Shown: positions 1 through 46,545 of the stretch, piece after piece
Layout: each line of letters starts with the position of its first letter
Numbering within the stretch: the first letter of the stretch is position 1
Origin: a virus
Length of the DNA: 46,545 nucleotides
IMG/VR virus record: IMGVR_UViG_3300020192_000020
Coordinates: 1-46,545 of that record
Direction: 5' to 3' (one strand)
Notes under the pieces: generated by a model
What the model was told of the DNA's origin: nothing
Seen by the model: the letters and a program-made list of their open reading frames with translations, nothing else
Databases searched by the model: none
Program-made: the position numbers and the translations under genes

Positions 1-237
1 CCCGGTCCAGCGTCCAGAGGTCGACGTCGGCGTGCTGCATGCAGGTCTTCAGCGACGCGTACCAGTCGCCGGAGATGCGGACGTGTGGGTAGCCACCGGC
101 TACGGCGGCCTCCACTTGCTCGCGGAGCAGCTCGCCCGATAGCGTGTCCGCCCATCCCACGGCGATGTCCGACGTCCACCCGATCGACGCCTCGGGCGGC
201 GCCTCGGGTACGACATCAAGCAGCTGGAAGCATACGC
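1..237. repeat. Terminal overlap, left copy
   Basis: These 237 bases recur at the right end (46309-46545) with a single difference: C at 110, T at 46418. The change is synonymous (Glu GAG/GAA) in the leftward gene that covers the repeat. Because that gene is only complete when the two ends are joined, the repeat is most simply an assembly overlap of a circular or circularly permuted molecule. A short direct terminal repeat is the alternative. Confidence 0.93.
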
Positions 238-430
238 GTCCGCGGCCGTATGCGGTGGTATAGCGTCCCGTGATCAAGTGAGTCGTCGCGTCCAGGGTCC
301 ACACAGCGCCCGCCTGGATGAAGGGCACGATCCGGCGCTTTTCGACGCCGCGCAGGGCCCCGTCAAGGGTCACGATCGGCATGATGTGAGAAGGCTTGCA
401 TTTCGGGTCGATGGTGATTTCGAGGTTCAT
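1..430 (-). CDS. Junction-spanning hypothetical protein (5' part)
   Basis: This leftward reading frame starts at ATG 430-428, behind a strong Shine-Dalgarno sequence (GGAGG, about 6 bases upstream), and runs off the left edge. Joined to the right end it stops at 46250, giving 162 residues. The N-terminus reads MNLEITIDPKCKPSHIMPIV; the C-terminal third is rich in W, H and D and ends in a basic KRRGR tail. No family is recognised. It lies on the opposite strand between the last head-tail connector gene and the neck gene, overlapping the former by 20 bases tail to tail, so it looks like an insertion into the structural operon rather than a virion gene. Confidence 0.8.
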   Translation of the reverse strand, partial: MNLEITIDPKCKPSHIMPIVTLDGALRGVEKRRIVPFIQAGAVWTLDATTHLITGRYTTAYGRGRVCFQLLDVVPEAPPEASIGWTSDIAVGWADTLSGELLREQVEAAVAGGYPHVRISGDWYASLKTCMQHADVDLWTLDR

Positions 431-449
431 GCTACCCTCCTACCTCACG

Positions 450-989
450 ATGAGCGTCCAGTCAACTGTCATTGCGTGCGTCCGGCTGATCCTAGACGAT
501 CCTACCTACGACGTGCACTGGGTCGATCTGACGAGCAAGTGGATCTCGGACGCGAGCCACGTCGAGCTGCAAGTGGTGTCGATCCCGAAAATAGGGGTTG
601 ACGAGCGGCGCACCACACCCGAGGGCAGCCCCGAGGGCCACTACGTGCGCGAGCGCATCTATGGCAATCGATCGCTGCGCGTCCAAATCACGTGCAACAC
701 GTCCGACCAAAATCTCGAGGAGTCCGGGCAGGAACTCGCGGAGACGATCTGCGCTGGATTCGCTCGATCCGACGTCGAAGCGCTACTGTCCGCGGCGTCC
801 CTCGGTACCCCCGCACCGCAGGGTGTGCGCATCACGAACTCGCGATCTTCGCACGGCGATATCCGATCGATCGCGATCGCTGAGTTGTGGTTCCCGTGGT
901 CGCGCTCTCAGACTGGCGGACTGATAGGGACCATCGGCGAGATCGTTTTTGAGTCGGATGTGGGTGTCTCTGGCAGCGTGCTAGAGTAG
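450..989 (+). CDS. Probable neck/tail-terminator protein
   Basis: A 179-residue protein lying directly before the tail sheath gene, the usual place of the neck or tail-terminator protein in small myoviruses. The N-terminal helix-rich segment (about residues 1-35, with VHWVDLTSKWI) and the later beta-rich part resemble the LIC_12616-type neck terminator family; this is family recall, not a search. I chose ATG 450 because upstream in-frame starts (TTG 396, ATG 429) would overlap the divergent gene that begins at 430. No clear ribosome site precedes 450, so the start is uncertain. The stop is 3 bases before the sheath gene, so the two are co-transcribed. Confidence 0.65.
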   Translation: MSVQSTVIACVRLILDDPTYDVHWVDLTSKWISDASHVELQVVSIPKIGVDERRTTPEGSPEGHYVRERIYGNRSLRVQITCNTSDQNLEESGQELAETICAGFARSDVEALLSAASLGTPAPQGVRITNSRSSHGDIRSIAIAELWFPWSRSQTGGLIGTIGEIVFESDVGVSGSVLE

Positions 990-992
990 TCG

Positions 993-2303
993 ATGGCCAT
1001 CTCAGAGATCGTATCCGTCCAGATCCAGGCCGGGACTGTCAATCCCGCGAGGCGCGGATTCGGTACCCCCTTCATCCTCGCCTACCACACTGCGTGGGCG
1101 GGTACGGAGGTGCGCACGTACACCTCTTTCGCTGGCGTGGCCGCAGATTTCGCAGCGTCCGACATGCCGTATCTGGCTGCCGCCGCGATCTTCGGCCAGA
1201 ATCCCCGGCCGCCCAAGATCAAGGTAGGTCGGCTGCCCGCGCCTGCCACCGGACACACCACGGTGCTGGACTTCGCGGACCACACCACGGGCGCGAACAT
1301 CTCGATGTCGATCGTCGGACCCACTGGGGTGACGACCGATATCGCGGTCACCTGGACCACGAATATCGCGACCACGCTGGGACTACTGGAGACGCAGATC
1401 GAGCTGGTATCGGGGCTCACTGCCACGGTCGCATCCCCAGTCGTCACCGTCGCAGGCGGCGCGACCTTCGGTCGCATGTGGCATTTCTCGGGCGAGACCG
1501 CGAATATCAGGGACACCACTGCTGACTGGGACTACGACGACTCGCTGACAGCACACGCGAACGTCGACGGCGACTGGTACGCTGTGATCACAGACTCGAA
1601 CAGCCCCAAAAACATGGACAAGGTCGCGCGATGGGCCCTTGCGAATGACCGCATCGCGCTGTTCGCTCCGCAGTACACCAAGCCTGCACAGTTCGTCACT
1701 GGCGAGTTCAGCTCGGGCAGTGATTACACTGCTCTCCTCGCGAACGATTCGGCGATCGGGTTGTTCACTGGCAACCCCCGCACTGCGTTCGCAGAGGCGG
1801 CCTGGGCGGGCGGTATGCTCCCCCGGGACCCCGGTAGTGCCACGTGGGCCTACAAGCAGTTGGCGGGCGTAGGCGCCGATTCCTGGACCGCCTCCGAGCG
1901 CACCGCGATCGAGGCGTACGGCGGAAATCATTACGCTACCGAGGCCGCCGTGGCGATCACGCGCCCAGGCAAGGCTTTTGGGGGCGAGTGGATTGACGTG
2001 GTCCGCGGCCTCGACTGGCTACAAGCGCAGCTCGAAGAGCACTTGTTCGCGCTGCTCGTGAACAGCCCGAAAATCCCATACACCGATGTTGGTGTCGGTC
2101 AGATCGTGAGTGAGGTTCGGGCGGTGCTCAAGATCGCCGAGGCCCGCGGTGTACTCGACTCCGGATGGTCCGTGACTGCGCTGGCAGTGGCTGACCAGGA
2201 TACCCTAGACCGCGCGGCGCGCATCCTGCGCGACGTTGAGTTCTCGGCCCGCCTCGCGGGCGCAATCCACACGATCAACATCGTGGGAACGGTAACGGCC
2301 TGA
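993..2303 (+). CDS. Tail sheath protein (DUF3383-like)
   Basis: A 436-residue protein with the DUF3383 pattern: the N-terminal MAISEIVSVQIQ strand, an early RRGFGTPFILAY segment, then a sheath-like alpha/beta body and a C-terminal segment ending SARLAGAIHTINIVGTVTA that in sheaths forms the strand-exchange arm. DUF3383 proteins are the contractile sheath of many small myophages. The gene order (neck, sheath, tube, chaperone, tape measure) supports this. Start ATG 993 follows the previous stop by 3 bases. Sheath plus a separate tube gene is the main proof that this phage has a contractile tail. Confidence 0.85.
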   Translation: MAISEIVSVQIQAGTVNPARRGFGTPFILAYHTAWAGTEVRTYTSFAGVAADFAASDMPYLAAAAIFGQNPRPPKIKVGRLPAPATGHTTVLDFADHTTGANISMSIVGPTGVTTDIAVTWTTNIATTLGLLETQIELVSGLTATVASPVVTVAGGATFGRMWHFSGETANIRDTTADWDYDDSLTAHANVDGDWYAVITDSNSPKNMDKVARWALANDRIALFAPQYTKPAQFVTGEFSSGSDYTALLANDSAIGLFTGNPRTAFAEAAWAGGMLPRDPGSATWAYKQLAGVGADSWTASERTAIEAYGGNHYATEAAVAITRPGKAFGGEWIDVVRGLDWLQAQLEEHLFALLVNSPKIPYTDVGVGQIVSEVRAVLKIAEARGVLDSGWSVTALAVADQDTLDRAARILRDVEFSARLAGAIHTINIVGTVTA

Positions 2304-2304
2304 T

Positions 2305-2739
2305 ATGCGCACCTACGATCCTCGCAAATTCGACATCGTTTTCGCTGGCGTTCATCTCAACGAGGGCGTTGCCGACGGGTCGTTTCTGACCTACTCGAGT
2401 GCTAGTCCGGGCTTCTCGAAGAAGGTCGGAGTGGACGGTACCGTGACGCGCAGTCGCATGCATGACCGCACCGCGGAGGTCCGACTCACGCTGATGCAGT
2501 CGAGTTCGGTCAACGACCGACTCAGTGAGATCTACGCGGCCGACCGAGACGCAGTCAACGGGCAGGGGGTCGGATCGTTCTTTGTTCAGGACCGATCGGG
2601 CACTACGATCTTGCAGGCATCGAAGGCGTACATCGCCGACGATCCCGATCTGACCCTCGACGCCGAGGCGACTACGCGTGAGTGGACCTTCGAGCTGGCC
2701 GACGTCGACGTCACGCACGGCTCCAACACCGACGACTGA
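2305..2739 (+). CDS. Tail tube protein (DUF3277-like)
   Basis: A 144-residue protein beginning MRTYDPRKFDIVFAGVHLN, the typical opening of DUF3277 tube proteins. It contains the recurring 'VDGTVTRSRMHDRTAEVRLTL' type segment, written here as VDGTVTRS followed by EVRLTLMQSSSVND, and ends in a beta-rich domain. It starts one base after the sheath stop. Tube monomers stack as hexamers inside the sheath. Length and order both fit the family. Confidence 0.85.
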   Translation: MRTYDPRKFDIVFAGVHLNEGVADGSFLTYSSASPGFSKKVGVDGTVTRSRMHDRTAEVRLTLMQSSSVNDRLSEIYAADRDAVNGQGVGSFFVQDRSGTTILQASKAYIADDPDLTLDAEATTREWTFELADVDVTHGSNTDD

Positions 2740-2759
2740 TTTCTGCTAGGAGGTAGAGC

Positions 2760-3164
2760 ATGCGAAGTCACGAGGACCGGACGATCGGCAGCACGATCTT
2801 TCGGATCAAGCAGTTGCCGTTCGGGAAGGCGCGGCCCGCCTTCTTGAAGATCTCACAGATCGTCATGCCCGCACTTGCGACTCTGCAAGTGCAGCCCGGG
2901 CAGTCGATACCTATCGAGGCGGCTCTCCGGAGTGCGCTGGGATCTGTGTCCGACGCGGACCTGCAATGGCTGTCTGAGACCTTCGCTTTCGAGTCCCAGT
3001 ATTCGATCGACGGCGGTACCAAGTGGCCGATGTTGGCGCCGAACATGGAGGCCGTGTTCGGCGGCAATATGCTGCTGTTTTTCAAGTGGATCCTCGCGTG
3101 CGCCGAGGTGAACTTCGCGGATTTTTTCGACGCCTTCAGGGGGGGCAACGCACCCGCCCTGTAG
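2760..3164 (+). CDS. Tail assembly chaperone, short (gpG-like) product
   Basis: A 134-residue protein with a very strong ribosome site (AGGAGG) 8 bases before ATG 2760. It has no enzymatic motif and lies between tube and tape measure genes, where long-tailed phages encode the G/GT chaperone pair that coats the tape measure during tail assembly. The frame-0 product ends at 3164, just after a run of seven G. A second open frame (-1) carries on to 3373 without a usable start codon, so a longer fusion is expected (see next entries). Confidence 0.8.
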   Translation: MRSHEDRTIGSTIFRIKQLPFGKARPAFLKISQIVMPALATLQVQPGQSIPIEAALRSALGSVSDADLQWLSETFAFESQYSIDGGTKWPMLAPNMEAVFGGNMLLFFKWILACAEVNFADFFDAFRGGNAPAL

Positions 3165-3373
3165 CGCGTGCGACCACAGCAACCATCGCCATCAAGAACA
3201 CGCTAGCTCCCTCCGGTCTGGACTGGTACGCGTGGCGACTGTACGTCGCGGATAGGGTGAAGGACGGTAAACACGTGATCGATACCGAGTGGTCCCTAGA
3301 TGATGCCCGAGAGGCGCACGAGGCCCTAGACGTGATCGAAGACATGGCCACCATCGCAGGCATGGTAAGATAG
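2760..3373 (+). CDS. Tail assembly chaperone, frameshifted (gpGT-like) product
   Basis: A -1 ribosomal frameshift on the heptamer at 3140-3146 would join 129 residues of the short product to 75 residues of the -1 frame, giving about 204 residues. The extra C-terminal part (from about 3146) reads IAIKNTLAPSGLDWYAWRLY and later acidic DDAREAHEALDVIED, as in T domains that contact the tape measure. No ATG, GTG or TTG lies in this frame between the slip site and the conserved part, so frameshifting is the only evident way to express it. The stop sits 3 bases before the tape measure start. Confidence 0.75.
3140..3146 (+). promoter_or_regulatory. Slippery site for -1 frameshift
   Basis: The heptamer G GGG GGC fits X XXY YYZ in the zero frame (codons GGG at 3141 and GGC at 3144). 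After a -1 slip both tRNAs can re-pair on GGG, and translation continues from 3146 in the frame that ends at 3373. The zero-frame stop is 16 bases downstream. The position and logic match the tail chaperone frameshift of lambda-like phages. The pairing fit is seen directly; use in vivo is inferred. Confidence 0.75.
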
Positions 3374-3376
3374 CGA

Positions 3377-4879
3377 GTGTCCGCTCTACGAGAGGTTTTC
3401 GCGCGCTTCGGTGTGGACTTCGACGCGTCGGCGCTCGTGCGGGGCAACGCGGCTGTCGATACTTCGGTGGCGGGTCTACAGTCCCTCGGAAGTGTGATCG
3501 CAGGGTCTGCCGTAGTCCTCGGGATCAGCAATTTCATCGAAGAGACCCGAGCAATGGGCGACCAGCTCGGTCACGCTGCCGTGTCACTCGGGCTGACTAC
3601 GGCGGCGCTACAGGAGTGGCAGGGTGTCGCTGGGAGCGCCGGTGTGTCGGCTGAGCAGCTCACGCCAGCAATCCAGGCGATGCGGCGCAACGCAAGCGCG
3701 GCGGCGCTGGCTGGCGGTCAGATGGGCCGGGACTTCCGCACGCTCGGTGTGACCTTGCGGGGCACCAACGGAGAGCTGCTCCCCACCAACGATCTGATCC
3801 GGGGTGTGTTCGAGGGCTTGGCCGAGGTAGCCGACCCTACCGAGCGCGCAGCGATCGCCATGCGGCTTCTTGGTGAGAGCGGCGCACGTCTAGGGCCTGT
3901 TTTCACCGAGGGTGCCGCGGGCGTCGAGGCCCAGCTAGCGGCTATCCGCGAGCTGGGCGGAGGCATGTCGGATGAGGCCATCGAGGCGTCACTGGCGCTC
4001 ACCTGGCAGCAGCAGCGCCTGTCGACATCGATGCTCAGTCTGCGCTCTCGGATCGCGGTGTGGTTGCTCCCTGCCGTGTCCCGACTGACCGACGTCACGT
4101 CCGGTCTGGTGCAGGGGTTCTTGCGCCTGGACGCCCGGACGCAGATCCTCAAGGTTGGGCTCGCCACTCTCGGCGCTGTCGCCGTCCTCGCAGGCGTTCG
4201 GACGGCCGCGTCGTGGGTTGCCGCCGCCCTGCCGTTCATCGCCATCGGCGTCGCTTTGGCTGCCTTGGTGTTGATCGTACAAGACATCTGGGTTTCGTTT
4301 CAAGGCGGCGAGTCTGTGATCGCCAACGCCATAGACCGATTTGAGTCGTTCACCGCACTCGGGGCGGATGATGGCCCCCTAGGGATCATGGCACTCGGAC
4401 TACACGCGATCCTGGATCTGCTAACCAGCATCGTCCAGGTGGCCGCTCAGGTCGGCGCGGGCCTGACGGGGCTGTTCGGGTTTGCGGCGGAGGCTGCCGG
4501 CTTCGATGACGCAGCGATGGGCGCGTATCGGACCGCGGTAGCTATGGGCGACTTTGGAGAGCGGGACCTAGCCCTCGAGAACGACGGCTCTGCCGCGGGC
4601 GAGCTAATCAGCGCGCGAGTCGCGGAGAACCGATCGCACGATGCGAATCGTGGGATGATCACCCCCGACGCCTTCGAGCGCGTCATGGCGACTCGCGAGC
4701 TGCGCGCTAGCGGCGCGCTGGGTGGACTGTCGTCGACGGGGGGCATCGTGGTCAATGCCGTGATCAACGCGAACGGCCTCGACGAAGCGGCTGCCGCCCG
4801 GGTTGCGCGCACTGAGATCGGTCGCGCGGTGTCGAGTGCAAACGAGGAAACGCTCGACGCCGTAGGCGGTGGGGCGTGA
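3377..4879 (+). CDS. Tail tape measure protein
   Basis: A 500-residue protein, mostly helical and rich in Ala, with a hydrophobic stretch around residues 265-305 (LATLGAVAVLAGV to IAIGVALAALVLIV), typical of tape measure proteins. It follows the G/GT chaperone as expected. At roughly 1.5 angstroms per residue it predicts a short tail tube of about 75 nm. The start is GTG 3377, three bases after the chaperone frame ends. Its stop overlaps the next start (GTGA), so it is translationally coupled to the baseplate genes. Confidence 0.8.
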   Translation: MSALREVFARFGVDFDASALVRGNAAVDTSVAGLQSLGSVIAGSAVVLGISNFIEETRAMGDQLGHAAVSLGLTTAALQEWQGVAGSAGVSAEQLTPAIQAMRRNASAAALAGGQMGRDFRTLGVTLRGTNGELLPTNDLIRGVFEGLAEVADPTERAAIAMRLLGESGARLGPVFTEGAAGVEAQLAAIRELGGGMSDEAIEASLALTWQQQRLSTSMLSLRSRIAVWLLPAVSRLTDVTSGLVQGFLRLDARTQILKVGLATLGAVAVLAGVRTAASWVAAALPFIAIGVALAALVLIVQDIWVSFQGGESVIANAIDRFESFTALGADDGPLGIMALGLHAILDLLTSIVQVAAQVGAGLTGLFGFAAEAAGFDDAAMGAYRTAVAMGDFGERDLALENDGSAAGELISARVAENRSHDANRGMITPDAFERVMATRELRASGALGGLSSTGGIVVNAVINANGLDEAAAARVARTEIGRAVSSANEETLDAVGGGA

Positions 4880-5535
4880 GTCTCCAGATCTCATGGGCGA
4901 CCGAAGAAAACCTCTTCGAAGGGTCGGGCGTAGTAGTCCCCTCGCAGGTATTTCATCTGCTGGAGTTCGACTGCGTATTGTCCGAGTCGCACGATGCACA
5001 CAGCGAGGTCACCGAGCACGCCGTCGAGAGCGGCGCGCCTATCAGCGATCACAAGCGGGCCACTCCTAGGCGACTCACGATCGAGGGATTCGTGACGAAC
5101 ACCCCGCTCGATGCGCCCCCGTCGAGCGGAGCGGGCGAGACCACGATCACAACGTCGGTCAGTCAGGACGGCGCACAGGTGCGGGTTTTCTCGGAGGAGT
5201 TCGATCGGATCCGCGATGTCTGGGACGTGTTGGAGCGCCTGCGGCTGGATGCTATCCCCGTGGGGATCACCACGACTTGGCGCGACTACGAGGACGTCCA
5301 GATCGTCGGCGTCATGGTCAAGCGCGATAGCCCTGAGGGCGCGGTCCCCTTCATGATCGAGTGCGTTGAGGTACGCATCGCGCGCACGCGCGAAGTCGAC
5401 GACCCCGTTGCTCTAGAGCCTCGGGGTGCAGGCGAGAACAATCGCGGGGCGCGTGAGGGCGAGGACGCCGAGAACACCGCTCCTGTGTCTGTACTAAACG
5501 GGATCGTCGACGCCGCCACCGAGTATTTTCGATGA
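4876..5535 (+). CDS. Baseplate adaptor, Dit-like (DUF6046/Dit N-terminal type)
   Basis: A 219-residue protein starting at GTG 4876 inside the tape measure stop. The central core (about residues 40-170) contains the 'RRLTIEGFVTN' to 'VWDVLERLR' to 'PVGITTTWRDYEDVQIVGV' pattern that I associate with Dit-like N-terminal domains of small myophage baseplates. The tail after residue 175 is low-complexity and charged. Immediately after the tape measure is the usual site of the tube-to-baseplate adaptor. The family call rests on recalled pattern and order. Confidence 0.65.
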   Translation: MSLQISWATEENLFEGSGVVVPSQVFHLLEFDCVLSESHDAHSEVTEHAVESGAPISDHKRATPRRLTIEGFVTNTPLDAPPSSGAGETTITTSVSQDGAQVRVFSEEFDRIRDVWDVLERLRLDAIPVGITTTWRDYEDVQIVGVMVKRDSPEGAVPFMIECVEVRIARTREVDDPVALEPRGAGENNRGAREGEDAENTAPVSVLNGIVDAATEYFR

Positions 5536-5855
5536 GTGCCGTCCTCAACCTACCGCTGCTCTCCGGCTCGCCCCGGCAGACTGCGTTGATCACCCTAGGT
5601 GAGCGCCGATACCAGGTGACGCTGGACTGGAATCAGCGCATCAGCCGATGGTTCATGGACCTTGCCACGGAGTCGGGTGAGTATCTACTGCGGGCCAAGG
5701 GCCTGGCCACTCGCGCCGACATCCTAGGGCAGATCCGCTACCTGCCTGCGTGCCCTGAGGGGTCACTGATCCTCGTAGACCTCTCGGGTGCGGATAGCGA
5801 AGCTAGTCTCTACTCCCTCGGTGTCGATCATCGCCTCTGGTACGTGGCGCTGTGA
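5532..5855 (+). CDS. Baseplate plug (Pam3 gp18-like, DUF6983)
   Basis: A 107-residue protein with the compact pattern LNLPLLSGSPRQTALITLGE, then YQVTLDWNQRISRWFMDL, then LILVDLSG, which matches the short baseplate plug described for cyanophage Pam3 (Pam3_gp18/DUF6983 family). The plug closes the tube lumen near the hub. It starts within the preceding stop (ATGA) and its own stop overlaps the next GTG start, so the three baseplate genes are coupled. The length is typical of the family. Confidence 0.7.
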   Translation: MSAVLNLPLLSGSPRQTALITLGERRYQVTLDWNQRISRWFMDLATESGEYLLRAKGLATRADILGQIRYLPACPEGSLILVDLSGADSEASLYSLGVDHRLWYVAL

Positions 5856-6679
5856 GTGCGCTGTTCGGGCGCCAATGGTCGCTGTCTGTCGGGTCGCTTG
5901 ATCTGTCAGATCTCGATCTGTCATTCAAGGTCGCGCGCACTACCCGCCGCGAGCCGAACTCGGCGGAGATCCAGGTTTTCAACCTCTCGAGGCAGACGCG
6001 CGCGCGCGTCGAGCAGGGCGGACTGATACGGCTTTACGCGGGCTACGAGGACCCTGCGCAGATCTTCCAGGGTGACAGCCGATACGTCTACACAACGCGC
6101 GACGGCACAGAGCAAATCACCACCCTGATAGCGCGCGACGGCGGGCACGGATACGTGGATTCCCCGATCTCCCGCGCGTACGCGCCAGGTACGCCCGTCG
6201 AGACGGTGATCCGAGACGCGCTCGACGTCATGGGCATCGGCCGAGGCAACCTGGCCGACTTCGTCTACGGGCTCGACGGCGGTCAAGACCTGGCTGACGG
6301 GTACGTGGCCCACGGACCCGCCAATCGCGTACTCAACGATCTCATCCGAGCGTCGGGGTGTCGCTGGTCGGTCCAGCACGGGGCCCTACAGGTCCAGCGT
6401 AGGGGTCAGGCACTACAGACCCGGGTAGTCGTCCTCTCCCCGGACTCGGGCCTCCTAGGCTCACCTACGTGGGATGAGCGCGGTCTGCGCTCTGGTGGAC
6501 GGCGAGGCGTGCTCACATGCGTGACCCTGATACAACCCGGGATCGAGCCCGGACGCATGGTGAGGATAGACACGGTGGACGTGACGGGCGATTTCGAGGT
6601 GCGGGGGATCGAGTACGTCGGAGATACGCGCGCGGACGACTGGACCGCCAGCCTCACGCTACGCCGCCCGCGAGCGTGA
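5852..6679 (+). CDS. Baseplate hub protein
   Basis: A 275-residue protein starting at GTG 5852. Its N-terminus (FGRQWSLSVGSLDLSDLDLS) and the 'EPNSAEIQVFNLS' segment are the usual opening of gp27/gpD-type hub proteins of small myophages: two tube-like beta barrels. It lies between plug and spike genes. The C-terminal IEPGRMVRIDTVDVTGDFEVRG region resembles the last hub barrel. No enzymatic motif is visible. The hub connects tube to spike at the six-to-three symmetry switch. Confidence 0.7.
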   Translation: MSALFGRQWSLSVGSLDLSDLDLSFKVARTTRREPNSAEIQVFNLSRQTRARVEQGGLIRLYAGYEDPAQIFQGDSRYVYTTRDGTEQITTLIARDGGHGYVDSPISRAYAPGTPVETVIRDALDVMGIGRGNLADFVYGLDGGQDLADGYVAHGPANRVLNDLIRASGCRWSVQHGALQVQRRGQALQTRVVVLSPDSGLLGSPTWDERGLRSGGRRGVLTCVTLIQPGIEPGRMVRIDTVDVTGDFEVRGIEYVGDTRADDWTASLTLRRPRA

Positions 6680-6690
6680 TATCCTAGGAG

Positions 6691-7386
6691 ATGCCAAGCT
6701 CCGCCAGCTCCGCCGAGACGATGCGGCGAGTCCTCGAGACAGACCGCCTAGAGGTGCACACGTGCCTCCCCGGTAGGGTGCGCAGCTACGACCAGGCCAG
6801 CCAGACCGCGGAGATTGAACTCGAGATCCGACAGGTCACGCCAGCCCGCGACGACGACGACGACGACGCTGCGACGCCGTATCCCGTGCTCCCCCAGGTC
6901 CCCGTGGTCTGCCTCCGGGGCGCGAACTTTTTCGTGCATATTCCCCTCGCCGAGGGGGACAAGGTCATGGTGTTTTTCGCTGAGTCCGACCTGAATGAGT
7001 GGCGTCGGACGGGGGCACTCACCGATCCCGGCGTGGCCACCCGACACGGGCTGTCCGGCGCGTTTTGTATCCCCGGGATCCACCATCAGCGCAACCCCTT
7101 AGGCGGCTCGGACATCGGGACTCCCGGACCGGAAACGCCACCCTACATGACGATCGGACGCGAGGGCGGGCAGGCGTTGCTCAAGATCCGAGGCGACTCC
7201 ATCGAGGCTGGTGGGACCGATCAACTGGCGCGCTGGGCCGGTGTGTCCGCACACCTCGACGCGATAGAGCAGACGCTCAATTCGATCGCTACCGTGAGCG
7301 GCGTACCCGCGTTCACGGTGCCCTACGTCAAGTCCTTGACCGAGGGCGTAGGCGTCACGCCCACGTCGAAGCTGAAAGGCGCCTGA
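6691..7386 (+). CDS. Baseplate spike protein (Gp138 N-terminal domain)
   Basis: A 231-residue protein preceded by a good ribosome site (TAGGAG). Residues about 15-130 show the Gp138_N/OB-fold pattern, with HTCLPGRVRSYD, a VLPQVPVVCLRG strand, an IPLAEGDKVMVFFAESDLNEW segment and a SGAFCIPGI end. A run of six Asp near residue 52 sits in a loop. The C-terminal part is shorter than in long membrane-piercing needles. It should form the trimeric tip that pierces the outer envelope. It ends in TGATG, overlapping the next gene. Confidence 0.75.
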   Translation: MPSSASSAETMRRVLETDRLEVHTCLPGRVRSYDQASQTAEIELEIRQVTPARDDDDDDAATPYPVLPQVPVVCLRGANFFVHIPLAEGDKVMVFFAESDLNEWRRTGALTDPGVATRHGLSGAFCIPGIHHQRNPLGGSDIGTPGPETPPYMTIGREGGQALLKIRGDSIEAGGTDQLARWAGVSAHLDAIEQTLNSIATVSGVPAFTVPYVKSLTEGVGVTPTSKLKGA

Positions 7387-7763
7387 TGCGAGGATTCAAG
7401 CTAGATATCGAGGCACACGATCTAGCGCTTGACGGGGCGGGGCGTCTGCTGTTCGTCGACGACGACGCCGCCACGGTCCAAGAGATCAAGACCCGGCTGC
7501 TCTTTTTCAAGGGCGAGTCATTCAACGATGCACGCGCTGGAGTGCCCTATTTTCAGGAGATCCTGAAGAAGGGTACGGCGCCCGGGCGTGTCAAGGCGTT
7601 GCTGCGCAAGGCCATCATGAGTCATCCCCAGGTGATCGACGTATCGAGCCTCACTCTGGACGTAGATCGCATCACCCGGGTAGCCTCCGTGGCGTTCGTG
7701 GCGCGCACACTGACCGGCCGTATCCTGCGGTCCGAGGAGTTCGGCCCGTTGGTGCTATCCTGA
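7386..7763 (+). CDS. Baseplate wedge protein, gp25-like (DUF2634-type)
   Basis: A 125-residue protein; start ATG 7386 overlaps the spike stop. The pattern of an early FKLD strand, AATVQEIKTRLLFFKGE, then GVPYFQEILKKG and a final beta hairpin (DRITRVASVAFVA) is that of gp25-like wedge proteins, which link sheath to baseplate arms. A longer in-frame extension (back to 6999) exists only inside the spike gene and was discarded. Order (spike, gp25-like, gpJ-like) is canonical. Confidence 0.75.
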   Translation: MRGFKLDIEAHDLALDGAGRLLFVDDDAATVQEIKTRLLFFKGESFNDARAGVPYFQEILKKGTAPGRVKALLRKAIMSHPQVIDVSSLTLDVDRITRVASVAFVARTLTGRILRSEEFGPLVLS

Positions 7764-7766
7764 CCG

Positions 7767-8936
7767 GTGACCGCACTCACCTCCACTGGTCTCGAGATCC
7801 GCACACAGGGACAGATCCAGGCAGATCTGGAGACGGCGGAGCGCGCTGAGGTCTCGGCCGATCTCGATCTGTCGACGTCCAGCCCCCTAGGGCAGATCAA
7901 CCGGATCTTCGCCAGGGCCCTCAGGCTGGGCGAGGAGGGGCTAGCTGCGCTCTACGCAGCAATAGACCCCGACTCCGCGTCCGGTGACGCCCTGCTCCGC
8001 CTCAGTGCCTTGACGGGCACCTACCGCGAGGCCGCGAGCAAGACCCGCGTGCTGGGTACCATCGACCTAGATGCGGGGGTGTATGCGATCGGCGCGATCG
8101 TGGTGGCCCCTGATGGTCGCCCCGAAGATCGCCTGTCCAATATCGAACAGATCACCACGGCGGGCGGCAAAGAGCCCATGCTTTTCGACGCGGAGATCGC
8201 CGGCGCGTTGGACGTCACCGCGAACACGCTAACGATTGCTAGTCCGTTAGCCGGCGTCAACTATGTAGATTCGAATCAAGACGGCGTCACGGGATCTCCG
8301 ATCGAGACCGAGGCTGCACTACGTCTTCGCCGCCGCTCAGAGGTGGAGTCCCCGGGATCGAGTTCCGCGGCCGGCATCGTGGCAGACCTGACCCGAGAGA
8401 TCGCAGCCATCATATCCGCGAGCGTGACCGAGAATGACACGGATGGAGTCGTCGACTCTGTGCCCGCGCACTCGATTGAAGCCATCGTGTATGGGCCGCT
8501 GAGTCCGACAGCGGCTGAGAACGAGGAAGTCGCGTTGCAGATCCTCGCGAGCAAGGCGGCGGGAATCGGGACCTATGGCAACACTTCGGTCACCGTGGTG
8601 GACCCCGAGGGGCAGAGCAAGCTCGTACGATTCACCCGTCCGACGCTCGTGCCTGCTACGATCACCCTGTCTATCTTGGTTAATTCCACCACGTATGCGG
8701 GGGACACTGCGCTGGCCGAGCACCTCGCCGATCGCGCTCTCGAGGAGTGGATTCCTGGCCTGGACGTATCGTGGTCTCAGGTGCTCGGATGGGCGCACGA
8801 GGTCCAGGGCGTGCTGCGAGCCACCACGATCAACGTGGGCGGGGGCGCGTTCGTCAACGTGGCGATCTCGACTCGACAGATCGCCACCCTAGAGAGCACC
8901 GATATCACCGTCACCAGCGCCGGAGCTACGCCGTGA
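7767..8936 (+). CDS. Baseplate wedge protein J-like
   Basis: A 389-residue protein starting at GTG 7767, with the Baseplate_J pattern: an N-terminal helix (GLEIRTQGQIQADLETAERA), a central beta region with NYVDSNQDGVTGSPIETE followed by 'RLRRRSEVESPGSSSAAGI', and a C-terminal alpha/beta part (LAEHLADRALEEWIPGLDVSW). The 'ETEAALRLRRRSE' region is the most diagnostic. J proteins form the wedge ring around the hub. Its stop overlaps the next start as GTGA. Confidence 0.85.
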   Translation: MTALTSTGLEIRTQGQIQADLETAERAEVSADLDLSTSSPLGQINRIFARALRLGEEGLAALYAAIDPDSASGDALLRLSALTGTYREAASKTRVLGTIDLDAGVYAIGAIVVAPDGRPEDRLSNIEQITTAGGKEPMLFDAEIAGALDVTANTLTIASPLAGVNYVDSNQDGVTGSPIETEAALRLRRRSEVESPGSSSAAGIVADLTREIAAIISASVTENDTDGVVDSVPAHSIEAIVYGPLSPTAAENEEVALQILASKAAGIGTYGNTSVTVVDPEGQSKLVRFTRPTLVPATITLSILVNSTTYAGDTALAEHLADRALEEWIPGLDVSWSQVLGWAHEVQGVLRATTINVGGGAFVNVAISTRQIATLESTDITVTSAGATP

Positions 8937-9235
8937 CGATCACCTTCAAGCGCGGCGACACGATCCGAATCCCCGGCCAGCTCTCCGATGCCGACGGGCT
9001 CCTAGATCTCACAGGCTACGACCTAGCGTGTTGGGCTGTTGGCGGGACCAGCACCGTGGTGCTCACGATCGCTGCCGGCGTGGCGCTAGGATCCTTCGAG
9101 ATCACGGCGGCCGATACCAGTGGCTGGACGCTGGGAGCCTACGCGCTGGACATCAGGTATGGGCCCACGGGCGGAGACTCCCTGTCGACTGCCACGTTTA
9201 GCATCCTGATCGAGCGCGAGATCACGGCCCGGTGA
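8933..9235 (+). CDS. Small baseplate-associated or upper fibre protein
   Basis: A 100-residue, beta-rich protein of unknown family beginning [20 protein letters not shown], a pattern seen in baseplate upper-protein N-termini (an immunoglobulin-like fold is likely). It starts at GTG 8933 within the J stop and its stop overlaps the collagen-like gene (GTGA), so it should be made with both. Inference: a connector between baseplate and fibre. No firm function is assigned. Confidence 0.55.
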
Positions 9236-9927
9236 CGATCACGATCACCCCGAGCAGGTCGACTGTATCGATCGACGCAGCTAGCGGAGAGCTATCCCTG
9301 GTAGTGGCTCGCCCGCATGTGGCGATCGGCCTGTCGGGCACGCAGGGCGTCGCTGGACCCGCGGGCTCGCAGGGCTCGACGGGCTCGACCGGACCCGCGG
9401 GCTCGACCGGACCCGCCGGACCGCAGGGCGATGCGGGCGTGGCTGGACCGCAGGGCTCGACCGGACCCGCGGGCTCGACGGGTAGCGCGGGGCCGCAGGG
9501 CGTCGCAGGGTCTACGGGCTCGACTGGACCCGCAGGGTCTACGGGCTCGACTGGGTCTACAGGCTCGACCGGACCCGCCGGACCACAGGGCGATGCGGGC
9601 GTGGCTGGATCCACCGGACCACAGGGCTCGACTGGACCCGCGGGACCCGACGGACCGCAGGGCGTCGCTGGACCCGCGGGCTCGACTGGACCCGCAGGCT
9701 CGACGGGATCACAGGGTCCTCAGGGCGTCGCTGGACCCGACGGACCGCAGGGCGTCGCAGGCTCTACGGGCGCCGCGGGCTCGACGGGAGCACAGGGCCC
9801 GCAGGGCGTCGCCGGACCTGACGGGCCGCAGGGCGATCCTGGCGGTTTCGTCGGCAACATCGACGGCGGGACTCCGTCGTCGTCGTCTGGGCCTGGGGTT
9901 TTTGCGATCGATGGAGGTGCACCGTGA
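9232..9927 (+). CDS. Collagen-like tail fibre protein
   Basis: A 231-residue protein. After about 35 residues of ordinary sequence, residues about 40-205 are almost uninterrupted Gly-X-Y triplets ([16 protein letters not shown] and similar), then a short Gly/Ser-rich C-terminus. Such segments fold as triple helices and form thin shafts in phage fibres. The DNA is correspondingly repetitive (GGACCCGCGGGCTCGAC-type units), a substrate for length change by recombination. The start is GTG 9232, overlapping the upstream gene. Adhesive domains are probably supplied by the following genes. Confidence 0.85.
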
Positions 9928-10946
9928 GTGTCACGATTCAACTGCGCGGCGGCACTGCCGCCCAGTGGACTACGGCAGACCCTGTGCTCGCGATCCGCGA
10001 GCTGGGCCTAGAGACTGACACGTTGGCGTACAAGATCGGCGACGGCACTAGTGCCTGGACGGCCCTCGCGTATCGCGTGCTCTCTGGGACCATGACCGCA
10101 CTACTACTAGAGAGCTACGACGGCGCGACGGAGCCCAGCGCGCCGTCCCCCGGCTTTCTGACGGTGTATGGCAAGGATATCGCCGGAAGGCAGATGCTCA
10201 AATGGCGCGGGCCCTCGGGGCTGGATACGCCCGTCCAGGAAGCACTATTTTCAAACGCCGTAGCGTTGATCACCCCGAATACTACGTCGTCCTTCTTGCC
10301 GATCGGCACCGTGACATTCACCGCGGTCGGCACCGTGAGCACTCCGACACTGGCTGTCGGGTCCCTGAGGCTGTCAACGAAGCGAGCGATCGCCACCAGC
10401 GCAGCTGTCGCGAACTCTGCATCTGAGCTGCGTGTGGCGCAGACACAGTGTTGGCGCGGCGACGGGGCGGGGCTCGGCGGCTTCTTTTTCTCGGCGCGCT
10501 TCGGTGCGTCATCGGCTGTGGCGGGACAGCGGCTGTTCGTGGGATTGACCAGCTCCACAAGCGCCATAGCTACGACTCAGGACCCCGCGACGCTGACGAA
10601 CTGCGTCGGTGTGGGCAACGCTGCCGCGGACGCGAATCTACAGGTCTTGGTCAATGACGGTTCGGGCAGTGCGATCAAGACAGATCTCGGGGCCTCGTTT
10701 CCGGTGCCCTCGAGTTCGAACAACGCCATGTACCAGCTGGACCTTTTCGCTGCGCCCAACGCATCGGTGATCGGGTATCGAGTCTCGCATCTGGTCACGG
10801 GGTCTGTGGCTACGGGATCGCTCGGCGGCGCGGAGCTGCCGGCGAGCACGGTATTCTTGGCCCCGCACTTCTACATGAACAACAACGGTGTGGCTAGCTC
10901 GGTGATCCTCGACTTTTACCGCTACTATTTGGCCACGGATACGTGA
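9924..10946 (+). CDS. Tail fibre/receptor-binding protein with Mtd_N-type start
   Basis: A 340-residue protein. Residues 1-50 ([20 protein letters not shown], then the [14 protein letters not shown] segment) match the major tropism determinant N-terminal domain that caps many fibre proteins and binds the baseplate. The rest is a beta-rich, Ser/Thr/Ala-rich domain with no recognised fold, possibly a lectin-like jelly roll judged by the aromatic end segment ([11 protein letters not shown]). It starts at GTG 9924 inside the collagen gene stop. Likely role: host receptor recognition. Confidence 0.75.
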
Positions 10947-10957
10947 TAAGATAGCAG

Positions 10958-12292
10958 ATGGCGATCACCACTCTACCCACTCGCGGGCCTGCCGATCTCG
11001 GGGTCGCGCTCACGAACACGCGAGCGCCGATCGCAAACGAACTGAGCGCGGTCAACGTGGAGGCCGCCAAAGATCGCATCATCGAGATCGCCACGGAAGT
11101 GGGTCTGTCGGACGGGTCTACGGCGGGATCGATCAACGCGACGCTCACGGCTCGCATACCCAGCGACGATGACCCAAACAACATCGCATCAGCCGCGGAC
11201 CCTGGAGTCGCAGTCAAGTACTCACGTGGGGATCACGAGCACGCACTACCGATCCAGACCCTAGTGACCGTGCTCGGCGCGAACGTCACCGCGCCGACGA
11301 TTGACTTCAACGGCGTCACCCTGACCGGTGTCGACACCCCCGTCAACGCGACCGACGTCACGAACAAAGCATATGTTGACGCCGCTGTAGTCGGCGGCGG
11401 AGTGCCCTCGTCACGCACGATCACCGCAGGTACCGGGCTCACCGGAGGCGGCGATCTCACGGCCGACCGTACCCTGACTGTCGACATCGCTGGGACCAAC
11501 CCACTGCCGATCGGGACGGCGGCTCCCGGTTCGTCCGGCAAGGTGTCGGACAGAGACCACGTGCACGCGCATGGCGCGCAGACGGGACCCACGAATCACG
11601 CGCTCGCGACGAAGTCAGCGCATGGCTTCCTAGACTCCGCCGACTACGATCGCGTGATCGGTGCCTCGCAGAACCAAGAGATTGTTTTTCGCGAAGAATT
11701 CGAGGCCGGTGTGCCTCTCGGCTGGACCGGTGCGGTCACGGGCGCTGGGGCTACCGTCGCGCTCGTAGTAGGCGGATCCACCTATGGATCGCTGCTGCGC
11801 CTCTACGTCGGGACTACTGCGACCGGTACTGCGCAGATAGATAGGTCGCTGAATCATTTCTACACGAACCGGTATTCCCAGTTTTCGTGGTCGGTCAAGG
11901 CCTTCGTTTCAGCGCTCTCGACGGGCGCCGAGGAATACGATTTGTTCGTCTGTTACAGCGGCGTCAACGGCGTCTCGTTCAGTTACGACCGCAACACCTC
12001 GCTGAACTGGCAGACTACGCGATGGGCGGCAGGGGTGCCGACGCACACGGCGACCACCGTAGTCGCCGACACTGCTATACACTCATTTGGTTGGGTGTGG
12101 ACCTCGGCGGCCGGAGGGACCGTGACTCTATCGATCGACGGCGTAGCGGTTGGAGTGGCGTACACAGGAGTCACTTTCGCGGCCATCAACCTGACTGCGG
12201 GCCGTATGGTGAAGAGCGCAGGCACCGTGCCTCCGTTCGCTTACCTGGACTTTACTGAGGGCGTGGGCACGCTCGCGACCCCGAGGAGCTGA
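10958..12292 (+). CDS. Second tail fibre protein
   Basis: A 444-residue protein. Residues about 60-95 (IPSDDDPNNIASAADPGVAVKYS then HEHA) and 125-190 (NATDVTNKAYVDAAV, then TAGTGLTGGGDLTADRTL) are standard fibre-shaft modules found in many phages. From about residue 240 there is a new domain beginning VFREEFEAGVPLGWTG, which looks like a beta-sandwich carbohydrate-binding module (sandwich inferred, not proven). A potential second adhesin beside the 9924 product. It begins 11 bases after the previous stop. Confidence 0.75.
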   Translation: MAITTLPTRGPADLGVALTNTRAPIANELSAVNVEAAKDRIIEIATEVGLSDGSTAGSINATLTARIPSDDDPNNIASAADPGVAVKYSRGDHEHALPIQTLVTVLGANVTAPTIDFNGVTLTGVDTPVNATDVTNKAYVDAAVVGGGVPSSRTITAGTGLTGGGDLTADRTLTVDIAGTNPLPIGTAAPGSSGKVSDRDHVHAHGAQTGPTNHALATKSAHGFLDSADYDRVIGASQNQEIVFREEFEAGVPLGWTGAVTGAGATVALVVGGSTYGSLLRLYVGTTATGTAQIDRSLNHFYTNRYSQFSWSVKAFVSALSTGAEEYDLFVCYSGVNGVSFSYDRNTSLNWQTTRWAAGVPTHTATTVVADTAIHSFGWVWTSAAGGTVTLSIDGVAVGVAYTGVTFAAINLTAGRMVKSAGTVPPFAYLDFTEGVGTLATPRS

Positions 12293-12293
12293 T

Positions 12294-12554
12294 ATGGCGT
12301 ACCAGATCGTGATCGACAGTGTCTTGGGCAGCAAGATGCAGGTGAGCGTGGTCGAGTATTCGGAGACGAGCGTCCGATGCATCGAGACCTTTATGATGAC
12401 GATCACCAATGGCGACCCCAAGGCGGATCTGCTCGCCGCGGCGAAGGTCCGCGCGCTCGCGTCGATAGCCGCGGACACCGGCGAGGTCAGACCCGGTGAC
12501 CATGGTGACGAGCGAGACCTCGTGGGAGGGGTTTTCGCGCTCAAGGTAGGCTAG
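12294..12554 (+). CDS. Small hypothetical fibre-associated protein
   Basis: An 86-residue protein starting one base after the fibre stop. It opens with a beta hairpin (AYQIVIDSVLGSKMQVSVVE) and has a helix rich in Ala in the middle. No family is recognised. Its place between fibre and DUF2612-like genes suggests a fibre chaperone or small baseplate part, which is inference only. Confidence 0.55.
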   Translation: MAYQIVIDSVLGSKMQVSVVEYSETSVRCIETFMMTITNGDPKADLLAAAKVRALASIAADTGEVRPGDHGDERDLVGGVFALKVG

Positions 12555-12557
12555 CCC

Positions 12558-13277
12558 GTGTCTGCGCTGCCCTACTCCCTACCGACCACGCTCCCCGGAG
12601 ATGCGACCACGCCCAGCCCCGCTGGCGCTGTCACTCCCGGGGGCGGTGTCGATGGCACACTAACCGGGATCGACGATCTGTGCGGTCAGTCGATAGCGCT
12701 GCTCCTGTCGCAGTACTCCGAGAGCCCGCTACTACAGGGCTTGCTCTGCGCGATCGTCGATCAAGAGCAGGAGATCGACGACGCTACGGCCGCGGTGTAT
12801 GAGCGCGTGCTCGACGTCGAGAACGCGGAGGGGGTCAACCTGGAAATCCTAGGGCGTATCGTGGGCGAGGTGCGAAACGGCGAGACCGACGCTCTCTTTC
12901 GGCGCGCGATTCTCACGCGCGTCTTGGTCAATCGCTCGCAGGGTCGGATACAGGATCTAATCGATATCATCCGCACATACGCGGCGCTCACGGGCGCAGA
13001 CTCAGTGTGGATCCAGGACGTCCAGCCGGCGCGCCTAGAGGTCCGCGTCAACGCGGAGTTGGTTGTCCCGGGGGCCGGCCTACTGGCCCGCCTGAAGCGC
13101 GCCAAGGCCGCTGGCGTGGCACTGTCACTGATAGTGGGCACGCCCGGCGTGCCGGCGAATCGTCTGTTCATCTTGGGCGATTCGTCGGCGACATATCCGA
13201 ACGACAACACGACCCAGGGAATGGGCGACACGCTCGATGCCGCCGTGGGCGGATACCTATCCACCGTGCTAGTCTAG
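12558..13277 (+). CDS. Baseplate wedge/tail protein I-like (DUF2612)
   Basis: A 239-residue protein starting at GTG 12558. The core (about residues 45-190) has the DUF2612/tail protein I pattern: LLSQYSESPLLQGLL, AVYERVLDVENAEGVNLEILGRIVGE, then an FRRAILTRVLVNRSQGRIQDLIDIIR helix (only key parts given) and a beta end. These proteins pair with J-like proteins in the baseplate wedge. It lies later than usual, after the fibres. Confidence 0.75.
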   Translation: MSALPYSLPTTLPGDATTPSPAGAVTPGGGVDGTLTGIDDLCGQSIALLLSQYSESPLLQGLLCAIVDQEQEIDDATAAVYERVLDVENAEGVNLEILGRIVGEVRNGETDALFRRAILTRVLVNRSQGRIQDLIDIIRTYAALTGADSVWIQDVQPARLEVRVNAELVVPGAGLLARLKRAKAAGVALSLIVGTPGVPANRLFILGDSSATYPNDNTTQGMGDTLDAAVGGYLSTVLV

Positions 13278-13280
13278 TGG

Positions 13281-13529
13281 GTGGATTCGTCCCTTCTGAT
13301 CGCGCTCGGGTTCTTCGTCGGCGCCTTGACTTTTTTGGTCAAGGTCTGCGCGCCGGAGTTCGCCAGTTTGATCCGCGCAGCTGCGGAGTACCTCCGCGCC
13401 CGCGCTGATGTAGAGCGCGGGAGGTACGTCGAGAAGATCGCACACCTCGAGGCGGACGTAGCCCGCCTCGAAATGGCCAACCGCGCTCTCTGGTCAGAGA
13501 TCGCCGAACTCAGGAGTTCCCTCAAATGA
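13281..13529 (+). CDS. Membrane-anchored coiled-coil protein (possible spanin or holin partner)
   Basis: An 82-residue protein starting at GTG 13281. Residues 4-20 (LLIALGFFVGALTFLVK) form one membrane span, and residues 38-80 form a charged coiled coil (EKIAHLEADVARLEMANRAL). This architecture, cytoplasmic stub plus periplasmic coil, resembles inner-membrane spanin or Rz-like subunits. It overlaps the next holin-like gene by ATGA. No sequence family is recognised, so function is inferred from topology and neighbours. Confidence 0.6.
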   Translation: MDSSLLIALGFFVGALTFLVKVCAPEFASLIRAAAEYLRARADVERGRYVEKIAHLEADVARLEMANRALWSEIAELRSSLK

Positions 13530-13714
13530 AGTCAGTATCTTGGCCCGCCGTGGTCGCACTCGCAGTGCTCGTGATCGGTGGTGTATCCGCCGCTGTGCTG
13601 GTCCCTGCCAGCACTTGGCCGTTGATCCCTATCGAGGTGATCGCCGCATCTGCCGTGTCGATCGCGGCTGGCGTCGCGGGGTTGTTCATGACCCCTCCAC
13701 AGGGCGAAAAGTGA
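13526..13714 (+). CDS. Small two-span membrane protein, holin-like
   Basis: A 62-residue protein with two hydrophobic segments (about residues 7-28, AVVALAVLVIGGVSAAVLV, and 33-55, IPIEVIAASAVSIAAGVAGLF) separated by a short turn, and a polar C-terminus. Size and topology fit small holins. It lies in a run of three overlapping membrane genes near the endolysin, although the amidase itself is on the other strand at 14594. Start ATG 13526 overlaps the upstream stop. Confidence 0.55.
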   Translation: MKSVSWPAVVALAVLVIGGVSAAVLVPASTWPLIPIEVIAASAVSIAAGVAGLFMTPPQGEK

Positions 13715-13785
13715 CGCGCGCCCTCTACCTGTGGGCATGCGTCATGTGCCTGTTCGCAGGCTCCGCAGTGCTCGTGCTACGCTAG
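13711..13785 (+). CDS. Tiny membrane peptide (24 residues)
   Basis: A GTG-initiated frame within the stop of the holin-like gene (GTGA overlap) encodes MTRALYLWACVMCLFAGSAV followed by LVLR: a single membrane span with two cysteines. Its stop lies 3 bases before the next gene. The tight spacing is the main reason for calling it; it is too short for family recognition. It may be a lysis accessory peptide. Confidence 0.4.
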   Translation: MTRALYLWACVMCLFAGSAVLVLR

Positions 13786-13788
13786 ACG

Positions 13789-14592
13789 ATGGCACGCCCC
13801 ACCGACGGTCCGCTATTCGCGACTGACACGAATTTCGCGGCAGACGGCGATCCCTGGTCGAGCACTCCGACACGCGTAGATCCGGGCGCATCCCGGACCG
13901 CAGAGGGCTACGAGCCGGGGAATCTCTTACCGGCTCAGTGGTTGAATCACAGGCTGGGTGTCCAGGGCGACTGGGCGTCGTACTTCTCGACCGTGATCGA
14001 CGCCGACGACGAGCACACCTACCCCGTAGCCAAGACGGCGACGCGATACCTGGTACCCGGATGCGACCTGAAGCCCGGTATCTCCGAGCTGGACGGGGCC
14101 GGAATCTACATACCTGCGGATCCGGACAACTCATGGCATCCGGGAATCCTGCCCGTCGGTAGCCGGTTCACTGCCGCAGGCGGACCCGGAGGGCGGGACT
14201 TGCTGATCCCCACGACGCACTCGATCTGTAGCTCGCCGTACAACGAGGGGATCCTGCCAGTCCAGGAGGTCTTGGCGAACGGGTTCGTTCTGACACAAGT
14301 AGAGTTCTACGTAACGCCGAACAACACGTCAGCCACGGCAGACGACAGAATGCAGGTCAGCGTCGGATACTGGGGTCTTGTGGGATCGACGATCGTTACA
14401 TTGGCGACATCGCCCGTCGACAACGTATCGACGTTGCACGTAGTGACGCTGACCGGTCTGACGTTTGAAGGGGACCGCGAATATCGGATCCCTGTGCTAC
14501 TCGTGCGCGCCAGTAAGGATGCCGCAAGTACCCCGAATATGTTCCTCGGTGCGGGCCTGCGGTATACCTACCAGGGGCCTCGGGCCTACTGA
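13789..14592 (+). CDS. Hypothetical structural protein at end of tail operon
   Basis: A 267-residue protein, last in the rightward structural operon. The first 70 residues (FATDTNFAADGDPWSSTPT, then NLLPAQWLNHRLG) resemble the N-terminal attachment segments of phage fibre-like proteins; the rest is beta-rich and ends in aromatic residues (YTYQGPRAY). No enzymatic motif is evident. Its stop is one base from the stop of the convergent amidase gene, with no terminator hairpin between. Confidence 0.6.
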   Translation: MARPTDGPLFATDTNFAADGDPWSSTPTRVDPGASRTAEGYEPGNLLPAQWLNHRLGVQGDWASYFSTVIDADDEHTYPVAKTATRYLVPGCDLKPGISELDGAGIYIPADPDNSWHPGILPVGSRFTAAGGPGGRDLLIPTTHSICSSPYNEGILPVQEVLANGFVLTQVEFYVTPNNTSATADDRMQVSVGYWGLVGSTIVTLATSPVDNVSTLHVVTLTGLTFEGDREYRIPVLLVRASKDAASTPNMFLGAGLRYTYQGPRAY

Positions 14593-14593
14593 G

Positions 14594-15190
14594 CTAGTAC
14601 CTGACCTTGGAGCCGCGCGGCTCCCACGACTCGGGGATAGCGCGACCCGTGCCCAGCGTGAGATCTGGATCTGTCTCGAGACCGAGCGTGCGCGCGTACG
14701 GTACCAGCTCGGACCATATCTCCTGACTGGGATCTCGGCGCCGCATCGCGCTGCTCTGGCGATGCGCATACAGCCACACCAGAGGCATGCCCTCCGCACG
14801 TCCGAGGCACACGAGGGCATGCAGCGCCTCCATGGCGGTCTCCAGAGTGCGGCGAGTCAGCACGCCCACGCCCTCCCCGGCATAGACCCCCTCGATCTCG
14901 AGACAGAGAGTCTCGGGATTGAGCCCGTTCGCGTGGTTCACATACCACGTCAACGGAGCCGCCAACACGCACTCACCGGTCGTGAACGCGAGCGCGTGAC
15001 ACGCCACATCGAGGGCGCGTCGATACCTAGGCTGACCTCGCTTCGCGCCAAACACGCAGTCTGTTTGGTGGAGCACGATCCCGACGACCGAGCTAGGGTC
15101 ACGGATCACAGGCTTTCCGTTGATCGTCTTGATCTTGCGGATCCCGCGGACGGGGGCGGGCGATCGTTCGGAGCGTAAATCGTAGATCAT
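14594..15190 (-). CDS. N-acetylmuramoyl-L-alanine amidase endolysin (Amidase_2/PGRP fold)
   Basis: A 198-residue amidase that should cut the bond between muramic acid and L-Ala in peptidoglycan and release progeny. Visible motifs: VVGIVLHQTD (zinc-ligand His near residue 41), a second His in VACHALAF (about 64), the HANGLNPETLCLEIEG strand, and AHRQSS...RRDPSQEIW near residue 150, where the last His and the Asp/Ser region complete the site. There is no separate cell-wall-binding domain and no signal peptide, so a holin is needed. The start overlaps the stop of a tiny membrane gene (ATGA). Confidence 0.85.
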   Translation of the reverse strand: MIYDLRSERSPAPVRGIRKIKTINGKPVIRDPSSVVGIVLHQTDCVFGAKRGQPRYRRALDVACHALAFTTGECVLAAPLTWYVNHANGLNPETLCLEIEGVYAGEGVGVLTRRTLETAMEALHALVCLGRAEGMPLVWLYAHRQSSAMRRRDPSQEIWSELVPYARTLGLETDPDLTLGTGRAIPESWEPRGSKVRY

Positions 15191-15267
15191 GAGAACAGCA
15201 TCCCTAGTACAAACCCGATGATTAGAGCGCCCAAAACGGCCTCGAACAGCTGATTATCCTCGCTCAC
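15187..15267 (-). CDS. Tiny membrane peptide upstream of endolysin (26 residues)
   Basis: A frame from GTG 15267 to TGA 15187 encodes an acidic start (MSEDNQLFEAV) followed by one hydrophobic span (LGALIIGFVLGMLFS). It is coupled on both sides: GTGA with the methylase stop and ATGA with the endolysin start. Such exact overlaps at both ends are strong evidence that it is translated. A single-span peptide directly before an endolysin is a reasonable small holin or antiholin candidate, though very short. Confidence 0.55.
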   Translation of the reverse strand: MSEDNQLFEAVLGALIIGFVLGMLFS

Positions 15268-15749
15268 CAGACCACCCCGATGTCGCCGAACACGTCGCGA
15301 AAACGGCTAAACTGATTGCCGAAGTAAAACACGGTCGACCCCACGGTGTTGCCCTTGACTGGCAGACCTGATGCTGGATCGATGAACGCGATCCTCCCTC
15401 GGAGTAGGCATGTCGAGTCCGCCAGCCGGACCATGTGATGCCACCATCGGGCGTCCGTACGAGCGGGCACCAGAGCTATTCGCTCGCATCCCGACTCACT
15501 AGTGATCTTGTGAGACCAGTCCTTCAACGCCCGGCCGTAGGGCGGATTGATGAACACCAGCGATCCCTCCGGGCACACCCAGGGCTCGGTCAGACCCCCC
15601 GCGCTCATGTACCGTGTCGCCCCCGTCGGGTTGGTCGGCGTGGTGCACGGATCCAGGCCTATCGGCGCGACGCGCCGCACAAGGTTCAAGAAGCTCTCTG
15701 GGGTCTGCCAGTCAGTGGATTTACAGGATAGCTCGTGTGGTGACGTCAT
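15264..15749 (-). CDS. Phage DNA N6-adenine methyltransferase (Dam, PF05869-type)
   Basis: A 161-residue methyltransferase of the compact phage Dam family. The N-terminus has STDWQTPESFLNLV, followed by IGLDPCTTPTN (AdoMet loop equivalent), the catalytic FINPPYGRALKDW (NPPY about residue 68-71), a LVPARTDARWWH motif and LLRGRIAFID. These are the family hallmarks in order. It transfers a methyl group from S-adenosylmethionine to adenine N6, probably to protect phage DNA from restriction or to mark replication. Length is standard. Confidence 0.88.
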   Translation of the reverse strand: MTSPHELSCKSTDWQTPESFLNLVRRVAPIGLDPCTTPTNPTGATRYMSAGGLTEPWVCPEGSLVFINPPYGRALKDWSHKITSESGCERIALVPARTDARWWHHMVRLADSTCLLRGRIAFIDPASGLPVKGNTVGSTVFYFGNQFSRFRDVFGDIGVVW

Positions 15750-16060
15750 GACTTCCTCACTAGGGGATTGGGCTCACGAAGGCCACGCCAGATGAAGCGC
15801 AGCTTCCGAACGATGTGCTCGACACCCAGTTCATAGGTCGTCAGGTGCTGGTAGTCGCTGACAACACGAAGGACGGTGTAGATATCGCTGCTGCGCGTCC
15901 CCTGTCCGTCGATGGTGCTCGACATCAGCCGAGAGCACGCATCCGCTAGCTCGGCGGACAGCGGGTCCGTGATCGACCAGCGGTCTCCCACATCGTCAGC
16001 CACTCCGAACCAGAGCAGACCGTGCCTCCGCATCCTGAGTACGCCGGTGGTAGCGCTCAT
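15746..16060 (-). CDS. Hypothetical protein
   Basis: A 104-residue basic protein beginning MSATTGVLRMRRHGLLWFGV. I chose ATG 16060 over an upstream start at 16231 because it overlaps the previous stop (ATGA) and has a good ribosome site (GAGGAAATC). There are no cysteine clusters or clear motifs; the C-terminus (FIWRGLREPNPLVRKS) is basic. It is coupled to the methylase on one side and to the coiled-coil protein on the other. Confidence 0.65.
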   Translation of the reverse strand: MSATTGVLRMRRHGLLWFGVADDVGDRWSITDPLSAELADACSRLMSSTIDGQGTRSSDIYTVLRVVSDYQHLTTYELGVEHIVRKLRFIWRGLREPNPLVRKS

Positions 16061-16632
16061 GATTTCCTCACTCGGATTTGGGCCACTTGCTCGAAATCGA
16101 TACCTGGGATAGAGGGGGCCTGGCCCGTACGGATGCAGTCCCGGATGTACGCCTTGACTTTGGTCAGATCGATCATGAGGTACTCGGCCGGGACCTGGGC
16201 CACGTGCACCGCACGCACCTCGTAGCCCCACGACTCGGAGACACCGGAGATCCGCACGTCAGCGGGCAGCGCAGCGAGCGCGCGGTTGCCCTCGGCGGCC
16301 GACCCGAGCCGTGCGATCTCTAGCGCCTCCAGTCGGGCGTGCTCACGCGCCTGGATGGCGTCCCGCAGTCGTCCGCGGATCAGACCGTCCACCCGCTCTA
16401 GCTCGTCCAGCGCCTGCCTATAGCGCGCGTCGACCTCGCGGCCGCCGTCGAGGTGGGGCTGTTTTTCGATCTTGCGCGCGGCGTCCACTTCGGAGATCAC
16501 CCTGGCGATCTCACGTAGTAGCGCGCCCGCGGTCTGCTCGTCCTCAGGTGTCGCGAGAGGGTGCACCTCGACGATCTGCCAGATGCGGAGAGCCTGCTGT
16601 TTTGCTAGCACGATGGCGTCATTCATAGTCAT
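16057..16632 (-). CDS. Conserved phage coiled-coil protein of replication module
   Basis: A 191-residue protein with a long charged helical N-terminal half (about residues 25-110, including VDAARKIEKQPHLDGGREVD) and a compact C-terminal domain with 'VRISGVSESWGYEV', VPAEYLMIDLTKVKAYI and SIPGIDFEQVAQIRVR. The same layout occurs in phage proteins found beside recombination nucleases and ssDNA-annealing genes; the biochemical role is unknown to me. It overlaps its neighbours at both ends (ATGA and 14 bases). Confidence 0.65.
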   Translation of the reverse strand: MTMNDAIVLAKQQALRIWQIVEVHPLATPEDEQTAGALLREIARVISEVDAARKIEKQPHLDGGREVDARYRQALDELERVDGLIRGRLRDAIQAREHARLEALEIARLGSAAEGNRALAALPADVRISGVSESWGYEVRAVHVAQVPAEYLMIDLTKVKAYIRDCIRTGQAPSIPGIDFEQVAQIRVRKS

Positions 16633-17008
16633 TGTTGAACTTTTCGTGCCACGCGAAGATCATCGCAGAGGCCAGCGCGTGGCCCAGGTGCGGCGCGCCC
16701 GACTCCGGATCTGCCAACTCGCCTCGGTTATGTGCGACCAGATGTCGACAGATCGCGCCGTAGTACGTGCGGCGTGCAGCGTCATCCCACTTAGCGAGCT
16801 TCCAGTTGTCGGCGCCGTACTTCGCGGCGCCGTGCGCGAACGCAGCCGCTGCGTCCTCTATGGTCGCCATGGCGCCTATCTGCGCGAGCAGACTCTCCCC
16901 GCCCGCGCAGTCGAGGGGCATCAGCGGGATGCGCCAGTGCAAGAAGTCCAGCTCCCAAGGGATTAGATCCAAACGTGCTTTTTTCAGGCGCGGCTTCTGG
17001 TCAGACAC
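16619..17008 (-). CDS. dATP/dGTP diphosphohydrolase-like protein (DUF5664/PF18909 type)
   Basis: A 129-residue protein with the pattern AAAFAHGAAKYGADNWKLAK, then RRTYYGAICRHLVAHNRGE and ADPESGAPHLGHALASAMI. The KYGxxNW, RHL and D-ESG-xHLxHA motifs are those of the phage all-alpha NTP pyrophosphohydrolase family annotated as dATP/dGTP diphosphohydrolase N-terminal. Members adjust dNTP pools, and relatives serve 2-aminoadenine genomes. No PurZ or DatZ gene is seen here, so a general dNTP-pool role is more likely. Confidence 0.75.
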   Translation of the reverse strand: MSDQKPRLKKARLDLIPWELDFLHWRIPLMPLDCAGGESLLAQIGAMATIEDAAAAFAHGAAKYGADNWKLAKWDDAARRTYYGAICRHLVAHNRGELADPESGAPHLGHALASAMIFAWHEKFNNDYE

Positions 17009-17483
17009 GGGATCCTCCTTTTGTCGTACGTCCTAGGCGTTGGAGCAAGATCCCCACCGCGTCAAGCACTTCTTTTGTGTGTGTTTTACCGGCCGACTCG
17101 CAGGCCCGGTCGACGATCTCCCGCTCGGAAGGCGAGAGCGCGGCGAGCGTGCGTGGGTGCATGATTTCCTTGAGGAGGTTGCTTTTCCACTCGTGCACGG
17201 GCACGAGCACGGGCACTCCGATCATCCCGGCTACCAAGCACCCGACCGACTGCACGTCCATGAGATCCTTGCACCGCGCGAGGCCGTCAGTTGGCCGCAT
17301 GACCATGCTCTCGAGATACACGATCTCCGCCGAGGGTACATGCTTTGCGTGGTGAACGGCGCACTCGCCGAGCGACATCTGCCTCGGCGCCTTGGAGACG
17401 CCCGCGCGTGTCAGAACACCACCGTCCACAGCGAGCGCGTACCCGAGCGCCCGCACTCCGGGATCTATCGCGAGGACGATCAT
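17001..17483 (-). CDS. RuvC-like Holliday junction resolvase
   Basis: A 160-residue RNase H-fold nuclease. Acidic residues sit in the expected positions: D7 in VLAIDPGVRALGYA, E58 in EIVYLESMV and D141 in HTKEVLDAVGILL. It should cut four-way junctions or branched DNA made during replication and recombination, before packaging. I chose ATG 17483 over an in-frame start at 17558 because it overlaps the preceding stop (ATGA) and puts the catalytic strand at the N-terminus, as in RuvC. Confidence 0.82.
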   Translation of the reverse strand: MIVLAIDPGVRALGYALAVDGGVLTRAGVSKAPRQMSLGECAVHHAKHVPSAEIVYLESMVMRPTDGLARCKDLMDVQSVGCLVAGMIGVPVLVPVHEWKSNLLKEIMHPRTLAALSPSEREIVDRACESAGKTHTKEVLDAVGILLQRLGRTTKGGSRV

Positions 17484-17803
17484 CGGGCGCGCTCGGCGTC
17501 GAGGGCACCTTGCAGAAGGTCGAGGGTATCGACTATCTTGGCAACACCAGATAGGCACCTAGCCGTCTCGCGGCGCTGGGCGTCGAGGGCGTCGAGCAGA
17601 GTCTCCACGTACCCCGCACGAGCCACGAGATCGGCCATGGCTAGGGCGCTCTCCTCGGTCCTCGACAGGTAGAGGATCTGTCCATCGGACGTCTGCCAAG
17701 TCAACACACCAGGCGAATTGGGCACATCGGGATGGGCACGTGGTTGCCAGTCCCACTGGCTAGCGGCTGCGACTTCACGGATTTTCTGCTCTTCAGGGGT
17801 CAT
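17480..17803 (-). CDS. Hypothetical protein downstream of DNA polymerase
   Basis: A 107-residue protein with a short globular N-terminal half (SQWDWQPRAHPDVPNSP, ILYLSRTEES) and a helical, probably coiled, C-terminal half (about residues 60-107). It begins 4 bases after the polymerase stop and overlaps the resolvase start. No family is recognised. Confidence 0.6.
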   Translation of the reverse strand: MTPEEQKIREVAAASQWDWQPRAHPDVPNSPGVLTWQTSDGQILYLSRTEESALAMADLVARAGYVETLLDALDAQRRETARCLSGVAKIVDTLDLLQGALDAERAR

Positions 17804-17807
17804 GTGG

Positions 17808-19802
17808 TCACCTTTCGACTTGTGACGGCTCTATGCCGAGCAGCCAAGACTTGTAGACTGGATCGCGGTCAAGCGCAAGGACTTTCGGATCTTGAACGAA
17901 ATTTCTGTCTTCCCAGGGGATCAGCAGACCGTCACGATACACGGGCTCCGCGCCCTTGCGCCAGTGTCTTTGCAGCGCGGGCTCGGCCTTGGCTGGACAC
18001 CCAGGGCACCACTTCGCGCCTACGGCGTCCATGATCCCCACTACGATGCCGGGGATGCTCGTCTCGTGCTCGGGGTACTCGACCAGGATCTCGTCATGCG
18101 CCTGATTCCAGGATCGCATCGGCGTTCCAGTCCACTGCTTTTCCAGGATCTGCCATCCCGCGTCCATCAACATGTCACCGACTCTGCCTTGAAAGTACGA
18201 GTTGGCGGCGCTGGTGTATCGCAGGTTCCCGCGGAACCGATCGCTCATAAAGTGCTTGAGCGGCTCGCCGCTCTGGATCAGCCGATTGACATGATCAAAA
18301 TACCGGCGCATCTCGGGGAAGGCCGATAGCCACGCTTCTTTGCCCTCGGCGGCTTGCGCCGCGGTAAGGCGGATCCCGTATTGCTTGGCCGCCAGCTGGC
18401 GAAATTTGTCGAGACCTAGCCCGCCGGGCAGCGCGTACATATAGGCCTTCGCACTCTGCCTTGCGTTCTTGATCTGCTTTTTTTCGTCGGTTGTGCGGTC
18501 CGGCGACGAAGCCCACGGGTACTGCCAACCTCGCAGATAACAGGCGAACCAAAGCAGCGTGTCAACACCCTCGTTCAGCAGCCGAGCTAGTTGCGAATCG
18601 AAGCCCATATCTAGGCACGCCTGTGCAAGCCCATGCAGCTCCGCGGACCTCCAATCACACGACAGAATCAAGTGACCCGGTCGCGCCACGTAGCACTCCC
18701 GGAGTCCGGGCTCGCGCGGTAGATTCTGGGTCTGGTCACCCAGTCTCGAGTAGGCCTTGCCCGGCTTGATGCGGCCTCCGCCGGATGCGCTCGTGCGCCC
18801 AGTAGCTACGAGCGGATCGAAGCGCGGCTGTATCGGGAGACCCAGATGCGCGGCTAGTTCCAGCCGGCGCACGCGGCCTCGGACCGTCGAGATCGACCCG
18901 AAGCGTGCGTAAGCGATCAACATGGGATCGAGCGTGGCTAGGCAGGAGTCGGCATCGAGGGCAACATGCTCCTTTTTGGTGCGCGGTATCGGCAGGCCCA
19001 GGTGCCCAGAGACAGCTACCATCCGGCTCTTCGCTGCCGTCGTGTCCTTGGATCCTGTCGGGCGGACCAGCGGTGTGCACGACACGATCGGCGCCTCTAG
19101 GTCTCGCGACTCGGCGTAGGCGCGCACGCGCTCAGAGTCTGCGTAAATTAACATCTCACGCATCTGCTCGAATTCTTCCTCGACCATCTCGCCGAGCACG
19201 CGCACGGCGCCGGCGTCGACGCGCATCCCCCACGCTGAGGTGGCTTCGAGCCAGAGCGCACCGCGAGCGCGCCGAAACTGGTCTTCGAGAAAGCGCGCGT
19301 ACTCCTCCTGAGCACGAAAGACCTGTGCCACGGATAGATCTGCCAGCGCGTAGTCGATCGACTCCTGCGGCCAGTCGGATACTGGCACTCCGTCTAGCGC
19401 GCCGTAGCCCGTGCGCACGGTCGAGTCCTTGACACCCTCCGCGTAGGGATCGGCGATGCCGTACCTCTCCAGGACGGCCTGTAGCCCGTCCTGACAGGGC
19501 TCGCCGAGCGCGATCCGTATCAGACGCTCCCGGAGGAAGGTACAGGCCACACGGTCAGCCCGGTAGGCCGCCAGCCATAGCGGAGCCATGCTCGGACGGG
19601 TGGCGATCGAGCACAGCACGTCGTACGCCGTGTTGTGCCCGTACAGCAACACACTGGGATCGCGCAGAGCGCGCTCTATCCGATCGAGGCCGGCATCACG
19701 CAGCTCAATCCCGCCCTCGACCGACTGCACACACACGATCCGTGGGGCCTGCCGCCCTGGCCGGATCGGCAATGTCTCGGTGTCGAAGGCGAATTCGATC
19801 AT
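17808..19802 (-). CDS. Family A DNA polymerase with 3'-5' exonuclease domain
   Basis: A 664-residue replicative polymerase. Residues 1-170 are a DnaQ/DEDD exonuclease (IEFAFDTETLPI, LYGHNTAYD, SIDYALADLSVAQ). The polymerase domain has motif A ILSCDWRSAELHGLAQ (usual DYSQIELR altered), motif B RQSAKAYMYALPGG (R-x3-K kept, the usual F762 position is Tyr, the usual Y766 is Gly) and motif C QAHDEILVE. Start ATG 19802 overlaps the previous stop (ATGA); an upstream TTG at 19823 was rejected. A Tyr at 762 is common in virulent phages. Confidence 0.9.
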   Translation of the reverse strand: MIEFAFDTETLPIRPGRQAPRIVCVQSVEGGIELRDAGLDRIERALRDPSVLLYGHNTAYDVLCSIATRPSMAPLWLAAYRADRVACTFLRERLIRIALGEPCQDGLQAVLERYGIADPYAEGVKDSTVRTGYGALDGVPVSDWPQESIDYALADLSVAQVFRAQEEYARFLEDQFRRARGALWLEATSAWGMRVDAGAVRVLGEMVEEEFEQMREMLIYADSERVRAYAESRDLEAPIVSCTPLVRPTGSKDTTAAKSRMVAVSGHLGLPIPRTKKEHVALDADSCLATLDPMLIAYARFGSISTVRGRVRRLELAAHLGLPIQPRFDPLVATGRTSASGGGRIKPGKAYSRLGDQTQNLPREPGLRECYVARPGHLILSCDWRSAELHGLAQACLDMGFDSQLARLLNEGVDTLLWFACYLRGWQYPWASSPDRTTDEKKQIKNARQSAKAYMYALPGGLGLDKFRQLAAKQYGIRLTAAQAAEGKEAWLSAFPEMRRYFDHVNRLIQSGEPLKHFMSDRFRGNLRYTSAANSYFQGRVGDMLMDAGWQILEKQWTGTPMRSWNQAHDEILVEYPEHETSIPGIVVGIMDAVGAKWCPGCPAKAEPALQRHWRKGAEPVYRDGLLIPWEDRNFVQDPKVLALDRDPVYKSWLLGIEPSQVER

Positions 19803-20071
19803 GCGCGACCCTGTCGACGCCAAGAGTCAAATTCAGCCCACCACTCGGGGAGTGTCGGGCGCTCCGGACCTAGGTCAGAGCGATCCCACCACGCGCCGAA
19901 CGCGTCCAGATCGCGACGGAAGCGCTCGAGGGCATCGTCGAGCGTGACGCTCGGCGTGGGTCGCCCCTTGTCCGCAGGGAGGCAGGCAGTGCCCGAGCCT
20001 GCCCAGTAGTCGCGAGTGCCACACACTGTGCACTCAGACCAGCGAGGTAGTACATTCCAAATATGGGCCAT
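19799..20071 (-). CDS. Small Trp-rich protein with CxxC motif
   Basis: A 90-residue protein starting MAHIWNVLPRWSECTVCGTR: one CxxC pair, another Cys near residue 30, and many Trp (FGAWWDRSD, PEWWAEFDSW). Two CxxC pairs would be needed for a normal zinc ribbon, so it may bind metal only as a dimer. Its start codon lies two bases after a tRNA-like RNA fold that pairs the GGGGG ribosome site, so its translation may be controlled. It is coupled to the polymerase by ATGA. Confidence 0.6.
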   Translation of the reverse strand: MAHIWNVLPRWSECTVCGTRDYWAGSGTACLPADKGRPTPSVTLDDALERFRRDLDAFGAWWDRSDLGPERPTLPEWWAEFDSWRRQGRA

Positions 20072-20073
20072 AG

Positions 20074-20123
20074 TCCCCCGGACGGTATCGAGCCGTCGAG
20101 CCAGCGCCTATCGCTGCGGGGGA
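20074..20123 (-). ncRNA. Three-armed tRNA-like fold before polymerase operon segment
   Basis: Read leftward, the 58-base gap between a stop (20130) and a start (20071) holds a compact fold: TCCCCCG (20123-20117) pairs perfectly with CGGGGGA (20080-20074), 7 base pairs; inside are a hairpin CAGCG-ATAGG-CGCTG, a 4-base GCTC linker, and a T-arm-like hairpin GACGG-CTCGATA-CCGTC. Order and sizes mimic a tRNA lacking the D-arm. The 3' strand of the acceptor stem contains the GGGGG that would serve as ribosome site for ATG 20071. Pairing is seen directly; function is inferred. Confidence 0.65.
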
Positions 20124-20129
20124 TGCGTG

Positions 20130-20699
20130 TCAAGCGATCGCGCGGGTCTCGCCAGCCGCGTTGTACTGCCGCTTGCCGTGTCGACGGTCGGACGCCGCGA
20201 AGTCGAACCACCCAGCATCCGCGTCAACAGGAGGCGCCGCAGGAGGAGGCGTCACAGGAGGCGCTGCCGTGCGCGCCGCGTCGAAATGCGCCTCGACGTA
20301 GTGACCCGTCTGCGGTGCGGCCTTGGGCTTGCCCTGGCTGCACACGACGCGCAGGGGGGCCCCTGCGTGAGGGTTCTGGGCCGAGACAGCAGCGGTCAGC
20401 TCCGCCTTGCCAAGCGCGCGCGCCGCGTCGCCCTCAGGCTCGAGCCCGAGGGCCAGTGCGACGATGCGCTTCATGTGCACCACACCCTTCTGTTTGCCCC
20501 AGCCGTCCACCTCAAGACTCGTGGCCCAGCTCGCGGGCCCCCGCGGCGTATCGAAGGTCACGATGAGATTCGTGCGCCCGCTCTTCGACGACGACTGTCG
20601 TCGCATGTCCCGGATAGTGACGGTGTAGTCCCCGATCGGGAGATCGGGCAGACGGAGCGTGGTGTCGAGCTGGCCTGCATTATCAAATACGTCGGTCAT
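20130..20699 (-). CDS. Probable ssDNA-binding protein (DUF669-like)
   Basis: A 189-residue protein with an OB-like beta-rich N-terminal domain (LPIGDYTVTIRDMRRQSSSK, RTNLIVTFDTPRG, KRIVALALGLEP) and a Pro/Ala-rich flexible tail from about residue 140 ending in a few aromatic and basic residues. The pattern resembles DUF669-type phage proteins that act as single-strand DNA binding proteins next to the helicase and polymerase. The usual acidic tip is not obvious. Ribosome site AAGGA lies about 12 bases upstream. Confidence 0.55.
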   Translation of the reverse strand: MTDVFDNAGQLDTTLRLPDLPIGDYTVTIRDMRRQSSSKSGRTNLIVTFDTPRGPASWATSLEVDGWGKQKGVVHMKRIVALALGLEPEGDAARALGKAELTAAVSAQNPHAGAPLRVVCSQGKPKAAPQTGHYVEAHFDAARTAAPPVTPPPAAPPVDADAGWFDFAASDRRHGKRQYNAAGETRAIA

Positions 20700-20746
20700 G
20701 GTGTCTACTATCCTTTTTCTCTGAGGTCCCCGATATGGGGCCGGAG

Positions 20747-22456
20747 TCAGTATGTCTCGTCAGGGACACGTGTCAAGGTTTTCTTTGCGAATCGGGGTTG
20801 CTTGGGCAGCATTCCAGGCTCGGTGACGCCCGAAAGATCTGCTTGACAGAGCTTTTGCGCCTGCCCCGTGACCTCCTGCGCACGAGATGACCGGGAGTAG
20901 GCGCGCCAAAACGCTTCGCAGTCTTCGATGCACCCGAAAAGCAGATCGGCGTCGATGCGCTCCGCGCGCTGTCCGGGTCGGTGCGTGCGTCCTAGTAGCT
21001 GCTCCAGATCTTGCCCACTCGACGGGATATCGATCAGCAGGTTGCGGCGCCAGGCTTGGAGGTTCTTGCCGCTGTCGTTGACCTTGCGCGCGAGCACGCA
21101 AGACACGCCGGGATCGTGCTCTTCAGCCCGTAGCCCCGTCACCTGGTCCACGCCCCCCAGCCCGTAGTAGGCCAGCCCTCGCGCGGCCAGTGCCAGACCG
21201 ACAGCAGGTCTGTCGGTCCATATCAGTCCCGGCGCCTGGCGCGACCATGCAACGATCCAATCCAGGCACACGGAGCTGATCCAGTGAGGCACAGGATTCG
21301 GTTTGAACGTGGGCTTGACCGCGCGCCATGTGGCCAAGGCCGCCGCCGCCGCAGGGTAGTGCTCGGGGAGCGCGTCGAGGTGCTGACACAGCTGCTCTTC
21401 GGTATCCAGATCCCGGCGATTCGAGGACAGGATATCACGGCACAAGCTCGCCCAGATCGATCGCGCATCGCGCCAGTCCGCGGGAGCGCGAGGCACCCAC
21501 ACGGAATAAAATCCGGTCGCGATCTCGCGCGCGTGCCGCCATACCTCCATCTGATCTGCGCACGGCATGCCGTCGGGCGTGTCCCCCGTCTCACGCAGCA
21601 CAGCGAATGCGTCCCTGATCGCCGGGTCTACGGGCGCCAGGTGACTCGTGATCCTGATGGGGATCGGGAGCGGAGGGTCTTGCGAGAGCACGAATCCGGG
21701 CGACTCGTAGAGGCGCCTCATTACACCACGCACGGGATCGTCAACGTCGAATCTCTCGAGGGCCCCGAAGCCCATCCTCTTTTGGTCGGGCGTGTCGACG
21801 TCTAGCGCGCGTGACCACTCGTCCAGATCGAGGTAGCTGTGAGGCACGGGAGATTTCGCCCCGAGAGCGCGCCACGACTGATGCTCGAAGTCGGCGAGGG
21901 AGTTGCCATAGGGGGTCCCTGTCATCCAGACCACGATGCAGTCCGGGTGAGCTTCGAGATACCGCATGATCCTCTTGGTGACTCCGGCGCTCTTGTTTTT
22001 CGCGTAGTGTGCCTCATCGCACACGATGAGATCGGGCGCATACCGCTCTAGCAGGCCCGCGGCCGCGACGCGAGATAGCGTTTGGTACGACACTGTCTTC
22101 AGGAACGTCGGCAGCACCCAGTGCTCGCGGTACTCGCGAGACTCTCGCTCCGTCTTCTCGACGAGGTGAGCGGGCACCAACAGCAAGGGCCGCTTGACGT
22201 GGCGAAACATCCTAGGTGCAAGCAGCGAGAGCAGCGTCTTGCCGTGACCTATCGGTAGGCCCGTGTAGAGACCTCCGTGGAGGCCCATCTCGGCCAGCGC
22301 GATCGCCTGTAGTGGTCGCAGCGTCTGAGTGCCTCCGGGGGCACGGTGCGCGTCGGACATGCGCGCCACTAGGTCCGCCGTAGCCTCCGGAGTCCACACC
22401 CTACGAGGCAGAGCGTGGATCCTCCGAAGCTCGGCTGAGTCTTGTACGCCGATCAC
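20747..22456 (-). CDS. SNF2-type DNA helicase/ATPase
   Basis: A 569-residue superfamily 2 ATPase. Motifs in order: GLPIGHGKTLLSLL (Walker A, about residue 68), LLVPAHLVEK (Ia), LIVCDEAHYAKN (Walker B DEAH), WMTGTPYGNS (III), and C-terminal SGQDLEQLLGRTHRPGQRAE (V-VI). The HRPGQ form of motif VI is typical of SNF2 proteins. In phage operons it works with the primase-helicase and nuclease in replication or recombination. The GTG 22456 start lies inside the stop of a 30-residue membrane peptide. Confidence 0.88.
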   Translation of the reverse strand: MIGVQDSAELRRIHALPRRVWTPEATADLVARMSDAHRAPGGTQTLRPLQAIALAEMGLHGGLYTGLPIGHGKTLLSLLAPRMFRHVKRPLLLVPAHLVEKTERESREYREHWVLPTFLKTVSYQTLSRVAAAGLLERYAPDLIVCDEAHYAKNKSAGVTKRIMRYLEAHPDCIVVWMTGTPYGNSLADFEHQSWRALGAKSPVPHSYLDLDEWSRALDVDTPDQKRMGFGALERFDVDDPVRGVMRRLYESPGFVLSQDPPLPIPIRITSHLAPVDPAIRDAFAVLRETGDTPDGMPCADQMEVWRHAREIATGFYSVWVPRAPADWRDARSIWASLCRDILSSNRRDLDTEEQLCQHLDALPEHYPAAAAALATWRAVKPTFKPNPVPHWISSVCLDWIVAWSRQAPGLIWTDRPAVGLALAARGLAYYGLGGVDQVTGLRAEEHDPGVSCVLARKVNDSGKNLQAWRRNLLIDIPSSGQDLEQLLGRTHRPGQRAERIDADLLFGCIEDCEAFWRAYSRSSRAQEVTGQAQKLCQADLSGVTEPGMLPKQPRFAKKTLTRVPDETY

Positions 22457-22545
22457 ACAAACCAGATCACGAGCAGACAGACACCCGTGAACGCGAACGC
22501 AAACCCCATAACGATCAGGCGCCAGATCAGATCAACGACGGTCAT
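22453..22545 (-). CDS. Tiny membrane peptide in replication operon (30 residues)
   Basis: ATG 22545 to TGA 22453 encodes MTVVDLIWRLIVMGFAFAFT followed by GVCLLVIWFV, an almost wholly hydrophobic peptide. It overlaps the upstream stop as TAATG and the downstream start as GTGA, so it is probably translated by coupling. Its presence between an exonuclease and a helicase gene is unexpected; a membrane anchor for replication or a host-directed peptide are possibilities. Confidence 0.5.
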   Translation of the reverse strand: MTVVDLIWRLIVMGFAFAFTGVCLLVIWFV

Positions 22546-23111
22546 TAGATACCCACTTTCATGATGTCGGTACGGTAGAATTTAAGCTCTGCGATCGCCT
22601 CTTCGCAATCCGCGAGTGCGCGGTGAGCCTTGCCCTGCGGAGGCGGCTCGCCGACCCACCGGCGATAGAGGCTGCGGATCGTCGAGACGTCAACGATCCT
22701 GTGCGATAGGTACCGGCCTGCGAGTGGCATGTGCGCATCCAGAAACCTGCGATCGAAGTGCACCGAGTACCCCGCGAGCTGCAACGACCCGGGCGGTGCG
22801 CCTAGGTCGCCGAGCCGCTCGCACAGCTCCCGCTCGACCTCGTGCAGGCTACCAATACCGACCCCCCGATCGAGGTCGGCGAGTAGGCCGCTGGTCTCGT
22901 GCATAGCATGCACCGACCCACCGGACTCGCGGTCGCGCCGCTCCAACTTCTCGCGATGCCTCCCACTGATGACCAGCCAGTGCCATCGGTCGGACTCGTT
23001 CAGGTCGGCGTCGGTGACGATCACCCCGACTTCGAGGATCGAGTCACGGCGCACGTCGAGACCCGTGGTTTCCAGGTCAAGGAATACCAGCCGGTCTTCG
23101 CAGCGGGTCAC
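22545..23111 (-). CDS. DEDDh exonuclease, oligoribonuclease-like
   Basis: A 188-residue exonuclease with Orn-type motifs: LVFLDLETTGLDVRRDSILE (D12, E14), SVHAMHETSGLLAD in the middle, AGYSVHFDRRFLDAHMP, and KAHRALADCEEAI, where the DEDDh His and Asp lie. It should degrade short RNA or DNA 3'-5'. In the phage replication operon it may recycle oligonucleotides or proofread. It overlaps the nuclease gene upstream (ATGA). Confidence 0.85.
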   Translation of the reverse strand: MTRCEDRLVFLDLETTGLDVRRDSILEVGVIVTDADLNESDRWHWLVISGRHREKLERRDRESGGSVHAMHETSGLLADLDRGVGIGSLHEVERELCERLGDLGAPPGSLQLAGYSVHFDRRFLDAHMPLAGRYLSHRIVDVSTIRSLYRRWVGEPPPQGKAHRALADCEEAIAELKFYRTDIMKVGI

Positions 23112-24307
23112 TTCGCCCCCGCGGAGCGCAGGATGATCGCGATCAGCGCTCGGATCTCACTGCCGTGGTAGGTGTAGATCTGAGTCACCAGATCGTCGAG
23201 GTCCGGAGCCTCGGGATGCAGCGGCATGAGCGCCTCCAGCGACCTATGGATGATCGACTGAGCGGGCTCGGGGCTGAGCAGCGGCACGAGTGCAGCCAGC
23301 GACCGACGGTCACCGGACTGGATCACGCCGCGCTCTACGAGCAGAGCCTTGACGGTCGCACGGTCCATCGCAGCGCCCGCCGGCACAAGCACCGGGTCCT
23401 TGACGGGCGCCTCGGCCAGCGGGCCGAAGCCGCCATCCTCGGCGGGCTCCTCAGGAGGGTTCACGCGGACGACGAAGTCGTCATCGTCATCGTCGGGGGG
23501 CGGAGGCGGAGGCGGAGGCGGGGCTAGGCTGGCCAGCAACTGATCGATCTTTTCGTCCATGTCGTCAACTCCGTCGAAAGGGTCCATATTTCCGCAGTAT
23601 CCCTGCCACTCACACGCCCGACCGTATGCCATGCAGGCGCTCGGGTTTGGCGGCAAGCGCAGGGGATCTACCTGCATCCGGTGTATCGCGTGGATTCTCT
23701 GAGAGTCCCGCTCGATCGGCCGCATCCTATCGCGTACCGTGTCCGCGTCAAGGACCAAATGCACGCGTCGGGTCTTGTATCGGCCGCCGGTGATCTTGGT
23801 CTCGTAGTAGACCCACGTCAGCGGTACTTTCTCGAAGCCCTTCTCGACTTGCAGTGCGGCCTGAATGACCGCTTGCGGGTCACCTGCCAGGTCGTCAGGG
23901 GACAGCGCATAGCTGAGGTCGCGCACAAATTTGTGATCGCCCACCGTGCCATCGTCCTCGGTCCAGTCGGCGCGAGAAGCATACCCCCCGGAGGCCAGCC
24001 CCACCTCGACGTGCGCCGTCCTAGGCGTCGGGAGCAGGTGCAAGCCTGCCGTGACGATAGCGCCCGGGTACGCAGTCTCAGAGCGCCCCCCGCGCTCGAA
24101 GGCGAAGGTCTCCGTGATGTCGGGGAACAAACCGTCGCGGAGCCAGGCCTCCGCGATCGAGTGGCAGCGCGTGCCGAGGTCATTTGCGCCGACCCACGTG
24201 CTCGGCGCGGGGGTGTGGCTCGTCAACTGGAACGCGCTCTTGCGCGGACACAACCGAAAGCGCTTGATTTGACTCGGGGATATGCGGAGAGGCTTCGAGC
24301 TAGTCAT
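23108..24307 (-). CDS. PD-(D/E)XK exonuclease, Cas4/RecB-like, with Cys cluster
   Basis: A 399-residue protein. Residues 1-265 form a RecB/Cas4-like nuclease: SPSQIKRFRLCPRKSAF at the start, GTRCHSIAEAWL, HVEVGLASGG, a catalytic GTVGDHKFVRDL, and ACMAYGRACEWQGYCGN. The Cys in CPRK plus the three later Cys form the usual 4Fe-4S set. A Pro8-Asp6 linker near residue 270 leads to a helical C-terminal domain of unknown role. It should resect DNA ends during recombination-dependent replication. Confidence 0.82.
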   Translation of the reverse strand: MTSSKPLRISPSQIKRFRLCPRKSAFQLTSHTPAPSTWVGANDLGTRCHSIAEAWLRDGLFPDITETFAFERGGRSETAYPGAIVTAGLHLLPTPRTAHVEVGLASGGYASRADWTEDDGTVGDHKFVRDLSYALSPDDLAGDPQAVIQAALQVEKGFEKVPLTWVYYETKITGGRYKTRRVHLVLDADTVRDRMRPIERDSQRIHAIHRMQVDPLRLPPNPSACMAYGRACEWQGYCGNMDPFDGVDDMDEKIDQLLASLAPPPPPPPPPDDDDDDFVVRVNPPEEPAEDGGFGPLAEAPVKDPVLVPAGAAMDRATVKALLVERGVIQSGDRRSLAALVPLLSPEPAQSIIHRSLEALMPLHPEAPDLDDLVTQIYTYHGSEIRALIAIILRSAGAK

Positions 24308-24461
24308 CTGGTCCTTGCCATCCGGAATGATCGGGCCGGCGGAACGTCGCGTGCTCGTACAGGTCTCGGACGTGATCGGGATTGTCGGGGTCGTAGAGTC
24401 GCGGCCTCACGGGGTCGATCTCGTCCAGCTCTTCGGCGTCGATCGGTGTCGGTTTACTCAT
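24300..24461 (-). CDS. Small acidic hypothetical protein
   Basis: A 53-residue protein from ATG 24461, rich in Asp, Glu and Pro (MSKPTPIDAEELDEIDPVRP) and ending HSGWQGPDD. It overlaps the nuclease start by 8 bases and the preceding stop by 8 bases, so it is part of the coupled chain. No family recognised. Confidence 0.6.
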   Translation of the reverse strand: MSKPTPIDAEELDEIDPVRPRLYDPDNPDHVRDLYEHATFRRPDHSGWQGPDD

Positions 24462-24609
24462 GGAACTCCGTCAGAAAAGAATGCATCGTCAACGTCTCGG
24501 GTAGATCGTCATCGTCGTAGAGGAGCGTCACGCACCACGTGACCTCGAGGATCACTGCGCTTCGTCCCTGTTGATCGGTCCAGAGTTCATTCACTTTCGG
24601 TTCTCGCAT
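24454..24609 (-). CDS. Small hypothetical protein
   Basis: A 51-residue protein from ATG 24609 (MREPKVNELWTDQQGRSAVI), beta-rich with an acidic YDDDDLPE turn; it resembles small phage proteins that fold as a single SH3-like barrel, although that is a guess. It starts 3 bases after the primase-helicase stop. An upstream in-frame start (24840) lies wholly within the primase gene and was rejected. Confidence 0.6.
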   Translation of the reverse strand: MREPKVNELWTDQQGRSAVILEVTWCVTLLYDDDDLPETLTMHSFLTEFHE

Positions 24610-24611
24610 GG

Positions 24612-26795
24612 TCAGACCTCGATACCATCTGCGCGCATGGCGGTCAAGTCCAAACTGCACCACTGCGATCGGCGTTCCAAAGCAGCTCCGGTCACGGGGT
24701 GATTGCGGCGCTGGTGCGTGCGATCGACGATGTAGGGAGACATGACCCGGTGCGCAGCGTGCGGTGTGAGCCACGCGCCCACGGCCACGGCCAGACCTCC
24801 GGGGTTGATCCAAATCAAGTCGCCAGAGACAGCAGCCCAAGGCGCCATATCGGCGCTCTCGATCGCCTCGAACACCGCAGAGGCCTTGTCGCTCCCTCGG
24901 CGCAAGTGCGCGTCGACACTGCCCGACATCGGCTCAGGCTGAGCACAGGTGTGCTCGATCTGGATCCAGCGGATATGGCGAGCCACTCGCAGAGATCTCG
25001 CAGGATCGTTCTCGAACCCGCCCAGCCCAATAGCACGCGCCCGCAGGTCCCGGATCAACTCCGGGTCGTCGATCTCGATCACGAACAGCCGCCGAGTGAT
25101 CGCCGTGATGTCGTGACCGCCGAGACTGCCCGTGTTCGAAAACACACGATCCATGGCGTTCGCGGCCAAAATACAACGCACACCGCCGCGAACGAAGGTG
25201 CGCTTGTTCAAGCCCTTCATCTCGATCTCGTGCAGGGACTCGGTGAGCATCGCACGCAGCTCGGCCGTGAGCGGGCGCCCTCGATGATCCTCAGGCAGGC
25301 CCTCATCACCGAACACGATCGGCCCACGCTCAAGCGGCGTGCGGAACCGAGCACCGAGCACGTCTTTTAGCGCCGTTGCCTTGCGTTGCCCCACACACTG
25401 AGCAAGGGACTCGGCGAGCAACGTCTTACCGATGTGCGACCCACCTACGATCGTGAGCGCGGGCAGCACGCCGAGGCACTTTTCGGGCGCCGCCCAGGCC
25501 AACCAGTCACGCAGTCGATCACCTCCGAGTAGGTCCAGCCACTCAGCTACCTCGGTGTCTTCGAGCGGAGCTACGGGCGTGCTCTCGAGTGATCGGATCA
25601 ACGTGAGATCATCGACGCGCGGCCCGGTCGCCGTGTAGTCCACCTCGATCCGATTGCATGCCTCGCCGTGAGAGACCGCGAGGATCTCTGGCGGGGTCAT
25701 GTCACGCAGCAGACCGCTCTTGGCTGGGATCTGGAGTATGCGTCCCGGCCATAACTTGCGGCACAACGAGTGCAGCCCCCCACTCGTACACGGCCCCTCG
25801 TATCTCAGTCTAGCACGATCGTCGAGCACGAAAAACGCGTCGTCAACTCGCACGATCAAGGGCGTACCACTGGCGCCGATCTCCGCCGATGCCTCGGAGT
25901 CGGCCTCGCGCGAGAGCGAGAGATCGATCAACTCTTGCACCTGGCCGGCGGCCTTTGCCGCGGCGCGTTCCCATTTCTGCGCGACGTGCTCGCGGTCCCA
26001 CTTCGACTGACCGCCGAGGGATGCGCAGTCGGCTCTAAGCCTCGACATCGAGGGCTCCATCAAGGTCGCGATGTCCGAGGCGTCGACCTTGAACCAGGCG
26101 AAGTCATCGTGCTGAGCGCACGCGAGCTGGAAGATCACCTCGGTCGAGAGGTACGAGTCGACGCCGGAGACATGCGGCGCCGTGCCGTCCAGCGTGCCGA
26201 TCACTAGAGCTTGCTCACCGCGAGCGATGAGGCGCAGTGATTCCCATGCATCGCCGCGCCTACCTTGCGCGGTCTCGGCCAGCCGACGACGTAGGTCCTC
26301 TTGCCCGACGTGCATGGACTCGACGTAGACGGGGTCCGTCGCGTGCCTAGCGCGGGGAAGCGCAGCGAGCCACGCATCGGGGAACTCGGCGATCGGCAAG
26401 TCCTCATCGACGACGTAGCCGGGAGTCGGCGGGATGACTACGATCCCACCTTCACCGCGAAGGTCGACGCCCCCGAGACAGGTATTGCCGGGGAGGGTCA
26501 TCGGCGCCTGGGTGCGGATAAGCTCGCGGGTGCGATAGTAGAGATGATATCCATCCGAGGGGGTGCGAATCAAGCGCGTGGCGGGCAGCACGCCGTACTT
26601 TTTTTCGAGGGCTTCGAGGTAGGCCTCGCCCCCTTTGTCGACGTCGATTGCCACGATTCCGCCACTGCGATGGCCGGTCAACATCGCCCGACCCTCGGTG
26701 TCGCGCCGGTCCGGAGGGGAGTCGCCGGCGGCGAGATCGCGCCACTTTACCGCGGGGATCTTCGAACCGCGCATGAGAGGGATCGTAGTGATCAT
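24612..26795 (-). CDS. Primase-polymerase/superfamily 3 helicase fusion
   Basis: A 727-residue replication protein. The N-terminal 160 residues are a bifunctional primase-polymerase domain: VKWRDLAAG, GGIVAIDVDKGGEAYLEAL, RTPSDGYHLYYRT and GNTCLGGVDLRGEGGIVVIPP. The C-terminal half is a virus-type helicase: ALTIVGGSHIGKTLLAESLA (Walker A), GPIVFGDEGLPEDH (B), VRCILAANAMDR (C, with AAN) and a Arg-finger-like AITRRLFVIEID. It would unwind and prime phage DNA. ATG 26795 overlaps the previous stop (ATGA). Confidence 0.88.
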   Translation of the reverse strand: MITTIPLMRGSKIPAVKWRDLAAGDSPPDRRDTEGRAMLTGHRSGGIVAIDVDKGGEAYLEALEKKYGVLPATRLIRTPSDGYHLYYRTRELIRTQAPMTLPGNTCLGGVDLRGEGGIVVIPPTPGYVVDEDLPIAEFPDAWLAALPRARHATDPVYVESMHVGQEDLRRRLAETAQGRRGDAWESLRLIARGEQALVIGTLDGTAPHVSGVDSYLSTEVIFQLACAQHDDFAWFKVDASDIATLMEPSMSRLRADCASLGGQSKWDREHVAQKWERAAAKAAGQVQELIDLSLSREADSEASAEIGASGTPLIVRVDDAFFVLDDRARLRYEGPCTSGGLHSLCRKLWPGRILQIPAKSGLLRDMTPPEILAVSHGEACNRIEVDYTATGPRVDDLTLIRSLESTPVAPLEDTEVAEWLDLLGGDRLRDWLAWAAPEKCLGVLPALTIVGGSHIGKTLLAESLAQCVGQRKATALKDVLGARFRTPLERGPIVFGDEGLPEDHRGRPLTAELRAMLTESLHEIEMKGLNKRTFVRGGVRCILAANAMDRVFSNTGSLGGHDITAITRRLFVIEIDDPELIRDLRARAIGLGGFENDPARSLRVARHIRWIQIEHTCAQPEPMSGSVDAHLRRGSDKASAVFEAIESADMAPWAAVSGDLIWINPGGLAVAVGAWLTPHAAHRVMSPYIVDRTHQRRNHPVTGAALERRSQWCSLDLTAMRADGIEV

Positions 26796-27079
26796 CGGGT
26801 CGGCATCCTACCACGGGGGAGCGGTGCCCGCAAGGCTTGGGCGAGTGACATAGTGCGCAAACGATAGCGCACGCAAGGCAGAGACAAGCCATGGAACCCA
26901 CACAGCACGCGGAGGCTGGACCACACGCGGCCCTCGTACTCGACCGTGCGGTCTAGTGGGGGAGGGCGCCGCTTGGCGTCCCTGCGGCGCTCCTGAGCCA
27001 GGTAGGCCTCGGTGCTGCGACGCTCCGCAGAGCGGGCGCGGGCTTCGGGGGTGGCGTGTTGTTCGGGGGTGTAGGGCAT
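26792..27079 (-). CDS. Small HTH-like DNA-binding protein
   Basis: A 95-residue basic protein starting MPYTPEQHATPEARARSAER behind a good AAGGA site. The second half reads VEYEGRVWSSLRVLCGFHGL then CVRYRLRTMSLAQAL, the pattern of the small helix-turn-helix modules found in NUMOD/AP2-associated phage proteins. A regulatory role is plausible. The frame is open further upstream through the tandem RNA-like repeats, but the ATG with a ribosome site at 27079 is preferred. Confidence 0.65.
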   Translation of the reverse strand: MPYTPEQHATPEARARSAERRSTEAYLAQERRRDAKRRPPPLDRTVEYEGRVWSSLRVLCGFHGLSLPCVRYRLRTMSLAQALRAPLPRGRMPTR

Positions 27080-27167
27080 ATGTTCCTTGTCGACCCGAAG
27101 GGTCCCTCGCCGCGCCAAGCCATGCCATGCCCAGCCATGCCAGGCCGTGCCGCGCCGAGCCGGGCCA

Positions 27168-27208
27168 TGCGACGCCGAGGAATCGAACCTCAGTGAACCG
27201 TCCGTCGC
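27168..27208 (-). ncRNA. tRNA acceptor/T-arm minihelix C
   Basis: Identical in sequence to unit B over the 40 paired and bulged bases (27208 to 27169), followed by A and then 12 pentamers. It is the unit nearest to the downstream gene at 27079. Confidence 0.65.
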
Positions 27209-27278
27209 TGTTGACCCGAAGGGTCCCTCGCCTTGCCATGCCGCGCCAAGCCCTGCCTTGCCGAGCCCCGCCTCGCCA

Positions 27279-27319
27279 TGCGACGCCGAGGAATCGAACC
27301 TCAGTGAACCGTCCGTCGC
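27279..27319 (-). ncRNA. tRNA acceptor/T-arm minihelix B
   Basis: Same fold as unit A: GCGACG at 27319-27314 pairs with CGTCGC at 27285-27280, and the T-stem is CTGAGG/CCTCGG, where a C-G pair of unit A has become a U-G pair. The bulge is 9 bases. The change keeps pairing, which favours RNA structure. Confidence 0.65.
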
Positions 27320-27389
27320 TGTTGACCCGAAGGGTCCCTTGCCTTGCCACGCCAGGTCACGCCCGGCCTTGCCCCGCCCCGCCTTGCCA

Positions 27390-27431
27390 TGCGACGCCGA
27401 GGAATCGAACCTCGGAGAAACCATTCGTCGC
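27390..27431 (-). ncRNA. tRNA acceptor/T-arm minihelix A
   Basis: Read leftward: GCGACG (27431-27426) pairs with CGTCGC (27396-27391), and CCGAGG pairs with CCTCGG around the seven-base loop TTCGATT, the canonical T-loop. The two helices total 12 base pairs and stack without a gap on the 3' side, as acceptor plus T-stem do in tRNA. A 10-base bulge replaces the D and anticodon arms. A discriminator-like A follows (27390), but no CCA. Confidence 0.65.
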
Positions 27432-27438
27432 TGTGAAC

Positions 27439-27972
27439 CTAGCTCTTCCGATGCTCCGCGTGCTCCTCGGCCTTCTGCTTAGCATACGCCGCAGAGTCCG
27501 CACGCAACTTCTCAGAGGCGACGCGCTTATCGGCCACGTGCCGAGCCTGGGCACGCACCGCGGCGATCTGCACCTCCGCGATCGCGAGCCGGGTAGCCTC
27601 GGCCGAGGTCGCAGGATCGAAGTACGAGATCCTGCGAGATGCGCCCTTCACAGCACGCTGGATCTCGAGCCCCATATCACGCATCGCAACCCCTATGTGC
27701 TTGTCGTGGGGCACCAGCTCGTACGTGCCTTGACGCGAAGCGCGCAAGTCGACCCGGTGCGTCCCGCCCAACTCCTCCTTGATCAACGTGACGTACTTCA
27801 CGAAGCGCAGCTCCGCCTTGGAGTGCTCTCGCGACGTCAACGCCACCTCGCTGCACTTAGCAGTGAGCCCGCAGAGTTCGCGGAGATGGTCGGTCTTCCA
27901 CTCCACGATGCCTGCCTCCATGCCGGCCACGATCCGCAGGTAGCACTCGCGCCAAGGCTCCATCCCCCTCAC
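27439..27972 (-). CDS. Hypothetical protein of replication operon
   Basis: A 177-residue, mostly helical, charged protein starting MRGMEPWRECYLRIVAGMEA and ending in a Lys/Glu-rich tail (YAKQKAEEHAEHRKS). No catalytic motif is recognised. ATG 27972 overlaps the upstream stop (ATGA). Its 3' end lies 8 bases before the tandem RNA-like array, so the array is in its transcript. Confidence 0.65.
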   Translation of the reverse strand: MRGMEPWRECYLRIVAGMEAGIVEWKTDHLRELCGLTAKCSEVALTSREHSKAELRFVKYVTLIKEELGGTHRVDLRASRQGTYELVPHDKHIGVAMRDMGLEIQRAVKGASRRISYFDPATSAEATRLAIAEVQIAAVRAQARHVADKRVASEKLRADSAAYAKQKAEEHAEHRKS

Positions 27973-28556
27973 GACGCCACCTCGACAGTGAAGCGACCAA
28001 AGCGGGCGCGGAAGTCGCCGATCCCCGTGTACCTGCCGGCGTCCCCCATCACGCGCTCGAGGTCCTCGCGGGAGATACGGTCATCCACGATCGAGAGGGT
28101 GAACTCGAGGCTCCACCGGGAGAACTTGGGCCGCGTCCGCATGATCTTCGCCTGACCCACCTTGACGCCGCACCGGTGCACATGCACCGTACCTCGCTCC
28201 CACATGGCGTCGAGGGTCCGCGGGCCCTCGTAGAGGATGGGGACCATATCGCTGCCGAGGAGGTGCACGGACCGCTCGACCTCCTTGCCGAGCTTGCTCA
28301 GCCGGGCCCCCTCGCGGATCGCAGCCAAGATGTTGAACGCCGGCAGGTAGGGGCCTACCGACTCGTCCCAGTACAACCCGCCGTCCCACTCGGCGCGGGC
28401 GACATCCTCGACGTGCGTCTCAGTCTTCTTCGCGTTACCCCTGCGGGACGTCAGGGCGCTCAGCGCCTTGGCTGCCGGCGACATGGGGTCCGCCAGCTGT
28501 TCGTTGTGACAGAGCAAAGGGTTAGTTCCAATCCACTTTACATTCAGAGTTTGCAT
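27969..28556 (-). CDS. Conserved phage protein, first gene of leftward operon
   Basis: A 195-residue protein starting MQTLNVKWIGTNPLLCHNEQ. The C-terminal part has RTRPKFSRWSLEFTLSIVDD and MGDAGRYTGIGDFRARFGRF; this Gly-rich 'GIGD-RPxxGRF' ending recurs in many phage proteins of unknown function and recalls RAMP-type folds only loosely. As first gene after the strong promoter it should be expressed early. Ribosome site AAGGCAGG precedes ATG 28556. Confidence 0.7.
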   Translation of the reverse strand: MQTLNVKWIGTNPLLCHNEQLADPMSPAAKALSALTSRRGNAKKTETHVEDVARAEWDGGLYWDESVGPYLPAFNILAAIREGARLSKLGKEVERSVHLLGSDMVPILYEGPRTLDAMWERGTVHVHRCGVKVGQAKIMRTRPKFSRWSLEFTLSIVDDRISREDLERVMGDAGRYTGIGDFRARFGRFTVEVAS

Positions 28557-28581
28557 TGTCCTGCCTTGTTGTTTGAGAGAC

Positions 28582-28622
28582 CCGAGTAGCTCGGACGGGG
28601 ACTCTAACCGAGGCGGCCTCGG
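28582..28622. promoter_or_regulatory. Paired CCGAG palindromes, probable operators
   Basis: Two dyads share the same half-site: CCGAGG-CGG-CCTCGG (28608-28622), lying in the promoter spacer, and CCGAG-TAG-CTCGG (28582-28594), just past the start point. Their centres are 27 bases apart. A protein bound there would block the polymerase. The repressor is unknown; the HTH-like product of 26792-27079 is one candidate. Confidence 0.55.
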
Positions 28623-28629
28623 GGGTCAA
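28601..28629 (-). promoter_or_regulatory. Leftward sigma70-like promoter of the replication operon
   Basis: Read leftward: TTGACC (28629-28624), 17 bases, TAGAGT (28606-28601), with an A-tract just upstream. The operon's first start codon is 45 bases downstream. The hexamers and spacing fit a strong sigma70 promoter, so early expression by the host polymerase is likely. Confidence 0.7.
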
Positions 28630-28653
28630 GGACTTTTTTTCGAGGGCGTCGAC

Positions 28654-28689
28654 TGTCTTGGTTGTCTTGGTTGTCTTGGTTGTCTTGGT
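28654..28689. repeat. Four tandem 9-base iterons
   Basis: Four exact head-to-tail copies of TGTCTTGGT. A near-identical variant (TGTCTAGGT) and inverted copies lie downstream (see origin entry). A period of nine gives less than one helical turn per unit, so neighbouring sites face different sides of the helix. Confidence 0.85.
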
Positions 28690-28851
28690 CTGTTTTGACC
28701 AACCTAGTCAGAGGGAACCCCCCGGATTCCTTGGGGATTCTGAGAAATGTCTAGGTTGTCTAGGTTGTTTGTAGGAGTTGTGGAGGTGAGAAAATGATAA
28801 TAGATGAGAATAGGTATTAAGTAGGAATTTAGAATTCCAGGGGGGGGGTAG

Positions 28852-28880
28852 TACGCGCGCAAACCTAGACATAGACACGG
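28852..28880. repeat. 29-base exact repeat, non-coding copy
   Basis: The 29 bases from TACGCGCGCAAACC to GACACGG recur exactly at 29887-29915, where they encode the end of a 129-residue protein. The repeat includes one inverted iteron (ACCTAGACA). The non-coding copy is in the putative origin. Confidence 0.85.
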
Positions 28881-28980
28881 CGGCCTGAACTGAATGATAT
28901 CAACAGGTTGCGCTGTCTACGTCCTGTCTAGGTTGCTCCCAGGTCTGCGAACCAAGACAGAAACTGTACGTACCTCACAC

Positions 28981-29107
28981 ACACGCACGCACACTTGCCT
29001 ACATGTAACCTGTGAACGGTTGGATACAGTAGTGAACTATTGGACACAGTAGTACACTACGGGAGTTGTACGTGTCGCACGTACACGCACTCACACTTGC
29101 CTACATG
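28981..29107. repeat. Short repeats before the rightward operon
   Basis: The 15-mer ACACTTGCCTACATG occurs at 28991-29005 and 29093-29107. Between them are two 20-base imperfect tandem copies (29020-29039 and 29040-29059, TTGGAYACAGTAGT core) and a perfect dyad GTACGTG-TCG-CACGTAC (29068-29084). No gene is seen from 28557 to 29142. This part probably carries the regulatory sites for the rightward genes; I cannot pick one promoter with confidence. Confidence 0.6.
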
Positions 29108-29142
29108 CACCTACGTAGTACACGCACCTACATCCGCCTACA

Positions 29143-29364
29143 GTGCTACGATATCTGATGCGCTACATCTACCTGCCTCTAGTCCTCGCCGCCTCGTGCG
29201 GCGCCTCCCCCCAGGTCCGCGAGGCGTACGCCCTCGAGGCTGCTCGATGCGCCGCCGCCGAGCGCGCGATCGTCGAGCGCGAGAGCACGGCCGAACAGGA
29301 CGAGCTGGACCTCGCGATCGAGCGCGCCCGGTGCGACCGCGCCCTTGCCGAGGCCGGACAGTGA
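29143..29364 (+). CDS. Small possible lipoprotein
   Basis: A 73-residue protein from GTG 29143 (or 68 residues from ATG 29158). A hydrophobic segment (YIYLPLVLAASCGAS) ends in Cys with A-A-S before it, a weak lipobox. The mature part is a short charged helix (AAERAIVERESTAEQDELDL). A spanin-like outer-membrane lipoprotein is possible. The stop overlaps the next GTG start. No clear ribosome site distinguishes the two starts. Confidence 0.55.
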   Translation: MLRYLMRYIYLPLVLAASCGASPQVREAYALEAARCAAAERAIVERESTAEQDELDLAIERARCDRALAEAGQ

Positions 29365-29525
29365 GCGAGCTAGAGATCGTGCGTTTCGTGGCGCAGATCC
29401 TCGAGACGATCTGGTCCCTCGCGGACAAATTCGGCCACCGAGACGCCGTCCTACAGGCGCTCGACTCGAGCCTCGCCGCCGTGCGCCAGCGCACAGACGC
29501 TGACTTGCGCAAAAAGCACAAGTAG
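29361..29525 (+). CDS. Small helical hypothetical protein
   Basis: A 54-residue helical protein from GTG 29361 (GTGA overlap with the preceding stop). It begins MSELEIVRFVAQILETIWSL and ends in Lys-rich LRKKHK. No family recognised. It is coupled to the possible lipoprotein gene. Confidence 0.55.
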   Translation: MSELEIVRFVAQILETIWSLADKFGHRDAVLQALDSSLAAVRQRTDADLRKKHK

Positions 29526-29539
29526 GCTAGGATGCCCGC

Positions 29540-29929
29540 ATGACGGATCTACGGCAGGCAATTTGGTTGTTCGCTGACCTGGCGGCTCATCAGACTCAGG
29601 AGATAGGATACGTGATCTCAGACGGTCCGTACTCTTGGATCCCTGTGGGTTCGCACGCAGGGCACATGTGGTGCGCCGAGACGCTCCCCAACGGGGGGAT
29701 CACCCGCGCGCCGCGCGAGCGGCTGCTGTGGCAGGCGTTGCCTCTGGTGTGCTCGCCGCCCTCGGTACAGGAGGCCTTCGCGCGCGAGGGCGGCGCGAAG
29801 CTCGCCGCCGCGATAAAGCGGGAGGTCCGTGCGGCGCACGGTGTCGAGGGCCTCGATCTGGCGACGGCACTGGCCGGAGCGTGGATTACGCGCGCAAACC
29901 TAGACATAGACACGGGAGCGTGGCGGTGA
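29540..29929 (+). CDS. Hypothetical protein before Ntn peptidase
   Basis: A 129-residue protein beginning MTDLRQAIWLFADLAAHQTQ; its centre has VGSHAGHMWCAETLP and the end is helical. No motif is assigned. Its last codons coincide with a 29-base sequence that is repeated in the putative origin. GTGA overlap with the peptidase gene means the two are made together. Confidence 0.6.
   Translation: MTDLRQAIWLFADLAAHQTQEIGYVISDGPYSWIPVGSHAGHMWCAETLPNGGITRAPRERLLWQALPLVCSPPSVQEAFAREGGAKLAAAIKREVRAAHGVEGLDLATALAGAWITRANLDIDTGAWR
29887..29915. repeat. 29-base exact repeat, coding copy
   Basis: Exact copy of 28852-28880. Here it encodes part of the last dozen residues of the 29540-29929 protein. It contains one inverted iteron (ACCTAGACA at 29898-29906). 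Confidence 0.85.
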
Positions 29930-30477
29930 CCTGCATCGTCGGTGTCGAGGGCCGGGGCGGCGCGTGGATCGGATGCGACAGTTTTTGGGGCGACTCTGGG
30001 ATCAAGTCAGGGGCCATCGACCGGCCCAAGATCTTCGCTCTGGGCAGCTGCGCCGTCGGCTACGCGGGCTCCCTCCGGGTGCCCCAGATCCTCGAGTTCG
30101 GGGTCAAGGTGCGCAAGATCCGCAAGGGCGAGGACGCGCTGAGCTACCTCGTGTGCGCGATCGTGCCGGCACTGCGGCGCGCCCTCCGAACGAATGGTGC
30201 GCTCGGTGTTTCACGTGAAACACCCGGCGTCGACGCGCACGAGGCATCGCTCCTACTCGTGCTCCGCTCGGAGATCTACACGATCCAGGGCGACCTGGCG
30301 GTCTCACGCGCCCTCGAAGGCTACGCGGCCACAGGTGCGGGCGAGCCTTTCGCCCTGGGTAGCCTGGCCTCGACCAAGGGCCGCAAGGCCGAGGACCGGG
30401 TGCGCATCGCCCTAGAGGCAGCCGCAATACACAGCCCGTACGTGTGTGGCCCACTGCATGTGGCCGGGCCGATATGA
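29926..30477 (+). CDS. Proteasome/HslV-like Ntn-hydrolase
   Basis: A 183-residue protein starting MTCIVGVEGRGGAWIGCDSF. Thr2 is in the place of the catalytic N-terminal Thr of Ntn hydrolases, exposed by removing Met. The following GGAWIGCDS corresponds to the GGVVIAADS strand of proteasome beta subunits, and a Lys (IDRPKIFAL) is where the catalytic Lys33 lies. AVGYAGS fits the next strand. It could be a threonine protease without its ATPase partner. The start is GTG 29926, inside the upstream stop. Start and first residues were chosen by this fit. Confidence 0.7.
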   Translation: MTCIVGVEGRGGAWIGCDSFWGDSGIKSGAIDRPKIFALGSCAVGYAGSLRVPQILEFGVKVRKIRKGEDALSYLVCAIVPALRRALRTNGALGVSRETPGVDAHEASLLLVLRSEIYTIQGDLAVSRALEGYAATGAGEPFALGSLASTKGRKAEDRVRIALEAAAIHSPYVCGPLHVAGPI

Positions 30478-31643
30478 GTGACGTCGACCTACCCGCACTG
30501 ATCCGTGCGTACGCGCTGGCCCTGGGGGTCGACGTCGAGAGCGTCGGGCGCGACGCCTTCCGAGCCGCTCACCCAGGCGTGGGTCGGGCGATACTCGGAT
30601 GGAGCGCGGCCAAGTCGGAGGCCTCTGGCGGGCGCGTAGGCGCGCCTCCCCTAGAGCCTATCCCCGCAGGTCACCGCGTGCGCGGTGTGAGTACTCTCCT
30701 TGACGGCGAAGGCAAGATCTCGAGTCAGTGGATCAAGACCCACGCACCGCAGGAGGATCGTGAGTCGGCGCTCGCGCGCCTGCTGAGCACGCTCCCCGCA
30801 CAGGTCCCTGTGAGGGAGGGCACGGTCCCTCAGTCAACGGTCGAGAAAGACGTTGACCGCATGGCGATCATCTGTCTAGGCGATCCGCACGTGGGCGCGT
30901 TCGCGTGGGCGCCGGAGACCGGAGACGACTACGACCTAGGGATCGCCGAGGCGCTCATGGGCGCCGCGATCGCCGACCTAGTCGAGCGCGGGCCTAACAC
31001 GGAGACGGGGCTGCTCGTCAACTTGGGCGACTTCTTCACCGCGGACAACGCGCTCGGAACCACCACGGCAGGCACGCGTCAGAGCGTCGACAGCCGCTTC
31101 CCGAAGGTCTTGCAGACCGGGATGCGCATGCTGGTGCACGCGATCGACTGCATGCTCGCGAAGCACAGCACGGTGATCGTGGATTGTCAACAGGGCAATC
31201 ACGATTCGTATACGGCGATTATGCTTGCTATCGGGCTCGATGCGTACTACCGGGCGGAGCCCCGGGTGACGATCCCGATCAACCCCGCACCTCGGCACTA
31301 CCATCAATTTGGTGCCTGTCTGATCGGCACCACCCACGGCGATGGCGCTAAGATCGACGCGCTGCCCGCCCTGATGGCCGCGGAAGCGCCTGCCCTGTGG
31401 GGCTCGACGCGTCATCGCTACTTCTACCTCGGTCATTTCCATCACACCAGCCGCAAGGACTTCCCTGGGTGCACGGTCGAGACTTTCAGAACGCTTGCGG
31501 GGCGCGACGCCTGGCACGCACATCAGGGCTACCTCTCCCCCAGGGATATGCAGAGGATTGTGCTTCACCGCGAGTTCGGCGAGGTGTCGCGCGAGGTTGC
31601 GAACGTTGACTATCTGCGGGCGTGCCTGAAAAAAGATCTGTAA
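30474..31643 (+). CDS. Calcineurin-like metallophosphoesterase
   Basis: A 389-residue protein from ATG 30474 (ATGA overlap). The C-terminal two thirds hold the metallophosphoesterase motifs in order: IICLGDPHVGAFAW, LLVNLGDFFTADN, DCQQGNHDSY, GTTHGDGAK and FYLGHFHHTS. These bind two metal ions. The N-terminal 120 residues are not assigned. Such proteins in phage may act on DNA ends, RNA or nucleotides. The 3' end overlaps the first promoter/leader repeat (its last codons LKKDL lie in the repeat). Confidence 0.85.
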   Translation: MSDVDLPALIRAYALALGVDVESVGRDAFRAAHPGVGRAILGWSAAKSEASGGRVGAPPLEPIPAGHRVRGVSTLLDGEGKISSQWIKTHAPQEDRESALARLLSTLPAQVPVREGTVPQSTVEKDVDRMAIICLGDPHVGAFAWAPETGDDYDLGIAEALMGAAIADLVERGPNTETGLLVNLGDFFTADNALGTTTAGTRQSVDSRFPKVLQTGMRMLVHAIDCMLAKHSTVIVDCQQGNHDSYTAIMLAIGLDAYYRAEPRVTIPINPAPRHYHQFGACLIGTTHGDGAKIDALPALMAAEAPALWGSTRHRYFYLGHFHHTSRKDFPGCTVETFRTLAGRDAWHAHQGYLSPRDMQRIVLHREFGEVSREVANVDYLRACLKKDL

Positions 31644-31757
31644 AGATCTCACGCACTTACGCACAATCGACATCCGAGCACTTGCCATCTGTGTCGTGGG
31701 GGCTATTATCGATTGGTCGGCGAGAGAGCCGGCCCCCAAAAAAGGAACGAGACGAAC
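31634..31757 (+). promoter_or_regulatory. Promoter/leader repeat, copy 1
   Basis: First of three related non-coding elements. It has a dyad AGATCT-GTAA-AGATCT (31634-31649), a conserved block (CACTTACGCACAATCGACAT), a -35 TTGCCA (31682-31687), 16 bases, -10 TATTAT (31704-31709), and a leader hairpin GTCGGC-GAGAGA-GCCGGC (31716-31733), then a purine-rich ribosome site and ATG 31758. Loops differ from the other copies but stems are kept. Confidence 0.75.
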
Positions 31758-32048
31758 ATGACGAACGAGAACCAGACCATCATCATCGACCCCGACACCG
31801 TCACGATGGTGCTCACCGACGCAGAGCACACCCGCGAGATCTCGCGGGCGGCGATCGATGAGATCGCGAGTCGCGTAGAGACGGAGCTGGAACTCCGTGG
31901 CATCGAGGGCGTAGATGTCGAGAGGGAGTACAGGTCGAGCGGCCGCCTTGACGACAGCTCCGAGCACCACGCCGTGCTCGACGCGGTGCTCGTGGGTCAG
32001 TGCGACGAGATCCGCATCGAACTCGGGCTGGGCGAGGTGGCGTCATGA
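31758..32048 (+). CDS. Small acidic hypothetical protein
   Basis: A 96-residue acidic protein beginning MTNENQTIIIDPDTVTMVL. Residues about 50-85 (ETELELRGIEGVDVEREYRS, DDSSEHHAVLDAVLV) are similar to the 60-residue product at 33064 (GIEGVQVVRR, DDFATILKTILI), so the two are paralogues. It opens a chain of overlapping small genes after leader copy 1. Confidence 0.65.
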   Translation: MTNENQTIIIDPDTVTMVLTDAEHTREISRAAIDEIASRVETELELRGIEGVDVEREYRSSGRLDDSSEHHAVLDAVLVGQCDEIRIELGLGEVAS

Positions 32049-32263
32049 GCACCCTCAAAGCCAGCTTTCGGGACTGCACCTCTGACCTGACCGTCCGCCA
32101 CGGATGGGGTCTCGACGGGCCCGGCCCAGCTCGCTTCGGCTGGTGGGCTGTGCACCCGCACCGCATTCAGTGGCTGGGTCGCACCCGTGCCGATGTCGTC
32201 GAGCGTATGCTGTGGTGGTGGCGTCATGAACTCCCGTGCCTGGCGGGCGAGGTGGCGTCATGA
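32045..32263 (+). CDS. Small hypothetical protein, duplicated
   Basis: A 72-residue protein (MSTLKASFRDCTSDLTVRHG). It aligns with the 35196 product: T-K-ASF-R/E-CTS-LT, GWW/GWH, TRADVVxRM. The pair marks a segmental duplication within the island. It starts by ATGA overlap. No known family. Confidence 0.6.
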   Translation: MSTLKASFRDCTSDLTVRHGWGLDGPGPARFGWWAVHPHRIQWLGRTRADVVERMLWWWRHELPCLAGEVAS

Positions 32264-32523
32264 GCCGACGCGACCAGGACGACGAGGTCTACGCGGCGTC
32301 CATCATCCGAGCGACGACATCGGCCCTGAGGCTCATGTCTACCGAGCGGTACGTCGTGCAGTGCGTGGTCTACGCGGACTTAGTCGCATGGTCATGGCGC
32401 GACGTGCCCGGGGAGGTGCTGACCTCTCGCGCCCTGGCCCAGAGTAGGATCGAGCACCTAGTCTCGGCGTGCGGGTACAACCGCGAGACGCTGCGCGTGA
32501 TCAGGCGCGCGGAGGCGCCATGA
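32260..32523 (+). CDS. Small hypothetical protein
   Basis: An 87-residue helical protein from ATG 32260 (ATGA overlap; MSRRDQDDEVYAASIIRATT). Its stop overlaps the next start. No family recognised. Confidence 0.6.
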   Translation: MSRRDQDDEVYAASIIRATTSALRLMSTERYVVQCVVYADLVAWSWRDVPGEVLTSRALAQSRIEHLVSACGYNRETLRVIRRAEAP

Positions 32524-32873
32524 CCACCGTCGAAGACCTGCTAGTCCGCCTCAGAGACCCTGACGATCTCAATGGATGCGCCGAGGCCATCGACTGGCTC
32601 GCCGCCCGCGGAGGCACGCTAGAGCAAGCGTGGGATGACTGCGAGCGCGGCGACTGGCTGATGTGGCTGGCTGACCGGGTCGATGTCCCCGACGCGCCCT
32701 ACATAGCCGCGCGCAAGGCCCGCTGGCTAGCGGTCCTCACGGACGCGCCCCGCCTCCAGCGCAGCCGGCACGACTGGCTAGAGGACGAGCGTCGGGCCGC
32801 CAGCGCAATGTGCCAGCACATCACAGGCGCGATGCTCGTCGCTGTGCTGGACGCGGACGGGGTGGCCCCATGA
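32520..32873 (+). CDS. WDDCERGDWLMWL-type helical protein
   Basis: A 117-residue protein. The N-terminal half has the pattern RLRDPDDLNGCAEAIDWLAA followed by GTLEQAWDDCERGDWLMWLA, a module found in many phage and actinobacterial proteins of unknown function. A second copy with a different C-terminal half is encoded at 35405. Likely a protein-interaction helical bundle; no reaction is known to me. Confidence 0.7.
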   Translation: MTTVEDLLVRLRDPDDLNGCAEAIDWLAARGGTLEQAWDDCERGDWLMWLADRVDVPDAPYIAARKARWLAVLTDAPRLQRSRHDWLEDERRAASAMCQHITGAMLVAVLDADGVAP

Positions 32874-33067
32874 ACGAGTTCCTGATCCAGCTGCTGATCG
32901 AGTCGTCGATCCGCGAGGGGCGTACGATCCTCGTGCCCTGGACGCGGCAGCTCGCGGCAGACCTCCGCGAGGCCGCCAATGGCGAGAACATGACGGATAT
33001 TGGGTACGAGTACTATGGCGTGGACTGGTGCATCCACCTGGTCTACGAACCGAAGGAGGCATCATGA
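32870..33067 (+). CDS. Small hypothetical protein
   Basis: A 65-residue protein from ATG 32870 (ATGA overlap), MNEFLIQLLIESSIREGRTI, helical then beta (GYEYYGVDWCIHLVY). No family recognised. Confidence 0.55.
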   Translation: MNEFLIQLLIESSIREGRTILVPWTRQLAADLREAANGENMTDIGYEYYGVDWCIHLVYEPKEAS

Positions 33068-33246
33068 CCGTCAAGACCAGCGCCGCTGAGATCGTCGAAC
33101 GCGCTGAGATCGTCGAACGCATTCAAGCCGAGCTTGCTCGGCACGGCATCGAGGGCGTCCAGGTAGTGCGCCGGCACGGCCGAGGGTCGAGTGCCGACGA
33201 CTTCGCCACCATACTGAAGACCATACTGATAGCGGTCGGTTCGTGA
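33064..33246 (+). CDS. Small hypothetical protein, paralogue of 31758 product
   Basis: A 60-residue protein with a duplicated AEIVERAEIVERIQAEL helix and a GIEGVQVVRR segment shared with the 31758 product. It overlaps both neighbours (ATGA, GTGA). No function known. Confidence 0.55.
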   Translation: MTVKTSAAEIVERAEIVERIQAELARHGIEGVQVVRRHGRGSSADDFATILKTILIAVGS

Positions 33247-33464
33247 CAGTGATCCAAGTCATAGCCGGAGCGGACATGCGCCTACTGCACCTCCGCGAGG
33301 ACGCTGAGGAGCGTGGATATCCCGACCTAGTCGCCCTCTGCGATCGCGCTCTCCAAGGCGATGCGGACGCGCTCCGCGAGGTGGAGCCGTGCCTCCTAGC
33401 GCGACTGGAAATCGAGCGCGCTGAGCGACTGGCCCTGGAGCACGCATGTCGATCGCGCGACTGA
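33243..33464 (+). CDS. Small helical hypothetical protein
   Basis: A 73-residue, highly helical protein from GTG 33243 (VIAGADMRLLHLREDAEERG, ADALREVEPCLLARLEIER). No family recognised. It overlaps the next gene by 19 bases. Confidence 0.55.
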   Translation: MTVIQVIAGADMRLLHLREDAEERGYPDLVALCDRALQGDADALREVEPCLLARLEIERAERLALEHACRSRD

Positions 33465-33724
33465 GCCCGCTCACACAGTGGATGGCCCGGCGGTACGCTT
33501 GGGATGTAGACCCGCACAGGTCTCCGCGTGCGCGAGAGGAAGCCGCGGCACGAGACGCCGAGGCGGAGATGATCGCGGCGAAAGGACCTGAGACCATGAA
33601 CGAAGACGATCCCCGCGACTCCGACCCCCACTACTACACCCAGGATATGGAGCGCGAAATGCTCGCACGCGAGCGAGACGCCGAGGCTCGCGAGCGAGAC
33701 GAGTCATACAAAAAAGATCGGTAA
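33446..33724 (+). CDS. Small charged hypothetical protein
   Basis: A 92-residue protein (MSIARLSPLTQWMARRYAWD), mostly helical and very rich in Arg, Glu and Asp. Its C-terminus SYKKDR is encoded inside promoter/leader repeat copy 2, and the 34540 product ends in the same way. The shared end shows that the repeat unit includes the end of the upstream gene. Confidence 0.55.
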   Translation: MSIARLSPLTQWMARRYAWDVDPHRSPRAREEAAARDAEAEMIAAKGPETMNEDDPRDSDPHYYTQDMEREMLARERDAEARERDESYKKDR

Positions 33725-33836
33725 CGATCTCAAGCACTTACGAACAATCGACATCGAGGCACTTGCTTTCGGCGTTGCAGGGGCTATTGTTGGTTTGTCG
33801 GCAAACAGCCGGCCAGAAAAAAGGAAAACGAACACC
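33715..33836 (+). promoter_or_regulatory. Promoter/leader repeat, copy 2
   Basis: Dyad AGATCG-GTAA-CGATCT (33715-33730), conserved block CACTTACGAACAATCGACAT, -35 TTGCTT (33763-33768), 16 bases, -10 TATTGT (33785-33790), leader hairpin GTCGGC-AAACA-GCCGGC (33797-33813) with a competing GTTTG/CAAAC hairpin, then AAAAAAGGAAAACG before ATG 33837. Nearly identical to copy 3; paired changes relative to copy 1. Confidence 0.8.
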
Positions 33837-34313
33837 ATGACGAACGAGAACACCCTACTGCCCCAGCTGATCTCCACCTCCACCGACCGCGCAGCGGAGG
33901 CGTCCTCACAGCTCGAGACAGCTGAGGAGTGGTACGCCGCGCTCGGCTGGTCCACTGGATGGTACGAGGCCGACGGGTCGGAGTCGGAGTCGGAGATCAC
34001 GCACCCCGTCTGCGCCCCCGCCGACCTCGGGCGCATGTCCGACGGTGAGATCGTCCAGGACGTCGTGGGCGGCGACGCCTCGGAGGAGGAGCGCGAGGCG
34101 ATCGGTGAGGCCGTGGCCTACGCGCGCCGAGCCTGGGCCGCGGCGGAGACCATCCACTCGACTCTGGTAGAGGCGATCGAGCACTACGCGGCGGGGGACG
34201 TCGCGGGAGCGCGGGAGGCTATCCTCAGCGCCTCGGCGCAGGAGTCGGAGTGGGGCGACGACCCCAGCACGGCGGCGGTGCGCACCGCGCTCGGGCTGGC
34301 TGTGTCGTCATGA
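33837..34313 (+). CDS. Acidic hypothetical protein
   Basis: A 158-residue, strongly acidic, helical protein beginning MTNENTLLPQLISTSTDRAA, sharing the first MTNEN with the 31758 product, because the duplicated leader includes the start. Many Glu/Asp and Trp (TAEEWYAALGWSTGWYEADG). Acidic small phage proteins of this kind sometimes mimic DNA; this is speculation here. Confidence 0.6.
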   Translation: MTNENTLLPQLISTSTDRAAEASSQLETAEEWYAALGWSTGWYEADGSESESEITHPVCAPADLGRMSDGEIVQDVVGGDASEEEREAIGEAVAYARRAWAAAETIHSTLVEAIEHYAAGDVAGAREAILSASAQESEWGDDPSTAAVRTALGLAVSS

Positions 34314-34543
34314 GCACCGCCAGCCCCGCCCGAGCGCAGATCCGAGCGCAGATCCGCGCATTGAGCTGCGAGGCCTTCGAGGCCCTTGATTACGCGCTGG
34401 TCGCCGTCTGTGACATCGCGCTCAAAGGCGAGTGGTACCCGGACCAATGCCCGGTGTTCCGCCGCGATGCGCGGCGCCTGGACCAGATGACCCAGGAGGA
34501 CGCACTGCGCGAGGTGGCGCGCATCCTCGCCATGCCGACATGA
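34310..34543 (+). CDS. Small hypothetical protein
   Basis: A 77-residue helical protein from ATG 34310 (ATGA overlap) with a QIRAQIRAL duplication near the N-terminus and a YPDQCPVFRRDARR segment. No family recognised. Confidence 0.55.
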   Translation: MSTASPARAQIRAQIRALSCEAFEALDYALVAVCDIALKGEWYPDQCPVFRRDARRLDQMTQEDALREVARILAMPT

Positions 34544-34785
34544 CCCACACCCGGCGCACCCTGCTACGTCGAGCGCGCGAGGCGCTGTGGCGACTCACCG
34601 GTCGCCCCCTGACTGTCCAAGAGCTGGCCGCCCACATCGCAGCCAGCGTCGATCCCCGGCATGTCTGGCACTACGACCTGACGATCGCAGACGAGCGCCT
34701 CATCGATGCGCACTGTCGGAGCGCGTCGCGTTACGACGCTGTGGAGCGGGCTGTCCGCGATCTGTCATACAAAAAAGATCGTTAG
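34540..34785 (+). CDS. Small hypothetical protein ending in KKDR
   Basis: An 81-residue basic protein (MTHTRRTLLRRAREALWRLT). Its final SYKKDR is encoded in leader repeat copy 3, as in the 33446 product. Start by ATGA overlap. No family recognised. Confidence 0.55.
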   Translation: MTHTRRTLLRRAREALWRLTGRPLTVQELAAHIAASVDPRHVWHYDLTIADERLIDAHCRSASRYDAVERAVRDLSYKKDR

Positions 34786-34895
34786 CGATCTCACGCACTT
34801 ACGAACAATCGACATCGAGGCGCTTGCTTTCGGCGTTGCAGGGGCTATTGTTGGTTTGTCGGCAAACAGCCGACCCAGAAAAAGGAAAACGAAAC
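34776..34895 (+). promoter_or_regulatory. Promoter/leader repeat, copy 3
   Basis: Dyad AGATCG-TTAG-CGATCT (34776-34791), conserved CACTTACGAACAATCGACAT block, -35 TTGCTT (34824-34829), 16 bases, -10 TATTGT (34846-34851), leader hairpin GTCGGC-AAACA-GCCGAC (34858-34874), where a U-G pair of the other copies has become U-A, then AAAAAGGAAAACG before ATG 34896. Confidence 0.8.
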
Positions 34896-35165
34896 ATGAC
34901 GAACACCCTGATTGTTGGAAACACGTACCCTGTCAAGGACCAGCTCCGCGCCCTCGGTGGGCGCTGGGATGCAGTAGCGAAGGGCTGGCGCGTGCCTACC
35001 GCGGCTGCGCCCCGCGCCTGGGCGCTAGTCAAGGCTGCGCCCGCCAAGGCTCGGACCTACCAGAGCCGCGGCGTGTGGACTGGCTGCCCCTGCGGCGCCC
35101 GCGAGCTGCCCGGCGGAGGCCTCTCCGCCAACGCTTGCGCCGATTGTCGATACGACGACGAGTGA
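34896..35165 (+). CDS. DUF5710-like small protein with Cys cluster
   Basis: An 89-residue protein. Residues 8-45 (NTYPVKDQLRALGGRWDAVA, KGWRVP) match the DUF5710-type short module found in DNA metabolism proteins. The C-terminal end has CPCG and CADC (about residues 65 and 82), a probable zinc ribbon. An accessory nucleic-acid-binding role is plausible but unproved. It is the first gene after leader copy 3. Confidence 0.65.
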   Translation: MTNTLIVGNTYPVKDQLRALGGRWDAVAKGWRVPTAAAPRAWALVKAAPAKARTYQSRGVWTGCPCGARELPGGGLSANACADCRYDDE

Positions 35166-35195
35166 TCCTCGGCACAGCCACCACTACCCAAGAGG

Positions 35196-35408
35196 ATGAC
35201 CATGACGAACACCAAGGCCGACTTCGAGCGCTGCACCTCCGGCTTGACGCTCCTCTTCGGGCGGGGCGCGTGCGGTCGTTGGGGCTGGCACTCCGTCACA
35301 AAGGGGCGCAGTCTGTGGATCGGCTACACCCGGGCCGATGTCGTCGTTCGGATGGCTGGTGGGCGTGGCTATTGCTGGTCGGTTGGCCAGGGGCCGGTGA
35401 CGCCATGA
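35196..35408 (+). CDS. Small hypothetical protein, duplicate of 32045 product
   Basis: A 70-residue protein from ATG 35196 (a second in-frame ATG lies at 35202, and the GAGG site at 35190 suits the latter, which would give the MTNT start seen in neighbours). It resembles the 32045 product along its length (DFERCTSGLTL, WGWHS, TRADVVVRM). It overlaps the next start. Confidence 0.6.
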   Translation: MTMTNTKADFERCTSGLTLLFGRGACGRWGWHSVTKGRSLWIGYTRADVVVRMAGGRGYCWSVGQGPVTP

Positions 35409-35800
35409 CCACCATCGAAGACCTGCTAGTTCGCCTCCGGGACCCGTACGACCTCGACGGATGCGCCGAGGCCATCGACTGGCTAGCGGCACGCGACGGC
35501 ACGCTCGAGCAGGCGTGGGATGACTGCGAGCGCGGAGACTGGCTGCTCTGGCTCGCACTCCGGGTCGGTGTCCCCGACGCGGCCTACACAGCAGCGTCCG
35601 AGGTCTTCGCGCGCGTGGCCTACGCGGCCACCTACGAGGCCGAGGTCGAGGCTGAGGAGGAGATACTGGGCGCGACCGAGTCCGAGACGCTGCGCGCGTT
35701 TCTGCGCGCGAGCGCCATCGCAGTGCGCCAGCACATCACAGCCGAGATGATCGTCGATGCTCTGGACGCGCAAAACGGAACCCCTGGTTCCCTGACGTGA
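35405..35800 (+). CDS. WDDCERGDWLLWL-type helical protein, duplicate
   Basis: A 131-residue protein whose first 55 residues closely match the 32520 product (VEDLLVRLRDP, AEAIDWLAAR, LEQAWDDCERGDWL). The C-terminal half differs and carries an acidic YEAEVEAEEEIL helix. The order small protein then WDDCERGDW protein is the same in both places. Its stop overlaps the terminase small subunit start. Confidence 0.7.
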   Translation: MTTIEDLLVRLRDPYDLDGCAEAIDWLAARDGTLEQAWDDCERGDWLLWLALRVGVPDAAYTAASEVFARVAYAATYEAEVEAEEEILGATESETLRAFLRASAIAVRQHITAEMIVDALDAQNGTPGSLT

Positions 35801-36279
35801 TAGACTCGATCGTGGATCCGATACGCACTCCCTGGGACATGCTAGCTGGTGAGTCGGCCGAAGACTTCGAGGCTTTTCGCGTCTATCTCGAGTCCGACAA
35901 CGTCTCGAAGGTCAGCCGCAGGCTGCGACGCCAGTGCGCCCCCATCTCCGCCGCGTACCGCTGGCGCGCTCGCAAGGCGGCCTACGTCGACGCGCTGGCG
36001 CGTGAGGCGGACGCTGGCGCACTCGAGGGCGCCCGTAGCGCTGGGCGCACTCTGGGTGCCCTGGCGGTCACTCTGCGCGAGGTGGCTGGTGATATCTGTA
36101 CGGCGCATGCGCTGCGCGGGGACCTGTCTCCGCGCGACGCGCTGCGTGTGCTGGAGTGGGCTTCGCGGACTGAGCTGCTGACCTCTGGTAGTGCGACTGA
36201 GCGCGTGGCTCTCGATCTGTCCGAGTGCTCGGAGGCTGAGACGGCCTTGTTGGAAAAGATCGTCGACGGTCGTCGGTAG
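35797..36279 (+). CDS. Probable terminase small subunit
   Basis: A 160-residue protein from GTG 35797. The N-terminal part (DFEAFRVYLESDNVSKVSRR to AAYRWRARKAAYVDALA) is a helix-turn-helix-like DNA-binding region, and the rest is helical. It lies directly before the large terminase, as most small subunits do. Its sequence family was not recognised directly; the call depends on position and predicted fold. Confidence 0.7.
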   Translation: MIDSIVDPIRTPWDMLAGESAEDFEAFRVYLESDNVSKVSRRLRRQCAPISAAYRWRARKAAYVDALAREADAGALEGARSAGRTLGALAVTLREVAGDICTAHALRGDLSPRDALRVLEWASRTELLTSGSATERVALDLSECSEAETALLEKIVDGRR

Positions 36280-36282
36280 ATC

Positions 36283-37701
36283 GTGACCGATCTACACGCT
36301 GTCGGGATCGCCCTGGACAGGCACCTGGTCGAGCGCGAGGGGCTGCGTGGGTTCGTGCGTCGCGCTTGGCACATCGTCGAGCCGAACGAATACCGGGCCT
36401 CGTGGCATATCGACGTGATCTGCGATCACCTAGAGGCGCTCCTGGCGGGCGATATCCTCGATCTCTGCATCTGTCAACCGCCCGGCACGAGCAAGAGCCT
36501 GATCGCAAGTACCCTATTCCCCGCGTATTGCTGGATCCGCAAGCCCGCGCTGCGTATCATCTCCAGCTCGTACGCGCAAGGGATCGCAGAGAAAAACTCG
36601 AAAATGCATCGAGATCTCGTAGCGTCCGATTGGTTCCAGTCTCGGTGGGGTGGCGCCAGGATCGGCAAGGACGATCTGAACAAGGTGCGTTTGTTCACCA
36701 ACGAGGCGCTCGGCTGGCGATTCACGACGTCGGTGGGCGGCGAGGCCACAGGACGCCACGCCGATCTCTTGATCGGTGACGACCTGGTAAAAGTCCAGGA
36801 CGTCACCGGCGCGTACATCGTAGAGCCCGAGGCGATAGCGCGAGCGAATGAATTTTGGTTCGGCACTATGAGGACGCGTAGGGCCGATCCGCTCACCACT
36901 CGAAGGCTCCTGATAGGGCAGCGGCTGCACTCAGACGACGCCCCAGGTCGCGCGATCGAGGAGGGCTACACAGCCCTCGTGCTCCCGATGGAGTACGACG
37001 CGCGCATAGCGTCGACCACAGATCGACGCAAGGATCCCGGAGAGCTGCTCGTGCCCGACCGCTTCCCGCGATCTGTGGTCGACGCGGACAAGGCGCGCAT
37101 GCCCCCGCGCGACTACGCCGCGCAGTTTCAGCAGTCCCCGACGAGCGCGACGGGGTCGATCTTCAAGAATGTTGGCGCGAAGCGCTGGGCGACTCTGCCA
37201 AAAAACGGGCGCACCATCATCACGGTGGACGCCACATTCAAGGACAGCAAGACCTCCGACTTCGTCGCGATCCAGGTGTGGCACGGCGATCACCCCCGTT
37301 TCTATTTGCTCGAAGAGCACGCGGAGCGGCTCAGCTTTTCGCGCACTGTGGACCGTATCCGCCAAGTCAAGGCGAACTTCCCGATTGCGGCGATCTACAT
37401 CGAAGACAAGGCAAACGGACCCGCGATCATCGACACGCTGAAAGATCTGGTGACCGGGGTGCTCGCATGGAGCCCCGGGACGGCAAGCAAGATCTCGCGC
37501 GCCGAGGCGAAAGCTCACTTGTTCGAGGCGGGAAATGTGCTACTGCCCGAGGGCGATCTCGAGGCGTATATCTCCGAGCTTCACAAATTCCCGCGCGGGA
37601 AACACGACGATCGCGTCGACGGAACGACCATGGCGCTGATGATTTTGGACGCCCAAGGCACAGCAAATTACGCGGCTTTTGTGCGAGGGTTGAGACGATG
37701 A
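36283..37701 (+). CDS. Terminase large subunit
   Basis: A 472-residue packaging motor. ATPase motifs: LCICQPPGTSKSLIAS (Walker A variant G-T-S-K-S), RIISSSYAQGIAEKN, and HADLLIGDDLVKVQD (Walker B). Nuclease domain: RTIITVDATFKDSKTSDFVA (first Asp of the RNase H fold), IYIEDKANGP and HDDRVDGTTMAL. It cuts concatemers and pumps DNA into the capsid. Start GTG 36283. The overlap-free small gap after terS fits a coupled pair. Confidence 0.9.
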   Translation: MTDLHAVGIALDRHLVEREGLRGFVRRAWHIVEPNEYRASWHIDVICDHLEALLAGDILDLCICQPPGTSKSLIASTLFPAYCWIRKPALRIISSSYAQGIAEKNSKMHRDLVASDWFQSRWGGARIGKDDLNKVRLFTNEALGWRFTTSVGGEATGRHADLLIGDDLVKVQDVTGAYIVEPEAIARANEFWFGTMRTRRADPLTTRRLLIGQRLHSDDAPGRAIEEGYTALVLPMEYDARIASTTDRRKDPGELLVPDRFPRSVVDADKARMPPRDYAAQFQQSPTSATGSIFKNVGAKRWATLPKNGRTIITVDATFKDSKTSDFVAIQVWHGDHPRFYLLEEHAERLSFSRTVDRIRQVKANFPIAAIYIEDKANGPAIIDTLKDLVTGVLAWSPGTASKISRAEAKAHLFEAGNVLLPEGDLEAYISELHKFPRGKHDDRVDGTTMALMILDAQGTANYAAFVRGLRR

Positions 37702-37877
37702 TCTACGCGAGCAAAGACGACCTTGACTACCTCCTGCGGCTGTGTCAGTCGCCCGGCGTGGGCCCGATCCACGAACGAAACCGACTGATGAGATGCGCAC
37801 GCACCGTCGCGCGCGTGCTTGAGAGGCAGGCCGACGACACGGCGGAGATTCCGATCCCCGTAGAGGTGCAGCGCTGA
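37698..37877 (+). CDS. Small hypothetical protein
   Basis: A 59-residue protein from ATG 37698, overlapping the terminase stop (ATGA). Helical, MIYASKDDLDYLLRLCQSPG. No family recognised. Followed by a 55-base gap with a TCCA-TTAGTAG-TGGA hairpin before the portal gene. Confidence 0.55.
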   Translation: MIYASKDDLDYLLRLCQSPGVGPIHERNRLMRCARTVARVLERQADDTAEIPIPVEVQR

Positions 37878-37932
37878 GCGTCCATTAGTAGTGGATCTCT
37901 TGGGCGTCTGGACACGGTGCTAGGATGGGCCC

Positions 37933-39402
37933 ATGAGTTTTGTGGACGATGTCAAGTCGAAGCTGCGCGTTGACGGCTTCGTGAACCTGCTCACGGGTCT
38001 CGGCGGGACGCGTGATCGATCGGTGCGATCGTACGTCCAAGGCGTGGTCCCGCTCACCCCCACCGAGCTAGAGGCGCTGTATCACGGGAGCGACCTGCCG
38101 GGAAAGATCGTCGACGCGCTCCCCACGGACGCGATGCGACAGGGGATCTTGACCGGAGATCCGGATCTCGACCTAGCAATCGAGCGCTGGAAGGCGCTTG
38201 ACTTGTTCCTCGATGCGTGGATCTGGGGTCGACTGTACGGGCAAGGGGCGCTCGTGCTCGGGTTTAGCGATCTTCGAGGTAAGGTCGATCAACCTCTCGA
38301 TTGGAGCACGATCCGCGAGGGAGATCTCCGGTACATCATGCCTGTCGAGGCTCAGGATCTGGCGCCCGCCGACTACATCGAGGACCGCACAGATCCTCGA
38401 TACGGCGAGGCGCGCACGTACCGAATTGGGTCCAGCACCGATGCGCGCGTCCACTCGTCTCGCATGCTGTTGTTTGGCGGTGCACGCACCAGCCCGCGCG
38501 TGAAGGCGCGCAATTCTGGGCGAGATCTGAGCGTGCTACAGCGCCCCTACGAGGTGCTGCGCGACGTCGATTCCGCGTGGCGCGCAGTGATGCTGCTCAT
38601 GCAAGATCTCTCGCAAGCAGTCTTCAAGATCAAGGACCTCGCTTCGATGGTCGCGAATGGTCAGGGCCAGATCGCCATGGATCGCATGGCGCTTGTGGAC
38701 ATCGCACGATCGGTCGCGCGTGCTGTGGTCATCGACGCGGAGTCCGAGAGTTTCGAGCACGTCGGCGCGGCGAACCTAACCGGTGTTGATCCGCTGCTCG
38801 TGCGCGTGTTTACGAGGCTCGCCGCGGCCGCGGATATGCCAGTGACGATCTTGATGGGCATGAGCCCGGCGGGCATGAACGCAACGGGAGAGGCTGATAT
38901 CCGTATCTGGTATGCCAAGGTCGGCGCGGCTCGTCGCGACGCCTTGCCGAACCTACGCAAGCTAATCTGGTTGATCGCGCGCACCGAGGGGCTACATGAG
39001 GCGCACACGCTCCAATGGCCGTCCCTCTGGGACGCCACCGAGCAAGAGCAAGCTGCGCTCGAACTCACTCGCGCCCAGGGCGCGCAGATCCGTATCGGGA
39101 GCCAGATGACGACCTCGGCCGAGGAGCGCGTACTGTGGGCGACCGGGCAGGAGCCGAGCGCGCTTGACGCCGAGTCGGAGGCGGACTCCCTCGATGTGTC
39201 GGCCGCGATCACTACCGCACTGCCCGAGCCCGACTCGATCTGGATCGACACGTTCGACGCGCATCGGATCCAAGTCAACGCGGTGAGCGGAGGCAAGGTT
39301 TACTGCCAAGATCTCAGCTCTGAGACTCCAGATCTCCAGTATTCGTGGGCTCTCACGACCTTCCTCGATCGGTGTCGCCCTCTCCCTCCGGCGATCGCGT
39401 GA
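37933..39402 (+). CDS. Portal protein (DUF1073 type)
   Basis: A 489-residue portal. The N-terminal part contains LYHGSDLPGKIVDALPTDAM, then AWIWGRLYGQGALVLGF and RTYRIGSS; the centre has FTRLAAAADMPVTILMGMSP and GMNATGEADIRIWY, both typical of the DUF1073/Phage_portal_3 family. The C-terminal tail (about 430-489) is an added small domain. Twelve copies form the ring through which DNA passes. The start has a GATGGGCCC leader and no strong ribosome site. Confidence 0.88.
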   Translation: MSFVDDVKSKLRVDGFVNLLTGLGGTRDRSVRSYVQGVVPLTPTELEALYHGSDLPGKIVDALPTDAMRQGILTGDPDLDLAIERWKALDLFLDAWIWGRLYGQGALVLGFSDLRGKVDQPLDWSTIREGDLRYIMPVEAQDLAPADYIEDRTDPRYGEARTYRIGSSTDARVHSSRMLLFGGARTSPRVKARNSGRDLSVLQRPYEVLRDVDSAWRAVMLLMQDLSQAVFKIKDLASMVANGQGQIAMDRMALVDIARSVARAVVIDAESESFEHVGAANLTGVDPLLVRVFTRLAAAADMPVTILMGMSPAGMNATGEADIRIWYAKVGAARRDALPNLRKLIWLIARTEGLHEAHTLQWPSLWDATEQEQAALELTRAQGAQIRIGSQMTTSAEERVLWATGQEPSALDAESEADSLDVSAAITTALPEPDSIWIDTFDAHRIQVNAVSGGKVYCQDLSSETPDLQYSWALTTFLDRCRPLPPAIA

Positions 39403-40133
39403 GGCGCCGGCCCAGCACGCCCGAGACCGCTGAGAAGATCTACCGAGCAGAGCTGCGCCAGCTCGCGCGAGAGCTGGGCACGATCGCGCGTCTGTACGTG
39501 ATGCGCCACTACGACCCCGACCGACGTGAGGACGCCCCCGACCGACTCACAGGGATCGACTGGCAGAGACTACGAGAGACGCTCGGATCAGTGACCACCG
39601 AGCGCGCGCGCGAGCTTGCTAGATCGCAGGCAAGGCGGGTCGACAGGGGCAACATCAGAGGTTTAGAGCGAGTGTTGCGCATCAATCTCAACACCGAGTC
39701 TAGATCGGTCAAGCTCGCTCTCGCGCGATTTGAGCGCGAGAACGTTGCGTTGATTCGGTCGATCGCCACAGACATCCTGCCCGACGTGCGGAAGGTTGTG
39801 CGCGCTGCGCACCGGGCCGGCACGCGCCCTAAGGACCTCGCGGCGCTGCTAGTCGAGCGCACGGGCGTAGCGCAGTCACGCGCTGACCTGATAGCGCGTG
39901 ACCAGACTTTGAAGGCGAACTCGGCCCTTACGCAGATCCGACACAAGGAAGCGGGGGTCGAGCGCTACGCGTGGGGCACCTCGCGAGACGAGCGCGTGCG
40001 TGACATGCACGCGGCACTCGAAGGCCGCATCTTCGAGTGGAGCGATCCGCCCATCACGAACGAGCAAGGCGACCGAAACGGACCGGGCGAGGACTACCAG
40101 TGCCGCTGCGTGGCGATCCCTGTTTTCGACTGA
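39399..40133 (+). CDS. Head morphogenesis protein (SPP1 gp7/Mu F-like)
   Basis: A 244-residue protein from GTG 39399 (GTGA overlap with portal). The C-terminal domain carries the gp7/MuF signature: LIARDQTLKANSALTQIRHK, then VERYAWGTSRDERVRDMHAA and EDYQCRCVAIPVFD (Cys-rich end). It is carried into the capsid next to the portal. An upstream in-frame extension to 39345 lies inside the portal gene. Confidence 0.85.
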   Translation: MRRRPSTPETAEKIYRAELRQLARELGTIARLYVMRHYDPDRREDAPDRLTGIDWQRLRETLGSVTTERARELARSQARRVDRGNIRGLERVLRINLNTESRSVKLALARFERENVALIRSIATDILPDVRKVVRAAHRAGTRPKDLAALLVERTGVAQSRADLIARDQTLKANSALTQIRHKEAGVERYAWGTSRDERVRDMHAALEGRIFEWSDPPITNEQGDRNGPGEDYQCRCVAIPVFD

Positions 40134-40148
40134 GCTACACTAGGTGGG

Positions 40149-41168
40149 ATGGCCCACGCATTCCGCACCGATCGCAGCATCCTAGGCGCTGTCCAGCGCA
40201 CTCCGCAGGGCGGTATCCGCGTCCCCGCCACCGTGACTCGGTCGGGCGTCCTGACCTACCTACAGCCCGACGGATCGAAGCGTCGAGAGTACCGCCCGGC
40301 CTCGGAAGTCTTCTCCGTCGAGCACCTAGCGAGTCTGCGCGGCGCACCCGTCACGGACCTACACCCCGGCTCGGGGCGTGTGGACTCCAAGACCTGGCGA
40401 TCGCTCTCAGTCGGTCATGCCGGCGAGACACCCGCTCAGGAGGGGGACCACGTCCTGACCGATCTCTACATCCAAGACTCAGGATCGATCGATCTCATCG
40501 AGTCGGGTGAGCGGTCAGAGGTGAGTCTGGGCTACGACACAGACCTAGTGCTAGGCAAGGGCGTCTCGCCTGAGGGCGAGGAATACGACGCCACCCAGAC
40601 GAACCTACGAGTCAATCACGTGGCGCTCGTGCCGAAGGGTCGCGCGGGCTCAGCACGTCTGCGCCTGGACGGAGACGAGGAGATCTCGGAGTGTGCTAGT
40701 CTGGTGTCTATGCCCCTCTCCCCCGAAGTCCAAGCGCGCCTCGACGCACTCGAGTCCGAAAACAAGCGCTTGATCGCCGAGCAGCTCGCGTCGCGCAAGT
40801 TGGCGCTTCGGGCCGTCTTGAAGACGCACAAGGTGAGTGCTCGCGCCGATGCCTCTCCTGAGGAGATGATGACCGACGCGATCAAGAAGATCGCTCCGGG
40901 CGTCGATATCGATGGTGCGAGTCCCGACTTCTTGGCGGGCGCGTTCGCGGTCGCGATCGCGATGGCCCTAGACATCGTACCTGCCCCTGAGCCCGACGCC
41001 GCGACTCCCCCGCCCGCGCCGGATGCCTCGGGCGGTGATGCAGCGCTCGCTCGTGCGGACGCCGTAGACGCTCGCCGCGCTCCTGCGGCACCTCGTGACC
41101 TCTCCCCCAGCGCCGATGAGCTTGCGCGCACTCGTATGATCGCCCGGCGCGCCGGGCGGAAGGATTGA
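40149..41168 (+). CDS. Capsid protease-scaffold fusion (DUF2213)
   Basis: A 339-residue protein. Residues 1-175 are a DUF2213 protease-like domain (GGIRVPATVTRSGVLTYLQP, GAPVTDLHPG, ERSEVSLGYDTDL, VNHVALVPKGRAG, with His as the likely nucleophile partner and Ser in EVSLGY). From about 190 it becomes a coiled-coil scaffold (SPEVQARLDALESENKRLIA), then Ala/Pro-rich. It would scaffold and then process the prohead. Part of the coiled coil is duplicated in the 43957 gene. Confidence 0.82.
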   Translation: MAHAFRTDRSILGAVQRTPQGGIRVPATVTRSGVLTYLQPDGSKRREYRPASEVFSVEHLASLRGAPVTDLHPGSGRVDSKTWRSLSVGHAGETPAQEGDHVLTDLYIQDSGSIDLIESGERSEVSLGYDTDLVLGKGVSPEGEEYDATQTNLRVNHVALVPKGRAGSARLRLDGDEEISECASLVSMPLSPEVQARLDALESENKRLIAEQLASRKLALRAVLKTHKVSARADASPEEMMTDAIKKIAPGVDIDGASPDFLAGAFAVAIAMALDIVPAPEPDAATPPPAPDASGGDAALARADAVDARRAPAAPRDLSPSADELARTRMIARRAGRKD

Positions 41169-41171
41169 TAG

Positions 41172-41702
41172 ATGGCCATCGTATTTCCCAGTGATAACTC
41201 GAGTCCCACGGTCATGGATATCGCGGTTGCCGGACAGATCGCCGACGCGGCGCCCAGGTATAGCGGGTCTTTTATCGTAGAGACCGCGGTCTCGGCGGGC
41301 ATGCCCGTCAAGCGCGGCACCAACAAGGAAAAGGATATCAAGCCCTTCGAAGCGGCCGACGTGCCTAGTGCGTCGATGTTCGCCGGTGTTGTGGTGTTCA
41401 GCTCGACTGCCCCGCTTGAGAACTCGCCACGCCTCGTCGGAGACGTGGTGTCGGTGATGCGTTTCGGCGTGATCTACATGCAGTTTGCCGAGGCGGTCAG
41501 TGGTGGTGAGCAGGTCGGGATTACTCTCGCGACTGGCGCGCTCAGCGGCGTCCCGCAGGGCACTGCGGCCGGCGCGCTGGCGACTGGCATCGTGGTCCTA
41601 CCCGGACTCCGCATCGTACAGAGCACCGCGGCCGCTGGGCCCGCGCGTGTTGAAGTCAACCTTTTCGGTTCGCAAGACGCGGCCACGGTCGGGAGTCTCT
41701 GA
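41172..41702 (+). CDS. Capsid decoration/cement-like protein
   Basis: A 176-residue beta-rich protein (FPSDNSSPTVMDIAVAGQIA, VVSVMRFGVIYMQFAEAVSG, GGEQVGITLATGAL) lying between scaffold and major capsid genes. This is the pattern of structural cement (gp24-type) proteins in phages with DUF2184 capsids. It overlaps the capsid start by TGATG. Confidence 0.7.
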   Translation: MAIVFPSDNSSPTVMDIAVAGQIADAAPRYSGSFIVETAVSAGMPVKRGTNKEKDIKPFEAADVPSASMFAGVVVFSSTAPLENSPRLVGDVVSVMRFGVIYMQFAEAVSGGEQVGITLATGALSGVPQGTAAGALATGIVVLPGLRIVQSTAAAGPARVEVNLFGSQDAATVGSL

Positions 41703-42736
41703 TGGTCACTCGTGAACAGAATATCGCGTCCGCCGCTGAGTGCGCCCGCTATATCAATGACATGCAGGCCCGGCTCGGCTCGGACGCGCCCAACTTCGGC
41801 GGAGATCTCCGCCGCTTGGACGCCGATGAGACTGCCATGCTGGCACAGCAACTCGAGCATTTGCGCTCCAAGGTTTATGAGCAGGACTACCCCCTGCTCA
41901 AGGCTAAGGAGATCCTTCCGATCGAAAATGACACCGGTGATGCGGAGTATTTCTCTTGGGAAGAGACCGCGAGTGTCGGGGCCTTCAAGGTCATTTCGGA
42001 TGATGGCTATGCGGACGATCCGCCCAGCTCTGAGGTGCTTGGCCGCAAGCTGACTCGCCGGATCCGTGACCTAGGTGGAGTCGTGCACCACACGATCGCC
42101 GACCTTCGGCGCGCGGCATTCAGCGGGCGCCCGATCGTGAGCCGCAAGCTCGAAGCGATGCGTCGGGCGTACGAGACCCAGTTGAACACGATCGCCTTCT
42201 TGGGCGACGGCGACGCGATCGAGACCGGTTTGGCGAACATCCCGACGGGCACCGGCGCCGGGCAGATCCGCAGCACGGCTGTGACCTCTGCGGCCTGGGA
42301 TTCGACCCCCGACGCTGCGGTGATGATCAGCGATCTGAACGCCGCTGTCACTGCGTACCTGGATGTCAACGAGGCGCGGGTCCCCTCGGATCTCATCCTC
42401 CCCCGACTCCAGTACATGCGCTTCCATCAGACCTACACGACCGATACCAATGCAGAGTCGGCGGCCGCCCGCTGGCTTCGCGACAATGGGTATGTCACGA
42501 AGATCCACTCTGAGGACTCGTTCAAATCGGTTGACGCCGGCGGCACTGGATCGCGCGGCCTACTGTTCGAGCGCGATGTGGACTCCGTGTCTCTCGTGAT
42601 CGCGCAGGACTTCACGATGTTGCCTCCCCAGCCCGAGAATTTCGCCTTCAAAACGTTGGCTTACGCGCGCACCGCCGGCACCGTCGTGTACCGGCCCACC
42701 GCGCTGCGCTACCTGACCGGATTGCCCAACACCTGA
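41702..42736 (+). CDS. Major capsid protein (DUF2184 type)
   Basis: A 344-residue HK97-fold capsid protein of the DUF2184 family: LLKAKEILPIENDTGDAEYF, WEETASVGAFKVISD, IADLRRAAFSGRPIVSRKLE, LPRLQYMRFHQTYTTDTNA and the terminal 'FTMLPPQPENFAFKTLAY' region are typical. ATG 41702 overlaps the upstream stop. It is the last gene of this rightward run before a strong terminator-like hairpin. Confidence 0.88.
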   Translation: MVTREQNIASAAECARYINDMQARLGSDAPNFGGDLRRLDADETAMLAQQLEHLRSKVYEQDYPLLKAKEILPIENDTGDAEYFSWEETASVGAFKVISDDGYADDPPSSEVLGRKLTRRIRDLGGVVHHTIADLRRAAFSGRPIVSRKLEAMRRAYETQLNTIAFLGDGDAIETGLANIPTGTGAGQIRSTAVTSAAWDSTPDAAVMISDLNAAVTAYLDVNEARVPSDLILPRLQYMRFHQTYTTDTNAESAAARWLRDNGYVTKIHSEDSFKSVDAGGTGSRGLLFERDVDSVSLVIAQDFTMLPPQPENFAFKTLAYARTAGTVVYRPTALRYLTGLPNT

Positions 42737-42743
42737 GATCTAC

Positions 42744-42775
42744 CGCCCGCGCGCCGCCCTCCCGGCGCGCGGGCG
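42744..42775. terminator. Strong GC hairpin between convergent genes
   Basis: A perfect 12-base-pair stem (first CGCCCGCGCGCC, last GGCGCGCGGGCG) with an 8-base loop GCCCTCCC, 7 bases after the capsid stop. The following TTCC-rich run is not a clean U tract. It sits between rightward capsid and leftward ASCH-like genes, so it probably ends both transcripts. Confidence 0.8.
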
Positions 42776-42785
42776 TTCCTTCCCT

Positions 42786-43418
42786 TCAGATGCGGCGTTC
42801 GACGGCGAACTCGATCACCTGCACCCACACAGGCCGATCGCGACTCCATGCGTCCGCGTCGCGCGTGCGGGCGATCCACGCGTTTCCGAACGCGTGGATC
42901 GCCGAGCCGAGGCAGTGCTCGTGCCCCATCACCGGGTCGATGATGTTGGGGTGCGGCCGGAGCGACGACCAGGTCGGCCTATGGCCGCCAGGCACCGAGT
43001 GCATCCCCTCCGCGATCGCATCGGCCTCGGTGATCGCCGTGAGGCGCTCGAAGCGCACAGCGATCACCTCGAGTGTGAGCCGCGAGGCCCAGCGCGGCAT
43101 GTGCTGGGGCGATCGCCGCTTGACGCGCGACCCCGGCCACAGCGTGGATCCACGATGGACCCCGCCGGCTCGGTAGACCCGCTCGCCGTCCTCTAGGATG
43201 GCGAGGTCGGCATCCGGAGTCGCGCACCCACGCCCCTCGAATTGGGGCTCGAAGGCCTCGCGCACCCACAGGCGATCGCCGATCTTGCTGGGGGGGCAGG
43301 GACACGGGGCCGCCCCGCGGCCAGGGTGCCAGTGATACTCGCGGCGCAGCTGCGACTTCGCGCCTTCGAGGATCGCGCGCACTTCTACCGGGCCCATGGT
43401 GATCGCGCGCTCGGTCAC
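42786..43418 (-). CDS. ASCH-like domain protein
   Basis: A 210-residue protein of the phage ASCH type: GPVEVRAILEGAKSQLRREY (the [K/R]TQTRR-like position is KSQLRRE), KIGDRLWVREAFEP, HMPRWASRLTLEVIAVRFER, AITEADAIAEGMHS and a C-terminal WIARTR...PVWVQVIEF. ASCH domains bind RNA or modified nucleosides; some relatives hydrolyse N4-acetylcytidine. Role in this phage is unknown. GTG 43418 overlaps the zinc-ribbon gene stop. Its N-terminus is duplicated at 43689. Confidence 0.78.
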   Translation of the reverse strand: MTERAITMGPVEVRAILEGAKSQLRREYHWHPGRGAAPCPCPPSKIGDRLWVREAFEPQFEGRGCATPDADLAILEDGERVYRAGGVHRGSTLWPGSRVKRRSPQHMPRWASRLTLEVIAVRFERLTAITEADAIAEGMHSVPGGHRPTWSSLRPHPNIIDPVMGHEHCLGSAIHAFGNAWIARTRDADAWSRDRPVWVQVIEFAVERRI

Positions 43419-43426
43419 TGCCCACC
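43347..43426. repeat. 80-base exact direct repeat, copy 1
   Basis: Eighty bases covering the start of the ASCH-like gene and the end of the gene before it occur again at 43689-43768. Similarity continues at lower level for about 15 bases beyond. A recent tandem duplication is the simplest cause. Confidence 0.9.
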
Positions 43427-43648
43427 TCCCGCCACGACCACGTAGGCGTGACCATCATCACACTCGACGCGCCACAGGACGCCGCAGCACGCCAATGGTG
43501 CGGCCTCGTCGATCCACATAGGCCCGCAGTGACGACACCTGCACTCCGGCCGGTGCTCCGCGAACTCGTGGTCGGAGAAGACCCCACGTCGCGCCGGGAA
43601 GAGCGGAGCGCCGCAGAGGGGGCATCCGAGATGCGGTGTGTCAGTCAC
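43415..43648 (-). CDS. Zinc-ribbon-like small protein
   Basis: A 77-residue protein with MTDTPHLGCPLCGAPLFPAR (CxxC), then CRCRHCGPM and CC in the second half, and His residues. Probably binds zinc. It ends in AGGGQ, the same end as the product of 43757-43960, owing to the duplication. It overlaps the ASCH-like start (GTGA). Confidence 0.65.
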   Translation of the reverse strand: MTDTPHLGCPLCGAPLFPARRGVFSDHEFAEHRPECRCRHCGPMWIDEAAPLACCGVLWRVECDDGHAYVVVAGGGQ

Positions 43649-43760
43649 TCCCCACCTCCCGCTCTTCGCCGCCAGCTGTGATGCACGTCAGCTGCGACTT
43701 CGCGCCTTCGAGGATCGCGCGCACTTCTACCGGGCCCATGGTGATCGCGCGCTCGGTCAC
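43641..43760 (-). pseudogene. Truncated duplicate of the ASCH-like gene
   Basis: A 39-residue frame from GTG 43760 whose first 24 residues match the ASCH-like protein (TERAITMGPVEVRAILEGAK), then run into unrelated TCITAGGEEREVGSD. The break follows the 80-base repeat exactly. A remnant of a tandem duplication or a recombination product; it still overlaps the upstream stop (GTGA) and may be translated. Confidence 0.7.
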
Positions 43761-43768
43761 TGCCCACC
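43689..43768. repeat. 80-base exact direct repeat, copy 2
   Basis: Second copy of the 43347-43426 repeat, 342 bases apart. The intervening DNA is the zinc-ribbon gene. Direct repeats of this length could let the zinc-ribbon segment be lost or amplified by recombination. Confidence 0.9.
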
Positions 43769-43960
43769 GCCTGCCGCGACCATCGAGCGGCCTAGGCGCA
43801 CAAGCTCTCGGCGCGCCGCGCGCCGCGCGCGCGCCTGGGTGAAGAACGCTCCCTGTCCGCCGTCCAGGGCAATGACACGCCAGCGCCACAGTGACCCGTC
43901 AGGGTACACCCTCGCGATGCTGAGTGACGACGCCCCCCCTGCTTGCGTGCGCCACCTCAT
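43757..43960 (-). CDS. Small hypothetical protein
   Basis: A 67-residue basic protein from ATG 43960 (MRWRTQAGGASSLSIARVYP), chosen for the ATGA overlap with the preceding stop rather than the longer frame from 44065. The end (MVAAGGGQ) is shared with the zinc-ribbon gene through the duplication. An Arg-rich helix (QARARRAARRELVR) could bind nucleic acid. Confidence 0.55.
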   Translation of the reverse strand: MRWRTQAGGASSLSIARVYPDGSLWRWRVIALDGGQGAFFTQARARRAARRELVRLGRSMVAAGGGQ

Positions 43961-44352
43961 GACTCGTCTCCGGCAGGCTCTCCGCCCAGCCCTAGCGCGG
44001 TGCGGACGGCCTCCCGTAGTGCTGCGTTCTCCGCTCGCAGCATATGGGCCTCCTCGGCGTCGCACGTCCAGACCTGTGCGGCCTGAGCCATGCGCTCGCG
44101 GATGGCCGCGCGCAGCGCCTCCACTAGGTGCTCGGGCTCCGTCCGTAGCCCGGTGGACACGGCTTCGGTGGCCAGTCGGATCAGATACTCGTGCTTCATA
44201 GCAGCGTGGACGCGATACTCCGAGATCTCCTGGTCTCCGTCCAGGTGCAGACCTCGGGACTTCAACTGCGCGCGGATTGCCGCGCTGCGGAGACGCTTGT
44301 TATCCTCTTCTAGGGCGTCGAGACGCGCCTGGACTTCGGGGGGGTGCTTCAT
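43957..44352 (-). CDS. Coiled-coil protein sharing a segment with the capsid scaffold
   Basis: A 131-residue helical protein. Its first 23 residues (HPPEVQARLDALEEDNKRLR) and a later HLDGDQEISEY match the scaffold part of the 40149 protein (SPEVQARLDALESENKRL and RLDGDEEISEC), and the DNA is similar too, but the two pieces are in reverse order. The rest is helical (RAENAALREAVRTALGLGG). Ribosome site AAAGGATATC precedes ATG 44352. A possible assembly regulator or a recombination product. Confidence 0.65.
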   Translation of the reverse strand: MKHPPEVQARLDALEEDNKRLRSAAIRAQLKSRGLHLDGDQEISEYRVHAAMKHEYLIRLATEAVSTGLRTEPEHLVEALRAAIRERMAQAAQVWTCDAEEAHMLRAENAALREAVRTALGLGGEPAGDES

Positions 44353-44367
44353 GTGATATCCTTTCCA

Positions 44368-44655
44368 ATGATTTACGTTCGGAACCTATCGAACCATACC
44401 GCGATCCACGGGATCGCGCCAGGTGAATGCGCATGGACCGATCTGGACCTGGTCGAGGGTCTAGAGAGACTCGTCCCCGATCGTCGGGTGCCTCCGCCCG
44501 CCGCCGTCCCCAGTGAGCCCGAGCCCGTACGACGCGGCCCAGGCCGACCCCGCAAGGACCGCGGCGACTACCAGAGCAGCGCGCCCCTCGCCCGTACGGG
44601 CGAGCCTGAGCCCGCCAGTGAGCAGATCCTGGCTCCCGTGCCCGCGCGCGAGTAG
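44368..44655 (+). CDS. Small protein with AT-hook-like motif near capsid genes
   Basis: A 95-residue protein from ATG 44368 (MIYVRNLSNHTAIHGIAPGE), with an early beta domain, ADLDLVEGLERLVPD-like middle (written DLDLVEGLERL) and RRGPGRPRKDRGD (GRPRK, an AT-hook-like core) near residue 60. Similar small proteins lie between capsid and head-tail connector genes of other phages. There is no obvious ribosome site. It overlaps a leftward frame at 44461-44697. Confidence 0.55.
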   Translation: MIYVRNLSNHTAIHGIAPGECAWTDLDLVEGLERLVPDRRVPPPAAVPSEPEPVRRGPGRPRKDRGDYQSSAPLARTGEPEPASEQILAPVPARE

Positions 44656-44697
44656 CCAGCATCGCGCAGCTGTCGTGTATTCGTCTTCGGTGGTCAT
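44461..44697 (-). CDS. Possible small membrane protein (antisense to 44368 gene)
   Basis: A 78-residue frame from ATG 44697, whose start overlaps the preceding stop (ATGA). A hydrophobic segment (AALVVAAVLAGSAWAASYGL) is visible. It overlaps 195 bases of the rightward 44368 gene, so only one may matter. The coupling favours it; the overlap is against it. Confidence 0.35.
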   Translation of the reverse strand: MTTEDEYTTAARCWLLARGHGSQDLLTGGLRLARTGEGRAALVVAAVLAGSAWAASYGLGLTGDGGGRRHPTIGDESL

Positions 44698-45011
44698 GAC
44701 CGGCTCCGCTCGATCGCGCGGTCGTACAGCGCGATCACGTCCTCATGAGTGCGGCCGGGCGCGTCGTTCCACTCGTCGACCCCATGGTGCGCGCCCTCAG
44801 GGAGTGCCGCGCCCAGCTCCGCCATCGCGCGGCTGATGTGATCCACCTCAGCGCCCGCGAGCGCGCCGAGGGCGCACCAGCACACGGCCTCCGCGGCCGT
44901 GCCGTCCGACGCACACCCGCCAGCATCACGGGCCCACACGCGTTGCGTCCAGCCTCGGGCGATGCGTGCGCGACCTTCGATCAGTAGTTCGGTGGTTTGG
45001 TTCTTGTTCAT
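44694..45011 (-). CDS. DUF6197-like protein
   Basis: A 105-residue protein with GWTQRVWARDAGG, then AVCWCALGALAGAE and a final VDEWNDAPGRTHEDVIALYD, the recurring pattern of DUF6197 proteins (CALGA and WNDxxGRT). Function unknown in the family. Overlaps both neighbours by ATGA. Confidence 0.7.
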   Translation of the reverse strand: MNKNQTTELLIEGRARIARGWTQRVWARDAGGCASDGTAAEAVCWCALGALAGAEVDHISRAMAELGAALPEGAHHGVDEWNDAPGRTHEDVIALYDRAIERSRS

Positions 45012-45190
45012 GGGCGCACCCCTAGGTGCGCGAGCACGAGGGCGCAGATATGTGCCGGCAGGGTGGCGAGTGTGGGGTCCAGTGTCGAGGTAACACGGAT
45101 GCGCTTCTGTTTAAAAATCGACCATAGGACCACGGATCGGTCTTCGCGGAAGTCGATCGAGAGGTCGGGCTCATTCTTTTTCGGTGTCAT
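45008..45190 (-). CDS. Small hypothetical protein
   Basis: A 60-residue protein from ATG 45190 (MTPKKNEPDLSIDFREDRSV), beta then helix. It is the first gene of the leftward set and divergent from the head-tail adaptor gene at 45234; the 43-base gap must hold any promoters (a dyad ATCC-TCG-GGAT lies there). Confidence 0.5.
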   Translation of the reverse strand: MTPKKNEPDLSIDFREDRSVVLWSIFKQKRIRVTSTLDPTLATLPAHICALVLAHLGVRP

Positions 45191-45233
45191 GGGCGGATCA
45201 TGACCGATCCTCGGGATGTGTCAAGATACATTC

Positions 45234-45521
45234 ATGACCGCCTCGGAATTCGTCGTCCTGTTCCCCGAATTCTCGGGCGCGCCCACCGCGCTGATAGAGT
45301 CGCGGATCGCTTGGGCGGAGGCGCGCACTACGGTGGAGATCTGGGGAGAGCTGCGCGAGCAAGGTGTGGGTTTTCTCACGGCACACTACCTGGCTCTGGC
45401 ACCCGGCGGGAAGAAGATGGCCAAGGGCGAAAATGCGGGGGAGACCATGTATCTCGAGCAGCGTCGGTTTCTCGAAGGCGTGGTGTCGTCGGGGTGGCGC
45501 GTGGTGTCGTCGTGTCCATAG
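45234..45521 (+). CDS. Head-tail adaptor (DUF4054-like)
   Basis: A 95-residue helical protein: ASEFVVLFPEFSGAPTALIE, ARTTVEIWGELREQGVGFLT, AHYLALAPGG. The F-FPEF start and the LTAHYLAL helix are the DUF4054 hallmarks. These proteins form the first ring beneath the portal. Start ATG 45234 was chosen over an in-frame start at 45216 because it gives the usual family N-terminus. Confidence 0.78.
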   Translation: MTASEFVVLFPEFSGAPTALIESRIAWAEARTTVEIWGELREQGVGFLTAHYLALAPGGKKMAKGENAGETMYLEQRRFLEGVVSSGWRVVSSCP

Positions 45522-45820
45522 CACCTATCCCCATGACGCTCGCCGAGGCTGCGGTCGAGATAGCCGGTATCGCAGGGCTGGACAGCAGGCAGTCGCGTGC
45601 GGTCACGGTCGCAATGCGGACGGCGCAGAGAGCCCGCACGTCGAGCACGTCGCAAGTCAACACCATCGCCGATCTGATCTTCGCGCGCGACGCGCAGCGC
45701 AGCGCGCTCGATGCCATCGATCGCGCGTTCGCCGATCTGATCCTCGCGCGCGACGCGCAACGCGGTGCGCTCGACGCGCTCGATCGAGCTATCGGTACGG
45801 CAACCACGGTGGACGTCTAG
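45512..45820 (+). CDS. Helical protein with two 21-residue repeats
   Basis: A 102-residue protein from GTG 45512 (or 95 residues from ATG 45533). The C-terminal half contains two tandem copies of a 63-base unit (45669-45731 and 45732-45794), each giving ADLI(F/L)ARDAQR(S/G)ALDA(I/L)DRA. The repeats make a regular amphipathic helix. It lies between connector proteins, so it may be structural. No family recognised. Confidence 0.55.
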   Translation: MSIAPIPMTLAEAAVEIAGIAGLDSRQSRAVTVAMRTAQRARTSSTSQVNTIADLIFARDAQRSALDAIDRAFADLILARDAQRGALDALDRAIGTATTVDV

Positions 45821-46269
45821 TGTCGGTCACCCAGCGCGACCGGGGGGCTGTCGCGCTGATAGCCGGTCTCCAGACCCGCGGCGTCGAGTACGTCATGGTC
45901 GGCGTTCTCGGCGGCGATCAGGGCGGCTACGCCGACGGCGGTGGAGTCACCACAGCTGATATCGCGGAGTGGGCCGAATTTGGCATCGGACAGCCCATGC
46001 GCTCTTGGCTGCGCGCGTGGGCCGACACGCACGAGGCCGATGTCCGGCGTTTCGCGCGCGAGGAGTTGAAGGCCGTCAAGGCAGGAAATCGCACCATGCG
46101 TCAGGCGCACGCACGCATGGGTGTGTGGATCGTCGGGCAGATCCAGGCGCGGATCGCCGCGGGAATCGAGCCCGAGAACGCCCCAAGCACGATCGCCCAG
46201 AAGGGCTCAAGTAAGCCTCTGATCGACACGGGGATCTTCCGCGCGTCGATCACCTCCCGCGTCGTTTGA
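45820..46269 (+). CDS. Neck/tail completion protein (HK97 gp10-like)
   Basis: A 149-residue protein from GTG 45820 (TAGTG overlap). It has VGVLGGDQGGYADGG, VTTADIAEWAEFGIGQPMRS and WLRAWADTHEAD, then a helix and SKPLIDTGIFRASITSRVV. The 'EFG...P-RSWLR' and 'LIDTG-x-SITSRV' motifs are characteristic of HK97 gp10/Mu gp-type neck proteins. It joins head to tail. Its stop lies 20 bases inside the leftward junction gene. Confidence 0.78.
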   Translation: MSVTQRDRGAVALIAGLQTRGVEYVMVGVLGGDQGGYADGGGVTTADIAEWAEFGIGQPMRSWLRAWADTHEADVRRFAREELKAVKAGNRTMRQAHARMGVWIVGQIQARIAAGIEPENAPSTIAQKGSSKPLIDTGIFRASITSRVV

Positions 46270-46545
46270 ACGGGATCCGGATCTTTCCTGACACCAGCGC
46301 ACCGCGCTCCCGGTCCAGCGTCCAGAGGTCGACGTCGGCGTGCTGCATGCAGGTCTTCAGCGACGCGTACCAGTCGCCGGAGATGCGGACGTGTGGGTAG
46401 CCACCGGCTACGGCGGCTTCCACTTGCTCGCGGAGCAGCTCGCCCGATAGCGTGTCCGCCCATCCCACGGCGATGTCCGACGTCCACCCGATCGACGCCT
46501 CGGGCGGCGCCTCGGGTACGACATCAAGCAGCTGGAAGCATACGC
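46250..46545 (-). CDS. Junction-spanning hypothetical protein (3' part)
   Basis: Continuation of the leftward gene that begins at 430 on the other edge; it runs from the right edge to the stop at 46250. The last 72 residues read from MGWADTLSGELLREQVEA through VRISGDWYASLKTCMQHADV to KRRGR. Together with the left part the protein has 162 residues. The frame is preserved exactly across the terminal repeat, with one silent difference. Confidence 0.8.
   Translation of the reverse strand, partial: VCFQLLDVVPEAPPEASIGWTSDIAVGWADTLSGELLREQVEAAVAGGYPHVRISGDWYASLKTCMQHADVDLWTLDRERGALVSGKIRIPFKRRGR
46309..46545. repeat. Terminal overlap, right copy
   Basis: Repeat of 1-237, one mismatch at 46418 (T instead of C). 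See left copy. Confidence 0.93.

Follow-up and report, generated by a model that had tools for sequence, protein, structure and literature searches.

An anticodon-less tRNA-shaped fold between an SSB-like gene and the CxxC-polA genes of a phage, a probable transcript boundary

We analyzed a 46,545-nt stretch of viral DNA (IMG/VR record IMGVR_UViG_3300020192_000020; hereafter the window) and found that the gap between an SSB-like gene and a gene for a small CxxC protein encodes a predicted tRNA-shaped fold without an anticodon arm. The fold is rare by its T-loop-like sequence, tRNAs or tRNA-like folds recur in the homologous gap of related phages, and the ribosome-binding site of the CxxC gene is predicted to be occluded by it. 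With about even confidence, we read the gap as a tRNA-shaped boundary between transcripts and a probable RNase P site, which would also throttle the CxxC start in the window phage.

Results

A three-armed fold fills the gap upstream of the CxxC gene

The fold takes up 50 of the 58 bases between the SSB-like stop codon and the CxxC start codon on the minus strand (Table 1), and all 17 of its 17 pairs are Watson-Crick. RNAfold returned for the 50 nt exactly the structure described in the first-pass annotation, with a 7-bp acceptor-like stem, a 5-bp arm, a 4-nt linker and a T-like hairpin with the loop CTCGATA, at −25.1 kcal/mol (z −1.9; 7 of 200 shuffles were equally stable), whereas z was just −0.55 when the fold was placed in a 71-nt context. 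Its stability is within the top 1.6% of the 50-nt windows of the phage. By sequence and predicted structure, the acceptor and T stems form a 12-bp stack as in the upper half of a tRNA. The same annotation was also correct in locating GGGGG within the acceptor 3′ strand and ATG 20071 two nucleotides past the fold, which is followed by CTATGG.

Table 1. Coordinates of the fold, its neighboring genes and the mini-tRNA-like array in the window
Feature	Position	Strand	Sequence or description	Basis
Acceptor-like stem, 5′ strand	20117..20123	−	TCCCCCG	Sequence and RNAfold
D-like arm	20102..20116	−	CAGCG-ATAGG-CGCTG; 5 bp, 5-nt loop ending in GG	
Linker	20098..20101	−	GCTC; 4 nt, in place of the anticodon arm and variable loop of a tRNA	
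T-like arm	20081..20097	−	GACGG-CTCGATA-CCGTC; 5 bp, 7-nt loop, C instead of U54	
Acceptor-like stem, 3′ strand	20074..20080	−	CGGGGGA; holds GGGGG 20079-20075 (CxxC ribosome-binding site)	
SSB-like gene	20130..20699	−	189 aa; TGA 20132-20130 ends 6 nt before the fold	ORF
CxxC protein gene	19799..20071	−	90 aa; start ATG 20071	ORF
Family-A DNA polymerase gene (polA)	17808..19802	−	Start ATG 19802	PHROG 17, E 5.9e-25
Helicase gene	20747-22456		Nearby gene	
TTGACA	20128..20133	−	−35-like; overlaps the SSB-like stop codon; no good −10 partner	
Mini-tRNA-like array	27089-27451 (units 27169..27431)	−	Three units, 27391-27431, 27280-27319 and 27169-27208, between GGCNN repeats	

The CxxC stop codon overlaps the polA start codon (ATGA), and genes for a DnaQ-like exonuclease, a PD-(D/E)XK nuclease and a prim-pol lie nearby. 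The 189-aa SSB-like protein is a remote homologue of the SSB-like family encoded between the helicase and polA genes of relatives (E 1.5e-5 by profile comparison in a search of one), of which the member in the related locus L155 resembles Pfam DUF669 below the cut-off only. No relatives of the CxxC protein were found; a weak match in locus L001 was read as spurious from the genes there. Scanning viral contigs with each of the polA, CxxC, SSB-like and helicase proteins singly yielded no usable relative.

The 7-bp acceptor stem abuts a 5-bp T stem with a 7-nt loop as in tRNA, but merely GCTC stands between the D-like and T-like arms instead of an anticodon arm with a 7-nt loop, and the T loop reads CUCGAUA, not UUCRA. 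Because position 54 of this loop is C, the U54-A58 pair is missing; to our knowledge, tRNAs do not use C at the first T-loop position. ARAGORN found neither tRNA genes nor a tmRNA, and Rfam gave nothing at the gathering score and, around the fold, no match to tRNA up to E 10. As a putative RNase P substrate, the element offers an acceptor/T stack of about 12 bp with a T-like loop, but has CTATGG instead of a 3′ RCCA, which strengthens cleavage without being absolutely needed. With a D loop of just 5 nt and a D stem that lacks a preceding 2-nt linker, the element may fail to adopt a tRNA-like elbow. The reading as a processing mark is genuinely weakened by the C at loop position 54, the absent CCA and the short D loop.

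The shape is ordinary, but its combination with a T-loop-like sequence is rare

The shape of the fold by itself is ordinary, several being expected per window: the topology of a 7-bp stem, a second hairpin and a 5-bp arm with any 7-nt loop matched 9 times in the window (5.8 expected), and 3.8-9 matches are expected per window when the second hairpin is dropped. When the loop had to be T-loop-like, [TC]TC[AG]A, beneath a 7-bp stem, the fold was the only match in the window, with 0.01-0.02 expected, under a definition that was set after the fold was seen and that permits C at the first loop position, a letter absent there from the listed array elements. A looser T-loop definition with the 7-bp stem raises the expectation to 0.07 per window. 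With a 6-bp stem and the T-loop-like sequence, the only matches were this fold and the three units of the array (0.09 expected). An element of this kind arose in 1 of 100,000 shuffles of the 58-nt gap. Six 7-bp matches were obtained from both strands of 856 kb of other phage and bacterial DNA, namely five array mini-tRNAs and one tRNA-Leu. The 684 kb around polA relatives contained two matches, one antisense and one sense, the latter in the L155 gap that follows the SSB-like gene.

tRNAs and tRNA-like folds recur in the homologous gap of relatives

A four-sequence polA alignment led to 80 viral loci, many of which conserve the order helicase, SSB-like gene and polA; the SSB-like profile was present in 51. 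The first three polA relatives (L003, L088 and L089) had seemed to speak against conservation of the gap element, a view that changed with the closer loci from this alignment. A prophage search in genome contigs returned polA matches of 21-33% only.

L155 is among the nearest relatives of the window phage (41% for the helicase and 33% for polA). Its gap contains AGGCCGG / CGCGTCGGGCGCCTCGG / TCGGG-TTCGACT-CCCGG / CCGGCCT, an anticodon-less acceptor/D/T element that differs in sequence from that of the window, with the middle CGC GTCGG GCG CCTCGG, and starts at the same position, +7 after the SSB-like stop codon. In isolation, the element takes as its minimum-energy fold a three-way junction whose D-like arm has 5 bp and a 5-nt loop ending in GG, like the AUAGG of the window. 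In a 97-nt context, RNAfold preferred another pairing of the 5′ part and kept only the T arm. Shuffling of this gap produced such an element once in 100,000 trials.

We scored sense-strand tRNAs or tRNA-like folds at the SSB-like stop codon or up to 350 nt from it, a group to which the window belongs with its element at +7. Nine of 38 non-redundant loci (13.3 kb) carried one, a count that mixes ordinary tRNAs (L134/L135, L137 and L149) with tRNA-like folds and includes L134/L135, which are related to each other; the other 29 had no tRNA-like element in the gap. About 400 kb outside the SSB-like gap contained 8 same-strand and 1 antisense tRNAs or tRNA-like folds, and since this background consists largely of coding DNA, the difference from other intergenic gaps is smaller than the ratio implies. 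Reverse-strand controls contained no tRNA or tRNA-like fold. The gap encodes tRNA-Gln in L137-L139, tRNA-Tyr in L134/L135 and tRNA-Met in L149, an odd tRNA call in L147, a cloverleaf-like fold called tRNA-Pro in L133, whose middle arm has 9 bp and a 4-nt loop, and a fold with a degenerate middle arm in L132. As the elements of the window, L155, L132 and L133 are unable to decode, the shape appears to be what is kept. Seven of 38 loci (L148, L165, L180, L131, L143, L151 and L178) had terminator-like hairpins in the same 150 nt, versus 1 of 38 upstream. With tRNAs, tRNA-like folds and terminator-like hairpins there, the gap resembles a boundary between transcripts in this family of operons. The tRNA-likeness noticed in the first-pass annotation is thus borne out by relatives, including the anticodon-less element at +7 in L155.

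Related structures were seen at other positions. Just upstream of the SSB-like gene of L003 (MW202816.1, around 7713-7826), the T arm TTTGG-TTCGATT-CCAAA accompanies an acceptor of 7 bp (TGAACTC/GAGTTCA), and the middle arm is long. Between the helicase gene and the following gene of L172 (2358-2500), two tRNA-like folds with 7-bp acceptors and TTCGAGT T loops lie adjacent to each other without a normal anticodon arm.

Occlusion of the CxxC ribosome-binding site is predicted in the window phage but not conserved

The fold covers the CxxC ribosome-binding site in the window phage, and the start is predicted to be inaccessible in free mRNA: the calculated cost of opening the site is 14.0 kcal/mol, the second highest among 35 genes, for a Shine-Dalgarno (SD) duplex of −8.6. 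When a terminating ribosome was modelled as covering the bases to 20121, the predicted cost decreased from 14.0 to 9.0 kcal/mol for the site and from 10.4 to 4.6 for GGGGG. In L155, however, the polA ATG follows the element at a distance of about 30 nt, so that burial of the ribosome-binding site cannot be the shared function. The burial proposed at first therefore holds as a prediction for the window phage but is not conserved, and we favor occlusion as a local addition to a tRNA-shaped processing mark.

The fold is not a demonstrable member of the mini-tRNA-like array family

The window contains an array of mini-tRNA-like units about 7 kb from the fold, around which there are no repeats. Such arrays are not private to the window phage and are present in Mycobacterium phage LittleE, Gordonia phage MakoManhole and many IMG/VR phages. 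Their elements, 40-48 nt in length, comprise an acceptor stem, a short middle that usually includes GG, in many cases as ATGG, and a T arm carrying TTCGANT, often followed by ACGC. They alternate with GGYNN pentamers next to the PHROG 4652/5926 genes of numerous unrelated phages. Rfam gave no match for the array of the window. We built a covariance model (R1) from 13 array elements with their sequences unaltered; the covariation count of this alignment is partly circular, since its rows were picked for pairing. R1 finds about 60 elements in some 20 phages; across 23 complete records, its matches above 23 bits fell within arrays only. It is weak on variants with a D hairpin, scoring 14.6 bits on the T arm only in L055/L077 and mostly 17-20 bits in L004.

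We had expected such a model to include the fold, but R1 had no match to E 10 on the minus strand at 20074-20123. Four tRNA-like folds had been counted in one operon: the three array units are indeed tRNA-like elements of a widespread phage family, but the fold at 20074 is not recognized by R1, whose high-scoring matches are confined to arrays, so that the four are alike in shape and not demonstrably one family. Array elements share with the fold an acceptor, a short GG-containing middle (a small D hairpin in some) and a T arm; their TTC[AG]A loops, usually ATGG-like middle, ACGC-like tail and arrayed arrangement are all absent from the fold. The array elements with a D hairpin are its closest architectural match outside polA operons. 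A clear small D hairpin is seen in elements of L055 (446-491), L057 (279-325), L077 (2919-2964) and the L004 units, as in TGATAAG GCC AGATGG GGC GTA CCGGG TTCGAAT CCCGG CTTATCA.

Further arrays were noted in L004 (2230-3030), L005 (2984-3142), L006 (2750-4390), L026, L034, L039, L041, L046, L051, L059 and L082. Felixounavirus GGTNN repeats surround the PHROG 4652 homologue of Escherichia phage allfine (L007; 1650-1910 and 3100-3300), with a divergent stretch containing TTCGATT. In the window, the leader of the PHROG 4652 operon has a 9-nt tandem repeat at 28654-28689 (ACCAAGACA, minus strand) with related copies at 28748-28765. The mini-tRNA-like arrays beside PHROG 4652/5926 merit a study of their own.

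Alternative explanations of the gap

The fold might instead be a hairpin for translational coupling, in which ribosomes translating the SSB-like gene would melt part of the 5′ acceptor strand and thereby free the CxxC start, with the resemblance to tRNA being incidental. The high predicted cost of opening a strong SD, its decrease with a ribosome at the stop codon and the ATGA link from CxxC to polA all agree with this. As in intergenic hairpins that hide a ribosome-binding site, the SD lies in the acceptor 3′ strand and the upstream stop codon 6 nt before the stem; unlike them, the window has a tRNA-like three-way junction, and the burial is not conserved. Coupling leaves unexplained the T-loop-like sequence and its rarity as well as why relatives encode tRNAs and tRNA-like folds in this gap, and the distance of the start codon from the fold in L155 also speaks against it, so we consider it rather unlikely as the main explanation. 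Still less probable is a decayed phage tRNA gene, stripped of its anticodon arm and now functionless. Real tRNAs do occur in the same gap of L134/L135, L137 and L149, but decay would bring mismatches into a fold whose pairs are all intact, and the L155 element is anticodon-less as well.

Chance pairing in a G+C-rich gap could draw on the commonness of the topology, the low z value in the 71-nt context and the off-consensus T loop, yet it would have to account for the single recovery among 100,000 gap shuffles and for the same architecture at the same +7 offset in L155, and we regard it as very improbable. We give the least credence to the possibility that the gap is a CxxC-polA promoter, from which an RNA begun inside the fold would lack the acceptor 5′ strand and expose the ribosome-binding site. 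The hexamer TTGACA at 20133-20128 is exact, and the CTTGACAC motif occurs twice, at 20128-20133 ahead of CxxC and at 20771-20776 ahead of the SSB-like gene, where it has a plausible and better −10, CATACT. At the CxxC site, however, an acceptable −10 is absent, the site is missing from the list of promoter-like sites, the TGA stop codon forms part of the hexamer, and the fold is left unexplained.

Discussion

We favor the tRNA-shaped processing mark because the elements in the gap include non-decoding ones, such hairpins are known to be cleaved by RNase P, and mitochondria provide a precedent for tRNA punctuation. The element would stand where the SSB-like mRNA gives way to the CxxC-polA mRNA, a position at which relatives encode tRNAs, tRNA-like folds or intrinsic terminators. 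We infer its expression, its cleavage by RNase P or RNase Z and any translational effect as follows. Most likely by the mechanism of tRNA punctuation, host RNase P would recognize the acceptor/T stack and cut before T20123, 6 nt after the SSB-like stop codon, and RNase Z might cut after the acceptor; the cuts would separate the upstream and downstream messages and give them defined ends. As the acceptor 3′ strand holds the CxxC ribosome-binding site, the intact fold would hold down the CxxC start, and polA through the ATGA overlap, until a ribosome ending at TGA 20130 or a cut on the 3′ side relieved this repression.

The element has partial counterparts in known systems. The tRNA-like domain of tmRNA has an acceptor and a T arm without a normal anticodon arm, which the window element resembles, although it has neither a tag reading frame nor pseudoknots. 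Gene 32 of phage T4 is the SSB gene of that phage, and the window element follows an SSB-like gene. Bacterial RNase P cuts hairpins consisting of acceptor, T stem and T loop, phage M3 RNA, P1/P7 C4 RNA and mRNAs including that of T4 gene 32 (PMC11143913). These model and non-tRNA substrates are like the window element in their 12 bp of acceptor and T stem, 7-nt loop and origin in phage mRNA (PMC11143913); unlike them, the window element lacks CCA, lies between two genes of a replication operon and is a putative substrate. Mitochondria use tRNAs as punctuation, with tRNA shapes at the gene boundaries of polycistronic RNAs as in the window (PMC8601606; PMC4394434); the window differs in being phage DNA with one such boundary and no anticodon arm. 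We found no description of such elements in the open-access literature, a scope that leaves out most subscription journals.

More tentatively, anticodon-less tRNA-shaped elements of phages, single at boundaries as in the window and L155 and arrayed with GGYNN repeats by PHROG 4652/5926, may recruit host factors that process or bind tRNA to mRNA rather than serve decoding. Should mRNA boundaries in the replication operons of phages prove to be marked by the tRNA shape, this would represent a bacterial counterpart to the tRNA punctuation of mitochondria and provide a reason besides codon supply for the tRNA genes that some phages keep in odd places.

Follow-up and report, generated by a model that had tools for sequence, protein, structure and literature searches.

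Viral Interference Programmable Repeat (VIPR) systems, presented in a 2026 preprint (bioRxiv 2026.04.26.720920; PMC13142463), are phage-encoded relatives of CRISPR that are used to silence rival elements. As described there, VIPR consists of the ancestral RAMP protein Vipr, the accessory component Vap and guide RNAs (vrRNAs) made of 9-16 YNNGG repeats, in which the NN dinucleotides pair with DNA, one base being skipped; formation of the ribonucleoprotein, DNA binding and silencing of competing elements are results of that study (PMC13142463). The vrRNAs, ~100 nt in length, are described as carrying an invariable structured 3' tail, and arrays interspersed with hammerhead ribozymes have been reported (PMC13142463), a precedent for self-contained elements between vrRNAs. 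Tandem guide-RNA arrays in phages, as in the case described below, are also known from TIGR-Tas, which was found starting from the guide-interaction domain of Cas9 and is built on Tas proteins (PMC12045711).

We analysed a 46,545-bp IMG/VR virus record over its whole length (hereafter, the window) and identify a repetitive block at 27092-27431 on its minus strand as the vrRNA array of a VIPR system, with a probability of roughly 0.9. This assignment would place the phage in a very recently described RNA-guided class thought to predate CRISPR. Similar to the VIPR of the SUSP1 and P. fulva clades, the locus is phage-encoded and combines a vipr RAMP gene and a vap gene with GGY/NN tracts of the published length, the array lying directly downstream of the two genes. 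Together, vipr, vap, the array and then a small DUF5559-like gene form the head of a minus-strand replication operon encoding Prim-Pol, a PD-(D/E)XK nuclease, an exonuclease, a helicase and DNA polymerase A. The features of the window are listed below, those on the minus strand in the 5' to 3' direction of that strand.

28601-28629, minus strand: weak sigma-70-like promoter TTGACC-17-TAGAGT upstream of vipr (1 found versus 0.5 expected, so no evidence alone)
27969-28556, minus strand: vipr, RAMP/Cas7-like guide-RNA-binding protein, 195 aa (phrog_4652, E 6e-53)
27439-27972, minus strand: vap, accessory gene, 177 aa (phrog_5926, E 8.5e-6)
27391-27431, minus strand: T-loop minihelix 1, the leader, immediately past the vap stop codon (fold; covariance model 39.4 bits, E 3.7e-6)
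27341-27390, minus strand: vrRNA tract 1, 10 pentamers, NN = AT AA GG GG AA CG GT CT GT AA
27324-27336, minus strand: hairpin GACCC-TTC-GGGTC past tract 1
27280-27319, minus strand: T-loop minihelix 2 (fold; covariance model)
27230-27279, minus strand: vrRNA tract 2, 10 pentamers, NN = AT GA GG TC AA AG TT GC AT AA
27213-27225, minus strand: hairpin GACCC-TTC-GGGTC past tract 2
27169-27208, minus strand: T-loop minihelix 3 (covariance model)
27109-27168, minus strand: vrRNA tract 3, 12 pentamers, NN = AT CC TC GC AC CT AT TG AT AT TT GC
27092-27104, minus strand: hairpin GACCC-TTC-GGGTC past tract 3, without a minihelix behind it; the ATG of the next gene lies ~11 bases on
24612-26795, minus strand: Prim-Pol primase/helicase, downstream of the array (Pfam Prim-Pol, E 7e-15)
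993-2303, plus strand: tail sheath (myovirus structural gene)
36283-37701, plus strand: terminase (myovirus structural gene)
37933-39402, plus strand: portal (myovirus structural gene)

Searched as a single sequence with phmmer, the window Vipr matches PDB entry 36pp, 'SUSP1 Vipr protein', with an E-value of 1.4e-32, and the profile of its family does so with an E-value of 5.8e-80. Its AlphaFold (AF2) model has a pLDDT of 92.2, and among the 50 structural matches listed for it by VIA-align, all are CRISPR Cas7-type effectors (Z 9.3-10.9). The family is absent from Pfam, NCBIfam and PADLOC. The product of vap is predicted by homology to bind DNA, and the homologue in Gordonia phage MakoManhole is annotated as 'DNA binding protein'. 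The initial annotation, made from the letters of the window, overlooked that the two genes upstream of the array form part of the system and held that no described system has such a combination of features, which was wrong, given that both the pentamers and the protein encoded next to them are known from VIPR. The RAMPs of class 1 CRISPR (Cas7, Csm3 and gRAMP) have the Cas7-type fold and the guide-binding filament logic in common with the window, which differs in its single small protein, its pentamer code and its location in a phage genome, with no cas1 or cas2 seen. A class 1 CRISPR-Cas system was considered and rejected: pentamer tracts replace contiguous spacers, and only vipr and vap adjoin the array.

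Each of the three units of the array comprises a minihelix, a pentamer run and a GACCC-TTC-GGGTC hairpin, and the flanking genes are encoded on the same strand as all of these elements. In the NNGGC pentamers, we recognise the GGY/NN code of vrRNA guides; GGC is kept in 31 of 32 (the sole deviant is GTGAC), the NN dinucleotides differ from tract to tract, and the tract lengths of 10, 10 and 12 fit the VIPR range of 9-16 GGY/NN pentamers with hypervariable NN. Upon folding, each minihelix forms a 12-bp stack (6 bp + 6 bp) closed by the loop TTCGATT, with energies of -18.7 and -16.6 kcal/mol (z of -2.6 and -1.4). A T-loop followed by four GGC pentamers is seen nine times in the window, against 0.00 expected by chance, the nine matches being overlapping registers of the three units. 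On the minus strand, the three-unit anatomy, the pentamer counts and the 12-bp T-loop stack are just as first annotated, and the claim that units differ in length by whole pentamers holds from the T-loop of minihelix 1 onward (T-loop-to-T-loop spacings of 111 and 111) but fails upstream of it, where the linker of minihelix 1 has one additional base (45 versus 44 nt in trimmed references). All three tracts are followed by the hairpin, and beyond it a minihelix is found after two tracts only. Folded as a whole, the block is of ordinary stability (z -1.2), and its structure is therefore local. Rfam at the gathering threshold gave no match to the window array or to eight related loci, and blastn of the array against phages was equally empty, so that the array family is visible only via pattern or protein.

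A pattern search for a T-loop with pentamers retrieved viral contigs in which vipr and vap homologues lie beside the array. Protein searches yielded 122 loci with vipr, a set that includes some contigs fetched twice; vap adjoins vipr in 111 of these, and 89 show one or more stringent GGY tracts within -1.2/+2 kb of vipr, with no tracts farther away in 609 kb of the same loci. Among representative vipr loci (<80% identity), a tract is present in 33 of 40. The cassette is also found in isolates, namely, Gordonia phages MakoManhole and Trine, Mycobacterium phages LittleE and prophiBWHA-1, Pseudomonas phage Medea1 and Felixounavirus wV8; in LittleE and Medea1, it is inserted between tail genes in a moron-like manner. 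This recurrence in many independent viral contigs and isolate phages rules out an assembly artefact, the concern raised when the block was first noticed. A search with the RNA pattern alone (fixed linker ATGGTY, GTTCGAYTC and a short pentamer run) recovered 16 contigs, 15 of which carry a vipr homologue, two of them weak (E 6e-6). The T-loop minihelix thus occurs in ~20 phages, almost always beside vipr. Tips with the T-loop label group together in the tree (6 changes versus 13.7 when shuffled), yet do not define one clade and, as the T-loop loci in the tree were partly selected by pattern, we claim no origin for this type. A pattern scan of genomes was left unused since most of its matches were ordinary tRNAs or GGC runs arising by chance in coding sequence. 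A 5-kb contig devoid of vipr (L160) contains, at 2200-2550, pentamer-like GGC/GCC runs on both strands and a T-loop-like match.

The window differs from the described VIPR lineages in what separates the guides. Instead of the T-loop minihelices and small hairpin of the window, SUSP1 has a pseudoknot tail, the VIPR of Pseudomonas prophages has three hairpins and that of Felix-type phages a different structure between the tracts, and some further lineages have very short tails. Tails of the latter kind (GGGATTTRAAACATCAC) occur in a VIPR array at L114:700-1000 and 1520-1660, a possible minimal variant. The main text of the preprint contains no mention of a tRNA, a tRNA-like element or a T-loop (PMC13142463). 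Punctuation by T-loop minihelices appears to be a new part on a VIPR locus, and the variant may already be recorded in the supplement of the preprint.

When 195 tracts from related loci were decoded and searched against all of the collected DNA, with one base skipped and two missing dinucleotides tolerated, 161 near-perfect targets were obtained, as compared to 5 with skip 0, 2 with skip 2 and 2 with shuffled codes at skip 1; the 161 matches are not independent, being repeated across related prophages, but the contrast to the controls is large. Matches at skip 3 were discarded because they represented tracts matching themselves. The one-base-skip code is here reproduced outside the laboratory that discovered it, and its confirmation extends only to loci that lack T-loops. 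Among the decoded targets, a site ~80 bases from the start of vipr in rival prophages is frequent, such that rival VIPR genes themselves appear as targets in related loci. The vrRNAs of other Pseudomonas-type prophages (L052 and L036) decode to the conserved TKAHKEL region of the rival vipr genes in L026-L058. For guides 1 and 2 of the window, the exact 9-dinucleotide cores had no matches in viral contigs, and the four viral-contig matches of guide 3 to the nine dinucleotides searched were rejected as chance, with the flanking dinucleotides all mismatching; none of the three guides had a target among the collected related loci either. Guide 2 of LittleE, the longest guide of the T-loop type in that phage, had no target in viral contigs or, with up to three mismatches, in 401 genomes from the GTDB family to which a Nocardia genome belongs.

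The minihelices themselves show extensive compensatory change, together with an invariant T-loop. Across 54 distinct copies, 270 of 270 T-stem pairs are formed, compared to at most 204 in shuffled sequences, a percentage biased upward by preselection of the rows for at least four of five pairs. However, up to six pair types are found per T-stem position, a variety that preselection does not explain. An acceptor of at least 5 bp is formed in 56 of 58 minihelices, where shuffling of the upstream bases gives an expectation of 19.8, and the linker contains GG in 51 of 54, mostly as ATGGTCGTA or ACGGCATACA, which makes it D-loop-like. The T-loop lies 12 nt from the acceptor end, the tRNA value, in 35 of 58 copies and 11-13 nt from it in 57. 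A covariance model of the minihelix matches VIPR loci only, including two outside the training set (L066 and L144), and finds nothing in 24 non-VIPR loci, some with true tRNAs. With the consistent strand and the T-loop, the strong covariation upholds the early proposal that the array acts as RNA, and the relatives anticipated for it, with conserved pairing and a varying number of pentamers, exist. A genuine tRNA gene was sought in the window and rejected: ARAGORN finds none, and there is only an acceptor-like stem with a T-arm, devoid of D and anticodon arms. The ~12-bp coaxial acceptor/T stack with its T-loop fits the geometry of a substrate of RNase P or RNase Z.

In two related loci, complete tRNA genes occupy the place of a minihelix. 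L154 carries a tRNA-Ile gene at the position of the leader minihelix, eight bases before a tract, and L164 (the contig of L002) carries at 1449-1525 a tRNA-Met gene with encoded CCA between two tracts, 17 bases past one and five bases ahead of the next; the L164 case was selected, as the pattern demanded a T-loop beside pentamers, whereas that of L154 came without such a pattern. The L154 array (1780-5250) is very large: its tracts, over ten in number, flank vipr on both sides, and a small hairpin follows each minihelix. L164 has a pentamer-like tract on the opposite strand at ~1150-1290.

Given the tRNA-like length of the minihelix, its placement between guides and the tRNA genes found in its place, we tentatively favour a role in tRNA-type processing punctuation between guides. 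Such punctuation was among the roles proposed initially and is the best reading of the minihelix on comparative evidence, although as an inferred function it stays somewhat short of even odds. In the window, the last tract is followed by nothing but the plain hairpin, which speaks for the hairpin as tail and for the minihelix as separator, and the minihelix is accordingly no obligatory 3' tail there, none following tract 3. A close rival, which we regard as nearly an even bet, is that the minihelix in this VIPR array is a retained 3' tail, serving for protection or as a handle for the last Vipr subunit, rather than a spacer that is cut out and discarded; a single RNase Z-like cut past the minihelix would then generate both the 3' end of the preceding guide and the 5' end of the following one. 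The invariable structured tail of the ~100-nt vrRNAs (PMC13142463) is in line with retention, as are several arrays (e.g. L004 and L159) that have one minihelix more than tracts and end in a minihelix, but the last tract of the window, like that of the LittleE array downstream of vap, terminates in a plain hairpin with no minihelix, and minihelices are as frequent upstream as downstream of tracts (45 and 45, n = 71). The initial suggestion of a decoy, with minihelices titrating tRNA-modifying enzymes or tRNA-cleaving defence nucleases and pentamers as mere spacers, is unsupported and highly improbable: the minihelices do mimic the tRNA elbow, but they are strictly associated with vipr and, with ARAGORN detecting no tRNA in the window, offer no anticodon arm for anticodon nucleases to cleave, and other VIPR lineages keep the pentamers while swapping in unrelated hairpins, so that what stays constant is the pentamers rather than the minihelix. 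The protein-binding scaffold suggested along with it came close, in that the RAMP protein encoded next to the array loads the pentamers as its guide segment. Still less probable is a DNA element, such as iterons or protein-binding repeats of the replication region, since, despite the adjoining replication genes and the 5-bp period of the GGC repeats, the orientation matches the vipr-vap strand, compensatory changes include G-U pairs, a T-loop is present and relatives also reside between tail genes.

If the block is a vrRNA array, Vipr protomers would align along the pentamer run, with each protomer holding GGY and exposing NN, and the NN string would pair with double-stranded DNA, one base being skipped between pairs. 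The bound complex would repress its target, which normally belongs to a competing phage, satellite or prophage; we infer that this particular locus functions in this manner. In the T-loop sub-family, the guides would be transcribed as one array together with vipr-vap, and the minihelices most likely recruit host tRNA-processing enzymes which would cut the array into single guides, by RNase Z past the acceptor stem and perhaps by RNase P ahead of the minihelix. Conceivably, with chances a little under one half, this VIPR branch adopted tRNA mimicry, such that essential tRNA maturation enzymes of the host free the guides at minimal acceptor/T-arm minihelices with a D-loop-like GG contact, and minihelices and tRNA genes are interchangeable; the array would then be a natural tRNA-guide polycistron, possibly stemming from tRNA genes caught in arrays. 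In engineered polycistronic tRNA-guide RNA arrays, guides are separated by tRNA units. As in the window, tRNA or tRNA-like units cleavable by tRNA-processing enzymes are placed between guides; the window array differs in being natural, most units of this type having minimal minihelices, and in that cleavage is putative. Should tRNA enzymes cut the arrays, the guides would rely on machinery indispensable to the host, and a tRNA-guide architecture that is both natural and compact would be available. With ~20 phages and >50 minihelices, the present set of loci makes the release of VIPR guides from arrays directly testable.

Elsewhere in the window, four perfect copies of TGTCTTGGT are located at 28654-28689, ~100 bp upstream of vipr, and might represent an operator. 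Collagen-like Gly-X-Y coding repeats at 9341-9844 lie in a probable tail-fibre gene region, and a 63-bp tandem repeat, in nearly two copies, lies within a coding frame at 45666-45786.
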